The notes under the pieces: model-generated
The model's input: the letters and a program-made list of their open reading frames with translations, nothing else
What the model was told of the DNA's origin: nothing
The model's database searches: none
Part shown: positions 1 through 54,818 of the stretch, piece by piece
How positions within the stretch are numbered: the stretch's first letter is position 1
Layout of the letters: each line of letters opens with the position of its first letter
NCBI GenBank assembly: GCA_013285985.1
Contig: JABDGR010000003.1
Span: 1 to 54,818 of the forward strand
DNA from: Verrucomicrobiota bacterium
GTDB taxonomy: Bacteria; Verrucomicrobiota; Verrucomicrobiia; Opitutales; JABDGR01
Direction: 5' to 3'
Length of the DNA stretch: 54,818 nucleotides
Program-made: the position numbers and the translations under genes

Positions 1-523
1 TCGGTCACTCACTGCGTGACCAATCTTTATTTGAGTCATTTTTCTTCGTTCTATTTCAATCACTGTCCCTATTTTCGACCCCATCCCGATTGCGTCAAAA
101 TGCGCCATTACCCAGGCACGTGGGGGGTCTTGGGCTGCGAGGCGCGGAGCCGGGCCGGGAGCCTGAGCGCGCCGCCCGGTGGCGGCAAGCGGGGCGGACG
201 GCGGTGGAAGTGACTCGCGCACGGGTCTCCCCACCGGTGCCTGATCGCCGCCGCGCCATTCACGAGGGCGCGCCGTAACCGAAGGGCATGGCGCGTCTTC
301 GTGAGGGTCGGAAACCGGCGCAACTGCCGGTCAGTGCCCGGCCCCGATTTCAGTGGCAATGGCCTGTGCGGGTGCGTCCGGTTGACTCCGCAGCATGGGT
401 AATGACGAGCGTCACTTACGCGATTTCGAGCCTTACATTCCAATGTAAGGGGAACTGCGTCCTCCATGATGAAAACGCGACTGCGTTTTCGTAGGTGATT
501 TTTGCGAAGTCAGATTTATCACC
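1..523. other. Non-coding leader upstream of relaxase, oriT candidate region
   Basis: No convincing gene is seen here; the open frames have arginine- and proline-rich translations typical of chance frames in GC-rich DNA. The stretch is rich in inverted repeats: a 6-bp pair at 3-8/16-21, a 6-bp pair ACCGGC/GCCGGT at 314-319/326-331, and three more between 399 and 490. MobF relaxases usually act on an origin of transfer close to their own gene, so an oriT is a reasonable inference, but no nick site can be named. The left window edge cuts the element. Confidence 0.4.
399..490. repeat. Three stacked inverted repeats upstream of relaxase gene
   Basis: Three hairpins lie in 92 bases. The first is imperfect (GTAATGACG at 399-407 against CGTCACTTAC at 410-419). 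The second is a perfect 9-bp repeat, CCTTACATT/AATGTAAGG (431-439/442-450), with a 2-base loop. The third is a perfect 8-bp repeat, GAAAACGC/GCGTTTTC (471-478/483-490), with a 4-base loop, ending 33 bases before the relaxase start. Such nested repeats fit a relaxase binding and nicking region or an autoregulatory operator. The choice between the two is inference. Confidence 0.5.
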
Positions 524-3301
524 ATGTTGACTCCAAAACCACAGTTGAATTTGCAACACGCGAAGGAATACTTTCGCGAGCATTTGAGCATCGGCGATTA
601 CTATGCTGAGAGTGAGACAGTTTCAGGGGAATGGTTCGGTGAGGCTGCGGAAAAGTTGGGTCTCAAAGGCAAGGTAGGTGAGAAAGAATTCTTGGCCCTG
701 TGCGAGGGGTTGAATCCGGGCACGGGCCAGAAATTGACCCTTCGGCAAAATGACAAGCGCCGGGAAGGTCGCAAGATGGTGGCTAATCGCCGGGTGTTTT
801 ATGACTTCACCATCAGCCCGCCTAAATCGGTTTCGGTGGTGGCGCTGATGCAGGATGTCCGTATTTTGGAACTGCACAATCAAGCGGTCAAAACGTCGAT
901 GGTGGAACTGGAAAAGTTCGCTGGAACGCGGGTGCGTAAGTCCGGCCAGAACGGGGAACGGGTGACCGGGAATATCGTGGGCGCGGCGTTTCAGCATGAC
1001 ACCAGCCGGGAACTTGACCCGCACCTGCATACCCATTGCGTTATTTTCAATGCCACCTTTGACCCGGTGGAAAACCATTGGAAGGCATTGGAGGCGTCCG
1101 GCATGTATCGGGCACAAAAGTTTGTGGAGCATTACTACTACCACGAACTGGCGAAGGGGCTGCGGAACTTCGGGTATGAAATCGTGCCTACCGCCCGCGA
1201 CTTTGAAATCAAACAGGTTCCGGCCAGCGTCATTGCCCAATTTTCCAAGCGGCATGAGCAAATCCACGCGGAAGCCAAAAGGCGAATCGAACGCGAGGGA
1301 TTGCGGGGCAATGCAGGCAACCTCCGCAAGCAGATCGCCCATGACGACAGGAAACGGAAAATCAAGGACTCGACCGCCAGCCAATTACGGCCCCATTGGG
1401 TAAAGCAATTGTCGGTCACGGATAAAGCGGCATTGGATTCCCTGTGGATTGCAAAGCAACACGTCCCGGTCAAAGCCGATGTTGCCGGTATCCTCGCTTG
1501 GGCGGATGAACACGTTTTTGAGCGGCGTTCCGTCGTGAATGATTACGAGCTAATGGCGGCGGCACTGGCGCATGGTCGCGGACAGGATTTTGATTTGGCG
1601 GCATTGCGCGAAGCGATTGAAAAACGTGGTTACGTCCGCGAAAAAGGCACGCATAGGCTCACGTCGCGCGAAATGTTGCGCTGCGAATACAGTATTATGA
1701 TGGTGGCTCGTGAGGGTCGTGATATGGAATTGCCCCTTAACCGGGATTACCAGCCGTCTCCGGCCTTGTCGGAAGAACAGGCAGCGGCAGTCAGGCACAT
1801 TCTAAAAAGCCGGGATTTCGTCACGCTGTTTCGCGGTGGCGCGGGCACCGGCAAAAGTTTCACCCTACGAGAAGTGATGAAGGGCATCCAAGCTGCCGGT
1901 CTTCCCGTGGTCGTCCTGGCTCCGCAACGCCAGCAAGTGGCCGATTTGTGCGCCGATGGTCTCGCCGCTACCACGGTGGCGCATTGCCTAGAGACTGGAA
2001 CGATGCCTCGGCGTGCGGTGGTGCTCTTGGATGAAGCGGGCCAAGTTGGCAGTAAGCAACTGAATCACCTCATGGCCTTGGTGAAAGCCCGTGATGGGCG
2101 GTTGATTCTGTCAGGCGACACCCGCCAGCATGGGGCTGTGCAGGCTTCGGATGCGCTCCGGGCCATTGAGAAATACAGCCAATTGAAAGCAGCGGAATTA
2201 AAATACATCCAGCGGCAGAATCCCGCTGCGGCAAAATCGGCCAAGGAGCGTGCATTTGTGCATGGCTACCGTCAGGCCGTCAAAGCGGCGGCGTCCGGGA
2301 ATATCGCCGAGTCATTCGACCGTCTAGAACGGCTGGGGTGCATCCGCGAGGTCGCGCCCGATGCTCGCCGCGAAACGCTGGCGCGGGAATACCTCGCCAG
2401 CCTTGAACGCAATGAAAGTGTCCTGGTCGTCGCGCAGACATGGCGTGAGGTCAATGCGGTGAACGACGCCATCCGCGAACAATTGAAGGCCAGTGGAAAA
2501 TTGAGCGGCGGCACGACGCTCACCGCTTATCAGGCGGTGGATGGCACTGAGGCCCAAAAACGTGAGGCCAGCTTCTACCATGCCGGTCAACGGGTTTATT
2601 TTTTGCAACGGTATGGCCGATTCGCCAAGGGTGAACTCTGTGAAATCGCCGGGGCCAATGAACACGGTGTGGTTCTGATGAAAAATGGCCGTCGCTCCAC
2701 ACTGAGTTACAATTATACAAATCGCATTGCGATTGCGGCCGCCTCTGAGTTGGAAATCGCTCCCGGTGACCGGCTGCAACTCAAATTCAATGGAAAATCG
2801 CTGGAAGGCCTTACGCTCACCAATGGCGAACTCCTGACCGTCCGCCGGGTGCGTAAAAACGGCTCGTTCGTTGTCGAAGATGACAGGGGGACACGAAAGA
2901 CCCTGTCGCCTTCGCAACGGCTCTTTAATCGCGGTTACGCCGTCACGTCCTATGCCTCCCAAGGCAAAACCGTGGACACGGTGCTCTTCGCCGATGCCGC
3001 GAACCGGGCTGCAACCAACTGCAATCAGTGGTATGTGGCGATTTCCCGTGGCCGCAAGCGCGTGGTCGTGTTCACCTCGGACAAAGCCGAATTGCGCGCC
3101 AATATCGAGCAAACTGGCGACCGTGGCCTCGCCTTGGACATCAAGCCATCTGCCCCGGTGGTGGCATTCTCCATCGGCCAGCGGGTCAGCACCCCGGAAT
3201 GGTCGCGCCGGGTTATGCAAGCCGCTGAATACACGCGATTGCATGAGGCCCACAGGCAGTTCGCCACCCGCCATGCGGCAAGCCATAAAATTACCTTGTA
3301 A
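524..3301 (+). CDS. MobF-family (TrwC/TraI-type) conjugative relaxase-helicase
   Basis: This 925-residue protein would nick one strand at oriT, stay covalently bound to its 5' end and unwind the DNA for conjugative transfer. The N-terminal relaxase domain (about 1-300) has the tyrosine pair Y26-Y27 in a DYY context as the likely nucleophile, and the metal-binding three-histidine motif in HLHTHCVIFN near residue 165. A RecD-like helicase half follows, with Walker A GGAGTGKS near 437, Walker B LLDEAG near 498, and the late motifs TSYASQGKTVDTV near 805 and WYVAISRGRKR near 836. The length matches complete TrwC-type enzymes, so it looks intact. No coupling protein or type IV secretion gene is in the window, suggesting a mobilizable element or machinery beyond the left edge. 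McrBC genes follow on the same strand. Confidence 0.9.
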   Translation: MLTPKPQLNLQHAKEYFREHLSIGDYYAESETVSGEWFGEAAEKLGLKGKVGEKEFLALCEGLNPGTGQKLTLRQNDKRREGRKMVANRRVFYDFTISPPKSVSVVALMQDVRILELHNQAVKTSMVELEKFAGTRVRKSGQNGERVTGNIVGAAFQHDTSRELDPHLHTHCVIFNATFDPVENHWKALEASGMYRAQKFVEHYYYHELAKGLRNFGYEIVPTARDFEIKQVPASVIAQFSKRHEQIHAEAKRRIEREGLRGNAGNLRKQIAHDDRKRKIKDSTASQLRPHWVKQLSVTDKAALDSLWIAKQHVPVKADVAGILAWADEHVFERRSVVNDYELMAAALAHGRGQDFDLAALREAIEKRGYVREKGTHRLTSREMLRCEYSIMMVAREGRDMELPLNRDYQPSPALSEEQAAAVRHILKSRDFVTLFRGGAGTGKSFTLREVMKGIQAAGLPVVVLAPQRQQVADLCADGLAATTVAHCLETGTMPRRAVVLLDEAGQVGSKQLNHLMALVKARDGRLILSGDTRQHGAVQASDALRAIEKYSQLKAAELKYIQRQNPAAAKSAKERAFVHGYRQAVKAAASGNIAESFDRLERLGCIREVAPDARRETLAREYLASLERNESVLVVAQTWREVNAVNDAIREQLKASGKLSGGTTLTAYQAVDGTEAQKREASFYHAGQRVYFLQRYGRFAKGELCEIAGANEHGVVLMKNGRRSTLSYNYTNRIAIAAASELEIAPGDRLQLKFNGKSLEGLTLTNGELLTVRRVRKNGSFVVEDDRGTRKTLSPSQRLFNRGYAVTSYASQGKTVDTVLFADAANRAATNCNQWYVAISRGRKRVVVFTSDKAELRANIEQTGDRGLALDIKPSAPVVAFSIGQRVSTPEWSRRVMQAAEYTRLHEAHRQFATRHAASHKITL

Positions 3302-3428
3302 ACGCATTTTTAGAGACTTTTCTCTGCGTCGGTAATAGCTCAAACCCTACTACACTGCCCGACCTTTGACCTCAAATGACTTTTGCTGCCAATTAAACAT
3401 CATTCAAAAGAAAAACCGCATCTTGAAT

Positions 3429-5576
3429 ATGCCTAGAAGTTCGGGTAAAAGCTCTGGCTCTTCAACCAATATGGCAAATAATTTTACATGGATACCTGCT
3501 TATCGTGAGATTGCCCAGCGGTTACTTGATTGGCAAGACCGCCAAGGTGAACTCATCGCCTTTCTTGAGCAGCTTCGCGCACAAGGGCTCACCATCACAC
3601 CGCTTACCGATCAAGATGACAAGGGGGCGCGATTTCTTCTACAGGAAATTGATCCATTTACTTTCTTTGGCGTTTTTAACAGACAAATTCGCAAAGAACA
3701 GCGGATGGCTATTATCGCTGAAGTTATTAAATTACTTGGTGTTCAAAGCGCATTGCCAAAGGATTTCGACGGCATCCCGGTTTTGAGCGCACTAAATTCA
3801 TGGTTCGTTTCTTACCGTCCATTGCGAAAAACCGATGATGTGCCCCGTTTATGGCGAGTATTTCGATTGGCTCTTGGGGAGAACCCACTTGACCAACCTG
3901 ATTTCCTGCGGGCATTTGATGAAGCACTTCAAGTCAGGCATACCAATCTCAATCTAACAATGGGCTTATTTTGGATACGGCCAGAATCTTTTTTAAATCT
4001 AGACCAGACCAATAGGCAATATCTCAAAATCAAACTGCCGCCTAGTGGTTTATCTGGTCAATATTATCGCGACGCAGTTCGGTTGCAATTGGCCAAAGTG
4101 AAGTCCCTTCCCGACTTATCCCATGAAGCCTGGGTTGCCAGCAAAACGAAGCCGGAATTGCAATCGCCAGAAGCGCAGATGACGCCCGAAAATAATTATT
4201 GGCTGCTGGGAGCTTACTGGTCTGACAATGATCCGACTGACCAAACGCAGCGTTTTTTAGACGAGGGCGTCTGGCAAAATGGATATGAAGATCGTTATCT
4301 TGATGAAGTCCGCTCAATGCGAGTCGGCGATAAAGTCGCCATAAAGGCAGCCTCGACTCAACGCCTAAATTTGCCTTTCGATGCGCGTGGCGAAACGGTT
4401 TCGCGGATGAGCATCAAAGCCGTTGGCACAGTTGTATCGAATCGTGGTGACGGTCGCACTGTCGAGGTCGAATGGGATACATCTTTTAAGCCCAAGGACT
4501 GGTATTTCTATACCTACCAGAAAACCGTATGGCAATTGCGCCCAGATGAGCCCAATGCCAAACGACTAATTGAATTCGTGTTCAATAATAAAGCGCAGGA
4601 CTACGAATGGTTCTGCCAAGAATGGTGGGACGTTGCCAAGAAGAAACAAGAGGCGTCTCCTGAGGCTAAGAAAACTAACTTGGTAAAACCCTATAGCGTG
4701 GACGATATGCTTGCTTCGGGCATTTTCCTCACCGAACCAGAAATTAAACAGACGCTAGATCGCCTTCAGTCCAAAAAGAATCTGATTTTACAAGGGCCTC
4801 CAGGAGTAGGAAAAAACTTTATTGCACGTAAACTCGCCTATGCTCTAATGGAAGAGATGGACGATGGCCGCATCGAAATGGTTCAGTTTCATCAGTCATA
4901 TTCCTACGAGGACTTCATCAGGGGATACCGCCCATTGCCTGAGCAAGCGGGAAAATTTGGATTGCAAAACGGAATTTTTTACGACTTTTGCCAACGCGCT
5001 AAAGACGATTCAGACCGCAAATATGTATTCATTATTGATGAGATTAATCGAGGCAACCTGAGCCAGATATTCGGTGAGTTGTTGATGCTCATAGAAGCAG
5101 ATAAGAGAGGCCCCGAAAATGTTTTGCCTCTCGTTTATCACAAAAAGGAAGAGCCGCGTTTTTACGTACCTAAGAACCTATACTTAATCGGCCTGATGAA
5201 TATAGCCGACCGATCTTTGGCGATGGTGGACTATGCTCTGCGGCGGCGTTTTGCTTTCATGTCGCTTAAGCCACAGTATAAGGGTGATCTTTTTCGGAAA
5301 TGGCTGCTTGATCGTGGCATGAGTGAAAAGCTCGCGGGCTTGATTGTAGATAGAATGGCGGCACTAAATCAGGAGATAGCGAATGACACTTTACTCGGAG
5401 AAAATTATCAGATTGGCCACAGTTTCTTTTGTCCCAAGGGCGGCAACTATGAAGGCTTAGATCGCACATGGTATGAAGCAATAGTCCAGACTGAGATTCT
5501 TCCTTTATTGAGGGAATATTGGTTCGATAACGCAAAACGCGCTGAACAGATTGCCGAAAAACTTTTGGCTCCATGA
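3429..5576 (+). CDS. mcrB: McrB-like AAA+ restriction subunit with EVE-like domain
   Basis: This is the NTP-driven motor and DNA-recognition subunit of a modification-dependent (type IV) restriction system. Numbered from this ATG, an N-terminal region (1-255) contains the LFWIRPE-type motif seen in many McrB-like proteins. An EVE/PUA-like domain (about 257-388, beginning YWLLGAYW) follows; this fold reads modified bases in related proteins. The AAA+ domain has Walker A GPPGVGKN near 454, Walker B IIDEINRGNLSQIFGE near 535 (the McrB signature) and NIADRS near 592. The start is uncertain: a TTG at 3366 would add 21 residues and an ATG at 3471 would remove 14, and none has a clear ribosome-binding site. 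The stop overlaps the mcrC start by 4 bases. Its place beside a relaxase suggests defence cargo on a mobile element. Confidence 0.88.
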   Translation: MPRSSGKSSGSSTNMANNFTWIPAYREIAQRLLDWQDRQGELIAFLEQLRAQGLTITPLTDQDDKGARFLLQEIDPFTFFGVFNRQIRKEQRMAIIAEVIKLLGVQSALPKDFDGIPVLSALNSWFVSYRPLRKTDDVPRLWRVFRLALGENPLDQPDFLRAFDEALQVRHTNLNLTMGLFWIRPESFLNLDQTNRQYLKIKLPPSGLSGQYYRDAVRLQLAKVKSLPDLSHEAWVASKTKPELQSPEAQMTPENNYWLLGAYWSDNDPTDQTQRFLDEGVWQNGYEDRYLDEVRSMRVGDKVAIKAASTQRLNLPFDARGETVSRMSIKAVGTVVSNRGDGRTVEVEWDTSFKPKDWYFYTYQKTVWQLRPDEPNAKRLIEFVFNNKAQDYEWFCQEWWDVAKKKQEASPEAKKTNLVKPYSVDDMLASGIFLTEPEIKQTLDRLQSKKNLILQGPPGVGKNFIARKLAYALMEEMDDGRIEMVQFHQSYSYEDFIRGYRPLPEQAGKFGLQNGIFYDFCQRAKDDSDRKYVFIIDEINRGNLSQIFGELLMLIEADKRGPENVLPLVYHKKEEPRFYVPKNLYLIGLMNIADRSLAMVDYALRRRFAFMSLKPQYKGDLFRKWLLDRGMSEKLAGLIVDRMAALNQEIANDTLLGENYQIGHSFFCPKGGNYEGLDRTWYEAIVQTEILPLLREYWFDNAKRAEQIAEKLLAP

Positions 5577-6703
5577 ATGCGATTGCCATAGAGAATTCTG
5601 CCGGAGAAGTTTCGGTCACTGAAACCGGAATCCCTATCCGCAATCTATGGTACATGTTGCTTTATGCTTGGAATGAAGTAGCGCTCAAATGCCAGTGGGA
5701 TGCCGAGGCCGATAAGTCTCCCACCCTGGACTCGCTACTTGCCTCAATATTGGCCGGCTTAGTCCAGCAACGTTTGCGCATCGGACTTGGGCGTGGCTAT
5801 ACAAGTGAGGCCAGATTGATTCGCAGCATTCGAGGGAGGATTGATTTTGCTGAAAGTTTGAAACGACTTGCTTTTGAAAACGGTCAGACATTCTGCCGCT
5901 ACCAGACCTATAACCACAATGTCTCTAAAAACCAGATCGTCCGCAGCACTCTGGCTCGCCTAGTACAGATGGGGCAGTTTGGCGTTGATCGGGTACGGGC
6001 GGAAGAGGTCAGGCACAAACTGCGTCGGTTAGTGCGCGACTTGGATGGGATTGATTTGATTGAGCTCAAGTTGGATTTGATTCGTCGTCAGCAATTCGAC
6101 CGGAACGATGCGGATTACCGCCTTATGCTCGCCATTTGTAATCTCCTCCTTCAGAGACAAATGCCCACTGAAACTGAAGGTTCTCACAAACTCCCTGGGC
6201 TGGATCGTGATGCTCTGACAATCTATCGTATTTACGAGCGATTCGTTGCCAATTTCTATAAACAGCATCTTTCCGAATGGTCAGTCACACCGCAAATGCG
6301 ATTAAGTTGGCACACGAAAACGGCATCGAAATACATGCCTATAATGTCGCCGGATTTAATTTTAAAACAAAAGGCTACGGGCCACATGACGGTTTTAGAT
6401 ACCAAGTTCACCGCCAAAAGTTTAATTCCTTCCCGTTGGGGAAATTGCGTCTTCGATTCTTCTCACCTCTATCAGATTTACGCCTACCTTAGATCGCAGG
6501 AACATCTTTCTGATTCCCACCGGGATGCTTCGGCCATTCTGCTTTATCCCACAATTCGGGAAAGCCTTGACGAGACAGTCGAGTTGCAGGGTCATCAAAT
6601 TCGTTTAGCGACCATTGATTTGTCCCTGCCTTGGGATGAAATCGAAAGCAAACTTCTTATGTTAGTTTCTCAACATGTTGAAAGGATAACATCCGAAATT
6701 TAA
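5573..6703 (+). CDS. mcrC: McrC-like nuclease subunit of type IV restriction system
   Basis: McrC supplies the endonuclease of McrBC and stimulates the McrB motor. The 376-residue protein opens with the family-typical stretch IPIRNLWYMLLYAWNE near residue 22. Its C-terminal half contains a PD-(D/E)XK-like core, MSPDLIL followed by VLDTKFT around residues 258-280, with the aspartate and the D-x-K pair in place. SSHLYQIYAYL follows, as in other McrC proteins. The ATGA overlap with mcrB indicates translational coupling. Length and motifs suggest an active subunit. No methyltransferase or specificity subunit is adjacent, as expected for type IV systems. Confidence 0.88.
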   Translation: MNAIAIENSAGEVSVTETGIPIRNLWYMLLYAWNEVALKCQWDAEADKSPTLDSLLASILAGLVQQRLRIGLGRGYTSEARLIRSIRGRIDFAESLKRLAFENGQTFCRYQTYNHNVSKNQIVRSTLARLVQMGQFGVDRVRAEEVRHKLRRLVRDLDGIDLIELKLDLIRRQQFDRNDADYRLMLAICNLLLQRQMPTETEGSHKLPGLDRDALTIYRIYERFVANFYKQHLSEWSVTPQMRLSWHTKTASKYMPIMSPDLILKQKATGHMTVLDTKFTAKSLIPSRWGNCVFDSSHLYQIYAYLRSQEHLSDSHRDASAILLYPTIRESLDETVELQGHQIRLATIDLSLPWDEIESKLLMLVSQHVERITSEI

Positions 6704-6906
6704 CCACCACCGTTTTATGGTGAGAGAGCAAATGCCTATCTTCTCAAAAACAATCGTTGCCCCGGCGATTTGGCCCTCGTTTTGGTGCCTTCGGCGGTAC
6801 ATTCTGGGTTGACGGTCTGGCCTGAGAATCGGGTGGTGGCGCTGCCTCTCCGCCCCCACTAGCGTCATTCTTGACGGGGTGAAAAATCTCTGTTACTGCT
6901 GATGCC

Positions 6907-7122
6907 ATGGTAAAGTTAGCCACACCAAAGCCACCTAAGAAGGCCGATTGGCCTGCTTGGGTGCGCTACCATGAACGCCTGCGCAAGTATGACACGCAGC
7001 GCGTAGCCTTGCGTTTGGCGACGCCGGGGCAAGTCCAGCGGGAAAACAGCATTTTCTCAAAGAAGACTATGCAGACGGTTAAGATTGATTGGGGCAGCGT
7101 TTTTTCTAGTCTGCGTTCGTGA
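6907..7122 (+). CDS. Small conserved-type protein, partner of nucleotidyltransferase
   Basis: This 71-residue basic protein starts at an ATG following a weak TTGACG promoter-like hexamer (about 6872-6877). Its stop TGA overlaps the GTG start of the next gene, so the two are probably translated together. The sequence has a tryptophan/tyrosine-rich middle and a TPGQVQRENSIFSKK segment near residue 43. I do not recognise a named family. Small genes translationally coupled to a nucleotidyltransferase-like gene are usually antitoxins or regulators of a toxin-antitoxin pair; that role is inferred from position only. It could also be an unrelated small DNA-binding protein. Confidence 0.6.
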   Translation: MVKLATPKPPKKADWPAWVRYHERLRKYDTQRVALRLATPGQVQRENSIFSKKTMQTVKIDWGSVFSSLRS

Positions 7123-7859
7123 GCAATTCGCAGTATCGCCCGGAAGATTTCCTTTCCGCGTTAGCTGTCGCGCCTGATGACAAGGCACGGCCAGTCTTGG
7201 TTGGCGGGCAAGCGGTAAACTTCTGGGCGCAACTTTACGCACAGAAACTGCCGGAATTGAAGCCATGGCAGCCGTTTTTGAGCAAAGATTGTGATGTGTA
7301 TGGCAACCGCGAGGTCGCGCAACGGATGCAGGAAAAATCCGGGTGGACGCTGAGTTTGTTCCCTCCGCGAGAAATGGCCGTGGCCGCATTGGTCGCCAGT
7401 GATGGGCGGACGATGGAGGTGTTAAACGCGGTGCGGGGCCTCACGCCCAAAGATTTTGAGCGCATGTGCGTCCGGGTCCAGGTAGGTGAAAGGTTTCTAT
7501 GGATACTCAACCCGGTGGCTCTGCTGAAAGCCAAATTGGCGAATGTGGCGGAACTTGACCAATCCCAACGCCAAGATCGCCGCCATGTCTCAATTCTGAT
7601 ACCCGTTGTTCGCGAATTTTTAAGTCAGGCGTTAAGCGAAGCGCGAGCGGGAGAGGACAGTGAGAGGGACGTGGTGACACTCATGGAGGCGGCTTTGCTG
7701 GTGGCAATCAGCGTAGATGCGAATTCATGGGCTGATGCCCTTGGCGCGAGGTTTGCAAAACTATTTCCCTTGGCTCAAATGGAGACCACGTCGCTGTTAA
7801 AGGTGCGTAATTTTATTGAAAAGAGGCTACCTCGTGCCTCGCGCAAGTCGCCGAGCTAA
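7119..7859 (+). CDS. Nucleotidyltransferase-fold protein (AbiEii-like), TA candidate
   Basis: The 246-residue protein starts at GTG inside the stop codon of the upstream gene. The N-terminus carries the nucleotidyltransferase signature VLVGGQAV (residues 26-33), followed by a D-x-D metal pair at D57/D59 in SKDCDVYG. This is the layout of the AbiEii / MNT-like group, whose members transfer nucleotides to tRNA or partner proteins and act as toxins or antitoxins. The helical C-terminal half (about 130-240) is not recognised. Location between McrBC and the tRNA-Ser fragment points to a stabilisation or anti-phage module of the mobile element. The upstream partner is much shorter than the usual AbiEi, so this is not a standard AbiE pair. 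Confidence 0.65.
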   Translation: MSNSQYRPEDFLSALAVAPDDKARPVLVGGQAVNFWAQLYAQKLPELKPWQPFLSKDCDVYGNREVAQRMQEKSGWTLSLFPPREMAVAALVASDGRTMEVLNAVRGLTPKDFERMCVRVQVGERFLWILNPVALLKAKLANVAELDQSQRQDRRHVSILIPVVREFLSQALSEARAGEDSERDVVTLMEAALLVAISVDANSWADALGARFAKLFPLAQMETTSLLKVRNFIEKRLPRASRKSPS

Positions 7860-8074
7860 TGATTTCAGCATCATGCATGATTCTGCCGTCAGCAAATTAC
7901 AAACCACCGAATGGTGCCGCGAAAAAATCCTATTTTAGGTTGCCAGAAGGTTGCCATTTCTGCTGTTTTTATTTGCTTTTCTGCGAAATTAGCTGCATAC
8001 TGTTTCCAGTTCTAAACCATTCACAATCAACTAAGTCCGCGTTTTCCAGCGACTTAGCTTCGAGGCGGCAGATA

Positions 8075-8099
8075 GGTTCGAATCCCTCCCTCTCCGCCA
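8075..8099 (+). other. 3' end of a tRNA-Ser gene, probable attachment site
   Basis: Twenty-five bases match the T-loop to CCA end of a bacterial tRNA-Ser: GGTTCGAATCC, then a CCTCTCC acceptor strand, discriminator G and encoded CCA. The bases just upstream do not complete the T-stem (two of five pairs form), and no D-arm or anticodon arm precedes it. It is therefore a fragment and not a gene. Duplicated tRNA 3' ends are the usual footprint of site-specific integration, which fits the relaxase, restriction and toxin-antitoxin genes to its left. The intact tRNA-Ser and an integrase would lie outside the window. Confidence 0.65.
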
Positions 8100-8129
8100 T
8101 CCTACGCTCCCGATGGAGCTTCGGATGGC
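8096..8129. repeat. REP-like imperfect palindrome next to tRNA fragment
   Basis: GCCATCC (8096-8102) pairs with GGATGGC (8123-8129), and an inner GCTC/GAGC pair supports an imperfect hairpin. It overlaps the CCA end of the tRNA-Ser fragment and lies 13 bases from a RAYT transposase remnant. RAYT enzymes mobilise such REP palindromes, so the two may be connected. Only one copy was noticed. Confidence 0.35.
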
Positions 8130-8142
8130 AAGCCGGCATGGG

Positions 8143-8249
8143 AAAATCCGCGCGCGTCCCAAGAGTCTTAAAAATATCCATCCGATAATTTCCCCGGTTG
8201 ATCACATCATAGATCGCCCCGGGATATTCCACAGCAGTTTGCGCGGCAT
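8143..8249 (-). pseudogene. 5' remnant of a REP-associated tyrosine transposase (RAYT)
   Basis: On the minus strand an ATG at 8249 begins MPRKL. After an apparent one-base deletion the frame continues as VEYPGAIYDVINRGNYRMDI up to about 8143. This is the characteristic N-terminus of RAYT / Y1-type transposases (EYPGAIYHVxNRGN). The rest of the gene, including the HUH and tyrosine motifs, is absent; the sequence instead runs into the REP-like hairpin and the tRNA-Ser fragment. It is a dead fragment, probably cut by recombination at the element boundary. Confidence 0.65.
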
Positions 8250-8316
8250 TTCCGGAAAATGCGTCAAGCTCCCTTACCGTCAAGGGAACAAGGGGCAACC
8301 TGACCCCTTTTTGGCT

Positions 8317-8799
8317 CTAACTCTTTTTGGGGGTTTGGCCCTTTTGGAGTTCTACTCTTTTGGCTGTTCTCCTGTCCCTTATCTCCTGTTGGAGTTTCCT
8401 CTCATTGCGATCGCGTCGCTCAAAATCTCGCTCCTCCCCCTTAAGTATGCTTGTGCCATATTTTTTAAGAAATTCCGCCAAACGCGCAACTTCAATTTCC
8501 AAATCCTTTTCACTTTTAGGGAATGGGGAACGATATGGCTCCCTTTCACGCCCATCATTAAGCTTTATCAGCACCCCAATACTAATTGGGCGAGTTTTAC
8601 CAGGGTCATCTCTTGACTTTCTTATACTTAAGTCGAGTTCATGACTCCATTGTTTATCATAATAAACTCCAACTTGAATCTTATCTGATTCATAGAAAAC
8701 AAATGGGTGCTTTGCTGTTTTACGTACAAATTTAAAATCGCTTTCCAAAAATGAAAAGTGGTGAATAGTTAATTCGACAAATTTGTCCCACAAGTCCAT
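8317..8799 (-). CDS. Candidate immunity protein for the upstream Rhs toxin
   Basis: The 160-residue protein begins at ATG 8799, one base after the stop of the giant Rhs gene. A longer frame that starts inside the Rhs gene was not used. The first 60 residues are mixed alpha/beta with an aromatic run (HHFSFLESDFKFV, then GVYYDKQWSHELDLSI). This recalls small uncharacterised proteins often found beside polymorphic toxins. The C-terminal 45 residues are highly charged and probably helical (GEERDFERRDRNERKLQQ). There is no signal peptide or membrane segment, as expected for a cytoplasmic immunity protein. The role is inferred from spacing and context; the family is not recognised with certainty. 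Confidence 0.65.
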   Translation of the reverse strand: MDLWDKFVELTIHHFSFLESDFKFVRKTAKHPFVFYESDKIQVGVYYDKQWSHELDLSIRKSRDDPGKTRPISIGVLIKLNDGREREPYRSPFPKSEKDLEIEVARLAEFLKKYGTSILKGEERDFERRDRNERKLQQEIRDRRTAKRVELQKGQTPKKS

Positions 8800-8800
8800 A

Positions 8801-11800
8801 TTAGTTTGTTGGTGGTGTCCACTGGCCAGGATCCTGATTCCAACCGGATGAATCCAATAAGCCTCTTTCGGCATTTAGATAAGCCCCTCCTGTGTCATCC
8901 ATGTCGGAAGCATCTCGAATCGACAACCCCAAATCCATAATATCTTGGAGCTTGCCGAGATTTACTTGCAGGTTCGCTTCCATCGGATCGACATCAAACC
9001 AGTTTCTTAATGTAAATTCGCCTGGATTTAATGCCCCAGGTTGATCCAGGGCGCTGCCACGACCGATGACCAATCCAGATTCACCCCGTTCCCACGGTAG
9101 CGACTGGCCAAAATCCAACTCTAACTGCGTCGGCGATGCTGGCGAATTGGTCGTTAACCCACCCGGTGGCGTCGGCGATGCCGGCGCATCAGCAACCGGG
9201 TTTGACACACCTACAGACGGATCCGCTGCGGGAGCCGGGGGAGTGTCTGTGACAGGTGCAGGTCCAAGCGACTCTGTACCTGCTGGTGCCGTCGTCGCCG
9301 GAACATCTGGTGGTGGTTGAGCTGAGGGCTTGGGCGATGCAGCCCCTGGTGCATCCGGGGGAGCATCCGCCGGGGCATCAACATCTGCTCCGGCACCACC
9401 TAAAAGAACGAATCCTCCCACATTGGTCGCAATTCCTTTCGGAGTAGTGAAGGACTGACCAACCTGCTTCATTGTGTCCAACGCCGCGCCCCCGGCAGCC
9501 TTAAGAGCCGTCCCGGGATTTTGCACGATTGCGCCAATACCCGTGTTACCGGTCAAGGCGTCGCCCGCCAGATCGCCGATTTGCTGGTAACCACTGACCA
9601 CACCCTTGCCGATGGTATAGGGCGATTCCGCCAGGCCAACGGCATATTCCCCCGCTCCTTGCGCTGCCCCTGAACCGAACGCGCCAAACCACTCTCCCAT
9701 AGTAAGAGGAGTTCCTAAAAAGAGCCCTTGAGCGTCGAAACAGGTCCAGGGGTTTTGGCGCACGTAGGCGTAGAGGTTGGGGCCGTCGATGAAGCCGGCG
9801 GGGTCCTTGGTGAGGAAGCGGTCGGCGCCCATGAGGAAGTCGCGCATGCCTTCGTTGATGATGCCGGGGGCGTCCTCGCTCTTGGTGTTGGCGAAGAGGT
9901 CGCCCTGGTTGACGCCCTGCCAGTCCACGGCCGCGGGGGTGGCGGGCGACTGCGTCCATTCCTCGGCGCCCCAGGCGCGGGGGGCGAGGCCCTGGCCCGC
10001 GGCTTCGTGCTCGCCGAAGGCGTTGTAGGCCGACTGGCTGACCAACTGGCCGGTGTCGGCCGTTTGCGCGACGACGTCGCCGCGCCCATCATAATGGTAA
10101 TACTTGGCGGTGGGCGGATTGGAGCCGGACACAAACTCCGGATTGACGGCGTAGAGCACGCCGCCGACGCCCCCGCCCCAGTCGGAGCCGCGGACGTATT
10201 CATTTTGCAGGGTGAAGGCGCTCGAAGCGTAACTTTCGCTCCATACATTGGTGAAGTTGGCGGACACATACCGGCGCACGGACTCCCCGCCGGAGAAGGA
10301 AAAGAGCTGGCTGTTGCCGGTGTCCGGCGAATAGGCGTAATATGTACTGGAGACGCGCCGCGAGCGGTAATCGTAGGCGTAATTGCGGGAGCTATCATTA
10401 GCACTGGCGGGGAGGTTGGCGGAATAGTCCGTCACGTTACCGTTCGTGCTTTGACCAATTGCCACGAGCCGATTTTCGGCATCGTAATGAAAGCCGTAGT
10501 CGGTCCCGATCTCGTACGGATTGCCGTTACTGTCGACGGAGATATTGGTGGTTAAAGAGGTGACGGAGTCGTGGTAGCTGGTCAGCGCGTTGTCGCTGCG
10601 GTAAGTGTAGGTGATGTTGGCGAGGGTGGTCGTCGTGTTGCTGATGGTTTGGGCCACCAGCTTGTTCGTGCGGTTGAAGCCGTTGTCATAAGTGTAATTG
10701 CTGGTGTAGGTGGTGGTGCCCACGGCGAGGGCCTCCGAGGTCAAACGGTTGTCGCTGTCGTAGGCGAGCTTGACCGTCCGGTTGCCGAGCTGGCCCTGGG
10801 GATAGGCCTCGTCCTGCTCCTTGAGGTTGGCAAATTCGTCATAGGCCAGATCGTAGTCATAGAGCGTCGAATTGCCGTTGGGGGTATCGTTCTTAATCTC
10901 CGTCTGCCGGCCGAGGGCGTCAAAGGTCGTGTCGATGTAGGCGCTATTGCCCTGGATGAGGCGGACGCGGTTGCCGGCGGCGTCGTAACGGTAGGTCGTC
11001 TGGCGGTCGGCGCCATCCACCAGGGTATCGAGGCGGTTGAGGTTGTCGTAGGTGGAGGTGAGGGTGTGCGCATCGCTGCGCCCGTAGCCGTAGGTGGCAG
11101 TGAGCCGGTTGCTCGCGGCGTCGTAGGTGTAGGTGTTGGTGAAGCCGTTCGAGAGATTGGAGGAGAGGTTCCCCAGCAGGGAGCCAAACGTGTTGGCGCT
11201 GAAGGTGCCGTTGAAAACCGCGCCCTCATTCTCCGCCAGCATGCGCCCGAGGCCATCGTAGGCGTAGGCCACGTTGCTCACCGTTGAATTGTTGGCATAA
11301 TTTTCGGCGACGGCAATGAGTTCGCCGGCGTTGTCGTAATGAAGCGCGCGCCCTTCGGTGCCGTAACTTGTGACGCCCCAGAGATTGATGGACTGAAGGC
11401 TGCCAGTATAAGACACGCCCGTCTGCCGGTTGCGCGAATCGTAGGTGTAGTTGGTGATGTGACCCAGCGCATCCGTCCGGCTGAGTTTGTTCAGGGCGTT
11501 GTAAGTGAAGGTCGTAGTGAGACTGCCCGGGTAAACCGTAGTCAGCAATCGGTCGAGGCCATCGTAGGTGAAGGTGTTGGCGTGGCTTAGCCCGTCCACC
11601 AGCGCCACGCGGTTGCCGGCTTCGTCGTAGAAATTTTTGACGATGATGCCGGCGGCGTCGGTGGTCGTCAGGAGGCGGTTGAGGGCGTCGTAGGTGTTGT
11701 TCGCGGAAATCCGGTCGAAGGTGGCGCTCGAAGCCGCAGCTGACGAGGCCGTGCCCTGATGCACGGAAAGCACGTTGCCGTTTTGGTCGTAGGCCCGGCC

Positions 11801-14800
11801 GGTGACCAGATGGTGCCCGGAGATCATCGTCCCATTGGCAGCCATGTAACTCACTGTGGGCGTGAAGGTGTAGGTCGGGCGATTGGCGTCGTCATAGAGG
11901 GTCACCGTGGTATTCCCGCGCGCGTCGGTGACGGAGGTTGGGTTGCCCGCAGCGTCGTAGGCGGTCAGCACCGTCGGGCTGACAAAGGTTCCGTTGGCGG
12001 AAGTGCTCCAGTCCTCCACCTCCGGCGCAATGGAGGCGATTTTCCGATTCCGCTCATCGTAAACAAACTCCGAAACGTGGCCCAAGGGGTCAATGACCTG
12101 CACGGCGTTGCCATTGGCGTCATATTGCGTCTGCGTGACGGAAGAATTGGAGGTAATGGCGCCCGTCACGGGATCGGGGGAAGTCGCCGCCACGAGGCGA
12201 CCGGCGGCATCGAACTGTTTTTGGCTGACGCGGCCCAATTCGTCGGTGGACTGGTAGGCAAAGCCGGTGGAAGTATAGGCGGTGGAGACGGTGGTGTTGT
12301 CGGTGAAAGTGGTTTGGGTGAGGCGGTTGAGGGCATCGTACTCATACGAGGTTGTTTCCACGTTGCCCCCGAGGCTGCCGATGGTGCCGCTGCCATCCGC
12401 GCTTACGGAGACGGAAAGCAAATTGCCCACCGGGTCATAAGACTTCTTGGACACGGCGTATTTGTTGCCGGAGGTGGCGAACTGCACGCTCTGCGCGACG
12501 GGGAGGTAGCGCTCATCGTAAGCGACGGTCGTGGTGTAGCCGCGCGGGTCCACGGTGCTGGTAGGCTTGAAAGAACTGGAATCGAACGCGTTGCCGCCGG
12601 GATTGGTGCCGTTGTAATAGTAATAGGTGTGCAAGGCGGTGCTCGAAGTCGCATTGCCCCCGGTGGCGTTGAAGCCGATGCCCACCGACGGCGTGGTCAG
12701 CTCGGTGAGGCGGTTGAGGCCGTCGTACGAATAGGTGGCGTTGCCGCCGTTCGGGTCGGTGACGCTCAGGCGCGCGCCGGTGTTGCTGTAGGTGTAGCTC
12801 GTGGTCAGATTGCCCAAGCTGCTGATTTCGTTCGTGCCATCCATGACCCGGGTCACCGACAGCACCCGGTTGAGCGGGTCGTAGGTCTTGGTGGTTTCGT
12901 GGCCCAGCTCATCGGTCTCCGTCAGGACGTTGCCGCGGCCGTCGTAGGTGTAACTGCGGGTCGAATTATCCGGATAAATCACCGAGGTCAGCCGGTGGCG
13001 GTGATCGTAGTTGAAGTAAGTGATATGGCCGTTCGGGTCGGTCTCGCTCAGCTTGTCGCCACCGGTTGAGTAAGTGTAGGAAGTGGTGAGGTTTAAGCCG
13101 GACGGATCCACGTGCTGGGCAGACACCCGACCGAGGGAGTCCAGGTCGTAACTGACCTCCATATCCTGCACCCAACCCGGGTCATCGGGATAGTCGGTAT
13201 AGTATGAGGAAAAGTTGACATCGCGGACAGTTTTATCGGTCACCACCCCCGGGAACGTCGTGTTGCCGTAGGCGTAATCTGTTTCGGAGGTGACGTTGGA
13301 GTAGGAATCCTCAAAATAGCTGTATTCGCCGTCGGCATGGATCTCGGTCAGGCGATTGTCAAACCCATCGAAATCGTAGTGCGTCGCGTGGCCGTTCTCG
13401 TCCATGATATCACTCATCTGGCGCGTATTATAAACGTAGGTGAATGTCTTGGTGATGTTTGTCGCGGTGCCGTTGATGGTAACGGTGCGCGTCTGGGAGG
13501 TCGGGTCATCGAAGTAGCCGAAAAAGCCGTTGCTCGAAGTGTCATATACCCCGGGCAGGGTGTGGACGTAGGCCGCTGGCACATTCCAGCTATCAGCATG
13601 GGTGAACGTCGTCGTGTGTCCGCTGAAATCGGTGGCGGACATGAGCGCCATTCCCGCCGCGGAGTCGAACTCGTAGGACTCGTTGCCGAGGGTCGTATTG
13701 CCATCCTTGTAAGTCAAGGTCAAGTTCCCCCAGGCGACCAATTCGTCCACCGAACCGGGCGACTCGGCGGCGATAACCGATGGAACATCCTGCAGCATCA
13801 CCGAAGGATTCGACCAGTTGTAATCGGTGACGTGGCCGTCGGCGTCGGTCACCACGGTGTGTCGCCGCCAGCCCGAGTTGAGGAGCGCTCCGGTATTGCC
13901 GAAGCCGACTTCAATGTAAGAATCATTCTCGAATTGGCCCAACGGGATGGTCGTATTGCCATTCGTCAGGGAAATATTTGCCACCATGAGTGGTCGTCCC
14001 GGGGTGAAATAATAATTCCCATAATTGTTGAAGCTGACGAAGCCAATGGGATGACTGTCAGACAAGTTACCGGTGTAACTATACTGGTAGTTGAAATGGT
14101 AGGTATTGGCATTCTGATCTTTGATTTGACTCAGATTGAGATGGTAAAAATCGCCGCCGGGATCCCCGCTCGGCCCGGGGGTCGAATCATCTTCGGTGGT
14201 GATGTTATAGGTGTAATTAGAGGTAACGTTCATCGCGTCGGTCACACTCGTCAGTTCATAAAAGTTGCCGGAGCCGACCGGGTCGGCAGTCTTGGTGTAA
14301 TTATATTGCGTGAGGTCTTGGTCGCTGTCCCAGACTTTTCTGACCAGGCCGTTTTCATCCTGCTGGATGTAAATGGTCATATTGCCGGCAGCGGTGGTGT
14401 CATTGCCGCCGGTGCCGGTGATGGTCTCGGGCACTAGCGTGTCATTGGCCGCGTAGGCATAGGTCAGATTTCCGACGCCAGCGAGCCCCGTCGCCGTGGT
14501 GGCGCGGAAATAGGAATAGGAAAACGCACCACTGCCTGGCAGCACCCGATCCATCGGGATGTTGCTGTAAACCCCGTCCAAATCCGCGTGTTCGTAAGTC
14601 ACGGTGGTGCCGAATTTTTTGGTCAAGGTAAGGGTGGCATTCGCAATGGTTTCATTGCCGCTCAACGCCGAAGTCATGGCCAAAGTGGCCAAGTAAGGAT
14701 TTTTCTCGTGCTTGCCCGTCGGGTAAGGGACAAAGGTGCAAAAATTGCCGGTGGCGTTCCAGACCCCGAGGAAGTGGTATTCATTGCCATTTTCATCGCT

Positions 14801-17590
14801 GGCATAAATATTGGGATAGGGGCTGTTGCTGGCCGATTCCCAGCGCAAAGAAGCCACGAGGTTGGATTGCCAGCCCGGGCCAAAAGGCTCGTCCGGACGT
14901 TCGTGGGGCCGCAGCCCGCGGCGGGAAGACCAGGTTTCCTCATTGTAAACGCGGTTCACCGTCAAGGGCAGATCCGTTCCGGGAATTTTTTCATAAACAT
15001 CGGATACACTGTGTCGGAGTCCGAGTGTCAACGCGTCCACAAAGGTCTCCTCGTCCTGCTGGTCGGACTCGCTGGCCGTCTGCGGCTTGCCATCGGGCAG
15101 CGGGCGGCCGTTGAGGGCAACCTTGCGGTATTCCGCGCCGGCAACTTCCTCATTCGCAGAGGAGAATGCGCCTGGAGACACGGCCTTTTGGATGGTGAAG
15201 GTCTTGCTGCCCAAGCTCAGGTTGCCGACCGCGTAGTAATCAACGGTGATATTGAAAGTATCCCCTTCGACCGCCGAGGGGGCATAGGCGTAGATGGTGT
15301 TCTCGGTATAATTGACACCATCTGGAACAGAGAAATCGTATTGCCGATCATCTATTTCCTCCCCATTGGCCAGAGGCCCAAATGTTCCGTCATCGGAATG
15401 CGTGCCCCATAATTGAAGCGCGCCGGCATCCGTTCCATTCCAGGAAACAATCACATGGTCGTAGGGATAGTCCGTGAGAAAATAATATGTCTGTTCGTTC
15501 AAATTCGGAATGAATAGCGGCGACAAAACTCCGCCGCCAAACTGGATGGTTCCGCCCAGCTCGGCTTGGCTGACGGGGCCGTAGGCGTCGAAAACGGTGG
15601 GAAACGGCTCCAGCATTGCGAACGCCGTGCCGTCCTCTCCGAAATTTAAATCGGGATTGAGGGTGCTGTCCGTGGAGTCCAAAGTTAAGCTGTCAGTTAC
15701 ATTACCACCAATAGTTATATTGGACGTCGCGGTCGTAATCGTCATGTTGCTTGGACCAATAATATAGGCGCCCTCATCATACTCCCAGGGGATAAACCCA
15801 ACATACCAATTGACCGTCGTGTTCACATCCGTCGGCAGATAGCTCAGGCGGTATTCATCGACGCTGTAACCAAAATAATAAGGATACCCCCAGAAAGCAT
15901 TGTTAAACCTCGCATCAACATCTCCGAGCTCCGGCGGGTAATAATGATTCCAACCACCATCTACCCAATCATCACTTACATCGGCGTCCCAATCATAGTA
16001 ATCTGGAGGAGCATACCAGGCAAAGGCTGCGTCTCCTTCATCATAAAACCACTCCGCGCAGCGGAAGTCGATGGATTGAATCAACGGCACATTATAGGCC
16101 ACGGCATTGCTCGTGCCGATGAGGGTGGACCCATTATAGGCCTCGACTTGATAGAAATACCGGTATCCTCCATAGGGGATGGTGTCGTTAGCCGTAAAGG
16201 TGGGGTCGAAGACATTGCCGGCAAAACTATCGAGGGCTTCCCAGGTTCCGTCTATCCCGACTTTGCGTTCCAATTGATAGGTGATATTGGCATTATAGCC
16301 GGCGGAGGCCCAGCCCAGGCTGACACTGGTGACATCGTCCGGGTCAAATTGTAATTGAAGATTATACGGCACGGCCCCGTTGGTAAACGGATCGACCTGG
16401 ATGCCGGCCAGGCTGCCCGTTCCGAGATAAGTGCCGTTGGCAGCGTAATTGCCGACTCCTTGTGTAATATTGCCGCTGCTGCCGCTGCTGCCGCTGCCGT
16501 TTTGGGTGAGGAAAAAGCTGGCATCGGCAAACAGGTTGGTGCTGGGGGCGGTGAAGTGGATCCATTGCGTGGCGCTGGTGTTGCCCATGGTGTAATTCAT
16601 GGAGATGTTGCCGTTGGAGTCCGTGACCAACGTCCCCGAGGTGCTGTTGACGCCGCTGATGGAGACGTGGCCGTCGCCGGGGAGGACCACATAGTGGATG
16701 GGAGCGCCAGTCACATTGCTGATGGTGCCTGAAACATTCTTGGCCAGGTGGGCAATGATGGATTGGCTGAGCGTGCTGCCGGCATTGCCGGACTGGGGGC
16801 TGCCCTGGGTGACAGTCAAAGCCAGGTTGGCGGCGATGTTGGCGGCGTAGATGTATTCCGTGGGATTCTCGCCGGCCACAAATTTGGTCCAATAGGTGAC
16901 ATTGTCGCCGAGGGTGCTGTTGGATTCATTGGACAAATTGGCGTCGGTGATGTTTAGCCCGAACGAACCAGCCCAGACGTAAAAGCCCAGCAGGTTATTG
17001 TTAGCGGCGTGATAAGTGGACAGGTCGAAGGAGAAGGCCATCTTGAGCTGGCCGAGGTTGGCGAGGTCAAGCCGTTGATTGAGCCAGTTGTTATAAGTGG
17101 TGGCGTTGTAACCCGTCTGCCCTGGGCCGGGTGGAATCGTATGCCAGGGGTAATAGGGCGGCGTAGTGTCGTTGGTCCAAAAAGCATCCGTATAGCCATT
17201 CGCTTCGAGGCTGGCCTTGGTGTTGAAGCCGAGGAAATTCAACCGGTCGTAAAAGGGCTTGGCGACATACTCAAGCTGGCCGATGGTGGCGGGGGCAAAA
17301 TTGGTGCTGGTGTTGGCAGTGAAGTTGGCCACGAGAGCGGTAACGTTCGACCCGGCGCCGCCGACCGCCGAAAAATACTGGTTTAAATAATTGCCCGCCT
17401 GGGAGGCGGTGTATTTGAGCTGCCCAAGGTTGAGCACCCCATAGTTGTTCGGCGTGGCGCTGGAGTTGATGATGGCGGTGCCATTGGTGGTGTCGCTCCA
17501 CCAAGCCGGGGGCGGGTCAGCCCAGACCCAAGCCGAGGCGCAGAGCAAAGTGACGAGTCCGCCAAGGAGAAGTGGATGGTCGCGGCGCAT
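8801..17590 (-). CDS. Giant secreted Rhs/YD-repeat protein, polymorphic toxin candidate
   Basis: This 2929-residue protein starts at ATG 17590, which places a classical signal peptide (MRRDHPLLLGG...AWVWA) at the N-terminus. Residues 45-190 carry the NLGQLK/IGQLEY motif three times. Beta-sandwich-like and Fn3-like segments follow to about 850. A DUF6531-like stretch (SDVYEKIPGTDLPLTVNRVY) near 863 precedes dozens of YD repeats (about 900-2590), which form the Rhs cocoon. The core signature DPAGFIDGPNLYAYVRQNPW lies near 2600. After it come a glycine/alanine-rich segment (2620-2720), a long proline/alanine linker and a 105-residue variable tail (about 2825-2929) ending ERGLLDSSGWNQDPGQWTPP. 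Tails of this kind are usually toxins released from the shell, but the activity of this one is not recognised. The last gene of the operon is the likely immunity gene. Confidence 0.92.
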   Translation of the reverse strand: MRRDHPLLLGGLVTLLCASAWVWADPPPAWWSDTTNGTAIINSSATPNNYGVLNLGQLKYTASQAGNYLNQYFSAVGGAGSNVTALVANFTANTSTNFAPATIGQLEYVAKPFYDRLNFLGFNTKASLEANGYTDAFWTNDTTPPYYPWHTIPPGPGQTGYNATTYNNWLNQRLDLANLGQLKMAFSFDLSTYHAANNNLLGFYVWAGSFGLNITDANLSNESNSTLGDNVTYWTKFVAGENPTEYIYAANIAANLALTVTQGSPQSGNAGSTLSQSIIAHLAKNVSGTISNVTGAPIHYVVLPGDGHVSISGVNSTSGTLVTDSNGNISMNYTMGNTSATQWIHFTAPSTNLFADASFFLTQNGSGSSGSSGNITQGVGNYAANGTYLGTGSLAGIQVDPFTNGAVPYNLQLQFDPDDVTSVSLGWASAGYNANITYQLERKVGIDGTWEALDSFAGNVFDPTFTANDTIPYGGYRYFYQVEAYNGSTLIGTSNAVAYNVPLIQSIDFRCAEWFYDEGDAAFAWYAPPDYYDWDADVSDDWVDGGWNHYYPPELGDVDARFNNAFWGYPYYFGYSVDEYRLSYLPTDVNTTVNWYVGFIPWEYDEGAYIIGPSNMTITTATSNITIGGNVTDSLTLDSTDSTLNPDLNFGEDGTAFAMLEPFPTVFDAYGPVSQAELGGTIQFGGGVLSPLFIPNLNEQTYYFLTDYPYDHVIVSWNGTDAGALQLWGTHSDDGTFGPLANGEEIDDRQYDFSVPDGVNYTENTIYAYAPSAVEGDTFNITVDYYAVGNLSLGSKTFTIQKAVSPGAFSSANEEVAGAEYRKVALNGRPLPDGKPQTASESDQQDEETFVDALTLGLRHSVSDVYEKIPGTDLPLTVNRVYNEETWSSRRGLRPHERPDEPFGPGWQSNLVASLRWESASNSPYPNIYASDENGNEYHFLGVWNATGNFCTFVPYPTGKHEKNPYLATLAMTSALSGNETIANATLTLTKKFGTTVTYEHADLDGVYSNIPMDRVLPGSGAFSYSYFRATTATGLAGVGNLTYAYAANDTLVPETITGTGGNDTTAAGNMTIYIQQDENGLVRKVWDSDQDLTQYNYTKTADPVGSGNFYELTSVTDAMNVTSNYTYNITTEDDSTPGPSGDPGGDFYHLNLSQIKDQNANTYHFNYQYSYTGNLSDSHPIGFVSFNNYGNYYFTPGRPLMVANISLTNGNTTIPLGQFENDSYIEVGFGNTGALLNSGWRRHTVVTDADGHVTDYNWSNPSVMLQDVPSVIAAESPGSVDELVAWGNLTLTYKDGNTTLGNESYEFDSAAGMALMSATDFSGHTTTFTHADSWNVPAAYVHTLPGVYDTSSNGFFGYFDDPTSQTRTVTINGTATNITKTFTYVYNTRQMSDIMDENGHATHYDFDGFDNRLTEIHADGEYSYFEDSYSNVTSETDYAYGNTTFPGVVTDKTVRDVNFSSYYTDYPDDPGWVQDMEVSYDLDSLGRVSAQHVDPSGLNLTTSYTYSTGGDKLSETDPNGHITYFNYDHRHRLTSVIYPDNSTRSYTYDGRGNVLTETDELGHETTKTYDPLNRVLSVTRVMDGTNEISSLGNLTTSYTYSNTGARLSVTDPNGGNATYSYDGLNRLTELTTPSVGIGFNATGGNATSSTALHTYYYYNGTNPGGNAFDSSSFKPTSTVDPRGYTTTVAYDERYLPVAQSVQFATSGNKYAVSKKSYDPVGNLLSVSVSADGSGTIGSLGGNVETTSYEYDALNRLTQTTFTDNTTVSTAYTSTGFAYQSTDELGRVSQKQFDAAGRLVAATSPDPVTGAITSNSSVTQTQYDANGNAVQVIDPLGHVSEFVYDERNRKIASIAPEVEDWSTSANGTFVSPTVLTAYDAAGNPTSVTDARGNTTVTLYDDANRPTYTFTPTVSYMAANGTMISGHHLVTGRAYDQNGNVLSVHQGTASSAAASSATFDRISANNTYDALNRLLTTTDAAGIIVKNFYDEAGNRVALVDGLSHANTFTYDGLDRLLTTVYPGSLTTTFTYNALNKLSRTDALGHITNYTYDSRNRQTGVSYTGSLQSINLWGVTSYGTEGRALHYDNAGELIAVAENYANNSTVSNVAYAYDGLGRMLAENEGAVFNGTFSANTFGSLLGNLSSNLSNGFTNTYTYDAASNRLTATYGYGRSDAHTLTSTYDNLNRLDTLVDGADRQTTYRYDAAGNRVRLIQGNSAYIDTTFDALGRQTEIKNDTPNGNSTLYDYDLAYDEFANLKEQDEAYPQGQLGNRTVKLAYDSDNRLTSEALAVGTTTYTSNYTYDNGFNRTNKLVAQTISNTTTTLANITYTYRSDNALTSYHDSVTSLTTNISVDSNGNPYEIGTDYGFHYDAENRLVAIGQSTNGNVTDYSANLPASANDSSRNYAYDYRSRRVSSTYYAYSPDTGNSQLFSFSGGESVRRYVSANFTNVWSESYASSAFTLQNEYVRGSDWGGGVGGVLYAVNPEFVSGSNPPTAKYYHYDGRGDVVAQTADTGQLVSQSAYNAFGEHEAAGQGLAPRAWGAEEWTQSPATPAAVDWQGVNQGDLFANTKSEDAPGIINEGMRDFLMGADRFLTKDPAGFIDGPNLYAYVRQNPWTCFDAQGLFLGTPLTMGEWFGAFGSGAAQGAGEYAVGLAESPYTIGKGVVSGYQQIGDLAGDALTGNTGIGAIVQNPGTALKAAGGAALDTMKQVGQSFTTPKGIATNVGGFVLLGGAGADVDAPADAPPDAPGAASPKPSAQPPPDVPATTAPAGTESLGPAPVTDTPPAPAADPSVGVSNPVADAPASPTPPGGLTTNSPASPTQLELDFGQSLPWERGESGLVIGRGSALDQPGALNPGEFTLRNWFDVDPMEANLQVNLGKLQDIMDLGLSIRDASDMDDTGGAYLNAERGLLDSSGWNQDPGQWTPPTN

Positions 17591-17656
17591 GGGGTTTACG
17601 ATGACGCGAAAAAAGTTGGGGGAAATTGAGCGGGAAAAGCGCGGGCAAAGGGACAA

Positions 17657-18892
17657 TCAGTCGCCGAAGGTGCCCATGAGGATATCGCCTTGAGGTTCCA
17701 CCGACACATTGCCCGTGAAGTTCACGGTGTTGGTAAGGGTGGTGGACGTGCCGTTGAAGGTCGCGTTGCCATTGACAGTCAGGTTGCCGTTGAGCGTGGT
17801 ATTGCCGTTTTTCAGCATGACCAGCGCGTTGGAGAGATTGCCCGAGCTCGTGCCGTTGCCGATAACGAAGAGCGGGTCGGTGGAGACCCAGGTGGTATTG
17901 CCGGAACCTGAACCCGAAATTGCGGCGTTCCACTGGCCCACCACGATGGAATTGAAATAAGCCGCGGTGACATTGCTGCCGATGGCGAAGCTGCCGGCGC
18001 CGGAAGCGACCGTGCCGTTGCCGATGGCCAAGGCGTGGCTGCCGGTGGCGCTGCCACCAATCCCCAACGCCCCTGCGGAATTGTAGGTGCTAAACAAGGC
18101 GGAAGCGGTCACCGGGGTGATGCTGGCTGAACTGTTGGCCGTCGCGTTAAAGAACGTGAGAGACTGGCCGGTGACATTGATCGAAATGGTGCTGGAATTG
18201 CCGTCGCTAACCGTCAGCGTGCCGTTGGTATTATTCAGGGCGATATTGCCATTCTGCGGTTCAAACGTCAGGTTGTGGCCACTGGTGGGATTGTTAATCG
18301 TGAGATTGCCGCTGTTGGCCAGGGTCATCTGGGTTTCCAGCACCGAGGAATTGGACATGGCGGCGAGCCCGTTTTGCTGCCAGACCCAGGTGGTGTTGCC
18401 GTCGTACCCGGTAAAATAAATGGTGGGGTAATAATAGGAGCCGCTCTTGTTCTGGCTGATATTGAAGGCCGGGGTGTCGGTGCTCGTATAGGTCAGGTCG
18501 CCCAGGTCCAGGCTGCTGTGCAGCCAGGAATTGGCCACGCCCCAGGACTCGGACATGCCCGGCGAAAAGCCGGAGGTCAGTTCAAAGTTTCCGGTGATGG
18601 CGAACGAAGTCGCGTAATTGCCATACACATTGTTGGCGTAAACATTTCCGACATTCAAGTTGTTGGTTATATTAACGGAATCGCCGACGGACAGCGTCTG
18701 GCTGACATTCAGATTGTCATCCACCCAGACGTTGCCGTTGACTTCAGCATCGCTTTCAAAATAGGAGGTGCCGGAAAAAACATTGTTGGGATCTGAAATG
18801 AAATCCTGGGCGTTGAGCCGAGGGCTGGCCAAGACGAAGAAGCCCAGCAACAGCAGGCCGAAAAAGCGCGGGAGAAATGTGGTGGTTTTCAT
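17657..18892 (-). CDS. Secreted YadA-head-like repeat protein (411 aa)
   Basis: A signal peptide (MKTTTFLPRFFGLLLLGFFV, cleavage near ASPRLNAQ) is followed by a serine-, threonine- and asparagine-rich beta protein. Residues about 255-310 contain left-handed beta-roll repeats of the YadA/Hep_Hag head type (ATGSHALAIGNGTVASGAGS). The middle module (SWGVANSWLHSSLDLGDLTY, then FTGYDGNTTWVW) recurs almost unchanged in the upstream neighbour. No YadA C-terminal anchor or other membrane anchor is visible, so it is probably released or attached through partners. It lies 66 bases upstream of the Rhs gene on the same strand and probably shares its transcript. About 25 N-x-S/T triplets occur in 411 residues. 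Confidence 0.8.
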   Translation of the reverse strand: MKTTTFLPRFFGLLLLGFFVLASPRLNAQDFISDPNNVFSGTSYFESDAEVNGNVWVDDNLNVSQTLSVGDSVNITNNLNVGNVYANNVYGNYATSFAITGNFELTSGFSPGMSESWGVANSWLHSSLDLGDLTYTSTDTPAFNISQNKSGSYYYPTIYFTGYDGNTTWVWQQNGLAAMSNSSVLETQMTLANSGNLTINNPTSGHNLTFEPQNGNIALNNTNGTLTVSDGNSSTISINVTGQSLTFFNATANSSASITPVTASALFSTYNSAGALGIGGSATGSHALAIGNGTVASGAGSFAIGSNVTAAYFNSIVVGQWNAAISGSGSGNTTWVSTDPLFVIGNGTSSGNLSNALVMLKNGNTTLNGNLTVNGNATFNGTSTTLTNTVNFTGNVSVEPQGDILMGTFGD

Positions 18893-18956
18893 GGCGGATT
18901 GGGTAAAAAATGAGTTGGTTAGTTTATGGGAAAGAATTTATGCGTGGAGGAATGGT

Positions 18957-20552
18957 TTAATTGCTGATGAGGGGAATGTCGCCCTTGGCGGACGACAGGT
19001 TGACCGTCTTGTTACCTGCCGCACCAAGGGTAACGTAGCCGGAAAACGTGGTGGTATTGCCGCTCAGGGTAACATTGCCGTTGACGGTCAGGCCGTCCCC
19101 GAAAATTGCATTGCCGTTTTTATAAATCGTGAGGGGATCAGCACTAGCGCCATTGCCAACGATGAAGAGCGGATCCGCCGGTTCCCAGGAAGTGACATTT
19201 CCGGAGCCCAAGCCCGTTACCGGGACGTTCGAATCCCCGAGCACAATGGAGCCAAAATACGCGGCATCCAAACTGTTGCCAAAAGCGAATGACCGCAAGC
19301 CGGGCATGGTGATGTTTGCGCCGAAGCCAAAGCTTTGCATCCCGCTGGTGTAGGCCGAAGCAACATTGGAGGAAGTGATATTTTGCGTCGTGTTGCTCGT
19401 CGCATTGGTGAAGACGACCGTCGCATTGCCGGTGACGAGGGTGAAATAATTGGAGGAGGCCGCGGTAGCGCGCAGATGTGCGGTGGAAGTGGCCAAAGTG
19501 ATGTTCCCGCCGGCGGGGGTGATTTGCAAAGTGTGGTTGCTGGAGGAACCCGAGAGCGTGAGGTTGCCGTTCCCGGACAGTTGCATCTGCTGCACCAGGA
19601 GCGTGGAGTTGGACTTCGCGCTCCAGCCATTTTGCCGCCAGACCCAGGTAGTGTTGCCGTCGTAGCCAGTGAAATTGATGGTGGGGTAAAAAAAGGTGCC
19701 GTCCGTGTGCTGACTGATATTGAAAGCCGGCGTATCCGTGCTGGTGTAGGTCAGGTCGCCGAAGTCAATCCCCGTATGGAACCAGGAATTGGCCGCACCC
19801 CAGGACGAAATCACTACCGGATTATAGCCCGACCATAACTCCAAGCCGCCATCGATGGTGTAATTGGTCTGGTTGCCAATGGGCGTGCCTTGGTACAGCC
19901 CGATAACATGCAAATCGTTGGTTATATTGAGCGTGTCGGCGGACAATGAACCGATGACGCTCAAACCGGAGTCGATGGTGAGCGATCCGCCAAATTCCGC
20001 ATTGCTGGTGCCATAGCTGGTTCCGGGAAAATCATTATCCGGCGGAGGTGGGCCCCCACCACCGCCGCCGCCAAGATCCGGTTCCGAGGTTGAATCCCAG
20101 CCTCCTGAAACGGCCCAAACATCGTCCCATTCGGATGGATTCCAGACGTACCAGTCGCCGGTGTAAGTATCCTGGGCATACTCCGTGCCATCAACATCAT
20201 AAGTGGTAAAATTATCGCCGCTCTCCAACAAGTCTCCCATATCACCGCCATTACCGCAGTAAAGCCACCCGCCGGTATCGGGGTCGGTCTGATTCGTCGC
20301 ATACCAATTACCGCTCACGGCATCATAAGCCATGTCGTTGCTGTAATAAAGGTAGTCCGTGCTCTGGGCCTGGGCGCGGCTGGCCACGGCTGTAAAAATA
20401 AATCCGGCCACGGCGAAAGCGGTCAATCGACGAACGGTTTTTTTGGCCAGAGGCCACGGGCCATTCCCCGCTCGCGACAAAATGTTCTTCAACTTGCGCG
20501 GCCCGGCCACGACGCAAAACAGTCCCATTAAAATTGGCTGCGCGAGTTTCAT
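18957..20552 (-). CDS. Secreted YadA-head-like repeat protein, paralogue (531 aa)
   Basis: This paralogue of the next gene shares the module SWGAANSWFHTGIDFGDLTY, then FTGYDGNTTWVWRQNG, and head-like repeats near the C-terminus (SGMQSFGFGANI, GLRSFAFGNSL). The export signal is clear only after an unusually long N-terminal region (TVRRLTAFAVAGFIFTAVAS, cleavage near RAQAQ). The start is therefore uncertain: ATG 20552 is used here, while ATG 20678 would add 42 residues. An acidic tyrosine/tryptophan-rich domain (DYLYYSND onward) and a poly-glycine/poly-proline hinge (GGGGGGPPPPDND) precede the beta region. It is the first gene of the apparent operon of two head-like proteins, Rhs protein and immunity candidate. 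Confidence 0.78.
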   Translation of the reverse strand: MKLAQPILMGLFCVVAGPRKLKNILSRAGNGPWPLAKKTVRRLTAFAVAGFIFTAVASRAQAQSTDYLYYSNDMAYDAVSGNWYATNQTDPDTGGWLYCGNGGDMGDLLESGDNFTTYDVDGTEYAQDTYTGDWYVWNPSEWDDVWAVSGGWDSTSEPDLGGGGGGGPPPPDNDFPGTSYGTSNAEFGGSLTIDSGLSVIGSLSADTLNITNDLHVIGLYQGTPIGNQTNYTIDGGLELWSGYNPVVISSWGAANSWFHTGIDFGDLTYTSTDTPAFNISQHTDGTFFYPTINFTGYDGNTTWVWRQNGWSAKSNSTLLVQQMQLSGNGNLTLSGSSSNHTLQITPAGGNITLATSTAHLRATAASSNYFTLVTGNATVVFTNATSNTTQNITSSNVASAYTSGMQSFGFGANITMPGLRSFAFGNSLDAAYFGSIVLGDSNVPVTGLGSGNVTSWEPADPLFIVGNGASADPLTIYKNGNAIFGDGLTVNGNVTLSGNTTTFSGYVTLGAAGNKTVNLSSAKGDIPLISN

Positions 20553-21015
20553 GGCAGGATCGATTGATGGTCGAAGGCCGTTGATAAAAGAACATCGTGT
20601 TGAGCGGGCGACGTCCTTACCTATGCTCATCCCAGAAAGTTTTAGACGCTCGCGCAAGATATTTTTAGTGAAAATCATAACAATCGTGTCACAATTAATT
20701 TTTTGAAAATTGGGGTGAACTGCTCAGCCTACAATTAATTTCTGTCTGTAAAAGCTTAGCTTAAAACCGTTTGTTTTGAAAATATCGAAGTCACGCAAAT
20801 GCCTTGAGATGATTGTTGAGCGCTGAAGGCCATCCAATTTCATGGGTGAAAATTGAATTGCGCACTCGAACAAACCGATGAATCGTAAAATTAATCAACC
20901 GATTGATTGGTGGTCGGAAGATCGCGGAGCAACCAGTGCCATGAGCGCCACCAATTGCCGTGGACTCATGAATCAGGGCCGCTATCATGTGCTTTTAGGC
21001 CCCAATGGGTTTGCG
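20553..21015. promoter_or_regulatory. Divergent intergenic region with direct repeats
   Basis: This AT-rich stretch separates the leftward Rhs operon from the rightward membrane-protein gene. It contains a perfect 11-bp direct repeat ACAATTAATTT at 20691-20701 and 20731-20741; the 40-bp period (about four helical turns) fits cooperative binding of a regulator. No consensus sigma-70 promoter can be assigned with confidence. Two alternative upstream starts (20678 minus, 20878 plus) would shrink the gap but give unnatural N-termini. Confidence 0.35.
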
Positions 21016-22587
21016 ATGCTGCCTTTTATTAAAAAAATCGCGGTCAGGACGGCGAACCAGCCATCGCCGCCGACCACCTACTGGCTGACGCGCTTTGTGC
21101 TACTTCGGCTGTTGGGCGCGGTGTACGCCATCGCGTTTCTCGTTGCAGCAAAGCAAATCATCCCGCTGATCGGCGCAGAGGGGCTGACGCCGCTGGCTCC
21201 AATCGCGGACCAAATTGCGAGCGAAGGCAAAACGGCCGGCTCGTTTTTTCAATACCCGTCGCTGTTCTGGTTCAACCACTCGGACGCCATGCTGCAAGAG
21301 ACGGCCTGGGCGGGCTTCGCACTTTCCTGCGTGGTCGTGGCCGGATACGCCAACGCGCTGATAATGCTGACGCTGTGGGCGTGGTACATGTCGTTCGTCC
21401 ACCTCGGCCTGGAATGGTATGGCTATGGCTGGGAAATCCAGCTGCTGGAAACCGGATTTCTGGCGGTTTTTTTATGTCCGCTGCTGGATCCGCGCCCGTT
21501 CCCGCGCCGCGCACCGCCGGTGGTGACGATCTGGCTTTATCGCTGGTTGATCTTCCGCATCATGCTCGGTGCGGGTCTCATCAAATTACGCGGCGACCCG
21601 GTGTGGCGCGACTACACGGCGCTCTATTATCATTTTGAGACACAGCCCATCCCGAACGGCCTGAGCCGGTGGTTCCATTTTCTGCCGCCGTTTGTCCTGC
21701 GACTGGGGGTGGGCCTCAACCATTTCGCGGAACTCATCGCGCCGTGGTTTGTGTTTTGGCCGCGGCTGGCGCGGCACATCGCCGGTTCAGTCATCATCCT
21801 CTTTCAACTCACGCTCGTCTTGAGCGGGAATCTCTCGTTTCTCAACTGGCTCACCATCGTCCCGGCGCTGGCGTGCTTTGATGACTCGTTCTGGCGCCGA
21901 GTTTTGCCCCATGTGCTCGTCCGCCACGCGGAAGAGGCGGCGGCCCTCGCGCAGCCTTCGCGCACCATGAAATGGGCGGCGTGGATTTATGCCGGAATCG
22001 TGGCCCTGCTGAGCATCCCGGTCGTGGTGAACCTCGCCTCGCCGCGGCAGTTGATGAACAACGCTTTCGACCCCCTCGGCCTGGTCAACACCTACGGCGC
22101 GTTCGGTTCTGTCGGCAAAGAGCGCCTCAACGTCGTCTTCGAAGGCACTGCCGCTGCGGTGCTCGACGAACATACCGTGTGGAAGGCCTATCCCTATATC
22201 GGCCTGCCGGTGGATGTCATGGAGCGCCCGCCGCAAGTCGCGCCCTATCAATTGCGTCTCGACTGGCAGATGTGGTTCGCCGCGATGGCCACGCCGAATC
22301 AATACCCCTTCACCATCAATGTCGTGTGGAAACTCCTGCACAATGACGCGGGCACGTTGAGTTTGTTTGCGGACAATCCGTTCCCCGACAAGCCGCCGCA
22401 CTTTATCCGCGCCCGGCTTTATAAATACAGCTTCGCGCCGTTGGACAACCCCACCGGCGCTTATTGGACGCGCCAGGACCTCGGCGACTGGCTGCCACCC
22501 CTCTCGGCTGACAACCCATCGCTGCAAATGGAATTGTCCCGCCGGCACTGGCTGACCTCCGCATCCGCGCAACCCGCGCCAAAGTGA
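21016..22587 (+). CDS. Lipase maturation factor (LMF1)-like membrane protein
   Basis: The 523-residue protein matches the lipase-maturation-factor family in its hallmark stretch GLIKLRGDPVWRDYTALYYH (about 190-210), followed by FETQPIPNGLSRWFH. Several hydrophobic segments predict at least seven membrane helices. The C-terminal 200 residues form a soluble domain with the family-typical ending about NPFPDKPPHFIRARLYKYSF. In vertebrates LMF1 helps fold secreted lipases; the bacterial role is not established. ATG 21016 is chosen because the 46 residues from an upstream ATG (20878) are non-hydrophobic and lack family resemblance. A Gfo/Idh/MocA gene follows 50 bases downstream. Confidence 0.85.
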   Translation: MLPFIKKIAVRTANQPSPPTTYWLTRFVLLRLLGAVYAIAFLVAAKQIIPLIGAEGLTPLAPIADQIASEGKTAGSFFQYPSLFWFNHSDAMLQETAWAGFALSCVVVAGYANALIMLTLWAWYMSFVHLGLEWYGYGWEIQLLETGFLAVFLCPLLDPRPFPRRAPPVVTIWLYRWLIFRIMLGAGLIKLRGDPVWRDYTALYYHFETQPIPNGLSRWFHFLPPFVLRLGVGLNHFAELIAPWFVFWPRLARHIAGSVIILFQLTLVLSGNLSFLNWLTIVPALACFDDSFWRRVLPHVLVRHAEEAAALAQPSRTMKWAAWIYAGIVALLSIPVVVNLASPRQLMNNAFDPLGLVNTYGAFGSVGKERLNVVFEGTAAAVLDEHTVWKAYPYIGLPVDVMERPPQVAPYQLRLDWQMWFAAMATPNQYPFTINVVWKLLHNDAGTLSLFADNPFPDKPPHFIRARLYKYSFAPLDNPTGAYWTRQDLGDWLPPLSADNPSLQMELSRRHWLTSASAQPAPK

Positions 22588-22637
22588 AATAAATATTTCT
22601 TTTGCCGCCCGCCCCTGCCCTAGCCTAGCCTGCGCGC

Positions 22638-23705
22638 ATGGCTGCCGCTTCATCCGCGTGGAAACCGCGCGACATTATCCGCTGGGGCATCCTTGGTTGC
22701 GGTGAAGTGACCGAGGTCAAAAGCGGGCCGGGTTTTCAAAAATCCGCCGGGTCGAAGCTGGTCGCGGTGATGCGCCGGCAGGCGAAGCTCGCCGAGGATT
22801 ACGCTCACCGCCATGGCGTGCCAAAATGGTGCGCGGATGCCGATGCGCTTATCCGCGACCCCGAGGTGGACGCCGTTTACATCGCCACACCGCCCGGCTC
22901 GCACCTCGAATACGCTCGGCGCGTGGCCACCGCGGGCAAACCGTGCCATGTGGAAAAACCGATGGCGCGCAACGCCACCGAGTGCGAGGAGATGCTCGCC
23001 GCATTTGCGCAGATGAAATTGCCGCTCTTTGTCGCCTACTACCGCCGCGCGCAACCGCGTTTCTTGAAGGCCAGGGAATTGATTGAAAGCGCCTTGGGCC
23101 GCGTCACCCACGTGCATTATCAATTCACCGACCCGCGCCACTCGGCGGCCCAAGCTGGCAGCCTGCCCTGGCGGCTTGAGGCCGAGAACGCCGGCGGAGG
23201 ATTTTTCCTCGACCTCGGCTCGCATACACTGGACCTGCTCGATTTTTTCTTTGGCCCGCTCGACGGGGTTTCCGGCCACGCCGCCAACCTTGCCTCGCCT
23301 TATGAAGTCGAAGACACGCTGACCATGAGCTTCCGCACGCCTGCGGGCGCACCCGGCACGGCAGCTTGGAATTTCGCCGGAACCGTCGCAAAGACGGAAG
23401 ATTTTTTCCTCATCACCGGCACCGAGGGTCGAGTGACTTTCTCAACTTTCGGCAATGAACCGCTGCGGCTGGAAACGGCCGATGGCAAAATTCAGGAATT
23501 TCCCTTCACACCGCCTGAGCATGTGGCTCAGCCGCTCATCCAAACCGTGGTGGACGAATTGCGCGGGCGCGGAAAATGCCCCAGCACCGGCGAGTCCGCC
23601 GCGCGCACATCCCGCGTCATGGACAAGGTGCTCGATTCTTATTACGGCGGGCGCACGGATGCCTTTTGGCAGCGCCAGAAGAGTTGGCCGGGCCGCCGAA
23701 AGTAG
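22638..23705 (+). CDS. Gfo/Idh/MocA-family NAD(P)-dependent oxidoreductase
   Basis: The 355-residue enzyme has an N-terminal Rossmann fold (WGILGCGEVTEVKSGPGF, about 14-31) and the family's E-K-P motif in CHVEKPMARN near 110. The C-terminal alpha/beta dimerisation domain includes GGGFFLDLGSHTLDLLDFFF near 190, with the usual active-site histidine. Members oxidise or reduce sugars, inositols or related polyols; the substrate cannot be read from sequence. It may be cotranscribed with the preceding LMF-like gene. A bidirectional hairpin terminator follows directly. Confidence 0.9.
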   Translation: MAAASSAWKPRDIIRWGILGCGEVTEVKSGPGFQKSAGSKLVAVMRRQAKLAEDYAHRHGVPKWCADADALIRDPEVDAVYIATPPGSHLEYARRVATAGKPCHVEKPMARNATECEEMLAAFAQMKLPLFVAYYRRAQPRFLKARELIESALGRVTHVHYQFTDPRHSAAQAGSLPWRLEAENAGGGFFLDLGSHTLDLLDFFFGPLDGVSGHAANLASPYEVEDTLTMSFRTPAGAPGTAAWNFAGTVAKTEDFFLITGTEGRVTFSTFGNEPLRLETADGKIQEFPFTPPEHVAQPLIQTVVDELRGRGKCPSTGESAARTSRVMDKVLDSYYGGRTDAFWQRQKSWPGRRK

Positions 23706-23727
23706 TTTCTTAATTTGGGACAAAAAA

Positions 23728-23755
23728 AACGGCGCACTGTTTCCAGTACGCCGTT
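23728..23755. terminator. Bidirectional rho-independent terminator
   Basis: AACGGCG (23728-23734) pairs with CGCCGTT (23749-23755), extended by ACTG/CAGT around a TTTC loop with one mismatch. A T-rich tract follows on the plus strand, and an A8 run before the stem provides a T-run on the minus strand. It lies between two convergent genes, so it can serve both. Confidence 0.8.
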
Positions 23756-23777
23756 CGTTTTGTCGGAGGAAAACTAT

Positions 23778-25007
23778 TTAGTGTCCGATAAAAATGACAT
23801 CCAGCAGCCGCGGACCCCTGGGGCCGCCACGACCACCACGGCCGCCACGACCCGCTGAATCCGCCGGTGCGGCCGCCGCGACTTGGGCAGAACCCGCCGA
23901 AGCCGCCGGCGTGGCGGAGGCCATCGCGGGCGCCGGAGCGGAAGCTGCCGGAGCGGCCGAGGACGCCGCCGCCGCGGAACTGGCGGCCGGGGCCGGGGGC
24001 GTCGGCACAGCTTCGGTGGTAATGACAACGATGTGGCCCGTCTTGGCGTCCAAAGTGCAGGTCTTGGCGCCCGATTTGGTGGTTACCGTGTCTTCCAAAA
24101 CAAAATCGGTCGGGCTGTTTTCCTTGATGATGGAAAGCGTGCCATTGCCGTGAGAACTGAAAGCTTCCATGGTATCGGGATTGAAACCACCGCCATCCGA
24201 GCTGCCGGCGAGCGGCAAGGTGGTGATAATTTTGCCATCAGTGGCGCTGAGGATGACGCAAGTCGGCCCGCCTCCCTGCGCTCCACGGCACATCGCAAAG
24301 AGGATATGGTTCTTGGCGTCGATGGCCAAACCGGCGTCCCCGGCGCCTTTTTCGCCCAAGTCGTAATGCGCGGTCACCTGGAGGGTCTTGGCATCCACCA
24401 CGGCGATGGAGCCCTGGTCTTCACAATCAAAATAGAGATGGCCCTCGCCATCCGTGGCGCCTTGCTCGACGGCGGCGTTGGAGCCGTCGCGGCCAATGGC
24501 GTCAACCGTGCCAACGACCGAGCCGTCCTTGGAGTCAATGACGCGGAGGTTGGGCGCGCGGTGGCTGAGAATAAAAAAATGGTGGGTCGGAGCATCGAAG
24601 AGATAGCCGTCCGCTCCTGCCGCCGGTATCGTTTTAATCGGCTCGAGAGTCTGGGTATTAAAAAAGACCGCCGGGTTGCCGGAGACAAGGCCGGTGTGGT
24701 TTTCCGGGTCGAGCGCGGCGCCATGCCCGGATGCATTGGGCAAACTGCCCGCCAGCTTGAAGGTGTCGAGGTCAAACACACTGACCACGTTTCCGCAGGC
24801 GACATAGACGCGGCGGTTGACGCTGTCCGCCGTGACATAGTCAATCCCGCCCGCGGCGGGAATCTGCGTGGTCGCGAGAATTTTGTAAGGCTTGGCGGCG
24901 GGGGCGGCCGCAGCTGCCGACGGCGCGGTTTGGGCAAAGGTGGTGGAAGCCAGCAAGCCAATGCCGGCGAGAACGAGGAAGGTGGAGGACGTAGGGGACG
25001 GTTTCAT
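23778..25007 (-). CDS. Secreted YncE/YVTN-type beta-propeller protein
   Basis: The 409-residue protein begins with a signal peptide (MKPSPTSSTFLVLAGIGLLA, cleavage near TFAQ). About seven propeller-like repeats follow, with recurring phrases such as VNRRVYVACGNVVSVFDLD, LRVIDSKDGSVVGTV and IAVVDAKTLQVTAHYDLG. These are typical of YncE/YVTN proteins, which act outside the cytoplasm as binding scaffolds. Residues about 330-385 form an alanine/serine/proline low-complexity linker. The C-terminus is an arginine-glycine cluster (GRGGRGGRGGPRGPR) before LLDVIFIGH. The ligand is unknown. Confidence 0.85.
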   Translation of the reverse strand: MKPSPTSSTFLVLAGIGLLASTTFAQTAPSAAAAAPAAKPYKILATTQIPAAGGIDYVTADSVNRRVYVACGNVVSVFDLDTFKLAGSLPNASGHGAALDPENHTGLVSGNPAVFFNTQTLEPIKTIPAAGADGYLFDAPTHHFFILSHRAPNLRVIDSKDGSVVGTVDAIGRDGSNAAVEQGATDGEGHLYFDCEDQGSIAVVDAKTLQVTAHYDLGEKGAGDAGLAIDAKNHILFAMCRGAQGGGPTCVILSATDGKIITTLPLAGSSDGGGFNPDTMEAFSSHGNGTLSIIKENSPTDFVLEDTVTTKSGAKTCTLDAKTGHIVVITTEAVPTPPAPAASSAAAASSAAPAASAPAPAMASATPAASAGSAQVAAAAPADSAGRGGRGGRGGPRGPRLLDVIFIGH

Positions 25008-25076
25008 GGGAGGGTTAATTTAGCACGGCAAGGGTTACCGCAGCATTACGTAAAATTCAAGCCCGCTCGCAGTGAG

Positions 25077-26006
25077 TCAACCGGCGGTCAAGTCCCGGAC
25101 CAACAGCACGGCTTTGGGGCCGTTGGGCGAAAAACTCAAAGACTTGAGCCCGGCCACTGCCCGTTGTTTGAGCATGGCCAGCCCGATGCTCTCGCCGTCC
25201 TTGGTGACCCGGCTGCGCAATTCGCCCGCCGGCACTTCACCGGCAAACAATGGCACCGGCTCGGTCGCCGACGGCCATTGCTGCGGAAACTCCCACGCCA
25301 CCTGCCACAAACCGCGGTTCACATGCCCCTGCGAGTGTAGGCGCGACATGATTTCCTGGCCGACGAAGCAACCCTTCTCAAACGAGACCGCGGCGCCTTC
25401 CAACCGCGCCTCCTGCGGTAAATCACCCGGCCCGGCATCCTGCGGCACGGCCGGAACCCCCGCGACGACGCGCAGGCCATGCAAGTCTTCTGCCGAACAT
25501 GCCGCGGCGCCGAGACTGCTTAACTCGGCGATGATTTTTTCCGCCGCGGCGGGTGGCACTAATATATCCCATGAACCGAACGACGACGGCCGCCGACCCA
25601 TCCAAGATTCGCAAACTGCCGGGTCCGCGACGCGGTCAACCAGTTCAGATAAATCGGCGTCCGGCTCCGCAGGCCACAGATGCAGCAGGCAAAATTTTTC
25701 CGTCTCGTCGGCCAGCGTCACTTCATCGGCCACGAGACGCGATTCGAGCTGCCCGCGCAAAAGGGTGGCGGGGCAATCGTAACTGAGCAGAAGAAAATTC
25801 TCGTGAGTTTTCTCAAGGACAAAACTATCGGCCTGGATTTTACCCTTGTGGTCGAGCCACAATCCATAGGTCACGGACAACTCGATGCCGGGATTTTTCA
25901 GGTCGTTCGAGAACTGGCTTTGCAAAAATGCGAAGGCATCCGGCCCCGTGGCGCGCAAGACTGCCGCGGGCCGCGTCAGATGATAAAACACATAAGTTTC
26001 CGCCAT
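25077..26006 (-). CDS. ygfZ: YgfZ/GcvT-like folate-binding protein
   Basis: YgfZ proteins use tetrahydrofolate to support assembly or repair of certain iron-sulfur enzymes. The 309-residue protein has the family signature KGCFVGQE (near residue 212), with the conserved cysteine, plus the N-terminal GcvT-like fold (FLQSQFSNDL and GLWLDHKGKIQADSF). It is transcribed divergently from the DAHP synthase gene. An ordinary, intact member of the family. Confidence 0.9.
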   Translation of the reverse strand: MAETYVFYHLTRPAAVLRATGPDAFAFLQSQFSNDLKNPGIELSVTYGLWLDHKGKIQADSFVLEKTHENFLLLSYDCPATLLRGQLESRLVADEVTLADETEKFCLLHLWPAEPDADLSELVDRVADPAVCESWMGRRPSSFGSWDILVPPAAAEKIIAELSSLGAAACSAEDLHGLRVVAGVPAVPQDAGPGDLPQEARLEGAAVSFEKGCFVGQEIMSRLHSQGHVNRGLWQVAWEFPQQWPSATEPVPLFAGEVPAGELRSRVTKDGESIGLAMLKQRAVAGLKSLSFSPNGPKAVLLVRDLTAG

Positions 26007-26133
26007 AGGTGGGATACTCTATACCTTCTGTTCTTGCCGCGCGCACGCAAATTTGATTCATTGGCCCGCTTTACCCCAAGCCTCGCCGGCCCTGCGGCAT
26101 GCCTCCGCGCTGGCGCCTTTTTCCATTTTTCCC

Positions 26134-27204
26134 GTGCCCAAAGTCACCGACATCAACATTTCCTCGAATCGTGCGCTGCCCACGCCGCACGAACTGCTGG
26201 CCAGCGCCCCGCGCACGGACGCCCAGGCCCGGTTCGTCGCCGCCAGCCGCGAGGCCATCCACCGCATCATCTTTGGCGACGACCCACGCTGGCTGCTCGT
26301 CGTCGGCCCATGCTCCATCCACGACGTGGCCGCCGGGCGCGAATACGCGGAAAAGCTCGCCGCACTCAGCCGCGAAGTCTCCGACCGTCTGCTGCTCGTC
26401 ATGCGCGTCTATTTTGAGAAACCGCGCACGACCACCGGCTGGAAGGGTCTCATCATGGACCCGCACCTTGATGACACATGCGATATTCCTGCCGGCCTGA
26501 AAATCGCGCGCGAATTCCTCCGCACAGTGATCGACCTCGGCCTGCCCACGGCGACCGAGCTGCTCGATCCGATTACGCCACAGTATATTGCCGACTTGAT
26601 TTGCTGGTCGGCCATTGGCGCGCGCACTACGGAATCGCAAACGCACCGCCAGATGGCTTCCGGCCTCTCGATGCCGATGGGTTTCAAGAACGGCACCGAC
26701 GGCTCCGTCCAGACGGCCATCAACGCCATCAAGGCGGCGCGCTCGCCGCAGACTTTCCTCGGCATCAACGAAGACGGCCGGGCCTCCGCCGTGACCACGC
26801 GCGGCAACCCGAACTGCCACCTCGTCCTGCGCGGAGGCTCGAATGGGCCCAATTACGGCACGGAGCACGTCGCCGCCGCGGAAAAACTTTTGCACACCGC
26901 CGGCCTGCCCACGCCCATCATGGTGGATTGCTCGCACGACAACAGCGGCAAAAAGCACGACCGCCAGCCCGCGGTGTTCCAGGACGTGCTCGCCCAGCGC
27001 ACCGGCGGGCGCGCGTGCCTCATCGGCGCGATGCTGGAAAGCAACCTCCACGCCGGCAACCAGCCCGAGCCGAAACGCGGCGCCGCGCTGCGCCCCGGCG
27101 TCTCCATTACCGATGCCTGCATTGACTGGCCGACCACTGAGCGCCTGGTGCGCAAAGCCCATGAAGCCTTGCAGGCGCTGACGCCCGTCGCCGCGGCGAA
27201 ATAA
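26134..27204 (+). CDS. 3-deoxy-7-phosphoheptulonate (DAHP) synthase, class I
   Basis: This enzyme condenses phosphoenolpyruvate with erythrose 4-phosphate, the first step of the shikimate pathway. The AroF/G/H-type signatures are clear: LLVVGPCSIHD (near 49), RVYFEKPRTTTGWKG (near 90), ASGLSMPMGFKNGTDG (near 175) and MVDCSHDNSGKK (near 265). The GTG at 26134 is preferred because it gives 356 residues, close to E. coli AroG. Starting at ATG 26053 adds 27 proline-rich residues with no family resemblance. Which feedback type (Phe, Tyr or Trp) it represents cannot be told by eye. Confidence 0.92.
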   Translation: MPKVTDINISSNRALPTPHELLASAPRTDAQARFVAASREAIHRIIFGDDPRWLLVVGPCSIHDVAAGREYAEKLAALSREVSDRLLLVMRVYFEKPRTTTGWKGLIMDPHLDDTCDIPAGLKIAREFLRTVIDLGLPTATELLDPITPQYIADLICWSAIGARTTESQTHRQMASGLSMPMGFKNGTDGSVQTAINAIKAARSPQTFLGINEDGRASAVTTRGNPNCHLVLRGGSNGPNYGTEHVAAAEKLLHTAGLPTPIMVDCSHDNSGKKHDRQPAVFQDVLAQRTGGRACLIGAMLESNLHAGNQPEPKRGAALRPGVSITDACIDWPTTERLVRKAHEALQALTPVAAAK

Positions 27205-27251
27205 ATCGTGTTTTACATCTTGAGTCATAACCCATAAATTTTGAGTTCCTC

Positions 27252-28238
27252 ATGAAACAACCCATTCGAGTCGCCGTCACCGGCGCAGCCGGCCAGATCG
27301 GCTACGCCCTCCTGTTCCGCATCGCCTCCGGCGCCGTCTTCGGCCCCGACCAACCGGTGGCGCTCAACTTGATTGAGATCCCGCCCGGCCTCGAACCACT
27401 GAAGGGCGTCGTGATGGAACTCGACGACTGCGCGTTCCCGTTGCTGACGGAAGTCGTGCAGACGGCCGACCTCAACGAGGGCTTTAAGAATGTGAACTGG
27501 GCGTTGCTCGTAGGCAGCGTGCCGCGCAAGGCCGGGATGGAGCGCAAGGAACTCCTCGGCATCAACGGCAAAATTTTCGTCGGCCAGGGCCAGGCCATCG
27601 CCAAAAACGCCGCAGCGGACGTGCGCGTGCTGGTCGTCGGCAACCCGTGCAACACCAATTGCTACATCGCGATGCGCAACGCCGCCGGCGTGCCCGCGGA
27701 CCGCTGGTTCGCGATGACGCGCCTCGATGAAAACCGTGCCAAGGCCCAGCTCGCGCAAAAAGCCAGCGTGCCGGTGAGCCGCGTGACCAACCTGTGCATC
27801 TGGGGCAACCATTCCTCGACGCAGTACCCTGATTTCTACAACGCGAAAATCAACGGCCAGCCCGCGAACGACGTCATCGGCCACGAAGAATGGCTCAAGG
27901 GCACGTTCATTCCTTCGGTTCAACAGCGCGGCGCGGCCATCATCAAGGCCCGCGGCGCGTCCTCGGCCGCTTCCGCCGCCAATGCCGCGATTGACACGGT
28001 GCGCTCGCTCGTCAACCCGACCCCTGCGGGCGACTGGTTCAGCGTCGCCGTATGCTCGGACGGCTCTTACGGCATTCCCAAAGGCATCATCGCCTCGATG
28101 CCCATCCGCAGCGACGGGAAGAAATGGTCGGTCGTCCCCGGCGTACCGGTCAATGAATTCTCGAAAGGGAAAATCGCCGCGAGCATCGCCGAGCTGCAGG
28201 AAGAGATTTCGCTGACGAGCGAGCTGGTGCCGAAGTAA
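27252..28238 (+). CDS. mdh: NAD-dependent malate dehydrogenase
   Basis: The 328-residue protein catalyses malate/oxaloacetate interconversion in the citric acid cycle. It shows the NAD-binding loop [18 protein letters not shown] (about 10-27), [11 protein letters not shown] (near 133), the substrate arginine in [14 protein letters not shown] (near 157) and the catalytic histidine in [12 protein letters not shown] (near 187). Length and motifs match the cytosolic-type malate dehydrogenases. It lies 47 bases after the DAHP synthase gene on the same strand and 74 bases before a tRNA pair. Confidence 0.95.
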
Positions 28239-28266
28239 GAGTTTGAGGGCTGGTGTTCCTTTCGCC

Positions 28267-28294
28267 TTGCCAGACGGGGTGGTGTTATTATATC
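28267..28294 (+). promoter_or_regulatory. Possible sigma-70 promoter of tRNA pair
   Basis: TTGCCA (28267-28272) and TATATC (28289-28294) are spaced by 16 bases and lie 18 bases before the first base of tRNA-Glu. Both hexamers deviate from consensus, so this is a suggestion based on position. Confidence 0.35.
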
Positions 28295-28312
28295 TCCTCA
28301 ACTCTTGCACAC

Positions 28313-28390
28313 GTCCCCTTCGTCTAGCCCGGCCTAGGACACCAGGTTTTCATCCTGGCGACTGGGGTTCGAATCCCCAAGGGGACGCCA
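28313..28390 (+). tRNA. tRNA-Glu (anticodon TTC), CCA encoded
   Basis: The acceptor arm GTCCCCT pairs with AGGGGAC, and the anticodon stem CCAGG/CCTGG encloses loop TTTTCAT with anticodon TTC. The T-arm contains GGGTTCGAATCCC. Discriminator G and an encoded CCA finish the gene. All arms fold, so it appears functional. Confidence 0.95.
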
Positions 28391-28401
28391 TATTTTCTCC
28401 C

Positions 28402-28489
28402 GGCCCGATGGCGGAATTGGCAGACGCGCTGGACTCAAAATCCAGTATCCTCTAAAGATGTGTGGGTTCGACCCCCACTCGGGCCACCA
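28402..28489 (+). tRNA. tRNA-Leu (anticodon CAA), CCA encoded
   Basis: The acceptor arm GGCCCGA pairs perfectly with TCGGGCC. The anticodon stem CTGGA/TCCAG encloses loop CTCAAAA with anticodon CAA. A long variable arm, typical of class II tRNAs, follows, then a T-arm with GGGTTCGACCCCC. Discriminator A and CCA are encoded. It starts 11 bases after tRNA-Glu and probably shares its transcript. The transposon insertion site lies 31 bases downstream. Confidence 0.95.
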
Positions 28490-28528
28490 GTTTGGAAAAG
28501 ACAGTTGAGTTGCCGTGGAGTGGACTTC

Positions 28529-28547
28529 GGCACTGTATCAGTTTGAA
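28529..28547 (+). repeat. Left terminal inverted repeat of transposon
   Basis: The sequence GGCACTGTATCAGTTTGAA is preceded immediately by the 8-bp target copy TGGACTTC. It matches 18 of 19 bases of the reverse complement of the right end. Confidence 0.85.
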
Positions 28548-28651
28548 GGCATGAAATTTCTAGGAACAAGTCTTTGCGCTCTAGGATGATGAGAAAGATT
28601 GGTTTGTCACCCGAAGCCTCAGAGTTGAAGTGAATCAGTGAGCGAAATAGG

Positions 28652-28669
28652 CATGTTTTTGAAAACATG
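28652..28669. repeat. Hairpin downstream of transposon protease gene
   Basis: CATGTTTT and AAAACATG form a perfect 8-bp stem around a two-base centre. It lies 31 bases past the stop of the minus-strand protease gene, so it may act as a transcription end for the transposase-protease operon, although no strong T-run follows. Confidence 0.35.
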
Positions 28670-28699
28670 GTGTATAGTGGCGGCATGCAAAATCCTACA

Positions 28700-29419
28700 T
28701 CATCCAAAGAAGGTGCGCTGTGGAGGCGTGCCGTTAAGCCTGTCTATCTCTGCTACGAGGCCGCTCAACTGGTCAAAGCTCTCAACCTGCATGAGTCCGG
28801 GGTAGGAGTCTTGCCGTTTATCACCGGGCGTGCGCGGAGTTTGAAATGGATGAAATTGGCTAATGATTCCGATGATGTAAACGCTCCCGGTTTCAACTTG
28901 CCTGTAATCCATGCGGAAAGCGGGGCCACCACTAACACCGCAAACTCCAGAGCCGTCCACGAGATAAGCGGGGCGGCTGCTCACGGGTCTAGCACTGATA
29001 TGCCCAGTGAAAAAACAAAGTGTGTTGAAATGAGTGACGGGAAACCCCACCCATCCGATACGGTCGCCAGTTGGAATGATTTGATTCCACCCGAGGACTG
29101 GGAGGTCATTCTTCGGGAAGTCGGCGAGTATTTGAGGCTTAATGCTGATTATCGCAGAGTCTCCCGTTGTCGTTGAATAATTTTTGAGAATTGTTCTTTC
29201 ACTTCTCAACAAAGATATGGGTGGAAGGTGGCGGTCATTGGATAGCGTTATTGGAGTGCCATCAATGTCCGCTCGATTTATGACGTGCGCCGCTGTTGCT
29301 ATCAGTGCAACGCCGTCACGATTGCGATAAACAAAGCCCGTTCCGCAATCTGTTTGTGTCTCAATCCTGATAATAATGCTTCCAAAAAACTCGAACATCG
29401 CCCGCTCTATAAACATCAC
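28700..29419 (-). CDS. Trypsin-like serine protease, transposon passenger
   Basis: The 239-residue protein has a full chymotrypsin-fold triad: H45 in ATAAHV, D87 in TGDSAII and S163 in GVSGGPAF. It has no signal peptide or transmembrane helix, so it is probably cytoplasmic, unlike most trypsin-like bacterial proteases. Its start (GTG 29419 or ATG 29416) overlaps the TGA of the upstream transposase gene, so the two are translationally coupled. Cytoplasmic proteases of this fold are known as effectors in several defence systems, but nothing here proves such a role. It could also process the transposase or the neighbouring toxin-antitoxin proteins. The catalytic call is firm; the role is inference. 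Confidence 0.8.
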   Translation of the reverse strand: MMFIERAMFEFFGSIIIRIETQTDCGTGFVYRNRDGVALIATAAHVINRADIDGTPITLSNDRHLPPISLLRSERTILKNYSTTTGDSAIISIKPQILADFPKNDLPVLGWNQIIPTGDRIGWVGFPVTHFNTLCFFTGHISARPVSSRPAYLVDGSGVCGVSGGPAFRMDYRQVETGSVYIIGIISQFHPFQTPRTPGDKRQDSYPGLMQVESFDQLSGLVAEIDRLNGTPPQRTFFG

Positions 29420-30264
29420 GCAGCTTTATTCTCGGATTCGGAGTCGAGCAAGCTGATTATATCCTCTAATTCCCAAACGTGGTCTGTGACCCCGGCCTCC
29501 ATCGCTGGCGTGCATCGCAACGTCTGGTGAATTTTGCAAAAATTATAGGTCATGTAAAAGATTGCTAGGCTGTGCTTGTGGTTAGACAGCTTCTTTGAGT
29601 GAGCGTTAGTGAGGCGCGTGAATCGACGGTTGTGCATCCGTAGCGTGAGATTCAACCGCTCCGCATAACTGGTGGAAACTTTTTTCAAATCAGGATTGCC
29701 GCTTATGCGGGATTTCTTTGCGCTTAGGAAAACGGGGGGACTGTAACGCACTTGCTCGTTGATAGGAGCTTGACCGTAATTTTTGACGAGCATCGCATAA
29801 TCCACATTCGCCCCAAACACTTGCTCCATTGCGCCAAGGTAGGCTGAGTGCCCATCGGTTGTGATTTGCGGCCTGACGGCCAAGCGGGAGCGCAATTCCT
29901 CCAAGAAGCGATAAGCCTCCATGCCGTCGCGTTCGCCAACGTGCCAGTGTATCGCAAGGCGTGAATCCGCGCACGTTGCTACCCATGTCCAGACATTCCC
30001 CCATTGATTACGCCGGGCGGTTTCGCTGACGTTCTTTTCCTTGGCTCCGATGAAACTCCATATCTCATCGGCCTCAATGCGAGCGCATTTCAAGCCGCGC
30101 AGGGCCTTGTCCTGATAGGCTTGGCAGGCTTCGCCAAGCTCAACAAAGAGCTTCATTACCGTGGTAATAGAAACGTCGCATAGGCGGCTCGTGGCACGCA
30201 TCCCCATCCCCTCGGAGATACAGGCGAGGATTTGCTTTCTGGTGTTGGCGGGTAGTTGGTTCAT
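29416..30264 (-). CDS. IS1-family-like DDE transposase (single frame)
   Basis: The 282-residue protein begins with a helix-turn-helix (ILACISEGMGMRATSRLCDV), as in InsA. The catalytic acidic residues follow in ADEIWSFIG (near 72), TTDGHSAYLG (near 140) and YAERLNLTLR (near 206), as in IS1 transposases. Unlike classical IS1, which needs a frameshift between insA and insB, this is one continuous frame, as known for some IS1 subgroups. ATG 30264 is preferred to an ATG 18 bases upstream because the GGGG tract abuts it and the helix-turn-helix follows directly. Its stop overlaps the protease start. It is divergent from the toxin-antitoxin pair. Confidence 0.85.
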   Translation of the reverse strand: MNQLPANTRKQILACISEGMGMRATSRLCDVSITTVMKLFVELGEACQAYQDKALRGLKCARIEADEIWSFIGAKEKNVSETARRNQWGNVWTWVATCADSRLAIHWHVGERDGMEAYRFLEELRSRLAVRPQITTDGHSAYLGAMEQVFGANVDYAMLVKNYGQAPINEQVRYSPPVFLSAKKSRISGNPDLKKVSTSYAERLNLTLRMHNRRFTRLTNAHSKKLSNHKHSLAIFYMTYNFCKIHQTLRCTPAMEAGVTDHVWELEDIISLLDSESENKAA

Positions 30265-30378
30265 ACCCCTAACATAGCACATTTAGCTTGCTCGTGCAAG
30301 TTAAATTATTGTTGAGTTATTCACAATGTCCCATTGATTGAGCTTGAGCATTAGCCTAAGTGCTAGTATGTTCACTCC

Positions 30379-30873
30379 ATGGGTTTCTTGAGACAAGAGG
30401 TGGATTCTATCCAACTGGCCAATTACATTTTGGCCAAGGTTGGCCCGATGTCTCATTTGAAGCTCCAAAAGCTGATTTATTATACTCAGGCTTGGCATCT
30501 TGCCTATTTTAAAGAACGTTTGATTAAAGATGATTTTCAAGCATGGTTGCATGGGCCTGTTTCGCTGAAAGTTTGGAAAAATTTTAAAAGTAATGAAAAT
30601 CCACTTCTAAATAAAATTGAAGTTGAGCCGCTTGCAGCTCAAAGCGCAAAAGCGCACTTGGCCCATAATCTGACCAAAGACCAACATCAACTAATTGATG
30701 ACGTTCTTAAAGAGTATGGCAACCGCACTTCCTACCATTTGGAGTGCCTTACTCACGCGGAAAAGCCTTGGATGGACGCTAGAAAAGGAGTCGGCATAGC
30801 TGATAAATGCTCGAATGTTATTTCTACTGAAACAATGGCTACGTTCTACCGCACCAAGGCCGTTAAGCAATGA
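30379..30873 (+). CDS. Panacea-domain protein, likely antitoxin
   Basis: The 164-residue protein has the Panacea (SocA/GepA-like) signature: SIQLANYILAKVG, then LKLQKLIYYTQAWHLAYF (about 27-44), and FQAWLHGPVSLKVWKNFK. Panacea domains act as chaperone-like antitoxins (PanA) that neutralise many unrelated toxins. The stop overlaps the next gene's start by 4 bases (ATGA), as in known PanA-PanT operons. It is the first gene rightward from the transposase and lies wholly within the transposon, where it may stabilise the element. Confidence 0.82.
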   Translation: MGFLRQEVDSIQLANYILAKVGPMSHLKLQKLIYYTQAWHLAYFKERLIKDDFQAWLHGPVSLKVWKNFKSNENPLLNKIEVEPLAAQSAKAHLAHNLTKDQHQLIDDVLKEYGNRTSYHLECLTHAEKPWMDARKGVGIADKCSNVISTETMATFYRTKAVKQ

Positions 30874-31286
30874 GGTGGGTAAAGTCAGGAGCGCAGCAGA
30901 ATCCGCTTAAAGGGCAGTCGGAAATTCCGGCAACTGTAAGGAAAAAGCCCATATCATTCAATTTTGGGCAATTAGACACTAGGCAGGGTCAAACCCTGGA
31001 TAATTGGAGCAATTCCGGATTGCTTTTGAAAATGGTGACGCGATTCAAAGACCATGGACTAAAACCGATTTACGATTGCTATAACGACAAATTCAAATGC
31101 TACGATAGTTTTCCCGAAACTAAAAAAACTGATTTTAAGCGTCCGTCGCACATCCCCGAAGATGCTATTTGGGCTTCCATGCATTTACAGGGCAAAGAGT
31201 GTGTTATTGGTCATGTTTCACTAGATATATTTTTTGTTGTCTTTTTGGATGCCGAGCATCGGTTTTATATATCCGAAAAGAAATGA
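30870..31286 (+). CDS. Small PanT-like toxin candidate
   Basis: The 138-residue protein is translationally coupled to the Panacea antitoxin. The C-terminal third (WASMHLQGKECVIGHVSLDI, then FFVVFLDAEHRFY) recalls a family of small proteins commonly paired with Panacea antitoxins. The N-terminal half, with ISFNFGQLD and KMVTRFKDHGL, also fits that group as I remember it. No catalytic motif is recognised, so the cellular target is unknown. Toxin identity rests on pairing and resemblance. Confidence 0.65.
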   Translation: MRWVKSGAQQNPLKGQSEIPATVRKKPISFNFGQLDTRQGQTLDNWSNSGLLLKMVTRFKDHGLKPIYDCYNDKFKCYDSFPETKKTDFKRPSHIPEDAIWASMHLQGKECVIGHVSLDIFFVVFLDAEHRFYISEKK

Positions 31287-31289
31287 GAT

Positions 31290-31553
31290 TCATCCCTTCT
31301 TCCCCTTCCACCGATTCTTGCCACCCATCCGCGCAATCTCGCTCCTACGCTTGGCCGATAGACTGGTTGCCCTAGCCTTACCGCCTTTAGCGGCTCCTAG
31401 ACTCGACAGATAGACCGCGCCGGGATTCTTACTCTCGGCAATAGCCTTTTGGAATATCTCGTCTCGTGTTGGCGGCGGCGATGGGTGGCGCGCCTCCATG
31501 CGCTTCATGTGCTCTTGAAACACGCCGTGGGCTGTCTTAATGGGGTCTGGCAT
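31290..31553 (-). CDS. Small basic protein with AKGGKAR motif
   Basis: The 87-residue protein converges on the toxin candidate, with 3 bases between stops. The C-terminal half contains GAAKGGKARATSLSAKRRSE followed by IARMGGKNRW. This lysine/arginine- and glycine-rich motif is shared by many small bacterial proteins of unknown function and suggests nucleic-acid binding. The N-terminus is charged and proline-rich. It sits just inside the right end of the transposon and may be a passenger or regulator. Confidence 0.6.
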   Translation of the reverse strand: MPDPIKTAHGVFQEHMKRMEARHPSPPPTRDEIFQKAIAESKNPGAVYLSSLGAAKGGKARATSLSAKRRSEIARMGGKNRWKGKKG

Positions 31554-31614
31554 AATACCGGAAGCCTAGCACAGCTAACCCGAGCAAGCAAGGCTTGACC
31601 TGCCGAGGGTTGTT

Positions 31615-31633
31615 TTCAAACTGATACAGTACC
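31615..31633 (-). repeat. Right terminal inverted repeat of transposon
   Basis: The reverse complement reads GGTACTGTATCAGTTTGAA, 18/19 identical to the left end. The 8-bp target copy TGGACTTC (31634-31641) follows immediately. Confidence 0.85.
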
Positions 31634-31682
31634 TGGACTTCCCCCCGTTTGACTTTCCCCTGCTTCGCGCGCATGGTGAGGG

Positions 31683-32342
31683 ATGATGTTGCGGCGCGTC
31701 CAACCGGAATTGCTCGATGGGTTGCCGCCGGACCACCCCGACGCGTTGCACAACCGGCGCGACTTGCGGTTCTTCAACGCCGTCATGGGGAACTTCCGCT
31801 GGTTCGCCCGCACTTTGCGCCAGCACCTGTGCACGGGTGACCGGTTGCTCGAACTCGGCGCGGGCGAAGGCGATCTGGGGCTTTATTTGCGCAAGGCGCT
31901 GTCCGATTACGATTTTTCCTACACGGGATTGGATTTGTGGCCACGGCCCGCGAACTGGCCGGAGCCTTGGGGCTGGCGGCGCGAGGACCTGACCCAATTC
32001 CCCGACTACAGCCAATCCAACATCATCGTCGGCAATCTGATTTTGCACCAGTTTGAAGACGACGTGCTGGCCGAACTCGGCCGCCAGTGGCGCCGAACGG
32101 CGCGTTTGCTCGTTTTCTGCGAACCGTCGCGGCGGCCGCTGCACCTGCGCCAAATGCCGCTCGCGCGCCTCGCGGGCATCAACTACGTCAGCCGGCACGA
32201 TGCGCGCGTCAGCATCGAGGGCGGCTTCCTGAATGCCGACCTGCCGGGCATGCTCGGCGTGGACCTGCTGCCGTGGCGCGTGGAACTCCAGCAGACATTT
32301 TTTGGCGCGTATCGCATGGTGGCGGTGCGAAACGACGCCTGA
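31683..32342 (+). CDS. Class I SAM-dependent methyltransferase of type III PKS cluster
   Basis: The 219-residue protein has SAM-binding motif I LLELGAGEGDLGLYL (about 57-71) and the later acidic GLDLWPRP and VGNLILHQF segments. It belongs to the broad UbiE-like class. A GGTGAGGG ribosome-binding site abuts two consecutive ATG codons (31683 and 31686); spacing favours the second. With the flavoprotein and type III PKS downstream, it most likely O- or C-methylates a phenolic polyketide. The transposon insertion lies about 40 bases upstream and may have separated it from its native promoter. Confidence 0.82.
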   Translation: MMLRRVQPELLDGLPPDHPDALHNRRDLRFFNAVMGNFRWFARTLRQHLCTGDRLLELGAGEGDLGLYLRKALSDYDFSYTGLDLWPRPANWPEPWGWRREDLTQFPDYSQSNIIVGNLILHQFEDDVLAELGRQWRRTARLLVFCEPSRRPLHLRQMPLARLAGINYVSRHDARVSIEGGFLNADLPGMLGVDLLPWRVELQQTFFGAYRMVAVRNDA

Positions 32343-32355
32343 TTGTGATAAGAAG

Positions 32356-32429
32356 TTCACCGCAAAGACGCCAAAGATCCGAAGGAAATAATTTTAAAGT
32401 CTTTGCGCACTTTGCCTCTTTGCGGTGAA
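32356..32429. repeat. Dispersed-type palindromic intergenic repeat
   Basis: TTCACCGCAAAG (32356-32367) is the exact reverse complement of CTTTGCGGTGAA (32418-32429), enclosing 50 bases that contain partial copies (AAGACGCCAAAG, CTTTGCGCAC). Repeats built on CACCGCAAAGACGCAAAG are familiar between genes in several environmental phyla. It occupies the gap between the methyltransferase and flavoprotein genes and could fold into a long RNA hairpin. Confidence 0.6.
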
Positions 32430-32440
32430 ATCCCCTCCTC

Positions 32441-33487
32441 ATGTCCTCCACCCATCCCATTTCCATCGTCGGCGGCGGCCTGGCCGGTTTGGCCCTGGGG
32501 GCGGCATTGGCGCGCGCGGGAGTCGCGGTTACCTTGTGCGAAGCCGGGCGTCTCCCGCGCCCGCGGGTGTGTGGTGAATTCATCAGCGGACTCAAACCCG
32601 CCACCCTCGCCCGCCTCGGGCTCGCGCCGCATTTGCGCGGCGCGGCGATGAATCGCTCCACGGGCTGGCATGCGGGTGGGCGCCTGCGCTGGGCGGCGGA
32701 ATTGCCCGAAGCTGCGCCGGGGCTTTCGCGCATGACGCTCGAAGCGCGGTTGCTGGAAGACTTCGTGGTCGCGGGCGGTGAACTGCGCCTGAACTTTCGC
32801 GCACCCGACAGTGGCGATGTACCCGGACAGGTTTGGGCCGCCGGACGCCGGGCCGATGCGTCCAGCCCGTGGCTCGGCCTGAAAATCCATTGCCGCAACC
32901 TCGCCCTCGACCATGATTTGGAATTGCACCTTGGCCGCGGCGGCTACGTCGGCGCGGCGCGCATTGAAGACGGCCGCGTGAACATCTGCGGCCTGTTTCG
33001 CGTCCGCCCGGAATTGCGCGGCCCGCGCGAGGAACTGCTGCCCGCCTACATCGCCGCCTGCGGGCTGGACAAATTCGCCGCCCGCATCGCGCAGGGCGAC
33101 CCCGACCCCGCCAGCGCCGCCGCTGTTTCCGGGCTTGATTTCACGCGCACCGGATTCAATGACGACCGCGTTTCGCTCGGCGATCACCTGGCCGCCACCC
33201 CACCCTACACCGGCCACGGCATGGCGCTGGCACTGGAACACGCCGCGGCGGCGCTCAGCCCGCTGGTTGCTTATGCCTCGGGTGGGAAAAATTGGCCGGA
33301 AACAACCCGGGAAATTCGTGCCGCCGTTGCCACACAATCTGGCACCCGCCTGCGCTGGGCGCGGACGTTGCATCCGTGGCTGCTGCATCCGGTCAAGCAA
33401 TCGCTCCTGCTCGCCCTGGCCGACACACGCCTGCTGCCATTTAAATTTCTTTATCAGGCGACTCATGGCGAATCCGTGGCCGCCTGA
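32441..33487 (+). CDS. FAD-dependent oxidoreductase of type III PKS cluster
   Basis: The 348-residue flavoprotein has the N-terminal dinucleotide fold ISIVGGGLAGLALGAALARA (residues 7-26), the RPRVCGEFISG segment (near 42) typical of geranylgeranyl-reductase/PHBH-type monooxygenases, and the second FAD motif TPPYTGHGMALALEHAAAAL (near 250). Family members hydroxylate aromatic rings or reduce isoprenoids. Next to a type III PKS, ring hydroxylation of a resorcinol- or pyrone-like product is the more likely role. It is separated from the PKS by 30 bases and is probably cotranscribed with it. Confidence 0.85.
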   Translation: MSSTHPISIVGGGLAGLALGAALARAGVAVTLCEAGRLPRPRVCGEFISGLKPATLARLGLAPHLRGAAMNRSTGWHAGGRLRWAAELPEAAPGLSRMTLEARLLEDFVVAGGELRLNFRAPDSGDVPGQVWAAGRRADASSPWLGLKIHCRNLALDHDLELHLGRGGYVGAARIEDGRVNICGLFRVRPELRGPREELLPAYIAACGLDKFAARIAQGDPDPASAAAVSGLDFTRTGFNDDRVSLGDHLAATPPYTGHGMALALEHAAAALSPLVAYASGGKNWPETTREIRAAVATQSGTRLRWARTLHPWLLHPVKQSLLLALADTRLLPFKFLYQATHGESVAA

Positions 33488-33517
33488 AGAATTTTTTTCT
33501 TTTACTTTTCCCTCACG

Positions 33518-34570
33518 ATGTTTCTCCACGCCCTCGCCAATGTCGTGCCCGACCAACGCCTGACGCAACGCGAGAGTTGGGAAATTTTACGCCGTTCGCC
33601 CGCCGCCCGCCACCTGCGGGCGTCCTCGCACAAGCTCCTCGAAAAAATCCTCACCGGCGACAGCGGCATCGAAACGCGCCACTTCGCGGTGGGCGACCTG
33701 GACCGCATCTTCGACCTCGACGCTGAATCGCTGAACCAAGCTTTTGAACGCGAAGCTCCCGCGCTCGGCGAACGCGCCCTGCGCGCCGCATTGGCCGAAG
33801 CCCGGCTGGCGCCCGGTGATTTGGACGCCTTGGTGATGTGCACCTGCACCGGCTATCTGTGTCCCGGCCTTTCGAGTTTTGTCGCTGAGCGGGCGGGCGT
33901 GCGCCCAGACGCGTTTTTACAGGACATTGTCGGCCAGGGTTGCGGCGCGGCCATACCCTCGCTGCGGAGCATCAGCCACCTGCTGGCGGCGCGGCCGGGC
34001 GCGCGCGTTGCGTTTGTCGCGGTCGAGATTTGTTCGGCGGCATTTTACCTGGATGACGACCCTGGCGTGCTCGTGTCACTGTGCCTGTTTGCCGACGGCG
34101 CCTCGGCCAGCATCTGGAATGGCCACCCCGGCCCGACAAAGTTGCGCTGCGACAACTTTGACACGCTCCACATCCCCGCCGACCGCGAATACATTCGCTT
34201 TGAAAACCGCGGCGGCAAACTGCGCAACAAGCTCGACAAGACCGTACCCGAACGCGCCGCCGCCGCCGTGCGTGCGCTCTTCGACCGCCAAAACGGGACG
34301 GAGGAAAAAATCGGCCACGTCCTCGCCCATGCCGGCGGCAAAAAAGTGCTGGAAGCCGTGGGCACCGCGCTCGACGACCGCTTTGCGCTGGCGGAAAGCG
34401 CGGCGGTGTTGCGCCGCTGCGGCAACATGAGCAGCCCGTCCGTGCTTTTTGCCCTGGGCGAGCATTTGAAAAATAATCCGCCGGTGAAAAAAAACGGCGC
34501 GGAAGATTTGTGGCTCACCTCCTTCGGCGCGGGCTTTTCCGCGCATGCCTGCCGCCTCACGCGCGAATAA
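33518..34570 (+). CDS. Type III polyketide synthase (chalcone/stilbene-synthase family)
   Basis: The 350-residue enzyme condenses an acyl starter with malonyl-CoA units. The catalytic triad is recognisable: Cys near 141 in VGQGCGAA, His near 270 in LAHAGGKKVL, and Asn near 301 in CGNMSSPSVLF. The C-terminal LTSFGAGFSAHACRL is the usual GFGPG-type loop, here in the variant form FGAGFS. Starter and product cannot be read from sequence. Order and neighbours (methyltransferase, flavoprotein, PKS) parallel bacterial alkylresorcinol/alkylquinone clusters such as srsABC. Confidence 0.9.
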   Translation: MFLHALANVVPDQRLTQRESWEILRRSPAARHLRASSHKLLEKILTGDSGIETRHFAVGDLDRIFDLDAESLNQAFEREAPALGERALRAALAEARLAPGDLDALVMCTCTGYLCPGLSSFVAERAGVRPDAFLQDIVGQGCGAAIPSLRSISHLLAARPGARVAFVAVEICSAAFYLDDDPGVLVSLCLFADGASASIWNGHPGPTKLRCDNFDTLHIPADREYIRFENRGGKLRNKLDKTVPERAAAAVRALFDRQNGTEEKIGHVLAHAGGKKVLEAVGTALDDRFALAESAAVLRRCGNMSSPSVLFALGEHLKNNPPVKKNGAEDLWLTSFGAGFSAHACRLTRE

Positions 34571-34586
34571 AACCGCCCGCGCGCAT

Positions 34587-35762
34587 TTACTGTACTTCCA
34601 GAAACAGCGCGTCCTGCAGGTTTTTCTGCATATAGCGGAAGCTGGCGAGGCCGTAGCCGCGCTCGCCCCATTTTTCGCCGTAGGAGTTTTTGAACAAAAA
34701 CTCGAGGTCATCGAGCTTGCCGGTCTTGGTGCGGTAGCCCACCAGCAGGATCGCGTGGCCGCCATTTTCCTGGCTGGGCTGGGTGTCGAGCAGGACATTA
34801 TCGTCAAAGGCTTTTTGCTCCGGCCATTTTACCCCGGCCACGACCGGCACACCCGCGTCGAGCACCTGGATGATGTTGGCTAGCTGCGCCGCCGGCTCGC
34901 GGCCCGTGATAAAATACCCGTTGGTGGGAATGCGTTTTTTGGCGCGTTCGATAATATCCGGCGCCGGCTCAACGATATGCGGATCGGACATTTTGAACTG
35001 ATAAGGAAGCTCCCCCGCCAGAGCGATGCCGTAGGCCCTGATCGCCTCGGCGACTTCCTCCAGTGCAAACCCAATGTCGAGTGTGGCGTCCTGGTCCTTG
35101 GGTACGGACATACCGGCTTTGCCGAGGACCTTGAGCGTGGCCCAAATCAAGTATTCCTCCGAATACTCCGGCGCCGTGCCGTCGGGCGGGGCGCTCTGGT
35201 ATTCGAGCGCGCTGACCATGGCAAAGATCGCGCAACTCGGGCGCGCGCCCTGGTTTTTCGCGCCGATGCCGAGCTGGTCAAAACGCGGCTGCATGTTGAC
35301 CTCGGCGTAAATTTTCGGCGGCTGGCCAAAGCGTTCCAGAATCTGCTGGGCCGTCAACTGGGGCGGCCGCTTGTCGCCGGGAGCTTCATTGGCTTGAATT
35401 TTTCTTGCGTCGTTGACCGCCTGGCGGCGGGCGTTCTCGGCGGCGGCTCGCGCAGGGCTGTAACCAAGCTTCTTTTGCAAGTCCGCCGGCAAATCGGCCA
35501 GTGGAATGGAGCCAATGCCATCGCGATGCGTGATGACGACCGACACGGGCGTCACCTTCACAATGTGCACGTTGTAGTAAACATCCTTGCCCACGCGCAG
35601 TTCGGCAATCACATCTGACGAAGAACTTTTATCTGTTGCGGCCGGCACGGGCGAAGCCGGCGCGGGCGCGGGCGCCGTCTGGCCAAAAACCATCACGCCC
35701 AACCCCAACGACCAACCATAAACCCATGCAGTCAGGCGCGATGTTTTCCACAATGAATTCAT
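34587..35762 (-). CDS. Secreted papain-like (C1A) cysteine peptidase
   Basis: The 391-residue protein starts with a signal peptide (LTAWVYGWSLGLGVMVFGQT). A small N-terminal domain (about 48-105: YYNVHIVKVTPVSVVITH, then GIGSIPLADLPADLQKKLGY) resembles a module common in Verrucomicrobia secreted proteins. The peptidase domain has Gln/Cys in KNQGARPSCAIFAM (near 170-178), His in NGGHAILLVGY (near 332) and Asn in FKNSYGEKWGERGYG (near 355), a complete papain triad. It is convergent with the type III PKS gene. The substrate is unknown; it probably acts in the periplasm or outside the cell. Confidence 0.9.
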   Translation of the reverse strand: MNSLWKTSRLTAWVYGWSLGLGVMVFGQTAPAPAPASPVPAATDKSSSSDVIAELRVGKDVYYNVHIVKVTPVSVVITHRDGIGSIPLADLPADLQKKLGYSPARAAAENARRQAVNDARKIQANEAPGDKRPPQLTAQQILERFGQPPKIYAEVNMQPRFDQLGIGAKNQGARPSCAIFAMVSALEYQSAPPDGTAPEYSEEYLIWATLKVLGKAGMSVPKDQDATLDIGFALEEVAEAIRAYGIALAGELPYQFKMSDPHIVEPAPDIIERAKKRIPTNGYFITGREPAAQLANIIQVLDAGVPVVAGVKWPEQKAFDDNVLLDTQPSQENGGHAILLVGYRTKTGKLDDLEFLFKNSYGEKWGERGYGLASFRYMQKNLQDALFLEVQ

Positions 35763-35859
35763 GGCTGGGGAAGGGGTAAGGAAAATTCTAGCAGATAATC
35801 CCTGTCGGGAAAACCATTATCCCTACGCCTGATCGGACTCCGAATCGAACCATTAAACA

Positions 35860-36996
35860 TCAGTCCAACGTGCGCCGGAAGCGCTTCACCGCGATCGTCA
35901 TCACCACCAGGAAGAACACGCCGATGGGCCATAATTGCGGCCAGACCTCGGCAAAATCGTTCCCCTTGAGCACAATCCCGCGCAAGATGATCAAAAAGTG
36001 AGACAGCGGCAGTATCGACCCCAAAAATTGCGCCCACTGCGGCATCCCGCGAAACGGGAAAAAGAACCCGGAGAGCAGCATCGAGGGCAAAAAGAAAAAG
36101 AACGCCATTTGCATCGCCTGCAACTGGCTCGTTGCCAGCGTGGAAAACAAAATGCCCATGCCCAGGTTGGCCACGATGAACAGCAGCATGCAAACACCCA
36201 ACAGCGCGTAGCTCCCCACTTCCGGCACCTGAAAGAGGAACCGCGCGGCGGCCAAAATCACGCACGCCTGCACATAGCCCACGGCGATGTAGGGCAGAAT
36301 TTTCCCCAGCATCACCTCCGCCGGGCGCGCGGGCGTCGAGAGCAGGTTTTCCATCGTGCCCCGCTCCTTCTCGCGCACGATGGCCATCGCGGTGATATTG
36401 ACCATGGTCATCGTCAACACAATGCCGAGCAGCGCCGGCACGATGTTTACCTGCGAGCGGCGCTCGGGGTTATACATCAAGTGCAGGCGGAAATCCACGG
36501 GCGGCGCGGGCCCCGACACCGCGGCCAACGGCCCCTGCAATTCGCGCGTCGCCGCCTGTTCGATGAAGTTTTGAATCGCCCCGACGGCGTTGCCCACCGC
36601 GACCGGGTCGGTGGCATCCGCCTGCAACAACACCTGCGGGTGCTGGTTGCGCAGCAGGTCGCGCGTGAAATTTGGCGGAAACGTGATGACAAACTGTGCG
36701 TCGCCCGTCGCCAGCGCCTCCTGCGCTTCCGTCTCGTTCGCCGGCGCGGATGAAATGTCAAAATAGTCCGTGTTGCGCAGCCCCTGGATCACCGCCTGCG
36801 GCACCGGCCCGGTGTCGCCAAACACCACGACCGTCGGCAAATGCTTCGGGTCGGTGTTAATGGCGTAACCGAACATCATGAGCTGCACCAGCGGGATGCC
36901 AAACATCATCCCAAACGTCAACCGGTCGCGGCGCATCTGGATGAACTCCTTGCGCGCCATCGCCCAAAACCGATGGAAGGAAAATCCGTTGAGCAT
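35860..36996 (-). CDS. ABC-2 type transporter permease
   Basis: The 378-residue permease has an N-terminal membrane helix (LTFGMMFGIPLVQLMMFGYA), a periplasmic domain of about 150 residues, and five further helices in the C-terminal half. REKERGTMENLLSTPARPAEVMLGKI is characteristic of the YhhJ/YbhR group. It ends a three-gene operon with ATPase and HlyD-type lipoprotein, 6 bases from the ATPase stop. Related exporters often use two permeases; only one is present here, so it may work as a homodimer. Confidence 0.9.
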   Translation of the reverse strand: MLNGFSFHRFWAMARKEFIQMRRDRLTFGMMFGIPLVQLMMFGYAINTDPKHLPTVVVFGDTGPVPQAVIQGLRNTDYFDISSAPANETEAQEALATGDAQFVITFPPNFTRDLLRNQHPQVLLQADATDPVAVGNAVGAIQNFIEQAATRELQGPLAAVSGPAPPVDFRLHLMYNPERRSQVNIVPALLGIVLTMTMVNITAMAIVREKERGTMENLLSTPARPAEVMLGKILPYIAVGYVQACVILAAARFLFQVPEVGSYALLGVCMLLFIVANLGMGILFSTLATSQLQAMQMAFFFFLPSMLLSGFFFPFRGMPQWAQFLGSILPLSHFLIILRGIVLKGNDFAEVWPQLWPIGVFFLVVMTIAVKRFRRTLD

Positions 36997-37002
36997 GATG
37001 GT

Positions 37003-37974
37003 TCAGGTAAAATTGTCGCGGGACCCGCCCTGGAGATGGATGAAGACGTCTTCGAGCGACGGCTTCGTCGGCGTGGCGGTCACGCCCGGGCCGGCCACCG
37101 CGGCAACGGCGGCTTTTACGGCCTCGGCATCGGATCCGCAGATGTGCAGCGAGCTGCCAAAGGGCACAACCGAGACTTTCGGCCAGCCGTGCAGCGTCAC
37201 CACCAGCTTGCTCGGGTTGTCGGTCTCCAGCCGCCACACGGTCAGCCCGGCGCGATCAATTACTTCGCGCACGGTGCCGCGCGTGAGCAACTTGCCAAAA
37301 GACAAATAGGCGACGCGGTGGCAACGCTCCGCCTCATCCATATAATGCGTGGCAATCAAAATACTGATGCCTTCGGCGGCCAGTTCGTGGATTTGCTCCC
37401 AAAAATCTCGGCGCGCCTTGGGATCCACGCCTGCGGTTGGCTCGTCGAGGAGCAAAAGCCGCGGCTTGTGAATCAGGCTCGCCGCGAGCGCGAGCCGTTG
37501 CTTCCAGCCGCCCGAAAGCGTGCCCGCGAGTTGCTTGCGCCGGGCGGTGAGCCCGAGTTGATCCAGCGACGCCGTCACCGCAGCCCGGCGGTTGGGCAGC
37601 GCGTAAATGCGCGCGACGAAATCCAGGTTCTCCTCGAGGGAAAGGTCCTCATAGTAACTGAATCTCTGCGTCATGTAGCCGACTTCAAGGCGGATACGGT
37701 CAGCCTCCCGCTTTAAATTATAACCCAGGCACGTGCCGTCGCCTTCGTCCGGCGTGAGCAGGCCGCACAGCATGCGCATGAACGTCGTCTTGCCACTGCC
37801 GTTGGGCCCCAGAAAACCACAGACCTCACCGCGCTGCACCTGAAAGTCAATATGATCCACTACGGGCTTGCCACTGTAGCACTTCGTCAACCCATGCACA
37901 TCCACGGCCAGCGCCGCCCCGTTCCCGTTGGGCGCGCGCGGCGGAGACTCGGCGACAGGGGGCGCGGCGGTCAT
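37003..37974 (-). CDS. ABC transporter ATP-binding protein
   Basis: The 323-residue ATPase has Walker A GFLGPNGSGKTTFMRML (near 53), the signature LSGGWKQRLALAASL (near 150) and Walker B LLLLDEPTAGVDP (near 173). A C-terminal regulatory tail of about 90 residues follows, as in YbhF-type exporters. It powers the adjacent ABC-2 permease; the start overlaps the HlyD gene by 4 bases. The transported compound is unknown. Confidence 0.92.
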   Translation of the reverse strand: MTAAPPVAESPPRAPNGNGAALAVDVHGLTKCYSGKPVVDHIDFQVQRGEVCGFLGPNGSGKTTFMRMLCGLLTPDEGDGTCLGYNLKREADRIRLEVGYMTQRFSYYEDLSLEENLDFVARIYALPNRRAAVTASLDQLGLTARRKQLAGTLSGGWKQRLALAASLIHKPRLLLLDEPTAGVDPKARRDFWEQIHELAAEGISILIATHYMDEAERCHRVAYLSFGKLLTRGTVREVIDRAGLTVWRLETDNPSKLVVTLHGWPKVSVVPFGSSLHICGSDAEAVKAAVAAVAGPGVTATPTKPSLEDVFIHLQGGSRDNFT

Positions 37975-38942
37975 GGCTGCAGGCTCACTTCGGCGGGCTG
38001 GCCGGTGTGGAGCTCGCGCGCCACCGCCGGGTCGAAATCCGCCTCGACCAGGAAAACGTATTTGTAGTTCTGGCTGTCGCTATAAATCACCGGGGGAGTA
38101 AACTCCACTTGCGTGGAAATAAAACTGACCTTCGCCTTGAGCGGCTCGCGCCCGTCGAGCCTGACGGTGACTTCCTGCCCAAGTTTCAGGCGGTTGATTT
38201 CCGCCTGGGGCACATAAAAGCGGGCGCGCAGTTCCGCCGCCGGCAGCATCACTACCACCGGTTGCGCCGGCGCCACGCGCTCACCCACGCGGTAAAGCGT
38301 GTCCTGAATCCAACCCGCTTGCGGCGCGTTCTGTGTTTTCTGATCGAGCAGCCACTTCGTGTTGTCGCGCAAGGCCTGCGCCGCGTTCCAATCGGCCAGC
38401 GCCTGCTTGATTTGGTCCTCGCGGGCGCCGAGTTTGCCCGTGGCGAGCTGGTTGGCGTCGCGTTCCGCCTCGGCGGCGTGCTGGTCGGTCAAAAGGCGCA
38501 AGCGGTCGAGGTCGTTTTGTGAAACATAATTGCCCTCCCGCAATTGCTCGTTGCGCTTCCATTCGGCCTCGGATTGCGCGAGCGTCGCCTGGTCGGCCTT
38601 CACCTGCGCTTCGAGCGCGGCCAGCTCGGTGTCACGCAGACCTTTGCTTAAATCGTCCAGCTTGGCCTTGGCTGATTTCACGAGCTCTTCCTGTTGGCTC
38701 AATTGATCCTGCTCGGGTTGGGGGTCGAGCACGAAAAGTGGCGCCCCGGCCTCGACCCAGTCGCCGCGCCGCACTTTCAATTCCTTCAATTGCCCTTCCT
38801 GGGGAGACGCCACACTGAGGAAACGCCCGTCCAGATAGCCCTGATAGACACCATCCTTGTGCGCATTTTTATCGGTGCAGCCCGCTGACAGCAGTGCCGC
38901 GGCGGCAGCCACACCCACCCCGGCTCGTCGGAAGAGATTCAT
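37971..38942 (-). CDS. HlyD/YbhG-like periplasmic adaptor lipoprotein
   Basis: The 323-residue protein has a lipobox (LLSAGC) at its N-terminus, so it is probably anchored to a membrane by lipid. A biotinyl/lipoyl-like hairpin half (VRRGDWVEAGAPLFVLDP) is followed by a long coiled coil (about 85-185) and the returning beta half (VRLDGREPLKAKVSFI). It would connect the ABC exporter with an outer-membrane channel. It is the first gene of the operon, and its stop overlaps the ATPase start. Confidence 0.9.
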   Translation of the reverse strand: MNLFRRAGVGVAAAAALLSAGCTDKNAHKDGVYQGYLDGRFLSVASPQEGQLKELKVRRGDWVEAGAPLFVLDPQPEQDQLSQQEELVKSAKAKLDDLSKGLRDTELAALEAQVKADQATLAQSEAEWKRNEQLREGNYVSQNDLDRLRLLTDQHAAEAERDANQLATGKLGAREDQIKQALADWNAAQALRDNTKWLLDQKTQNAPQAGWIQDTLYRVGERVAPAQPVVVMLPAAELRARFYVPQAEINRLKLGQEVTVRLDGREPLKAKVSFISTQVEFTPPVIYSDSQNYKYVFLVEADFDPAVARELHTGQPAEVSLQP

Positions 38943-39056
38943 ACGCTCGTTTATCTATCCACTTGCCCCGGAAAGGCAAGCATACGCTCCCTTCCCACGC
39001 TTGCCGCGCCGCTCATTTGCGTCTATCAGTCAAAATTCCGTCTGCCTTGTTTTACC

Positions 39057-41153
39057 ATGTCGCTGTTCCGTAATTCCTCGCCCGAGCGCGGCCCGGCCGC
39101 CTCCACGGGCCTGCTGGTGGATGGCTCCACGCAATTTCTCGCCGTCACTTTACCGGGACGCGAAAGCGCCGTTTATGCCGAGTTGCTTGAAGTGGTCAAA
39201 GGCGCGGGCTTTCAATTGGAACCTTCGAACCGCAAGTGGTGGTTGCGCGACCGACACCGCGTGCTGGAATTTCTCGCGCGGCATCTGCCGGATTTTCGGG
39301 AAAAATATCACGCGCAATTCACGCCGGGCTTCGAGCAGCGCACGGCGCAATTGCAATTTGCCAAAGTCACAGCCGCAGCCCGGAGTGACGCCGGCAAATT
39401 CGAAGTCACCTTGGAATTGAGCGCGCCCGCCGCGGATGAGTCCGCGTTGCGCGCCGCCCTGGCGCGCGGCCATTCTTATATTGAAACACCACGCGGCCTC
39501 GTGCTGGTAAACCCCGATACCGCGGGCAAGCTCGCCGCAGCCCAGCAGGCGCTCGGCGGCCCCACCGCCGGCAACTCTCCGCTGGCGCGGTTTCGACGCA
39601 CGGTGTCCGCGGCAGAATTGCCTGCGACCGAGTCGCTGCTGGAATCGCTGGCCGTGCCGTTTGAAACGCCCGCCACCTGGAAATCCCGCAGTGAGTCGCT
39701 GCGCCATCTCGACCAGCTCACGCCCGCGCCGTTGTCTGCAGAACTGGCGAAGCGCCTGCGCGAATACCAACGCGTCGGTGTGGCGTGGTTGTGGCATCTT
39801 TGGTCGAGCAAACTCGGTGGTGTGCTGGCTGACGAAATGGGCCTGGGTAAAACGGCCCAGGCGCTGGCCCTGCTCAACTGTCTGCACCGGCCCAACACTC
39901 TGGGTGGATTAATCAAGACGCCTTCGCTTGTCGTGGCCCCAGCCGGATTGCTCGGCAATTGGCATCGCGAAGCCACGGGTTGGACGCCTTCGCTCAAAGT
40001 ATTCACCCATCACGGCGCGGAGCGGCTGGCCACTGCCGAACAGGCGGCTGGGTATGACCTCGTTCTCACCTCCTATGCCACGCTCGCGCGGGATGCGGAA
40101 TTGCTGACGGCCATCGAATGGGCAGCGGTCATTGCCGACGAGGCGCAACACGCCAAAAACCGCCGCACGAACGCGGCGCGGGCCTTGCGGGCTTTGCGGG
40201 CCCATTCGCGTTTCGCACTCACGGGCACACCACTCGAAAACAGTTTTGACGACCTGCGTTCGCTCTTTGATTTCATCCTGCCCGGCTACCTGGCACAACC
40301 GAGCGGCGCGCGCGAAGCTTCCGCCGCCGCCCAACGGGCCGCGGACGATGCCACCCTGCGCCGCCGCGCCGCGCCGTATGTGCTGCGCCGCACCAAGGCG
40401 ATGGTCGCGCCGGAATTGCCGCCGAAACTCGAGCAGACCGTCTATTGTGAATTCGAGCCGCGCCAGGCCGCGCTTTACGCAAAAGTGCGGGAACGGGCGC
40501 GCGCAGCGTTTTTTCAACTGGCCATGGGCAACGCGAGCGACGGCCGCCTGCGGCTGGCTGCGTTCGAAGAATTGCTGCGTCTGCGGCAAGTCTGCGCGGA
40601 CCCGCGCCTGCTCGACCCTGACCTGACGGGAGACGATTCGACCAAATTGCGGGCATTGCGCGAATTGCTCGACGAAGCGGTGGACGGCGGCCACCGCACC
40701 CTCGTTTTTTCCCAGTTCACTTCAGTGCTCGACCTCATCGAGCCGGCACTCGCCGAGGCCGGGTTGCCCAGCCTGCGGCTCGATGGCTCAACGCCACCGC
40801 GCGACCGCCTGGAAATCTGCGATCGTTTTAACGCCGACCCAACGCTGCCCGTTTTGTTAATTTCGCTCAAAGCCGGCGGCACGGGCTTAAATCTCACCGG
40901 CGCCGACACGGTGGTGCACTTCGACCCGTGGTGGAACCCGGCCGTCGAAGCCCAGGCCACCGACCGCGCCCATCGCCTCGGCCAGACGCGCACCGTGACC
41001 AGTTACAAGCTCATCGCCGCCAACACCGTCGAAGAACGCGTGCTCGCCTTGCAACAATCGAAGGCCGGACTGCTGGCGGACTTTTTTGCCGAAAACGCCG
41101 CCGCGCTCGAAAAAATCTCCCTGGCCGATGTGCAAAAACTTTTGGAGGAGTAA
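39057..41153 (+). CDS. SNF2-family DNA translocase/helicase
   Basis: The 698-residue protein has an N-terminal region of about 230 residues with no recognised domain, then the SNF2 ATPase. Motif I is LADEMGLGKTAQAL (near 262), the DEAQ box VIADEAQHAKN (near 358), and the helicase C half ends with ATDRAHRLGQTRTVTSY (near 645). Bacterial SNF2 proteins remodel protein-DNA complexes or stalled RNA polymerase; some belong to defence systems, but no defence partner is adjacent. It is divergent from the HlyD operon and convergent with the J-domain gene. Confidence 0.9.
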   Translation: MSLFRNSSPERGPAASTGLLVDGSTQFLAVTLPGRESAVYAELLEVVKGAGFQLEPSNRKWWLRDRHRVLEFLARHLPDFREKYHAQFTPGFEQRTAQLQFAKVTAAARSDAGKFEVTLELSAPAADESALRAALARGHSYIETPRGLVLVNPDTAGKLAAAQQALGGPTAGNSPLARFRRTVSAAELPATESLLESLAVPFETPATWKSRSESLRHLDQLTPAPLSAELAKRLREYQRVGVAWLWHLWSSKLGGVLADEMGLGKTAQALALLNCLHRPNTLGGLIKTPSLVVAPAGLLGNWHREATGWTPSLKVFTHHGAERLATAEQAAGYDLVLTSYATLARDAELLTAIEWAAVIADEAQHAKNRRTNAARALRALRAHSRFALTGTPLENSFDDLRSLFDFILPGYLAQPSGAREASAAAQRAADDATLRRRAAPYVLRRTKAMVAPELPPKLEQTVYCEFEPRQAALYAKVRERARAAFFQLAMGNASDGRLRLAAFEELLRLRQVCADPRLLDPDLTGDDSTKLRALRELLDEAVDGGHRTLVFSQFTSVLDLIEPALAEAGLPSLRLDGSTPPRDRLEICDRFNADPTLPVLLISLKAGGTGLNLTGADTVVHFDPWWNPAVEAQATDRAHRLGQTRTVTSYKLIAANTVEERVLALQQSKAGLLADFFAENAAALEKISLADVQKLLEE

Positions 41154-41157
41154 CTCT

Positions 41158-42141
41158 TCACTCCCCGTGCGCCGCGCGCAGTTGTTCCCATAATTTTTTC
41201 TGCGAGGAAGTTTCCGCCGGCGGCACGCGCACCGTGAGCACGGCGTATAAATCCCCGCGCCCGCCGCCACGCTTGGGCAGGCCCAGCGCCTTCAACCGCA
41301 GTTGTTGCCCCGTGGCCGCACCCGCCGCCACTTTCACGGCGACGGACTGCGCGAGCGTCGGCACTGTTTTTTTCGCGCCGAGCGCCGCCTCCCACGGGGC
41401 GAGTTCCAACTCATAATACAAATCCGCGCCTTCGACGCGAAAGTCCGGGTGCTTTTGCAGGCGCACATTCAAATATAAATCCCCCGGTTCGCCGTGCGCC
41501 GTTGCCGGCTCGCCCTTGCCCGCCACACGGATGCGCTGGCCATCGCTCACCCCCGACGGAATACGCACCTTGAGCGTTTCCACCGCGCCCCGGCCTTCGC
41601 CGCGGCGGCGCAGGCTGAGGATTCTTTCCGAGCCGTTGTTCGCTTCCTCCAGTGTGACGAGCAGATCCGACTCCAAATCCTGTCCCCGCTCTGGACCGGC
41701 TGCCTCCTGCTCACCACCCCATTGCCCAGCACCAGGAAATCCGCCACTCGCGCCGCCGAATCCGCGCCGGCCTTGCGCCCCGCCGAAAAAGTGCTCGAAG
41801 AAATCGCTGAAACCCGTGCCGCCAAATTCGAATTCCACGCCATCCCCGCCAGGGCCACCCGCGCGCCGCCAGGTGCCTCCGCCACCTGCTCCGGGCGGCG
41901 GGCGGAACTGCGCGCCGTGCTCCCAGTTGGGGCCCAGTTCGTCGTAGCGCTTGCGCTTGTCCTTGTCGCTCAGGACTTCGTAGGCCTCATTGATTTCCTT
42001 GAACTTTTCCTCCGCGCGCTTTTTGTCCGTCGCCGTGTCCGGGTGAAACTGCCGCGCGAGCTTGCGGAAGGCCTTTTTCAGGTCCTCCTCGCTCGCATCC
42101 CGGGGAACCCCGAGTGTCTTGTAATAGTCTTTAAATTCCAT
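41158..42141 (-). CDS. CbpA-like J-domain co-chaperone
   Basis: The 327-residue protein starts [12 protein letters not shown], matching CbpA, so ATG 42141 is preferred over upstream starts. The J domain carries HPD in [11 protein letters not shown] (near 34). A glycine/phenylalanine-rich linker ([20 protein letters not shown]) follows, and then the two beta-sandwich substrate domains ([27 protein letters not shown]). There is no zinc-finger region, so it is class B. It would stimulate DnaK and possibly bind DNA. Only 4 bases separate its stop from the SNF2 stop. Confidence 0.9.
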
Positions 42142-42290
42142 TGCCATGGGCAAAATATGCAGAAACCGCCCCACTCTGGCAAGATGTGGGAATCAATCCC
42201 GCCCTGATTATTGAGTTTCCATTCCTTCCGGTCTTACTATCCTAAAACCGGGCCAGTCGCCTCAACTCCTTTTCCCTTACACCTCTGCCC

Positions 42291-42974
42291 ATGCGCGCCG
42301 ACGAACTTTTCACCCTGCCGCCATCGCTCGCGCGTTTTGCGTCGTTCTTCGCGCCCGACGCCCCGCCCTGGACCTGGGTCGAACGCATTGCGGCCGCGCT
42401 GGAATCCGTGCCCGCGAAAGAATTTGCGCCGCGCGCGGATTTGCCCCCCGGTCTGCAAATTGAAGGGAAAGTTTATTTGCACCCGTCGGCCAAATTGCCG
42501 CCCTACGGGGTTATCCAGGGCCCCACCTGGATTGGCGCCAAAACAGATTTGCGCCCGGGAGTCTTCATCCGCGGCCTCGTCATCGCGGGCGAAGGCTGTG
42601 TGCTCGGAAACAGCTGCGAATACAAAAACTGCTTGTTGCTCGATGGCGTGCAGACGCCGCATTACAATTACGTCGGCGATTCCGTGCTGGGCAACCGCTC
42701 ACACCTCGGCGCCGGCGCAATTTGCGCCAACCTGCGACTCGACAAGAAATCGATTTCCGTGCAAACCCCCACCGGGCGGGTCGTGACAAGCTTACGCAAA
42801 CTTGGCGCCATGATGGGTGACGACGCCGAAGCCGGCTGCAACGCCGTACTTCAACCTGGGACGATTTTAGGCAAACGAGCGGCCGTGCTGCCCGCGATCG
42901 CCTTTGCCGGCTACCTGTCACCCAATACCCTTGCGAGCGTGCGCACCGAAGTCCGACACTTGCCGCGACCATAA
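42291..42974 (+). CDS. Left-handed beta-helix transferase-like protein
   Basis: The 227-residue protein has hexapeptide repeats (KVYLHPSAKLPPYGVIQGPT, IGAKTDLRPGVFIRGLVIAG) forming the left-handed beta-helix of LpxA/GlmU-like acyltransferases. NYVGDSVLGNRSHLGAGAIC (near 125) is close to the GlmU acetyltransferase region. There is no N-terminal nucleotidyltransferase domain, only a helical lead of about 55 residues. Substrate and reaction cannot be assigned. Confidence 0.8.
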   Translation: MRADELFTLPPSLARFASFFAPDAPPWTWVERIAAALESVPAKEFAPRADLPPGLQIEGKVYLHPSAKLPPYGVIQGPTWIGAKTDLRPGVFIRGLVIAGEGCVLGNSCEYKNCLLLDGVQTPHYNYVGDSVLGNRSHLGAGAICANLRLDKKSISVQTPTGRVVTSLRKLGAMMGDDAEAGCNAVLQPGTILGKRAAVLPAIAFAGYLSPNTLASVRTEVRHLPRP

Positions 42975-43501
42975 AATTCCGCCCTCCGGCTGGGGTGAAG
43001 TTATTCGAGCAATCGAATCGGGTTTTGCTCAAAATTGGCCACGTTTTCCGTCTGGCCGGTCCATTTTGCTTTTATTCGGGATTTTTTCACTTTGTTTTGA
43101 CAAAATATGGGGTAATTACCCTACATGAAACTTTCTTCTTTAGGAAAGTCCCTGAAAAAATGGTCAAAATTTAGCGTGAATGTGGTTCAAGACCCCGAAA
43201 ACAAAACTTCGTAATATTTTACTATTCAATCATTTATGTGAGATATTCACCGTTGGTCAAAATCGTCATGACAGCAATCCTCATTCGTCTCCTAGTGCCG
43301 TTCAGAAGTTGGCCGTCTATCTATTAAAAAATTTAATTGCAATCATAAGTAGGGTATTTTCCCGAGTCATTCCCGGTTTTTTTCACAGATTTTTAACAGT
43401 CCTAACCGTCCCATGATACAACTAAGGAGGCGTTCCGTGGTTGATACTGCTCCTGATAGGTATAGTCTCTGCTCCCCCGCTAGTTGCAACTACCCACCGC
43501 C
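42975..43501 (+). promoter_or_regulatory. AT-rich intergenic region with palindrome, upstream of cyclase fusion
   Basis: These 527 bases hold no convincing gene and are clearly more AT-rich than the surroundings. A consensus -35 hexamer TTGACA (43097-43102) is followed by a perfect 12-bp palindrome GGGTAATTACCC (43110-43121), where a -10/operator would sit, although no good -10 hexamer is seen. A strong ribosome-binding sequence AAGGAGG (43424-43430) lies before a GTG at 43437 that is out of frame with the downstream gene. That frame overlaps the real gene by about 140 bases and looks non-coding. Confidence 0.4.
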
Positions 43502-45157
43502 ATGTCCATCCAAGCCAATACCACCGCCTTCCCTTGGAAAGGCCCCGAACAGCCGGAAACTAGCCGTCTGCTTCTTGCCCGGCCTGCGCGCAACCGTCTG
43601 CCCAAAAAGCCGGACGAGCCCTCGACGGCCGTATGCGTGATGGTTGTGGATATGGCGCACTTCGCGCAAATCCAGCATCACCTCCAATTGCTGGCGGGCG
43701 ACAAGGCCATGAAGGATCTGGCCGACCAGATTCACCGCATCATGGCGGAAGGCTGCGCGAAGGCCGGCCAGGTGTACGAAAAGGTTTGTGCCTCCTTTGG
43801 CGGCGACGGCGGTATCTTTGTCTTTAACCGGCCGGCCGAGGCCCATGAGGTCGCCGTCAACATGCTCAAGCTGGCGGAGGACGAAAGCGTCCGCGGCCGT
43901 GAAGCCAAGTTGAACGAAGCCATGCGCTGCTTCCGCATCGGCATCGCGTATGGCGAACTTTCGACGGACGCCCACGGCAAGCTCGCCGGGCCCATCATTT
44001 CCAACGCCACGCGCCTCGAAAGTGGCGGCGTGACCGGCGAAATCCGCATCAGCACGGCCGCGTACAAGGTGCTCCCACGCAGCATCCAGCGCCTTTACGG
44101 CGGCGAAGAGCAGATTCGCGGCAAAGCCCACGAGAAGCCGCAAAACGGCCACCGCTGCGTCGTCGTCCCACGCGCGCCGTGGGACGCGCCGATGAAGCCG
44201 CCGGTGCGCAACCCCGATTTCAACACCCACGCCATCTTCGCGCACGAATTGGTGGAGTGCTTCATTATCTCGGAAATTGACGAACGCAACCCGCGCATCG
44301 CCGAGGTGATGGAGAAAATGATTGTGCCCGCGTGCAAACGCACCAACTTCCTCCCGCGCCGCGCCGACCGCATCCCGGGCCCCGACCGCATCGCCGTCAT
44401 CAAGGAGCAATTGGCCGAGGCCCCGCTCGTGATTGCCTACCTGGGCCAGCCGAAGCCGCACTGGAACGCCGATGTGATTCTCGAAGTTGGCTTCCGCCTT
44501 GCCACGGGAAAACCGATGGTGATGATCCACGAGGCGCCGCCCGCATCGCCCGACGGCAGTGTCGCGTCGCTCAAAGCTTTGCTTCCGTTCTACCTGCTGC
44601 ACCGCACGACCGTCGAGATCGCGCAGCAGCCGCAGCAATCGCTTGACCGCCTCATCGCGGAAATCAACCTCGCGAAACACGACCGGCCTGAGGGCAAATG
44701 GAGCTCGACCCATCCGAAGCTCGAATTGCAATTCACCAACCTGCGCACCGACTTGCAGATCAACGAAGTCTCGCCCGAGGCCAAGGAATTGTTCGGCCTG
44801 GACAACCACATGGAGACGCACCAGCTCGTCGGCGTGATGGACCGGATTCGCGAGCGGATGGAAGACGTCCAATTCAAGGCCTACCTGCGCGAACAGTCTG
44901 AAATTCTCGCCAAGATTCAGGCGGAAGGCGCCGGCTTCTCCTCGATGGACGAACCCCGCGCCCTGCCACTCGCGCGCGTGCCCATCATCTTCAAGAACAC
45001 CACCGCCCTCGAACCGGACCGCAAGCCACTCGGTCATTTGCCCGTGCTGGAACGCTATTCGTTCGACCGCGGCCTCTTCAAATTGCGCACGCTGTTTATT
45101 CCGGTGTCAGAATCCTTGCACCGCGACCCGGCAGGTTTTTGGGTTTGCGACGTGTGA
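43502..45157 (+). CDS. Nucleotide-cyclase / deoxyribosyltransferase-like fusion protein
   Basis: The 551-residue protein appears to have three parts. Residues about 41-225 fit a class III nucleotidyl cyclase: metal aspartates D50 (VMVVDMAHF) and D102 (SFGGDGGIFVF), and the conserved arginine R171 (ISNATRLES). Ser98 sits where the purine-selecting lysine is expected, and Ser167/Asn168 occupy the catalytic-asparagine position, so base preference may be unusual. Residues about 245-375 resemble a nucleoside 2-deoxyribosyltransferase/TIR-like Rossmann domain, with APLVIAYLGQP and E328 in ADVILEVGFRLATGKP. The C-terminus (about 395-551) is mixed alpha/beta and possibly PAS-like. There is no signal peptide or membrane helix. 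ATG 43502 is chosen because TAG at 43481 blocks upstream starts; TTG 43484 is possible. The gene stands alone, convergent with the phosphatase gene. Confidence 0.75.
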   Translation: MSIQANTTAFPWKGPEQPETSRLLLARPARNRLPKKPDEPSTAVCVMVVDMAHFAQIQHHLQLLAGDKAMKDLADQIHRIMAEGCAKAGQVYEKVCASFGGDGGIFVFNRPAEAHEVAVNMLKLAEDESVRGREAKLNEAMRCFRIGIAYGELSTDAHGKLAGPIISNATRLESGGVTGEIRISTAAYKVLPRSIQRLYGGEEQIRGKAHEKPQNGHRCVVVPRAPWDAPMKPPVRNPDFNTHAIFAHELVECFIISEIDERNPRIAEVMEKMIVPACKRTNFLPRRADRIPGPDRIAVIKEQLAEAPLVIAYLGQPKPHWNADVILEVGFRLATGKPMVMIHEAPPASPDGSVASLKALLPFYLLHRTTVEIAQQPQQSLDRLIAEINLAKHDRPEGKWSSTHPKLELQFTNLRTDLQINEVSPEAKELFGLDNHMETHQLVGVMDRIRERMEDVQFKAYLREQSEILAKIQAEGAGFSSMDEPRALPLARVPIIFKNTTALEPDRKPLGHLPVLERYSFDRGLFKLRTLFIPVSESLHRDPAGFWVCDV

Positions 45158-45176
45158 AGGAATCCGTGGCTGACGA

Positions 45177-45953
45177 CTACGTCAGCAGCAAATCCAGGGC
45201 GAGCCGGTGCAACCGCGGGCTGGCGGCGAGGCAGGATTTCTGGTCGCCGATTTCCCCGCCCGACCAATCGGTAATCAACCCGCCCGCACCACGAATGATG
45301 GGCACCAGCGGCAGTACGTCCCACAAATTCATCACGGCGTCGCACATCACGTCGGCCCGGCCGGTGGCCACGAGGAAGTAGCCGTAGCAATCGCCCCAGG
45401 TGCGCACCATCCCGGCCGCTTTTTGCAAACGTTGCCATGCCGCGGGGTCGTGCCGCATCGCCGAGTCCACGAGACAGGTCGTCAGCAGCGTCGCCTCGGC
45501 CATCGAGCGGGTGTCGCGCACGCGCACGGGCTGGCCATTGAGTGTAGTAACCGCGCCATCGCCCAGGCAGAGCCAGTCGAGCACCGGCTGGTGAATCGCG
45601 CCGAGCACCGGCTTCCCCTGATACAGCAGCCCAATCAGGGTCCCAAACAAGGGAACCCCGTGGATAAAAGATTTCGTGCCGTCAATCGGATCGAGCACCC
45701 ACGTCCACTCGGCCTCGGTGCGTTCGGGGCCGTATTCCTCCGCCAGGATGCCGTGCTCAGGGAAACGTGAGTTAATCAACTGGCGCATCGCGGCTTCGGC
45801 GGCCCGGTCAGCCTCGGTGACAGGCGTCAAATCGCCCTTTTGTTCAACGGCCAGTGCCGGATTCCCAAAATGCTTGCGTACGATTGGCCCGCTGGCCGCT
45901 GTCAGCTCAGTAATGAATGTGCGATAGGGATCAAGATTCAGTCCGGAACTCAT
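45177..45953 (-). CDS. Inositol-monophosphatase family enzyme (histidinol-phosphatase-like)
   Basis: The 258-residue phosphatase has all metal-binding motifs of the family: the E of LAEEYGPE (near 71), WVLDPIDGTKSFIHG (near 85-99) and NLWDVLPLVPIIRGAGG (near 210). The wording of the second and third motifs matches HisN-type histidinol-phosphatases more closely than inositol enzymes, so a role in histidine synthesis is possible. It is convergent with the cyclase fusion and divergent from the exonuclease-like gene. Confidence 0.88.
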   Translation of the reverse strand: MSSGLNLDPYRTFITELTAASGPIVRKHFGNPALAVEQKGDLTPVTEADRAAEAAMRQLINSRFPEHGILAEEYGPERTEAEWTWVLDPIDGTKSFIHGVPLFGTLIGLLYQGKPVLGAIHQPVLDWLCLGDGAVTTLNGQPVRVRDTRSMAEATLLTTCLVDSAMRHDPAAWQRLQKAAGMVRTWGDCYGYFLVATGRADVMCDAVMNLWDVLPLVPIIRGAGGLITDWSGGEIGDQKSCLAASPRLHRLALDLLLT

Positions 45954-46046
45954 GGGTTCAAGTTACTCTTTGCGGTCGGGGATGGGAAGGCTGAAGCATG
46001 AAATTTCTAGCTTCATCCGGCATCCGACATCCTTCATTCTTTTTTC

Positions 46047-46730
46047 ATGCCCTGGCCCGCCACCGTCATTCATGTGCTCGACTTTGAGGGCGGCCGGCGC
46101 AGCGGAGTCGTCGAATACGGCGTGGCTACGCTAACCGACGGGAAAATCATCACCGCGCACACACGCGTCTGCGCGCCCTCCGGCCCGGTTGCCGCCGCGG
46201 AAAGCGCGCTGCACGGGATTTCAGAAAGCGAGGCGGCCCGCACCGAGCCTTTTTCCGCCGAGCAAGCGCTCTTCGCCGGCCTGCGCCAGACGGGGTTCTT
46301 CGCCGCGCACCATGCGCCCATCGAGCGCGCCTTGCTGCGCCGTGCCTGGCCGGTGCCTCCGGCCTCGCCTGACTATGCCGCCCCCGACCCTGGCAGTGCA
46401 CCGCGCCTGGCCGATTGGGGGCCCTGGATCGACACCCGGCGCATTTATGAACATGTCCATCCCGCGCTGCCAGGCTATCAATTAATGGAGCTCGTCCAGG
46501 CCTTTGCGCTTACGGAAGAATTGGCCACTCTCGCCATGCAGCATTGCCCCGCCCACCGCCGCCGGCCGCATTGCGCGCTTTACGACGCCCTCGCCGCCGC
46601 CCTATTGCTTACCCGCCTAGCCCACGAACCAAAAATCGCCGCAGCCCCGCTCGGCTGGTTGCTCGTCAATTCTGTCTCGCCCGACGAGGGCGAGCCGTTC
46701 CGCCAGGGCGAGTTCATGCTGGCGGATTGA
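46047..46730 (+). CDS. DnaQ-like 3'-5' exonuclease
   Basis: The 227-residue protein has the DEDDh-type motif I VLDFEGG (near 10, D and E present), a middle motif FAAHHAPIERALL (near 90, where most relatives have HNAxFD) and the final H...D in HCALYDALAAALLL (near 175). The glutamate in place of the usual motif II aspartate is a small deviation that could alter metal binding. It may act in proofreading-like or repair degradation. Confidence 0.8.
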   Translation: MPWPATVIHVLDFEGGRRSGVVEYGVATLTDGKIITAHTRVCAPSGPVAAAESALHGISESEAARTEPFSAEQALFAGLRQTGFFAAHHAPIERALLRRAWPVPPASPDYAAPDPGSAPRLADWGPWIDTRRIYEHVHPALPGYQLMELVQAFALTEELATLAMQHCPAHRRRPHCALYDALAAALLLTRLAHEPKIAAAPLGWLLVNSVSPDEGEPFRQGEFMLAD

Positions 46731-46731
46731 A

Positions 46732-49700
46732 TTACGCCCCGCCGCCCGTCACGCAATTAAACAGCGCCTCAAGCAATTCCTGGTTGCGGTAGGGCTTGAG
46801 CAGGAAATGCTGCACCCCCATCCGCCGCAGAGCCTCGACCCGGGTGTCATGGTTTACGCCGGAGGTGGCAATCACGCGTAAATCCGGGCGCAACTCGCGC
46901 AAGGCCTTCATGGTCGCGACCCCGTCCAGCCGCGGCATCATCACGTCCAACAAAACGACATCAACCTTGCGGTGACTTTTCACCATTTCAATGGCCTGGT
47001 ACCCATCGGAAGCTTCGAGCACTTCGTAACCGCTCTGCCCAAGGATGAACGACACCGCCTGGCGCAGCGGCACCTCGTCATCCACCACCAGCACGGTGCG
47101 GCCGGCGCCGGGCAGGTTTGTGCCGTTGTTCGCGCCGGCTTTTTTGGCCGGAGTCGAAGCCGACTTTTCGGTATTCGTCGGCGCCGGCAGCTCTGGCGAC
47201 GCGGGCAAGTAAACTACAAACGTCGTTCCCTGCGGCCCGGTGGATTCCAATTCGATGATGCCGCTGTGGTCCTGTACGATGCCCAAGGCGGTGGACAAGC
47301 CCAGCCCCGTCCCCTTGCCCACATCTTTGGTGGTGAAAAAAGGCTCAAAAATCTTTTCGCGCACCGGCCCGGGGATGCCCGTGCCCGTGTCACGCACGCG
47401 AATGCGCACATGCTTGCCTGGCTGCGCCCCGGGGAAGCTCGCCGTCTGCGCGCTGCCGAGCGTCACGTTGTCCGCCACCAGCGCAATCACCCCGCCCTCG
47501 GGCATGGCGTCCCGCGCATTGACACATAAATTCATCAGTACTTGCAGAATTTGCGTGGAATCGGCCTGGACCGGGGCGAGATCCGGCACCAAGCGCACTT
47601 CGAGGCGCACATCACGCGGGAAACTCTCGCGCACCAGGCGCTCAAGCTCGCCGATCAAGGGCACCAGCCACATCGCCTCGCGCTTGCTGCGCCGCCCACG
47701 CGAAAACGCCAGCACCTGCTGCACCAATTCTGTAGCGCGGTGGACGGAAATGTCCATCACCTCAATGATTTCCCGCTCCTTGCCGGAGAACGGCAGCGTA
47801 TTCAGGAATTCCGCCCCCATGCGCACGGGAGCGAGAATATTGTTCAAGTCATGGGCGATACCGCCGGCCAGGTTGCCGATGCTTTCCAGGCGCTGCGCCC
47901 GCGCGAGGCGCTCCTCTAACGCCCGCTGGTTGGTGATGTCCTCCATAATTTTAACGCAATGCGTGACGGATCCGCTCTCATCAAAAATCGGGAAGAGCAC
48001 GGAACGCGCCATGAACTGCCGGGCATCCTTCGCGCGGATGAGGTGCTCGCCCTCCCATTTTTTGCCCTGCCGCAGCCGCGCCCACAAATCCGTGTAAAAT
48101 TCCGCCGGAATGGAATTCGGCCGGAGCAAAAGCGGGGTCTGGCCCAGCAATTCCTCCTGCGCGTAGCCGGATACTTCGCAAAATTTCCGGTTCGCGTATT
48201 CGACCACGCCCTGCGGATCCGTGATCAAAATTGCCACCGGGCTTTGCTCGACCACTTGCGACAAGCGCCGCGAAGTCTGCTCCTGCGCGAAGCGGTGCGA
48301 CACATCCATCACCAACCCGAGAATGGCCGGCTCGCCTTCGTGCTCCGATGCGATGCCGTGCCCCTGCACCGCCACGGTGGCGCCTTGCGGCCCGGACAGG
48401 CGGAACAACAGCGCCGCCTCCTGGGCCGTCTCGGCATAGACCGGGCGCAACCGCTCCGCCGTCATCGTGCGATCGTCCGGGTGCACCAACTCCATGAACT
48501 CCGGCCGCAGCGGCGGGCGGGCGCCGCCGGCCCGCACAATCGCCCAGAATTTCGGGTTCGCGTAAACCACGCGGTTTTCCTGCAAAATGAAAATTCCCGC
48601 CAGCGATTGTTCCACGAGCCCGCGGAATTTTTCCTCCGCCAGCTTGACGCGGGCCAGATCCGTCGCCGTACCGGTGATAAAGCCATCCGCCGCCGGTTCG
48701 GTGGAGAAGCCCAAACGCAGCCAGCGATATGCGCCACTGCGGTGGCGCAACCGCACTTCCAATACTTGCTGCACACCCGGCTCCTGCGCACACGCCGCCA
48801 GTGCCTCCGTAAAATGGAGCCGGTCCTCCGGATGGAGCAATTCCTGCCAATGCGGCAGGCGGTTCGGAAATTCCTTGGCTTCATATCCCAACAATTCGGC
48901 CATCCGGGCCTCCCAGGTCAAACTCCCCTCCTTCGGGTTGAGGGTCCACATCCCCACGGCGCCGGCCTGCGTGGCCAGGGCATAACGACGACGTTCGTCG
49001 CGTAATTCCGCCGCCATCGTCTCGCTCCCGGTCACATCCAGCCCCAGCGCGAGCACGCTCTCCGGCTGGCCGTCCTCACCCGGCAATACCGACACGTGCC
49101 ACTCCACCAGACAGGTGTCACCCGCTTGGGTTAAATGGCGCATGGAGACAATGCGCCCGGCCTTTTCCTTGCCCGTGGCCTCGGCAAACGCCGTCCGCAA
49201 GGCCTGCGCGCCACCGGCGTCCACCCAGCCCAATTCCTCGGCTGGTTTGCCCAGCACCTCCATCGCGCGCCAGCCAAAAACCGTTTCGGCGCGTCCGGTC
49301 CATTCCTTGATGCGTCGCTGGGCGTCCAGCTCAACGACCACCAGCGGTGTGTTTTCAAAATGCAGATGCTGGCGCCGGAAAAATTCCCGTTCGTGCTTCT
49401 TGGCGTCGAACAGCAAATTTTTGGCCTGTTTCTGCAATTGCTTCACATGCTTGTTCTGCTGACGCGAGTTCCACAGCAACCCCACCAACACCGAAAACAT
49501 AAAGGCCAGCGACACCCCGCGGTAGAACGCCTGAGCATGGTCGCCCTCGGACAAATCAGGCACGTAATCCGTCAGTTCCGGCTTATTCGCAGCTAAGCTC
49601 GCGGTGCTTAGAGCCGCCGCCAGCCGGGCGGTGCCCGTCGGCGTCTTGGGCGCGGAGGCGGCGGGCGGGGCGGGCTGGCCCCATGCAGGCGATGCCAAGG

Positions 49701-49782
49701 CGGCGGCAAGAACCAAAAAAGTTCCTCGCACACACCATGTATTTCGTAATGATTTGAAGACAAACATCCAGTTGTTAAGCAT
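46732..49782 (-). CDS. Membrane-bound hybrid sensor histidine kinase with PAS domains
   Basis: The protein of about 1016 residues has an N-terminal signal-like segment (TFLVLAAALASPAWGQ) and one membrane helix (FMFSVLVGLLW, about 90-105). A coiled coil and about four PAS domains follow (for example FVEYANRKFC-type core VVEYANRKFCEVSGY). The kinase core has the H-box GGIAHDLNNILAPV (near 635), N-box NLCVNARDAMPEGG (near 755) and glycine-rich GTGLGLSTALGIV. A C-terminal receiver domain carries VVDDE, phospho-acceptor D in VVLLDVMMPRLDG and the LKPYR lysine. No DNA-binding output is attached, so a separate partner is expected. Two starts (49782, 49767) are equally plausible. Confidence 0.9.
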   Translation of the reverse strand: MLNNWMFVFKSLRNTWCVRGTFLVLAAALASPAWGQPAPPAASAPKTPTGTARLAAALSTASLAANKPELTDYVPDLSEGDHAQAFYRGVSLAFMFSVLVGLLWNSRQQNKHVKQLQKQAKNLLFDAKKHEREFFRRQHLHFENTPLVVVELDAQRRIKEWTGRAETVFGWRAMEVLGKPAEELGWVDAGGAQALRTAFAEATGKEKAGRIVSMRHLTQAGDTCLVEWHVSVLPGEDGQPESVLALGLDVTGSETMAAELRDERRRYALATQAGAVGMWTLNPKEGSLTWEARMAELLGYEAKEFPNRLPHWQELLHPEDRLHFTEALAACAQEPGVQQVLEVRLRHRSGAYRWLRLGFSTEPAADGFITGTATDLARVKLAEEKFRGLVEQSLAGIFILQENRVVYANPKFWAIVRAGGARPPLRPEFMELVHPDDRTMTAERLRPVYAETAQEAALLFRLSGPQGATVAVQGHGIASEHEGEPAILGLVMDVSHRFAQEQTSRRLSQVVEQSPVAILITDPQGVVEYANRKFCEVSGYAQEELLGQTPLLLRPNSIPAEFYTDLWARLRQGKKWEGEHLIRAKDARQFMARSVLFPIFDESGSVTHCVKIMEDITNQRALEERLARAQRLESIGNLAGGIAHDLNNILAPVRMGAEFLNTLPFSGKEREIIEVMDISVHRATELVQQVLAFSRGRRSKREAMWLVPLIGELERLVRESFPRDVRLEVRLVPDLAPVQADSTQILQVLMNLCVNARDAMPEGGVIALVADNVTLGSAQTASFPGAQPGKHVRIRVRDTGTGIPGPVREKIFEPFFTTKDVGKGTGLGLSTALGIVQDHSGIIELESTGPQGTTFVVYLPASPELPAPTNTEKSASTPAKKAGANNGTNLPGAGRTVLVVDDEVPLRQAVSFILGQSGYEVLEASDGYQAIEMVKSHRKVDVVLLDVMMPRLDGVATMKALRELRPDLRVIATSGVNHDTRVEALRRMGVQHFLLKPYRNQELLEALFNCVTGGGA

Positions 49783-49867
49783 ATCGCAGCGACATTCCCG
49801 CGAGAAGCATAATCCTAGCCCTTTCCGGAGGAAAACCGAAGCGTAAATAGGGTAAAACATTTGTAAA

Positions 49868-51031
49868 ATGAGCACTTGCCTTCAGCCGACGGGGGGCGAA
49901 CTGTATTTTGTGGCCACGCCTACATCCACTGACAAGTGCCTTCCAGCCCGTATCCCGGCGCTTGATGGCATCCGCGGGCTGGCCATCGCTTTGGTCCTCG
50001 CCCGGCACTTGATCAGCGTGTCACTCGAGCAAGCGGACCAGCTCGACGGCTGGAAGTATACCTTATGGTACTGGATCAAACTCGGTGGTTTCGGCGTGGA
50101 CTTGTTTTTTGTGCTCAGCGGGTTTCTCATTACCCGCATCCTGCTCGAAAACCAAAATTCGCCCCGGCTTTTTCGCGCGTTTTACCTGCGCCGCTGCTGC
50201 CGCATCCTGCCGCTTTATTTTTCCCTCCTTTTCGGAGTATTTCTCCTTCACCATTTCGTCCACGCGGACCCGCTGAGGAGCTTGCTGTTTGGGGACCAAT
50301 ATCCGTGGGCCAGCTATCTCACCTTCACGCAAAATTTCGCCATGGCCGTAGGCGCCACCACCGGCGGGCTGGCGCTGGCCGTCACCTGGTCGCTGGCCGT
50401 CGAGGAACAATTCTACCTCGGGTTGCCGTGGGTCATCCGCTGGGTTCCGGCCCGGTATCTGCCCTGGCTGTTTGCCAGCGGCATCCCCTGGGCCTTGCTC
50501 GTGCGCTTCCACTGGAACGACTGGCGCAGCCGCGTCTGGCTGCCGGGGCATACGGACTCCCTGCTCACCGGCTGCCTGCTGGCGTGGGTTTGCTTGCAAC
50601 CCGGCGCACTCGCCTGGCTGCAACGTCAAGGCCGCGGCTTGACGGCCCTGCTGGTCATTCTCGGTGGCGGCATTTTCGTCATCAACCAAATGCCGGAATA
50701 CTATGTGTGGATCACCGACACCTGGATGACGCTGTTTTTTGGCGTGCTCGTGCTCATCGGCATTTCCCAACGCGGCCACGTCATCACAAAATTTCTCGAA
50801 CTGCGCTGGCTCGGGTTTCTCGGAATGATTTCCTACGGAGTTTATCTCCTCCATTTCCCCGTCAACAGCATCGTCTTCTGGCTTCTGCACAAAACTACGC
50901 CCGTGATTAACAACGCCAGCGACCTCATGCTGACCTTCCTCGGCTTCGCGCTCACCCTCGCCCTCGCCACACTCTCGTGGTTTTTCTTTGAGAAACGCTG
51001 GGTAAAACTCGGCCATCAGGCAAAGTATTGA
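49868..51031 (+). CDS. Acyltransferase-3 family membrane protein
   Basis: The 387-residue protein has the family hallmarks IPALDGIRGLAIALVLARHL (near 30, with the catalytic-type histidine), GGFGVDLFFVLSGFLITRIL (near 75) and TWSLAVEEQFYLGLPW (near 180), with about ten membrane helices. Such enzymes O-acylate surface polysaccharides, peptidoglycan or lipids, or modify antibiotics; the substrate is not evident. It is divergent from the sensor kinase gene. Confidence 0.9.
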   Translation: MSTCLQPTGGELYFVATPTSTDKCLPARIPALDGIRGLAIALVLARHLISVSLEQADQLDGWKYTLWYWIKLGGFGVDLFFVLSGFLITRILLENQNSPRLFRAFYLRRCCRILPLYFSLLFGVFLLHHFVHADPLRSLLFGDQYPWASYLTFTQNFAMAVGATTGGLALAVTWSLAVEEQFYLGLPWVIRWVPARYLPWLFASGIPWALLVRFHWNDWRSRVWLPGHTDSLLTGCLLAWVCLQPGALAWLQRQGRGLTALLVILGGGIFVINQMPEYYVWITDTWMTLFFGVLVLIGISQRGHVITKFLELRWLGFLGMISYGVYLLHFPVNSIVFWLLHKTTPVINNASDLMLTFLGFALTLALATLSWFFFEKRWVKLGHQAKY

Positions 51032-51037
51032 TACTTT

Positions 51038-52057
51038 TTATGGCTTCCACTCGCCGGTAAACACGACCTTGCCGCCTTTGCCCGCGCGGAAGGCGTGCTC
51101 CAGGGCTCCATGCCATTGCGCCAACGGGTATCGCGCGACAATGGGCTGGGCAATGACTCTGTCACGCAACAATCCTAAAAGTTTTTCGAGCGTCGCCCGC
51201 GTTTCCGCAGCCGGATGGGAACGAACCCAGCCATCGAGCCAAAATCCGCGAAGTTGTATATCGTTGAATATCAAAGATCTGGTCGGGAAGCGCACCGGCT
51301 CGGCCGTCACGCCGCCATAAGTCACCACCACGCCGCCAGATGAAAGCGCCCGGCATAATCGCCCGACGCTTTCGCCGCCGACGGCGTTTAGTGCTAGTTT
51401 TATCGGCGCCCCGCCCGTCAGTTTCAGTGGCTCTTTTTCATAACCCGAATCCTCCGCGACAACCACGGTGGCGCCGTTTTCTTTCAAACGTTTCGCCACG
51501 GCAACATCGCGCACCACGCTCAAGCAATTCAGCCCCAGATGCCGCGACAGTTGCGCCACCAATACGCCGACCGCCGAGGTTCCGGCGTTTTGAATGAGCC
51601 AATCACCTCGCTCCAGTCGGACAAAATCGTGCAGCATCCGCCACGCCGTCGGCGGGTTGATGAAAGCCATCGCCGCCTGCTCATCGGGAATGCCCGCGGG
51701 AATGGGAAAAAATTCGGCAGCCTTCGCCACCACGGCCTCGCGCCACACGCCTGCGTCCTCGGGCATTCGCACTCGCGCACCGATTTTCAACCCGGAAACT
51801 CCGGCGCCCAGCGCCACGACCTCGCCTACTCCTTCGCGTCCAGCCACCGACGGCAACGCCTTCAAGTTTCCATAGGTTCCGTTGACTAACCCCAAGTCCG
51901 AATAATGAATCGCCGCACAACGCATCGCGACCAGGGCTTCGCCTTGGCCAAGCGCAGGCAATTCAAGCGTGGTCGCCTCCAGCACCTCCGCCGGTAGCCC
52001 GTGCCGCTCGTAATGCAGGGCCTGGATATGCAAAGGACCACCCGGGATATTCGTCAT
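51038..52057 (-). CDS. MDR-family trans-2-enoyl reductase (MECR/ETR-like)
   Basis: The 339-residue enzyme starts at ATG 52057; a longer frame runs back across the argH gene and is rejected. The INPPTAWRMLHDFVRLERGD segment (near 130) followed by WLIQNAGTSAVGVLVAQLSR matches mitochondrial-type enoyl-thioester reductases (MECR/ETR1) more closely than plain quinone reductases. It would use NADPH to reduce enoyl-ACP or enoyl-CoA in fatty acid synthesis. No zinc-binding residues are evident. It is divergent from argH. Confidence 0.85.
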   Translation of the reverse strand: MTNIPGGPLHIQALHYERHGLPAEVLEATTLELPALGQGEALVAMRCAAIHYSDLGLVNGTYGNLKALPSVAGREGVGEVVALGAGVSGLKIGARVRMPEDAGVWREAVVAKAAEFFPIPAGIPDEQAAMAFINPPTAWRMLHDFVRLERGDWLIQNAGTSAVGVLVAQLSRHLGLNCLSVVRDVAVAKRLKENGATVVVAEDSGYEKEPLKLTGGAPIKLALNAVGGESVGRLCRALSSGGVVVTYGGVTAEPVRFPTRSLIFNDIQLRGFWLDGWVRSHPAAETRATLEKLLGLLRDRVIAQPIVARYPLAQWHGALEHAFRAGKGGKVVFTGEWKP

Positions 52058-52108
52058 AACCTTAATTCTTTGCTTTCCGCGGGCGCGGGGGAAGCGTAAA
52101 ACAAAGAA

Positions 52109-53560
52109 ATGGCCAAACCTTCCAAGAAGGCCCCCTCTACCCCGGCGGCGAAAGCTTCCGGGGCACCGGCGCAGGTGACGTGGGGCGGGCGCTTCGCCAG
52201 CGGCCCGGCGGCGCTCATGCTTAAGTTCAGCGAATCCGTGTCCTTTGACCGCCGGCTCGCGCCATTCGACATCATGGGCTCGCAGGCCCAAGCCAACATG
52301 CTCGCAAAGGTCGGCTTGCTGACCAACGCCGAGCGCGATGCCCTCATTCACGGCCTTGACAATATTTTGGGCGAAATCAAAAGCGGCGCCTTCGTATGGG
52401 AAACTTCCCTGGAAGACGTGCACATGAATATTGAGCACGCCCTGCGCAAGCTCACGCCTGCCGCCGCGAAGCTCCACGCCGGCCGCAGCCGTAACGACCA
52501 GGTCGCCACCGCCATGCGGCTGTGGTTCAAGTGGTCCTGCTCGCATCTTTACCACGCACTCGGCGAAGTCCTGCGCGTCCTCGTCGAGCAGGCGGAGGCC
52601 AATCAGAAAGTCGTCCTGCCCGGTTACACGCATCTCCAGCGCGCCCAGCCCGTCACGCTGGCGCATCACCTACTCGCCTACGCCGAGATGTTCGGGCGCG
52701 ACCGGGCGCGCTTCCTCGAGGTCGCCGAGCATGCCAACTGGTGCCCGCTCGGCTCCGGCGCGCTCGCCGGCACCACCCTGCCCATTGACCGCGAAGCCAC
52801 CGCCCGGGAACTGGGCTTCGTGGACTCGCAGGGACGCGTGCGCCTGACCCAAAATAGCATGGACGCCGTCGCCGACCGCGACGTGTTTGTCGAATTTCTC
52901 GCCGCTGCCGCGCTCTGCGGCGTGCATGCCTCGCGCGTCGCCGAAGACTTGATTCTCTGGAGCAGCGCCGAGTTCCGTTTTGTTACGCTGCCCGAGGCAT
53001 TCACCACCGGCTCGAGCCTGATGCCGCAGAAAAAGAATCCCGACGCGCTGGAACTCCTGCGCGGGAAGTCCGCGCGGCTACAAGGACATCTGCAAACCAT
53101 GCTCAGCCTCATCAAGGGCCTGCCGCTGACCTACAACCGCGATTTGCAGGAGGATAAGCCACCGGTGTTCGACGCCTTTGACCAGCTCTCACTCGGGCTG
53201 GAAATACTCGCCCGCGTCGTCGAGGGGTTGGAACCCAACGCCGACGCGTGCGCCGCCGCCGCGAGTGACCCGCTGCTCCTCGCCACTGACCTCGCCGATC
53301 ACCTGGTGCTGCAAGGCCTGCCATTCCGTGACGCTCACCACGCCGTTGGCGCGCTCGTCGCGCTCGCGGAAAAATTGGAAACGCCGCTGAATAAACTCTC
53401 CGACGCCGACGCTCGCAAAATCGCGCCGAAGCTCGGCGCCAACTGGCGGGACGTATTTAATACCACCCGGGCGCTCGCCGCGCGGGAAAAGCCCGGCATG
53501 CCCGGGCCCAAGCAAATCGCCGCGCAAATCACCCGGTGGAAAAATGCGCTCAAGGGCTAG
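52109..53560 (+). CDS. argH: Argininosuccinate lyase
   Basis: ArgH cleaves argininosuccinate to arginine and fumarate, the last step of arginine synthesis. The 483-residue protein starts the conserved part at [10 protein letters not shown] after a lysine/alanine-rich lead of about 23 residues. It shows [10 protein letters not shown] (near 105), [17 protein letters not shown] (near 125), [17 protein letters not shown] (near 172) and the fumarase/aspartase superfamily signature [12 protein letters not shown] (near 301). A hairpin terminator lies about 190 bases downstream. Confidence 0.95.
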
Positions 53561-53623
53561 ACGGCGGTTTGATTCGGCCCGTGATTGACAAACAGCTTTC
53601 GGCAACTTTAGAGTTCCGCCCTC

Positions 53624-53728
53624 ATGAACCGCTTGCGCGCCCGCCATCCGTTCGCCGCCCCGGCCAGCTTCGTCGCCCTGACGAAGAAGGCGTGGGTTAC
53701 GCACATCCCCGGCTCGACGCGGTTCTGA
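53624..53728 (+). CDS. Possible 34-codon small open frame
   Basis: ATG 53624 to TGA 53728 encodes a basic 34-residue peptide beginning MNRLRARHPFAAPASF, placed between argH and its terminator. It has no convincing ribosome-binding site and no recognised family, and may be chance coding in GC-rich DNA. It is listed because it fills the gap and would be cotranscribed with argH. Confidence 0.2.
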   Translation: MNRLRARHPFAAPASFVALTKKAWVTHIPGSTRF

Positions 53729-53752
53729 GGCTGATTCAATAATTTTCCCTCC

Positions 53753-53784
53753 AACCCGCCGAGCACCTGCCGGCGGGTTTTTTT
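53753..53784 (+). terminator. Rho-independent terminator after argH
   Basis: AACCCGCCG (53753-53761) pairs perfectly with CGGCGGGTT (53771-53779) around a 9-base loop and runs directly into a 7-T tract. It ends the argH transcript before the EamA transporter gene. Confidence 0.85.
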
Positions 53785-53824
53785 GCCCACGCTCGCCGGT
53801 GTTCTCGGTTCTCCCGTTCCCACC

Positions 53825-54796
53825 ATGAACATCACCTCCGCCATTCCCGCGCCGCCCTCGCGCGCCAAGCTCATCACGGCGTTTGCCGTGTTGTACCTCG
53901 TGTGGGGTTCGACCTACCTCGCCATCCGGGTGGGCGTTGCGGCGTTTCCGCCGTTCCTCATGGCGGGTATTCGTTACCTGATTGCCGGAGGGTTGATGTT
54001 CGGCTGGCTCGCCTTTCGCGGTATGCGCCTGCCCAACGCCCGGCAATGGAAGGAAGCAGCCATCACCGGCTCGCTGCTCCTGCTCGGTGGCAACGGGGTC
54101 GTCTGCTGGGCGGAACAAACCGTCAACTCGAGCCTCGCAGCGCTCATCCTCGCCTCGTCGCCGATTTGGTTTGCCGTGTTCGACACCATTCGGCCGAACG
54201 GCCGCCGCCAGCAGCTTAATACCATACTGGGGATTCTCGTGGGCACGGGCGGCGTCCTGCTGCTCGTCTTCGGCGCGCCGGCGCATGATGTAAAGACGAA
54301 TGCCACCTCGTGGGTCGGGGCGGGGGCGCTCGTAGCGGCCTGCGGATTCTGGGCCGGTGGTTCACTCTATAATAAGTACCATACGTCGCCGGTCTCGCCC
54401 TGGATGTCCACCGCGGCACAGATGTTGTGCGGCGGCGTGGCGAATTGCCTGATGGGCACAGTATGCGGCGAATGGAGTTCGTTCCACCCGGCGCAGGCCA
54501 CCGCAATGCCGCTGCTGGCCTTTGTCTATCTGATATTTTTCGGTTCCATCGCGGGCTTTAGCGCCTACGTCTGGCTGCTCGGCCATTGCGCGCCCGCCAA
54601 GGTGGCCACGTATGCGTATGTCAACCCCGTCATCGCCACTTTTCTCGGCTGGTTGATTTTGCATGAGCCGATCACTCCCGTGATTTGCTTTGCCGCGTTC
54701 ATCATCCTCGGCGGCGTGCTCGTCGTGCAATGGCCCGCCAAAAAAACCCGCCAAATCCCGCCCCTGAGCGGAACGCGTGCACCCTTCAGGAACTGA
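53825..54796 (+). CDS. EamA-family (drug/metabolite superfamily) transporter
   Basis: The 323-residue protein has ten predicted membrane helices in two EamA repeats. The start motif is FAVLYLVWGSTYLAIRVGV (near 19), the first repeat ends near ILASSPIWFAVFD, and the second repeat ends with YAYVNPVIATFLGWLILHEP (near 265), as in YedA-like exporters. ATG 53825 is used because an upstream ATG (53783) lies inside the terminator hairpin region. The substrate is unknown; metabolite export is typical. Confidence 0.9.
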   Translation: MNITSAIPAPPSRAKLITAFAVLYLVWGSTYLAIRVGVAAFPPFLMAGIRYLIAGGLMFGWLAFRGMRLPNARQWKEAAITGSLLLLGGNGVVCWAEQTVNSSLAALILASSPIWFAVFDTIRPNGRRQQLNTILGILVGTGGVLLLVFGAPAHDVKTNATSWVGAGALVAACGFWAGGSLYNKYHTSPVSPWMSTAAQMLCGGVANCLMGTVCGEWSSFHPAQATAMPLLAFVYLIFFGSIAGFSAYVWLLGHCAPAKVATYAYVNPVIATFLGWLILHEPITPVICFAAFIILGGVLVVQWPAKKTRQIPPLSGTRAPFRN

Positions 54797-54818
54797 GATA
54801 CTTCCAGTTGAGCGGCTT

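What the first reader, a model, noticed from the sequence alone, without database searches (positions are those of the whole stretch)
43502..45157. Class III nucleotide cyclase fused to a deoxyribosyltransferase/TIR-like domain
Both cyclase metal aspartates (D50, D102) and R171 are present, while Ser98 replaces the purine-selecting lysine. A second domain has the NDT-like pattern VIAYLGQP ... E328 in ILEVGFRLATGKP, and a third domain may be PAS-like. In Pycsar, a separate cyclase signals to a TIR effector that destroys NAD. Here signal synthesis and a nucleotide-processing effector seem joined in one chain with a sensor-like tail. I do not know a described system with this plan.
Basis: partly seen in the sequence, partly recalled or inferred. 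Interest (0 to 1): 0.78.

Follow-up and report, generated by a model that had tools for sequence, protein, structure and literature searches.

The report
Fused nucleotide cyclase and base-cleaving enzyme
A Verrucomicrobiota gene joins, in one protein, a divergent signal-making cyclase and an enzyme of the type that cuts bases off nucleotides; relatives of each half occur separately in bacterial immune-like operons, so this is probably a rare one-protein version of a known kind of defence or stress-signalling machinery.

Summary
Window 43502-45157 (+) encodes a 551-aa protein with three parts. (1) Class III cyclase domain: both metal Asp (D50, D102) and the Arg (R171) are kept; the purine-selecting Lys (S98), transition-state Asn (S167) and the usual Phe before the first Asp (V48) are replaced. 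(2) Nucleoside-deoxyribosyltransferase/DRHyd domain with N322 and E328; its Rossmann-like model matches NDT, CMP N-glycosidase and DNPH1 structures. (3) A C-terminal domain, only weakly PAS-like. The full fusion also occurs in one other Verrucomicrobiota MAG (32% identity, plus a degenerate cyclase domain), so it is not an assembly artefact; no other sampled genome had it. The cyclase falls in a clade (support 98/96) whose other members mostly sit in NLR-like (STAND/NACHT), TIR, SLOG, CHAT or EAD-like proteins or operons. In one operon a cyclase gene overlaps a DRHyd gene. Best reading: a one-chain, nucleotide-handling conflict (defence-type) protein, a new arrangement of known parts. It is not Pycsar: no cyclic-nucleotide-binding domain, no gene pair. 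Neither fusion locus lies in a recognisable defence island. Activity, substrate and antiphage role are untested.

The parts
43502..45157 (+). gene for the three-domain protein (551 aa)
   Evidence: homologue over residues 30-551 in L002/L019, BLASTP E 2e-79
43616..44176 (+). class III nucleotide cyclase domain (about residues 39-225)
   Evidence: Pfam Guanylate_cyc E 1.4e-5; independent profile E 2.3e-23; profile hits to solved cyclases Ma1120 and CyaB, E 4e-9 and 2e-7
43649..43651 (+). D50, first metal Asp (V48 two residues before it, where Phe is usual)
   Evidence: alignment of 23 cyclases
43793..43807 (+). S98 at the purine-selecting Lys position, through D102, second metal Asp
   Evidence: alignment
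44000..44014 (+). S167 at the transition-state Asn position, through R171 (catalytic Arg kept)
   Evidence: alignment
44249..44686 (+). NDT/DRHyd-type N-glycosidase domain (about residues 250-395)
   Evidence: independent profile E 8e-15; fold m3346750da922 matches NDT/BcmB/DNPH1
44465..44485 (+). N322 and E328: the N.xV..E.GFR.A active-site motif, E328 at the NDT nucleophile position
   Evidence: invariant in all aligned family members
44714..45154 (+). C-terminal domain (about residues 405-551), possibly PAS-like
   Evidence: shared with L019 and L082; PAS_8 E 8.5e-4 in L082 only

Best explanation
The gene encodes a stand-alone, single-chain signalling/effector protein of the nucleotide-handling conflict (immune-like) type. 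The N-terminal cyclase domain should homodimerise and use D50/D102 with Mg2+ or Mn2+ to cyclise, or at least bind, a nucleoside triphosphate of unknown base. The DRHyd domain should use E328 to break an N-glycosidic bond in NAD+ or a (deoxy)nucleotide, and so is the likely effector. The C-terminal domain probably regulates it. Shown here: domain identities, retained and lost active-site residues, a second independent fusion, and the clade and operon associations. Inferred: any enzymatic activity, coupling between the domains, and a defence role.
For: Both enzymatic domains keep their key residues after deep divergence from the homologue (D50, D102, R171, N322, E328). The fusion is present in two genomes of different orders. 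The cyclase belongs to a clade (98/96) whose other members are mostly fused to or adjoin conflict domains: NACHT-TPR-cyclase plus a SLOG gene (L089/L095); cyclase plus weakly matched STAND-type NTPase (L086); REase-like/TM/cyclase beside STAND NTPases, TIR_2 and subtilase (L003/L094); and TPR-TIR, STAND, DRHyd, cyclase and SLOG-CHAT genes in a row (L085/L091). The L091 cyclase and DRHyd genes overlap on the same strand. The DRHyd plus C-terminal pair occurs fused to a TIR domain in L082 (TIR_2 E 5e-11). PMC7159879 and PMC8195603 describe cNMP cyclase, TIR and DRHyd as signalling/effector modules of such systems.
Against: Neither fusion gene lies in a defence island: the window neighbours are housekeeping-like (hexapeptide transferase, inositol monophosphatase, histidine kinase, DnaJ), and the McrBC genes are about 37 kb away. 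The Asn, Lys and Phe of the cyclase pocket are lost, so the cyclase may be inactive. Clade members were chosen by similarity and are few; L084 and L087 have no clear conflict partner. The operon partners in the related loci are absent from the window.
Confidence: 0.5

Rival explanations
1. The cyclase domain is catalytically dead and serves as a dimerising nucleotide sensor; the DRHyd domain alone is the enzyme (NADase or nucleotide N-hydrolase).
For: Transition-state Asn, Lys and the pocket Phe are all replaced in the window, and the clade is variable at those positions. PMC7159879 reports several inactive cNMP cyclase domains in vWA-linked conflict proteins. L019 carries a second, degenerate cyclase domain.
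Against: Both metal Asp and the Arg are invariant across the clade, which relaxed selection would not be expected to preserve. [quoted passage not shown]
Confidence: 0.25
2. Housekeeping or metabolic signalling protein: a cyclase coupled to a nucleotide-salvage glycosidase under PAS-type environmental control, unrelated to defence.
For: Housekeeping-like neighbourhoods in the window and around L019; DRHyd relatives include nucleotide-sanitising DNPH1; L019 and L093 place a SAM methyltransferase gene near the DRHyd protein (37% identity, E 1e-51).
Against: Sporadic distribution (1 of 177 sampled genomes of the order) and the immune-like relatives of both halves are unlike a housekeeping gene.
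Confidence: 0.2
3. Single-chain Pycsar: the cyclase makes cUMP or cCMP, which activates the fused TIR-like domain.
Against: No cyclic-nucleotide-binding domain or PycTM/PycTIR partner. Pocket residues differ from the PycC residues reported in PMC11224242 (BcPycC Y50, D94, R97; here V48, G100, G103). PycC structures did not appear among the profile hits.
Confidence: 0.05

Closest known systems
NTPase-dependent conflict systems with cNMP cyclase, TIR, DRHyd and SLOG modules (PMC7159879; PMC8195603)
   Same: Same domain families; relatives of both halves sit in STAND/TIR/SLOG/CHAT operons
   Different: In the passages read, cyclase and DRHyd are alternative modules on NTPase-linked proteins; here both are in one chain with no NTPase or adaptor and no such neighbours
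Pycsar (PycC plus PycTIR/PycTM; PMC11224242)
   Same: Divergent class III cyclase plus TIR/NDT-superfamily chemistry
   Different: Pycsar has two genes, and PycTIR carries a cyclic-nucleotide-binding domain; both absent here; different pocket residues
Nucleoside 2-deoxyribosyltransferase / DNPH1 / CMP N-glycosidase (DRHyd) superfamily
   Same: Fold, active-site Glu and Asn motif
   Different: Insertions after strand 3 and strand 4 relative to the stand-alone relatives; fused to a cyclase; substrate unknown
Phage- and plasmid-borne stand-alone FVIMP-type DRHyd proteins (L020-L022, L042-L081)
   Same: Same middle-domain family
   Different: No cyclase; in the annotated examples beside repressor or other phage-regulatory genes

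Membership tests
Class III nucleotide cyclase | Homology over the catalytic domain | tested here: met
   Pfam above cut-off; independent profile E 2.3e-23
Class III nucleotide cyclase | Two metal-binding Asp and catalytic Arg | tested here: met
   D50, D102, R171
Class III nucleotide cyclase | Transition-state Asn and purine-selecting Lys | tested here: not met
   S167 and S98; variants lacking one or both exist within class III, so this limits the activity claim rather than the homology
Class III nucleotide cyclase | Makes a cyclic nucleotide | not testable with these tools
   needs an assay
NDT/DRHyd superfamily | Rossmann-like fold with the N..V..E.G active-site motif | tested here: met
NDT/DRHyd superfamily | Cleaves an N-glycosidic bond | not testable with these tools
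   needs an assay
Pycsar | Effector with a cyclic-nucleotide-binding domain, in the chain or next door | tested here: not met
   no cNMP_binding match in the chain or the six neighbours scanned; five elsewhere in the genome, ordinary in bacteria
Pycsar | PycC pocket residues | tested here: not met
   V48/G100/G103 against BcPycC Y50/D94/R97 (PMC11224242), by counting from the metal Asp
STAND/EAD conflict system | NTPase or effector-associated adaptor linked to the module | tested here: not met
   not seen in the window or around L019; present in related loci
PAS domain | Recognisable PAS homology | tested here: inconclusive
   PAS_8 E 8.5e-4 in L082 only; no profile-profile match
Known antiphage system (PADLOC) | Match to a catalogued model | tested here: not met
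   no hit

The most novel reading that the evidence does not exclude
The two enzymes act in series inside one chain: the cyclase makes a cyclic nucleotide that is the substrate or direct activator of the fused glycosidase, giving either a self-contained cyclic-nucleotide-gated N-glycosidase or a new base-free cyclic sugar-phosphate signal.
Probability: 0.1. Interest if true: 0.85.

Novelty: new variant of a known kind. Interest (0 to 1): 0.52.

Why it matters
It links in one chain two activities that are usually described as alternative signalling modules of bacterial immunity. It also points to a clade of divergent class III cyclases, with an unusual nucleotide pocket, embedded in NLR-like operons and with no known product. 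A small single-gene protein is a tractable way to find that product.

Tried and rejected
Plasmids, phages and viral contigs gave no full-length relative. Two genome-contig scans gave only the second fusion. Full-length folding was poor, so only the middle-domain model was searched. No PAS link by profile-profile comparison or PDB profile search. The scan with the DRHyd alignment A4 failed for lack of conserved stretches. The methyltransferase near L019 and L093 has no close match in the window's own (50% complete) genome; its PADLOC 'mad2' hit was judged to be generic methyltransferase similarity, which was not tested further. An assembly or frameshift artefact was rejected because the same fusion occurs in a MAG of another order.

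Full report
Observation. Window 43502-45157 (+) is a good coding ORF of 551 aa. Its N-terminal domain is a class III cyclase (Pfam E 1.4e-5), and a profile built from other cyclases without the window and its homologue finds it far above 500 shuffles (E 2.3e-23). Its middle domain matches an NDT/DRHyd-type profile built without it (E 8e-15). A separate fold prediction of that domain (pLDDT 73.6) is a beta-alpha Rossmann-like fold whose best solved matches are nucleoside 2'-deoxyribosyltransferase, the CMP N-glycosidase BcmB and DNPH1. A sequence profile of the family also finds DNPH1 (E 4.5e-5) and, weakly, Cap12. The full-length model has low confidence.

Active sites. D50, D102 and R171 are conserved in all 23 cyclases aligned; S98, S167 and V48 replace the Lys, Asn and Phe usual in ordinary members. 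N322 and E328 of the middle domain are invariant in its family. The chemistry is therefore possible in both domains, but the nucleotide pocket of the cyclase is unlike both purine cyclases and the PycC enzymes described in PMC11224242.

Relatives. One other genome, a Verrucomicrobiota MAG (JAKQKQ010000228.1; L002 = L019), holds the same three-domain chain at 32% identity, with an additional degenerate cyclase-like domain in front that lacks the second metal Asp. The fusion was otherwise absent from 177 sampled genomes of the order, 384 of the class apart from that MAG, 388 of a phylum sample and 196 of a neighbouring order. That neighbouring order contained separate versions of each half: the cyclase clade (L003, L084-L087, L089) and a DRHyd/C-terminal-domain/TIR protein (L082).

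Context. The eight cyclases of this kind form one group on the tree (98/96) against ordinary cyclases; they were collected by similarity, so the grouping itself is partly expected, but their neighbourhoods were not part of the selection. Members are found with NACHT or STAND-type NTPases, TIR_2, SLOG, CHAT peptidase and EAD-like helical tails (the last assigned by eye). In L091 the order is TPR-TIR, STAND-TPR, DRHyd, cyclase, SLOG-CHAT on one strand, with the DRHyd and cyclase genes overlapping. This is a Rosetta-stone argument that the two fused domains work together. In L019 the fusion gene overlaps a SAM methyltransferase gene, which overlaps a GNAT gene, and a homologous methyltransferase lies downstream of L082. 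The window has no such partner, and its neighbours look like housekeeping genes.

Interpretation. The most likely reading is a single-chain nucleotide-handling conflict protein: a signal-making or nucleotide-sensing cyclase module joined to an N-glycosidase effector. The architecture matches the domain vocabulary described for NTPase-dependent conflict systems (PMC7159879, PMC8195603), but this fusion was not found in the literature searched. The paper 10.1093/nar/gkv1267, which from memory is a main source on DRHyd domains, is not held, so prior description there cannot be excluded. Membership in Pycsar fails: no cyclic-nucleotide-binding domain, no gene pair, different pocket. Activity, substrate and role are untested. 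Main limits: few clade members, selected by similarity; a 50% complete genome; and a weak PAS assignment.

Noticed in passing
window 524-6703 (+): TrwC-type relaxase (PF08751 E 1.8e-80) followed by a McrB-like AAA_5 protein and McrC (PF10117 E 2.2e-32): a mobile-element-like segment with a Type IV restriction system.
   Followed up: partly
window 28700-30873: Trypsin-like peptidase gene (-) near a SocA/Panacea antitoxin-domain gene (+).
   Followed up: no
window 46047-46730 (+): DEDDh exonuclease-like protein with no Pfam hit at E 1 but a PADLOC DEDDh match E 1.1e-13.
   Followed up: no
L091 4700-12904 (-): Dense immune-like operon: TPR-TIR, STAND-TPR, DRHyd, cyclase, SLOG-CHAT.
   Followed up: partly
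L019 9344-13633 (+); L093 152-3737 (-): DRHyd-containing genes near homologous SAM methyltransferases (37% identity, E 1e-51); in L019 three genes overlap in series.
   Followed up: partly
L041 (own genome C11:18996-19469) and L027: A second divergent cyclase-like family with Leu at the purine-selecting Lys position, far from the ordinary cyclases on the tree.
   Followed up: no
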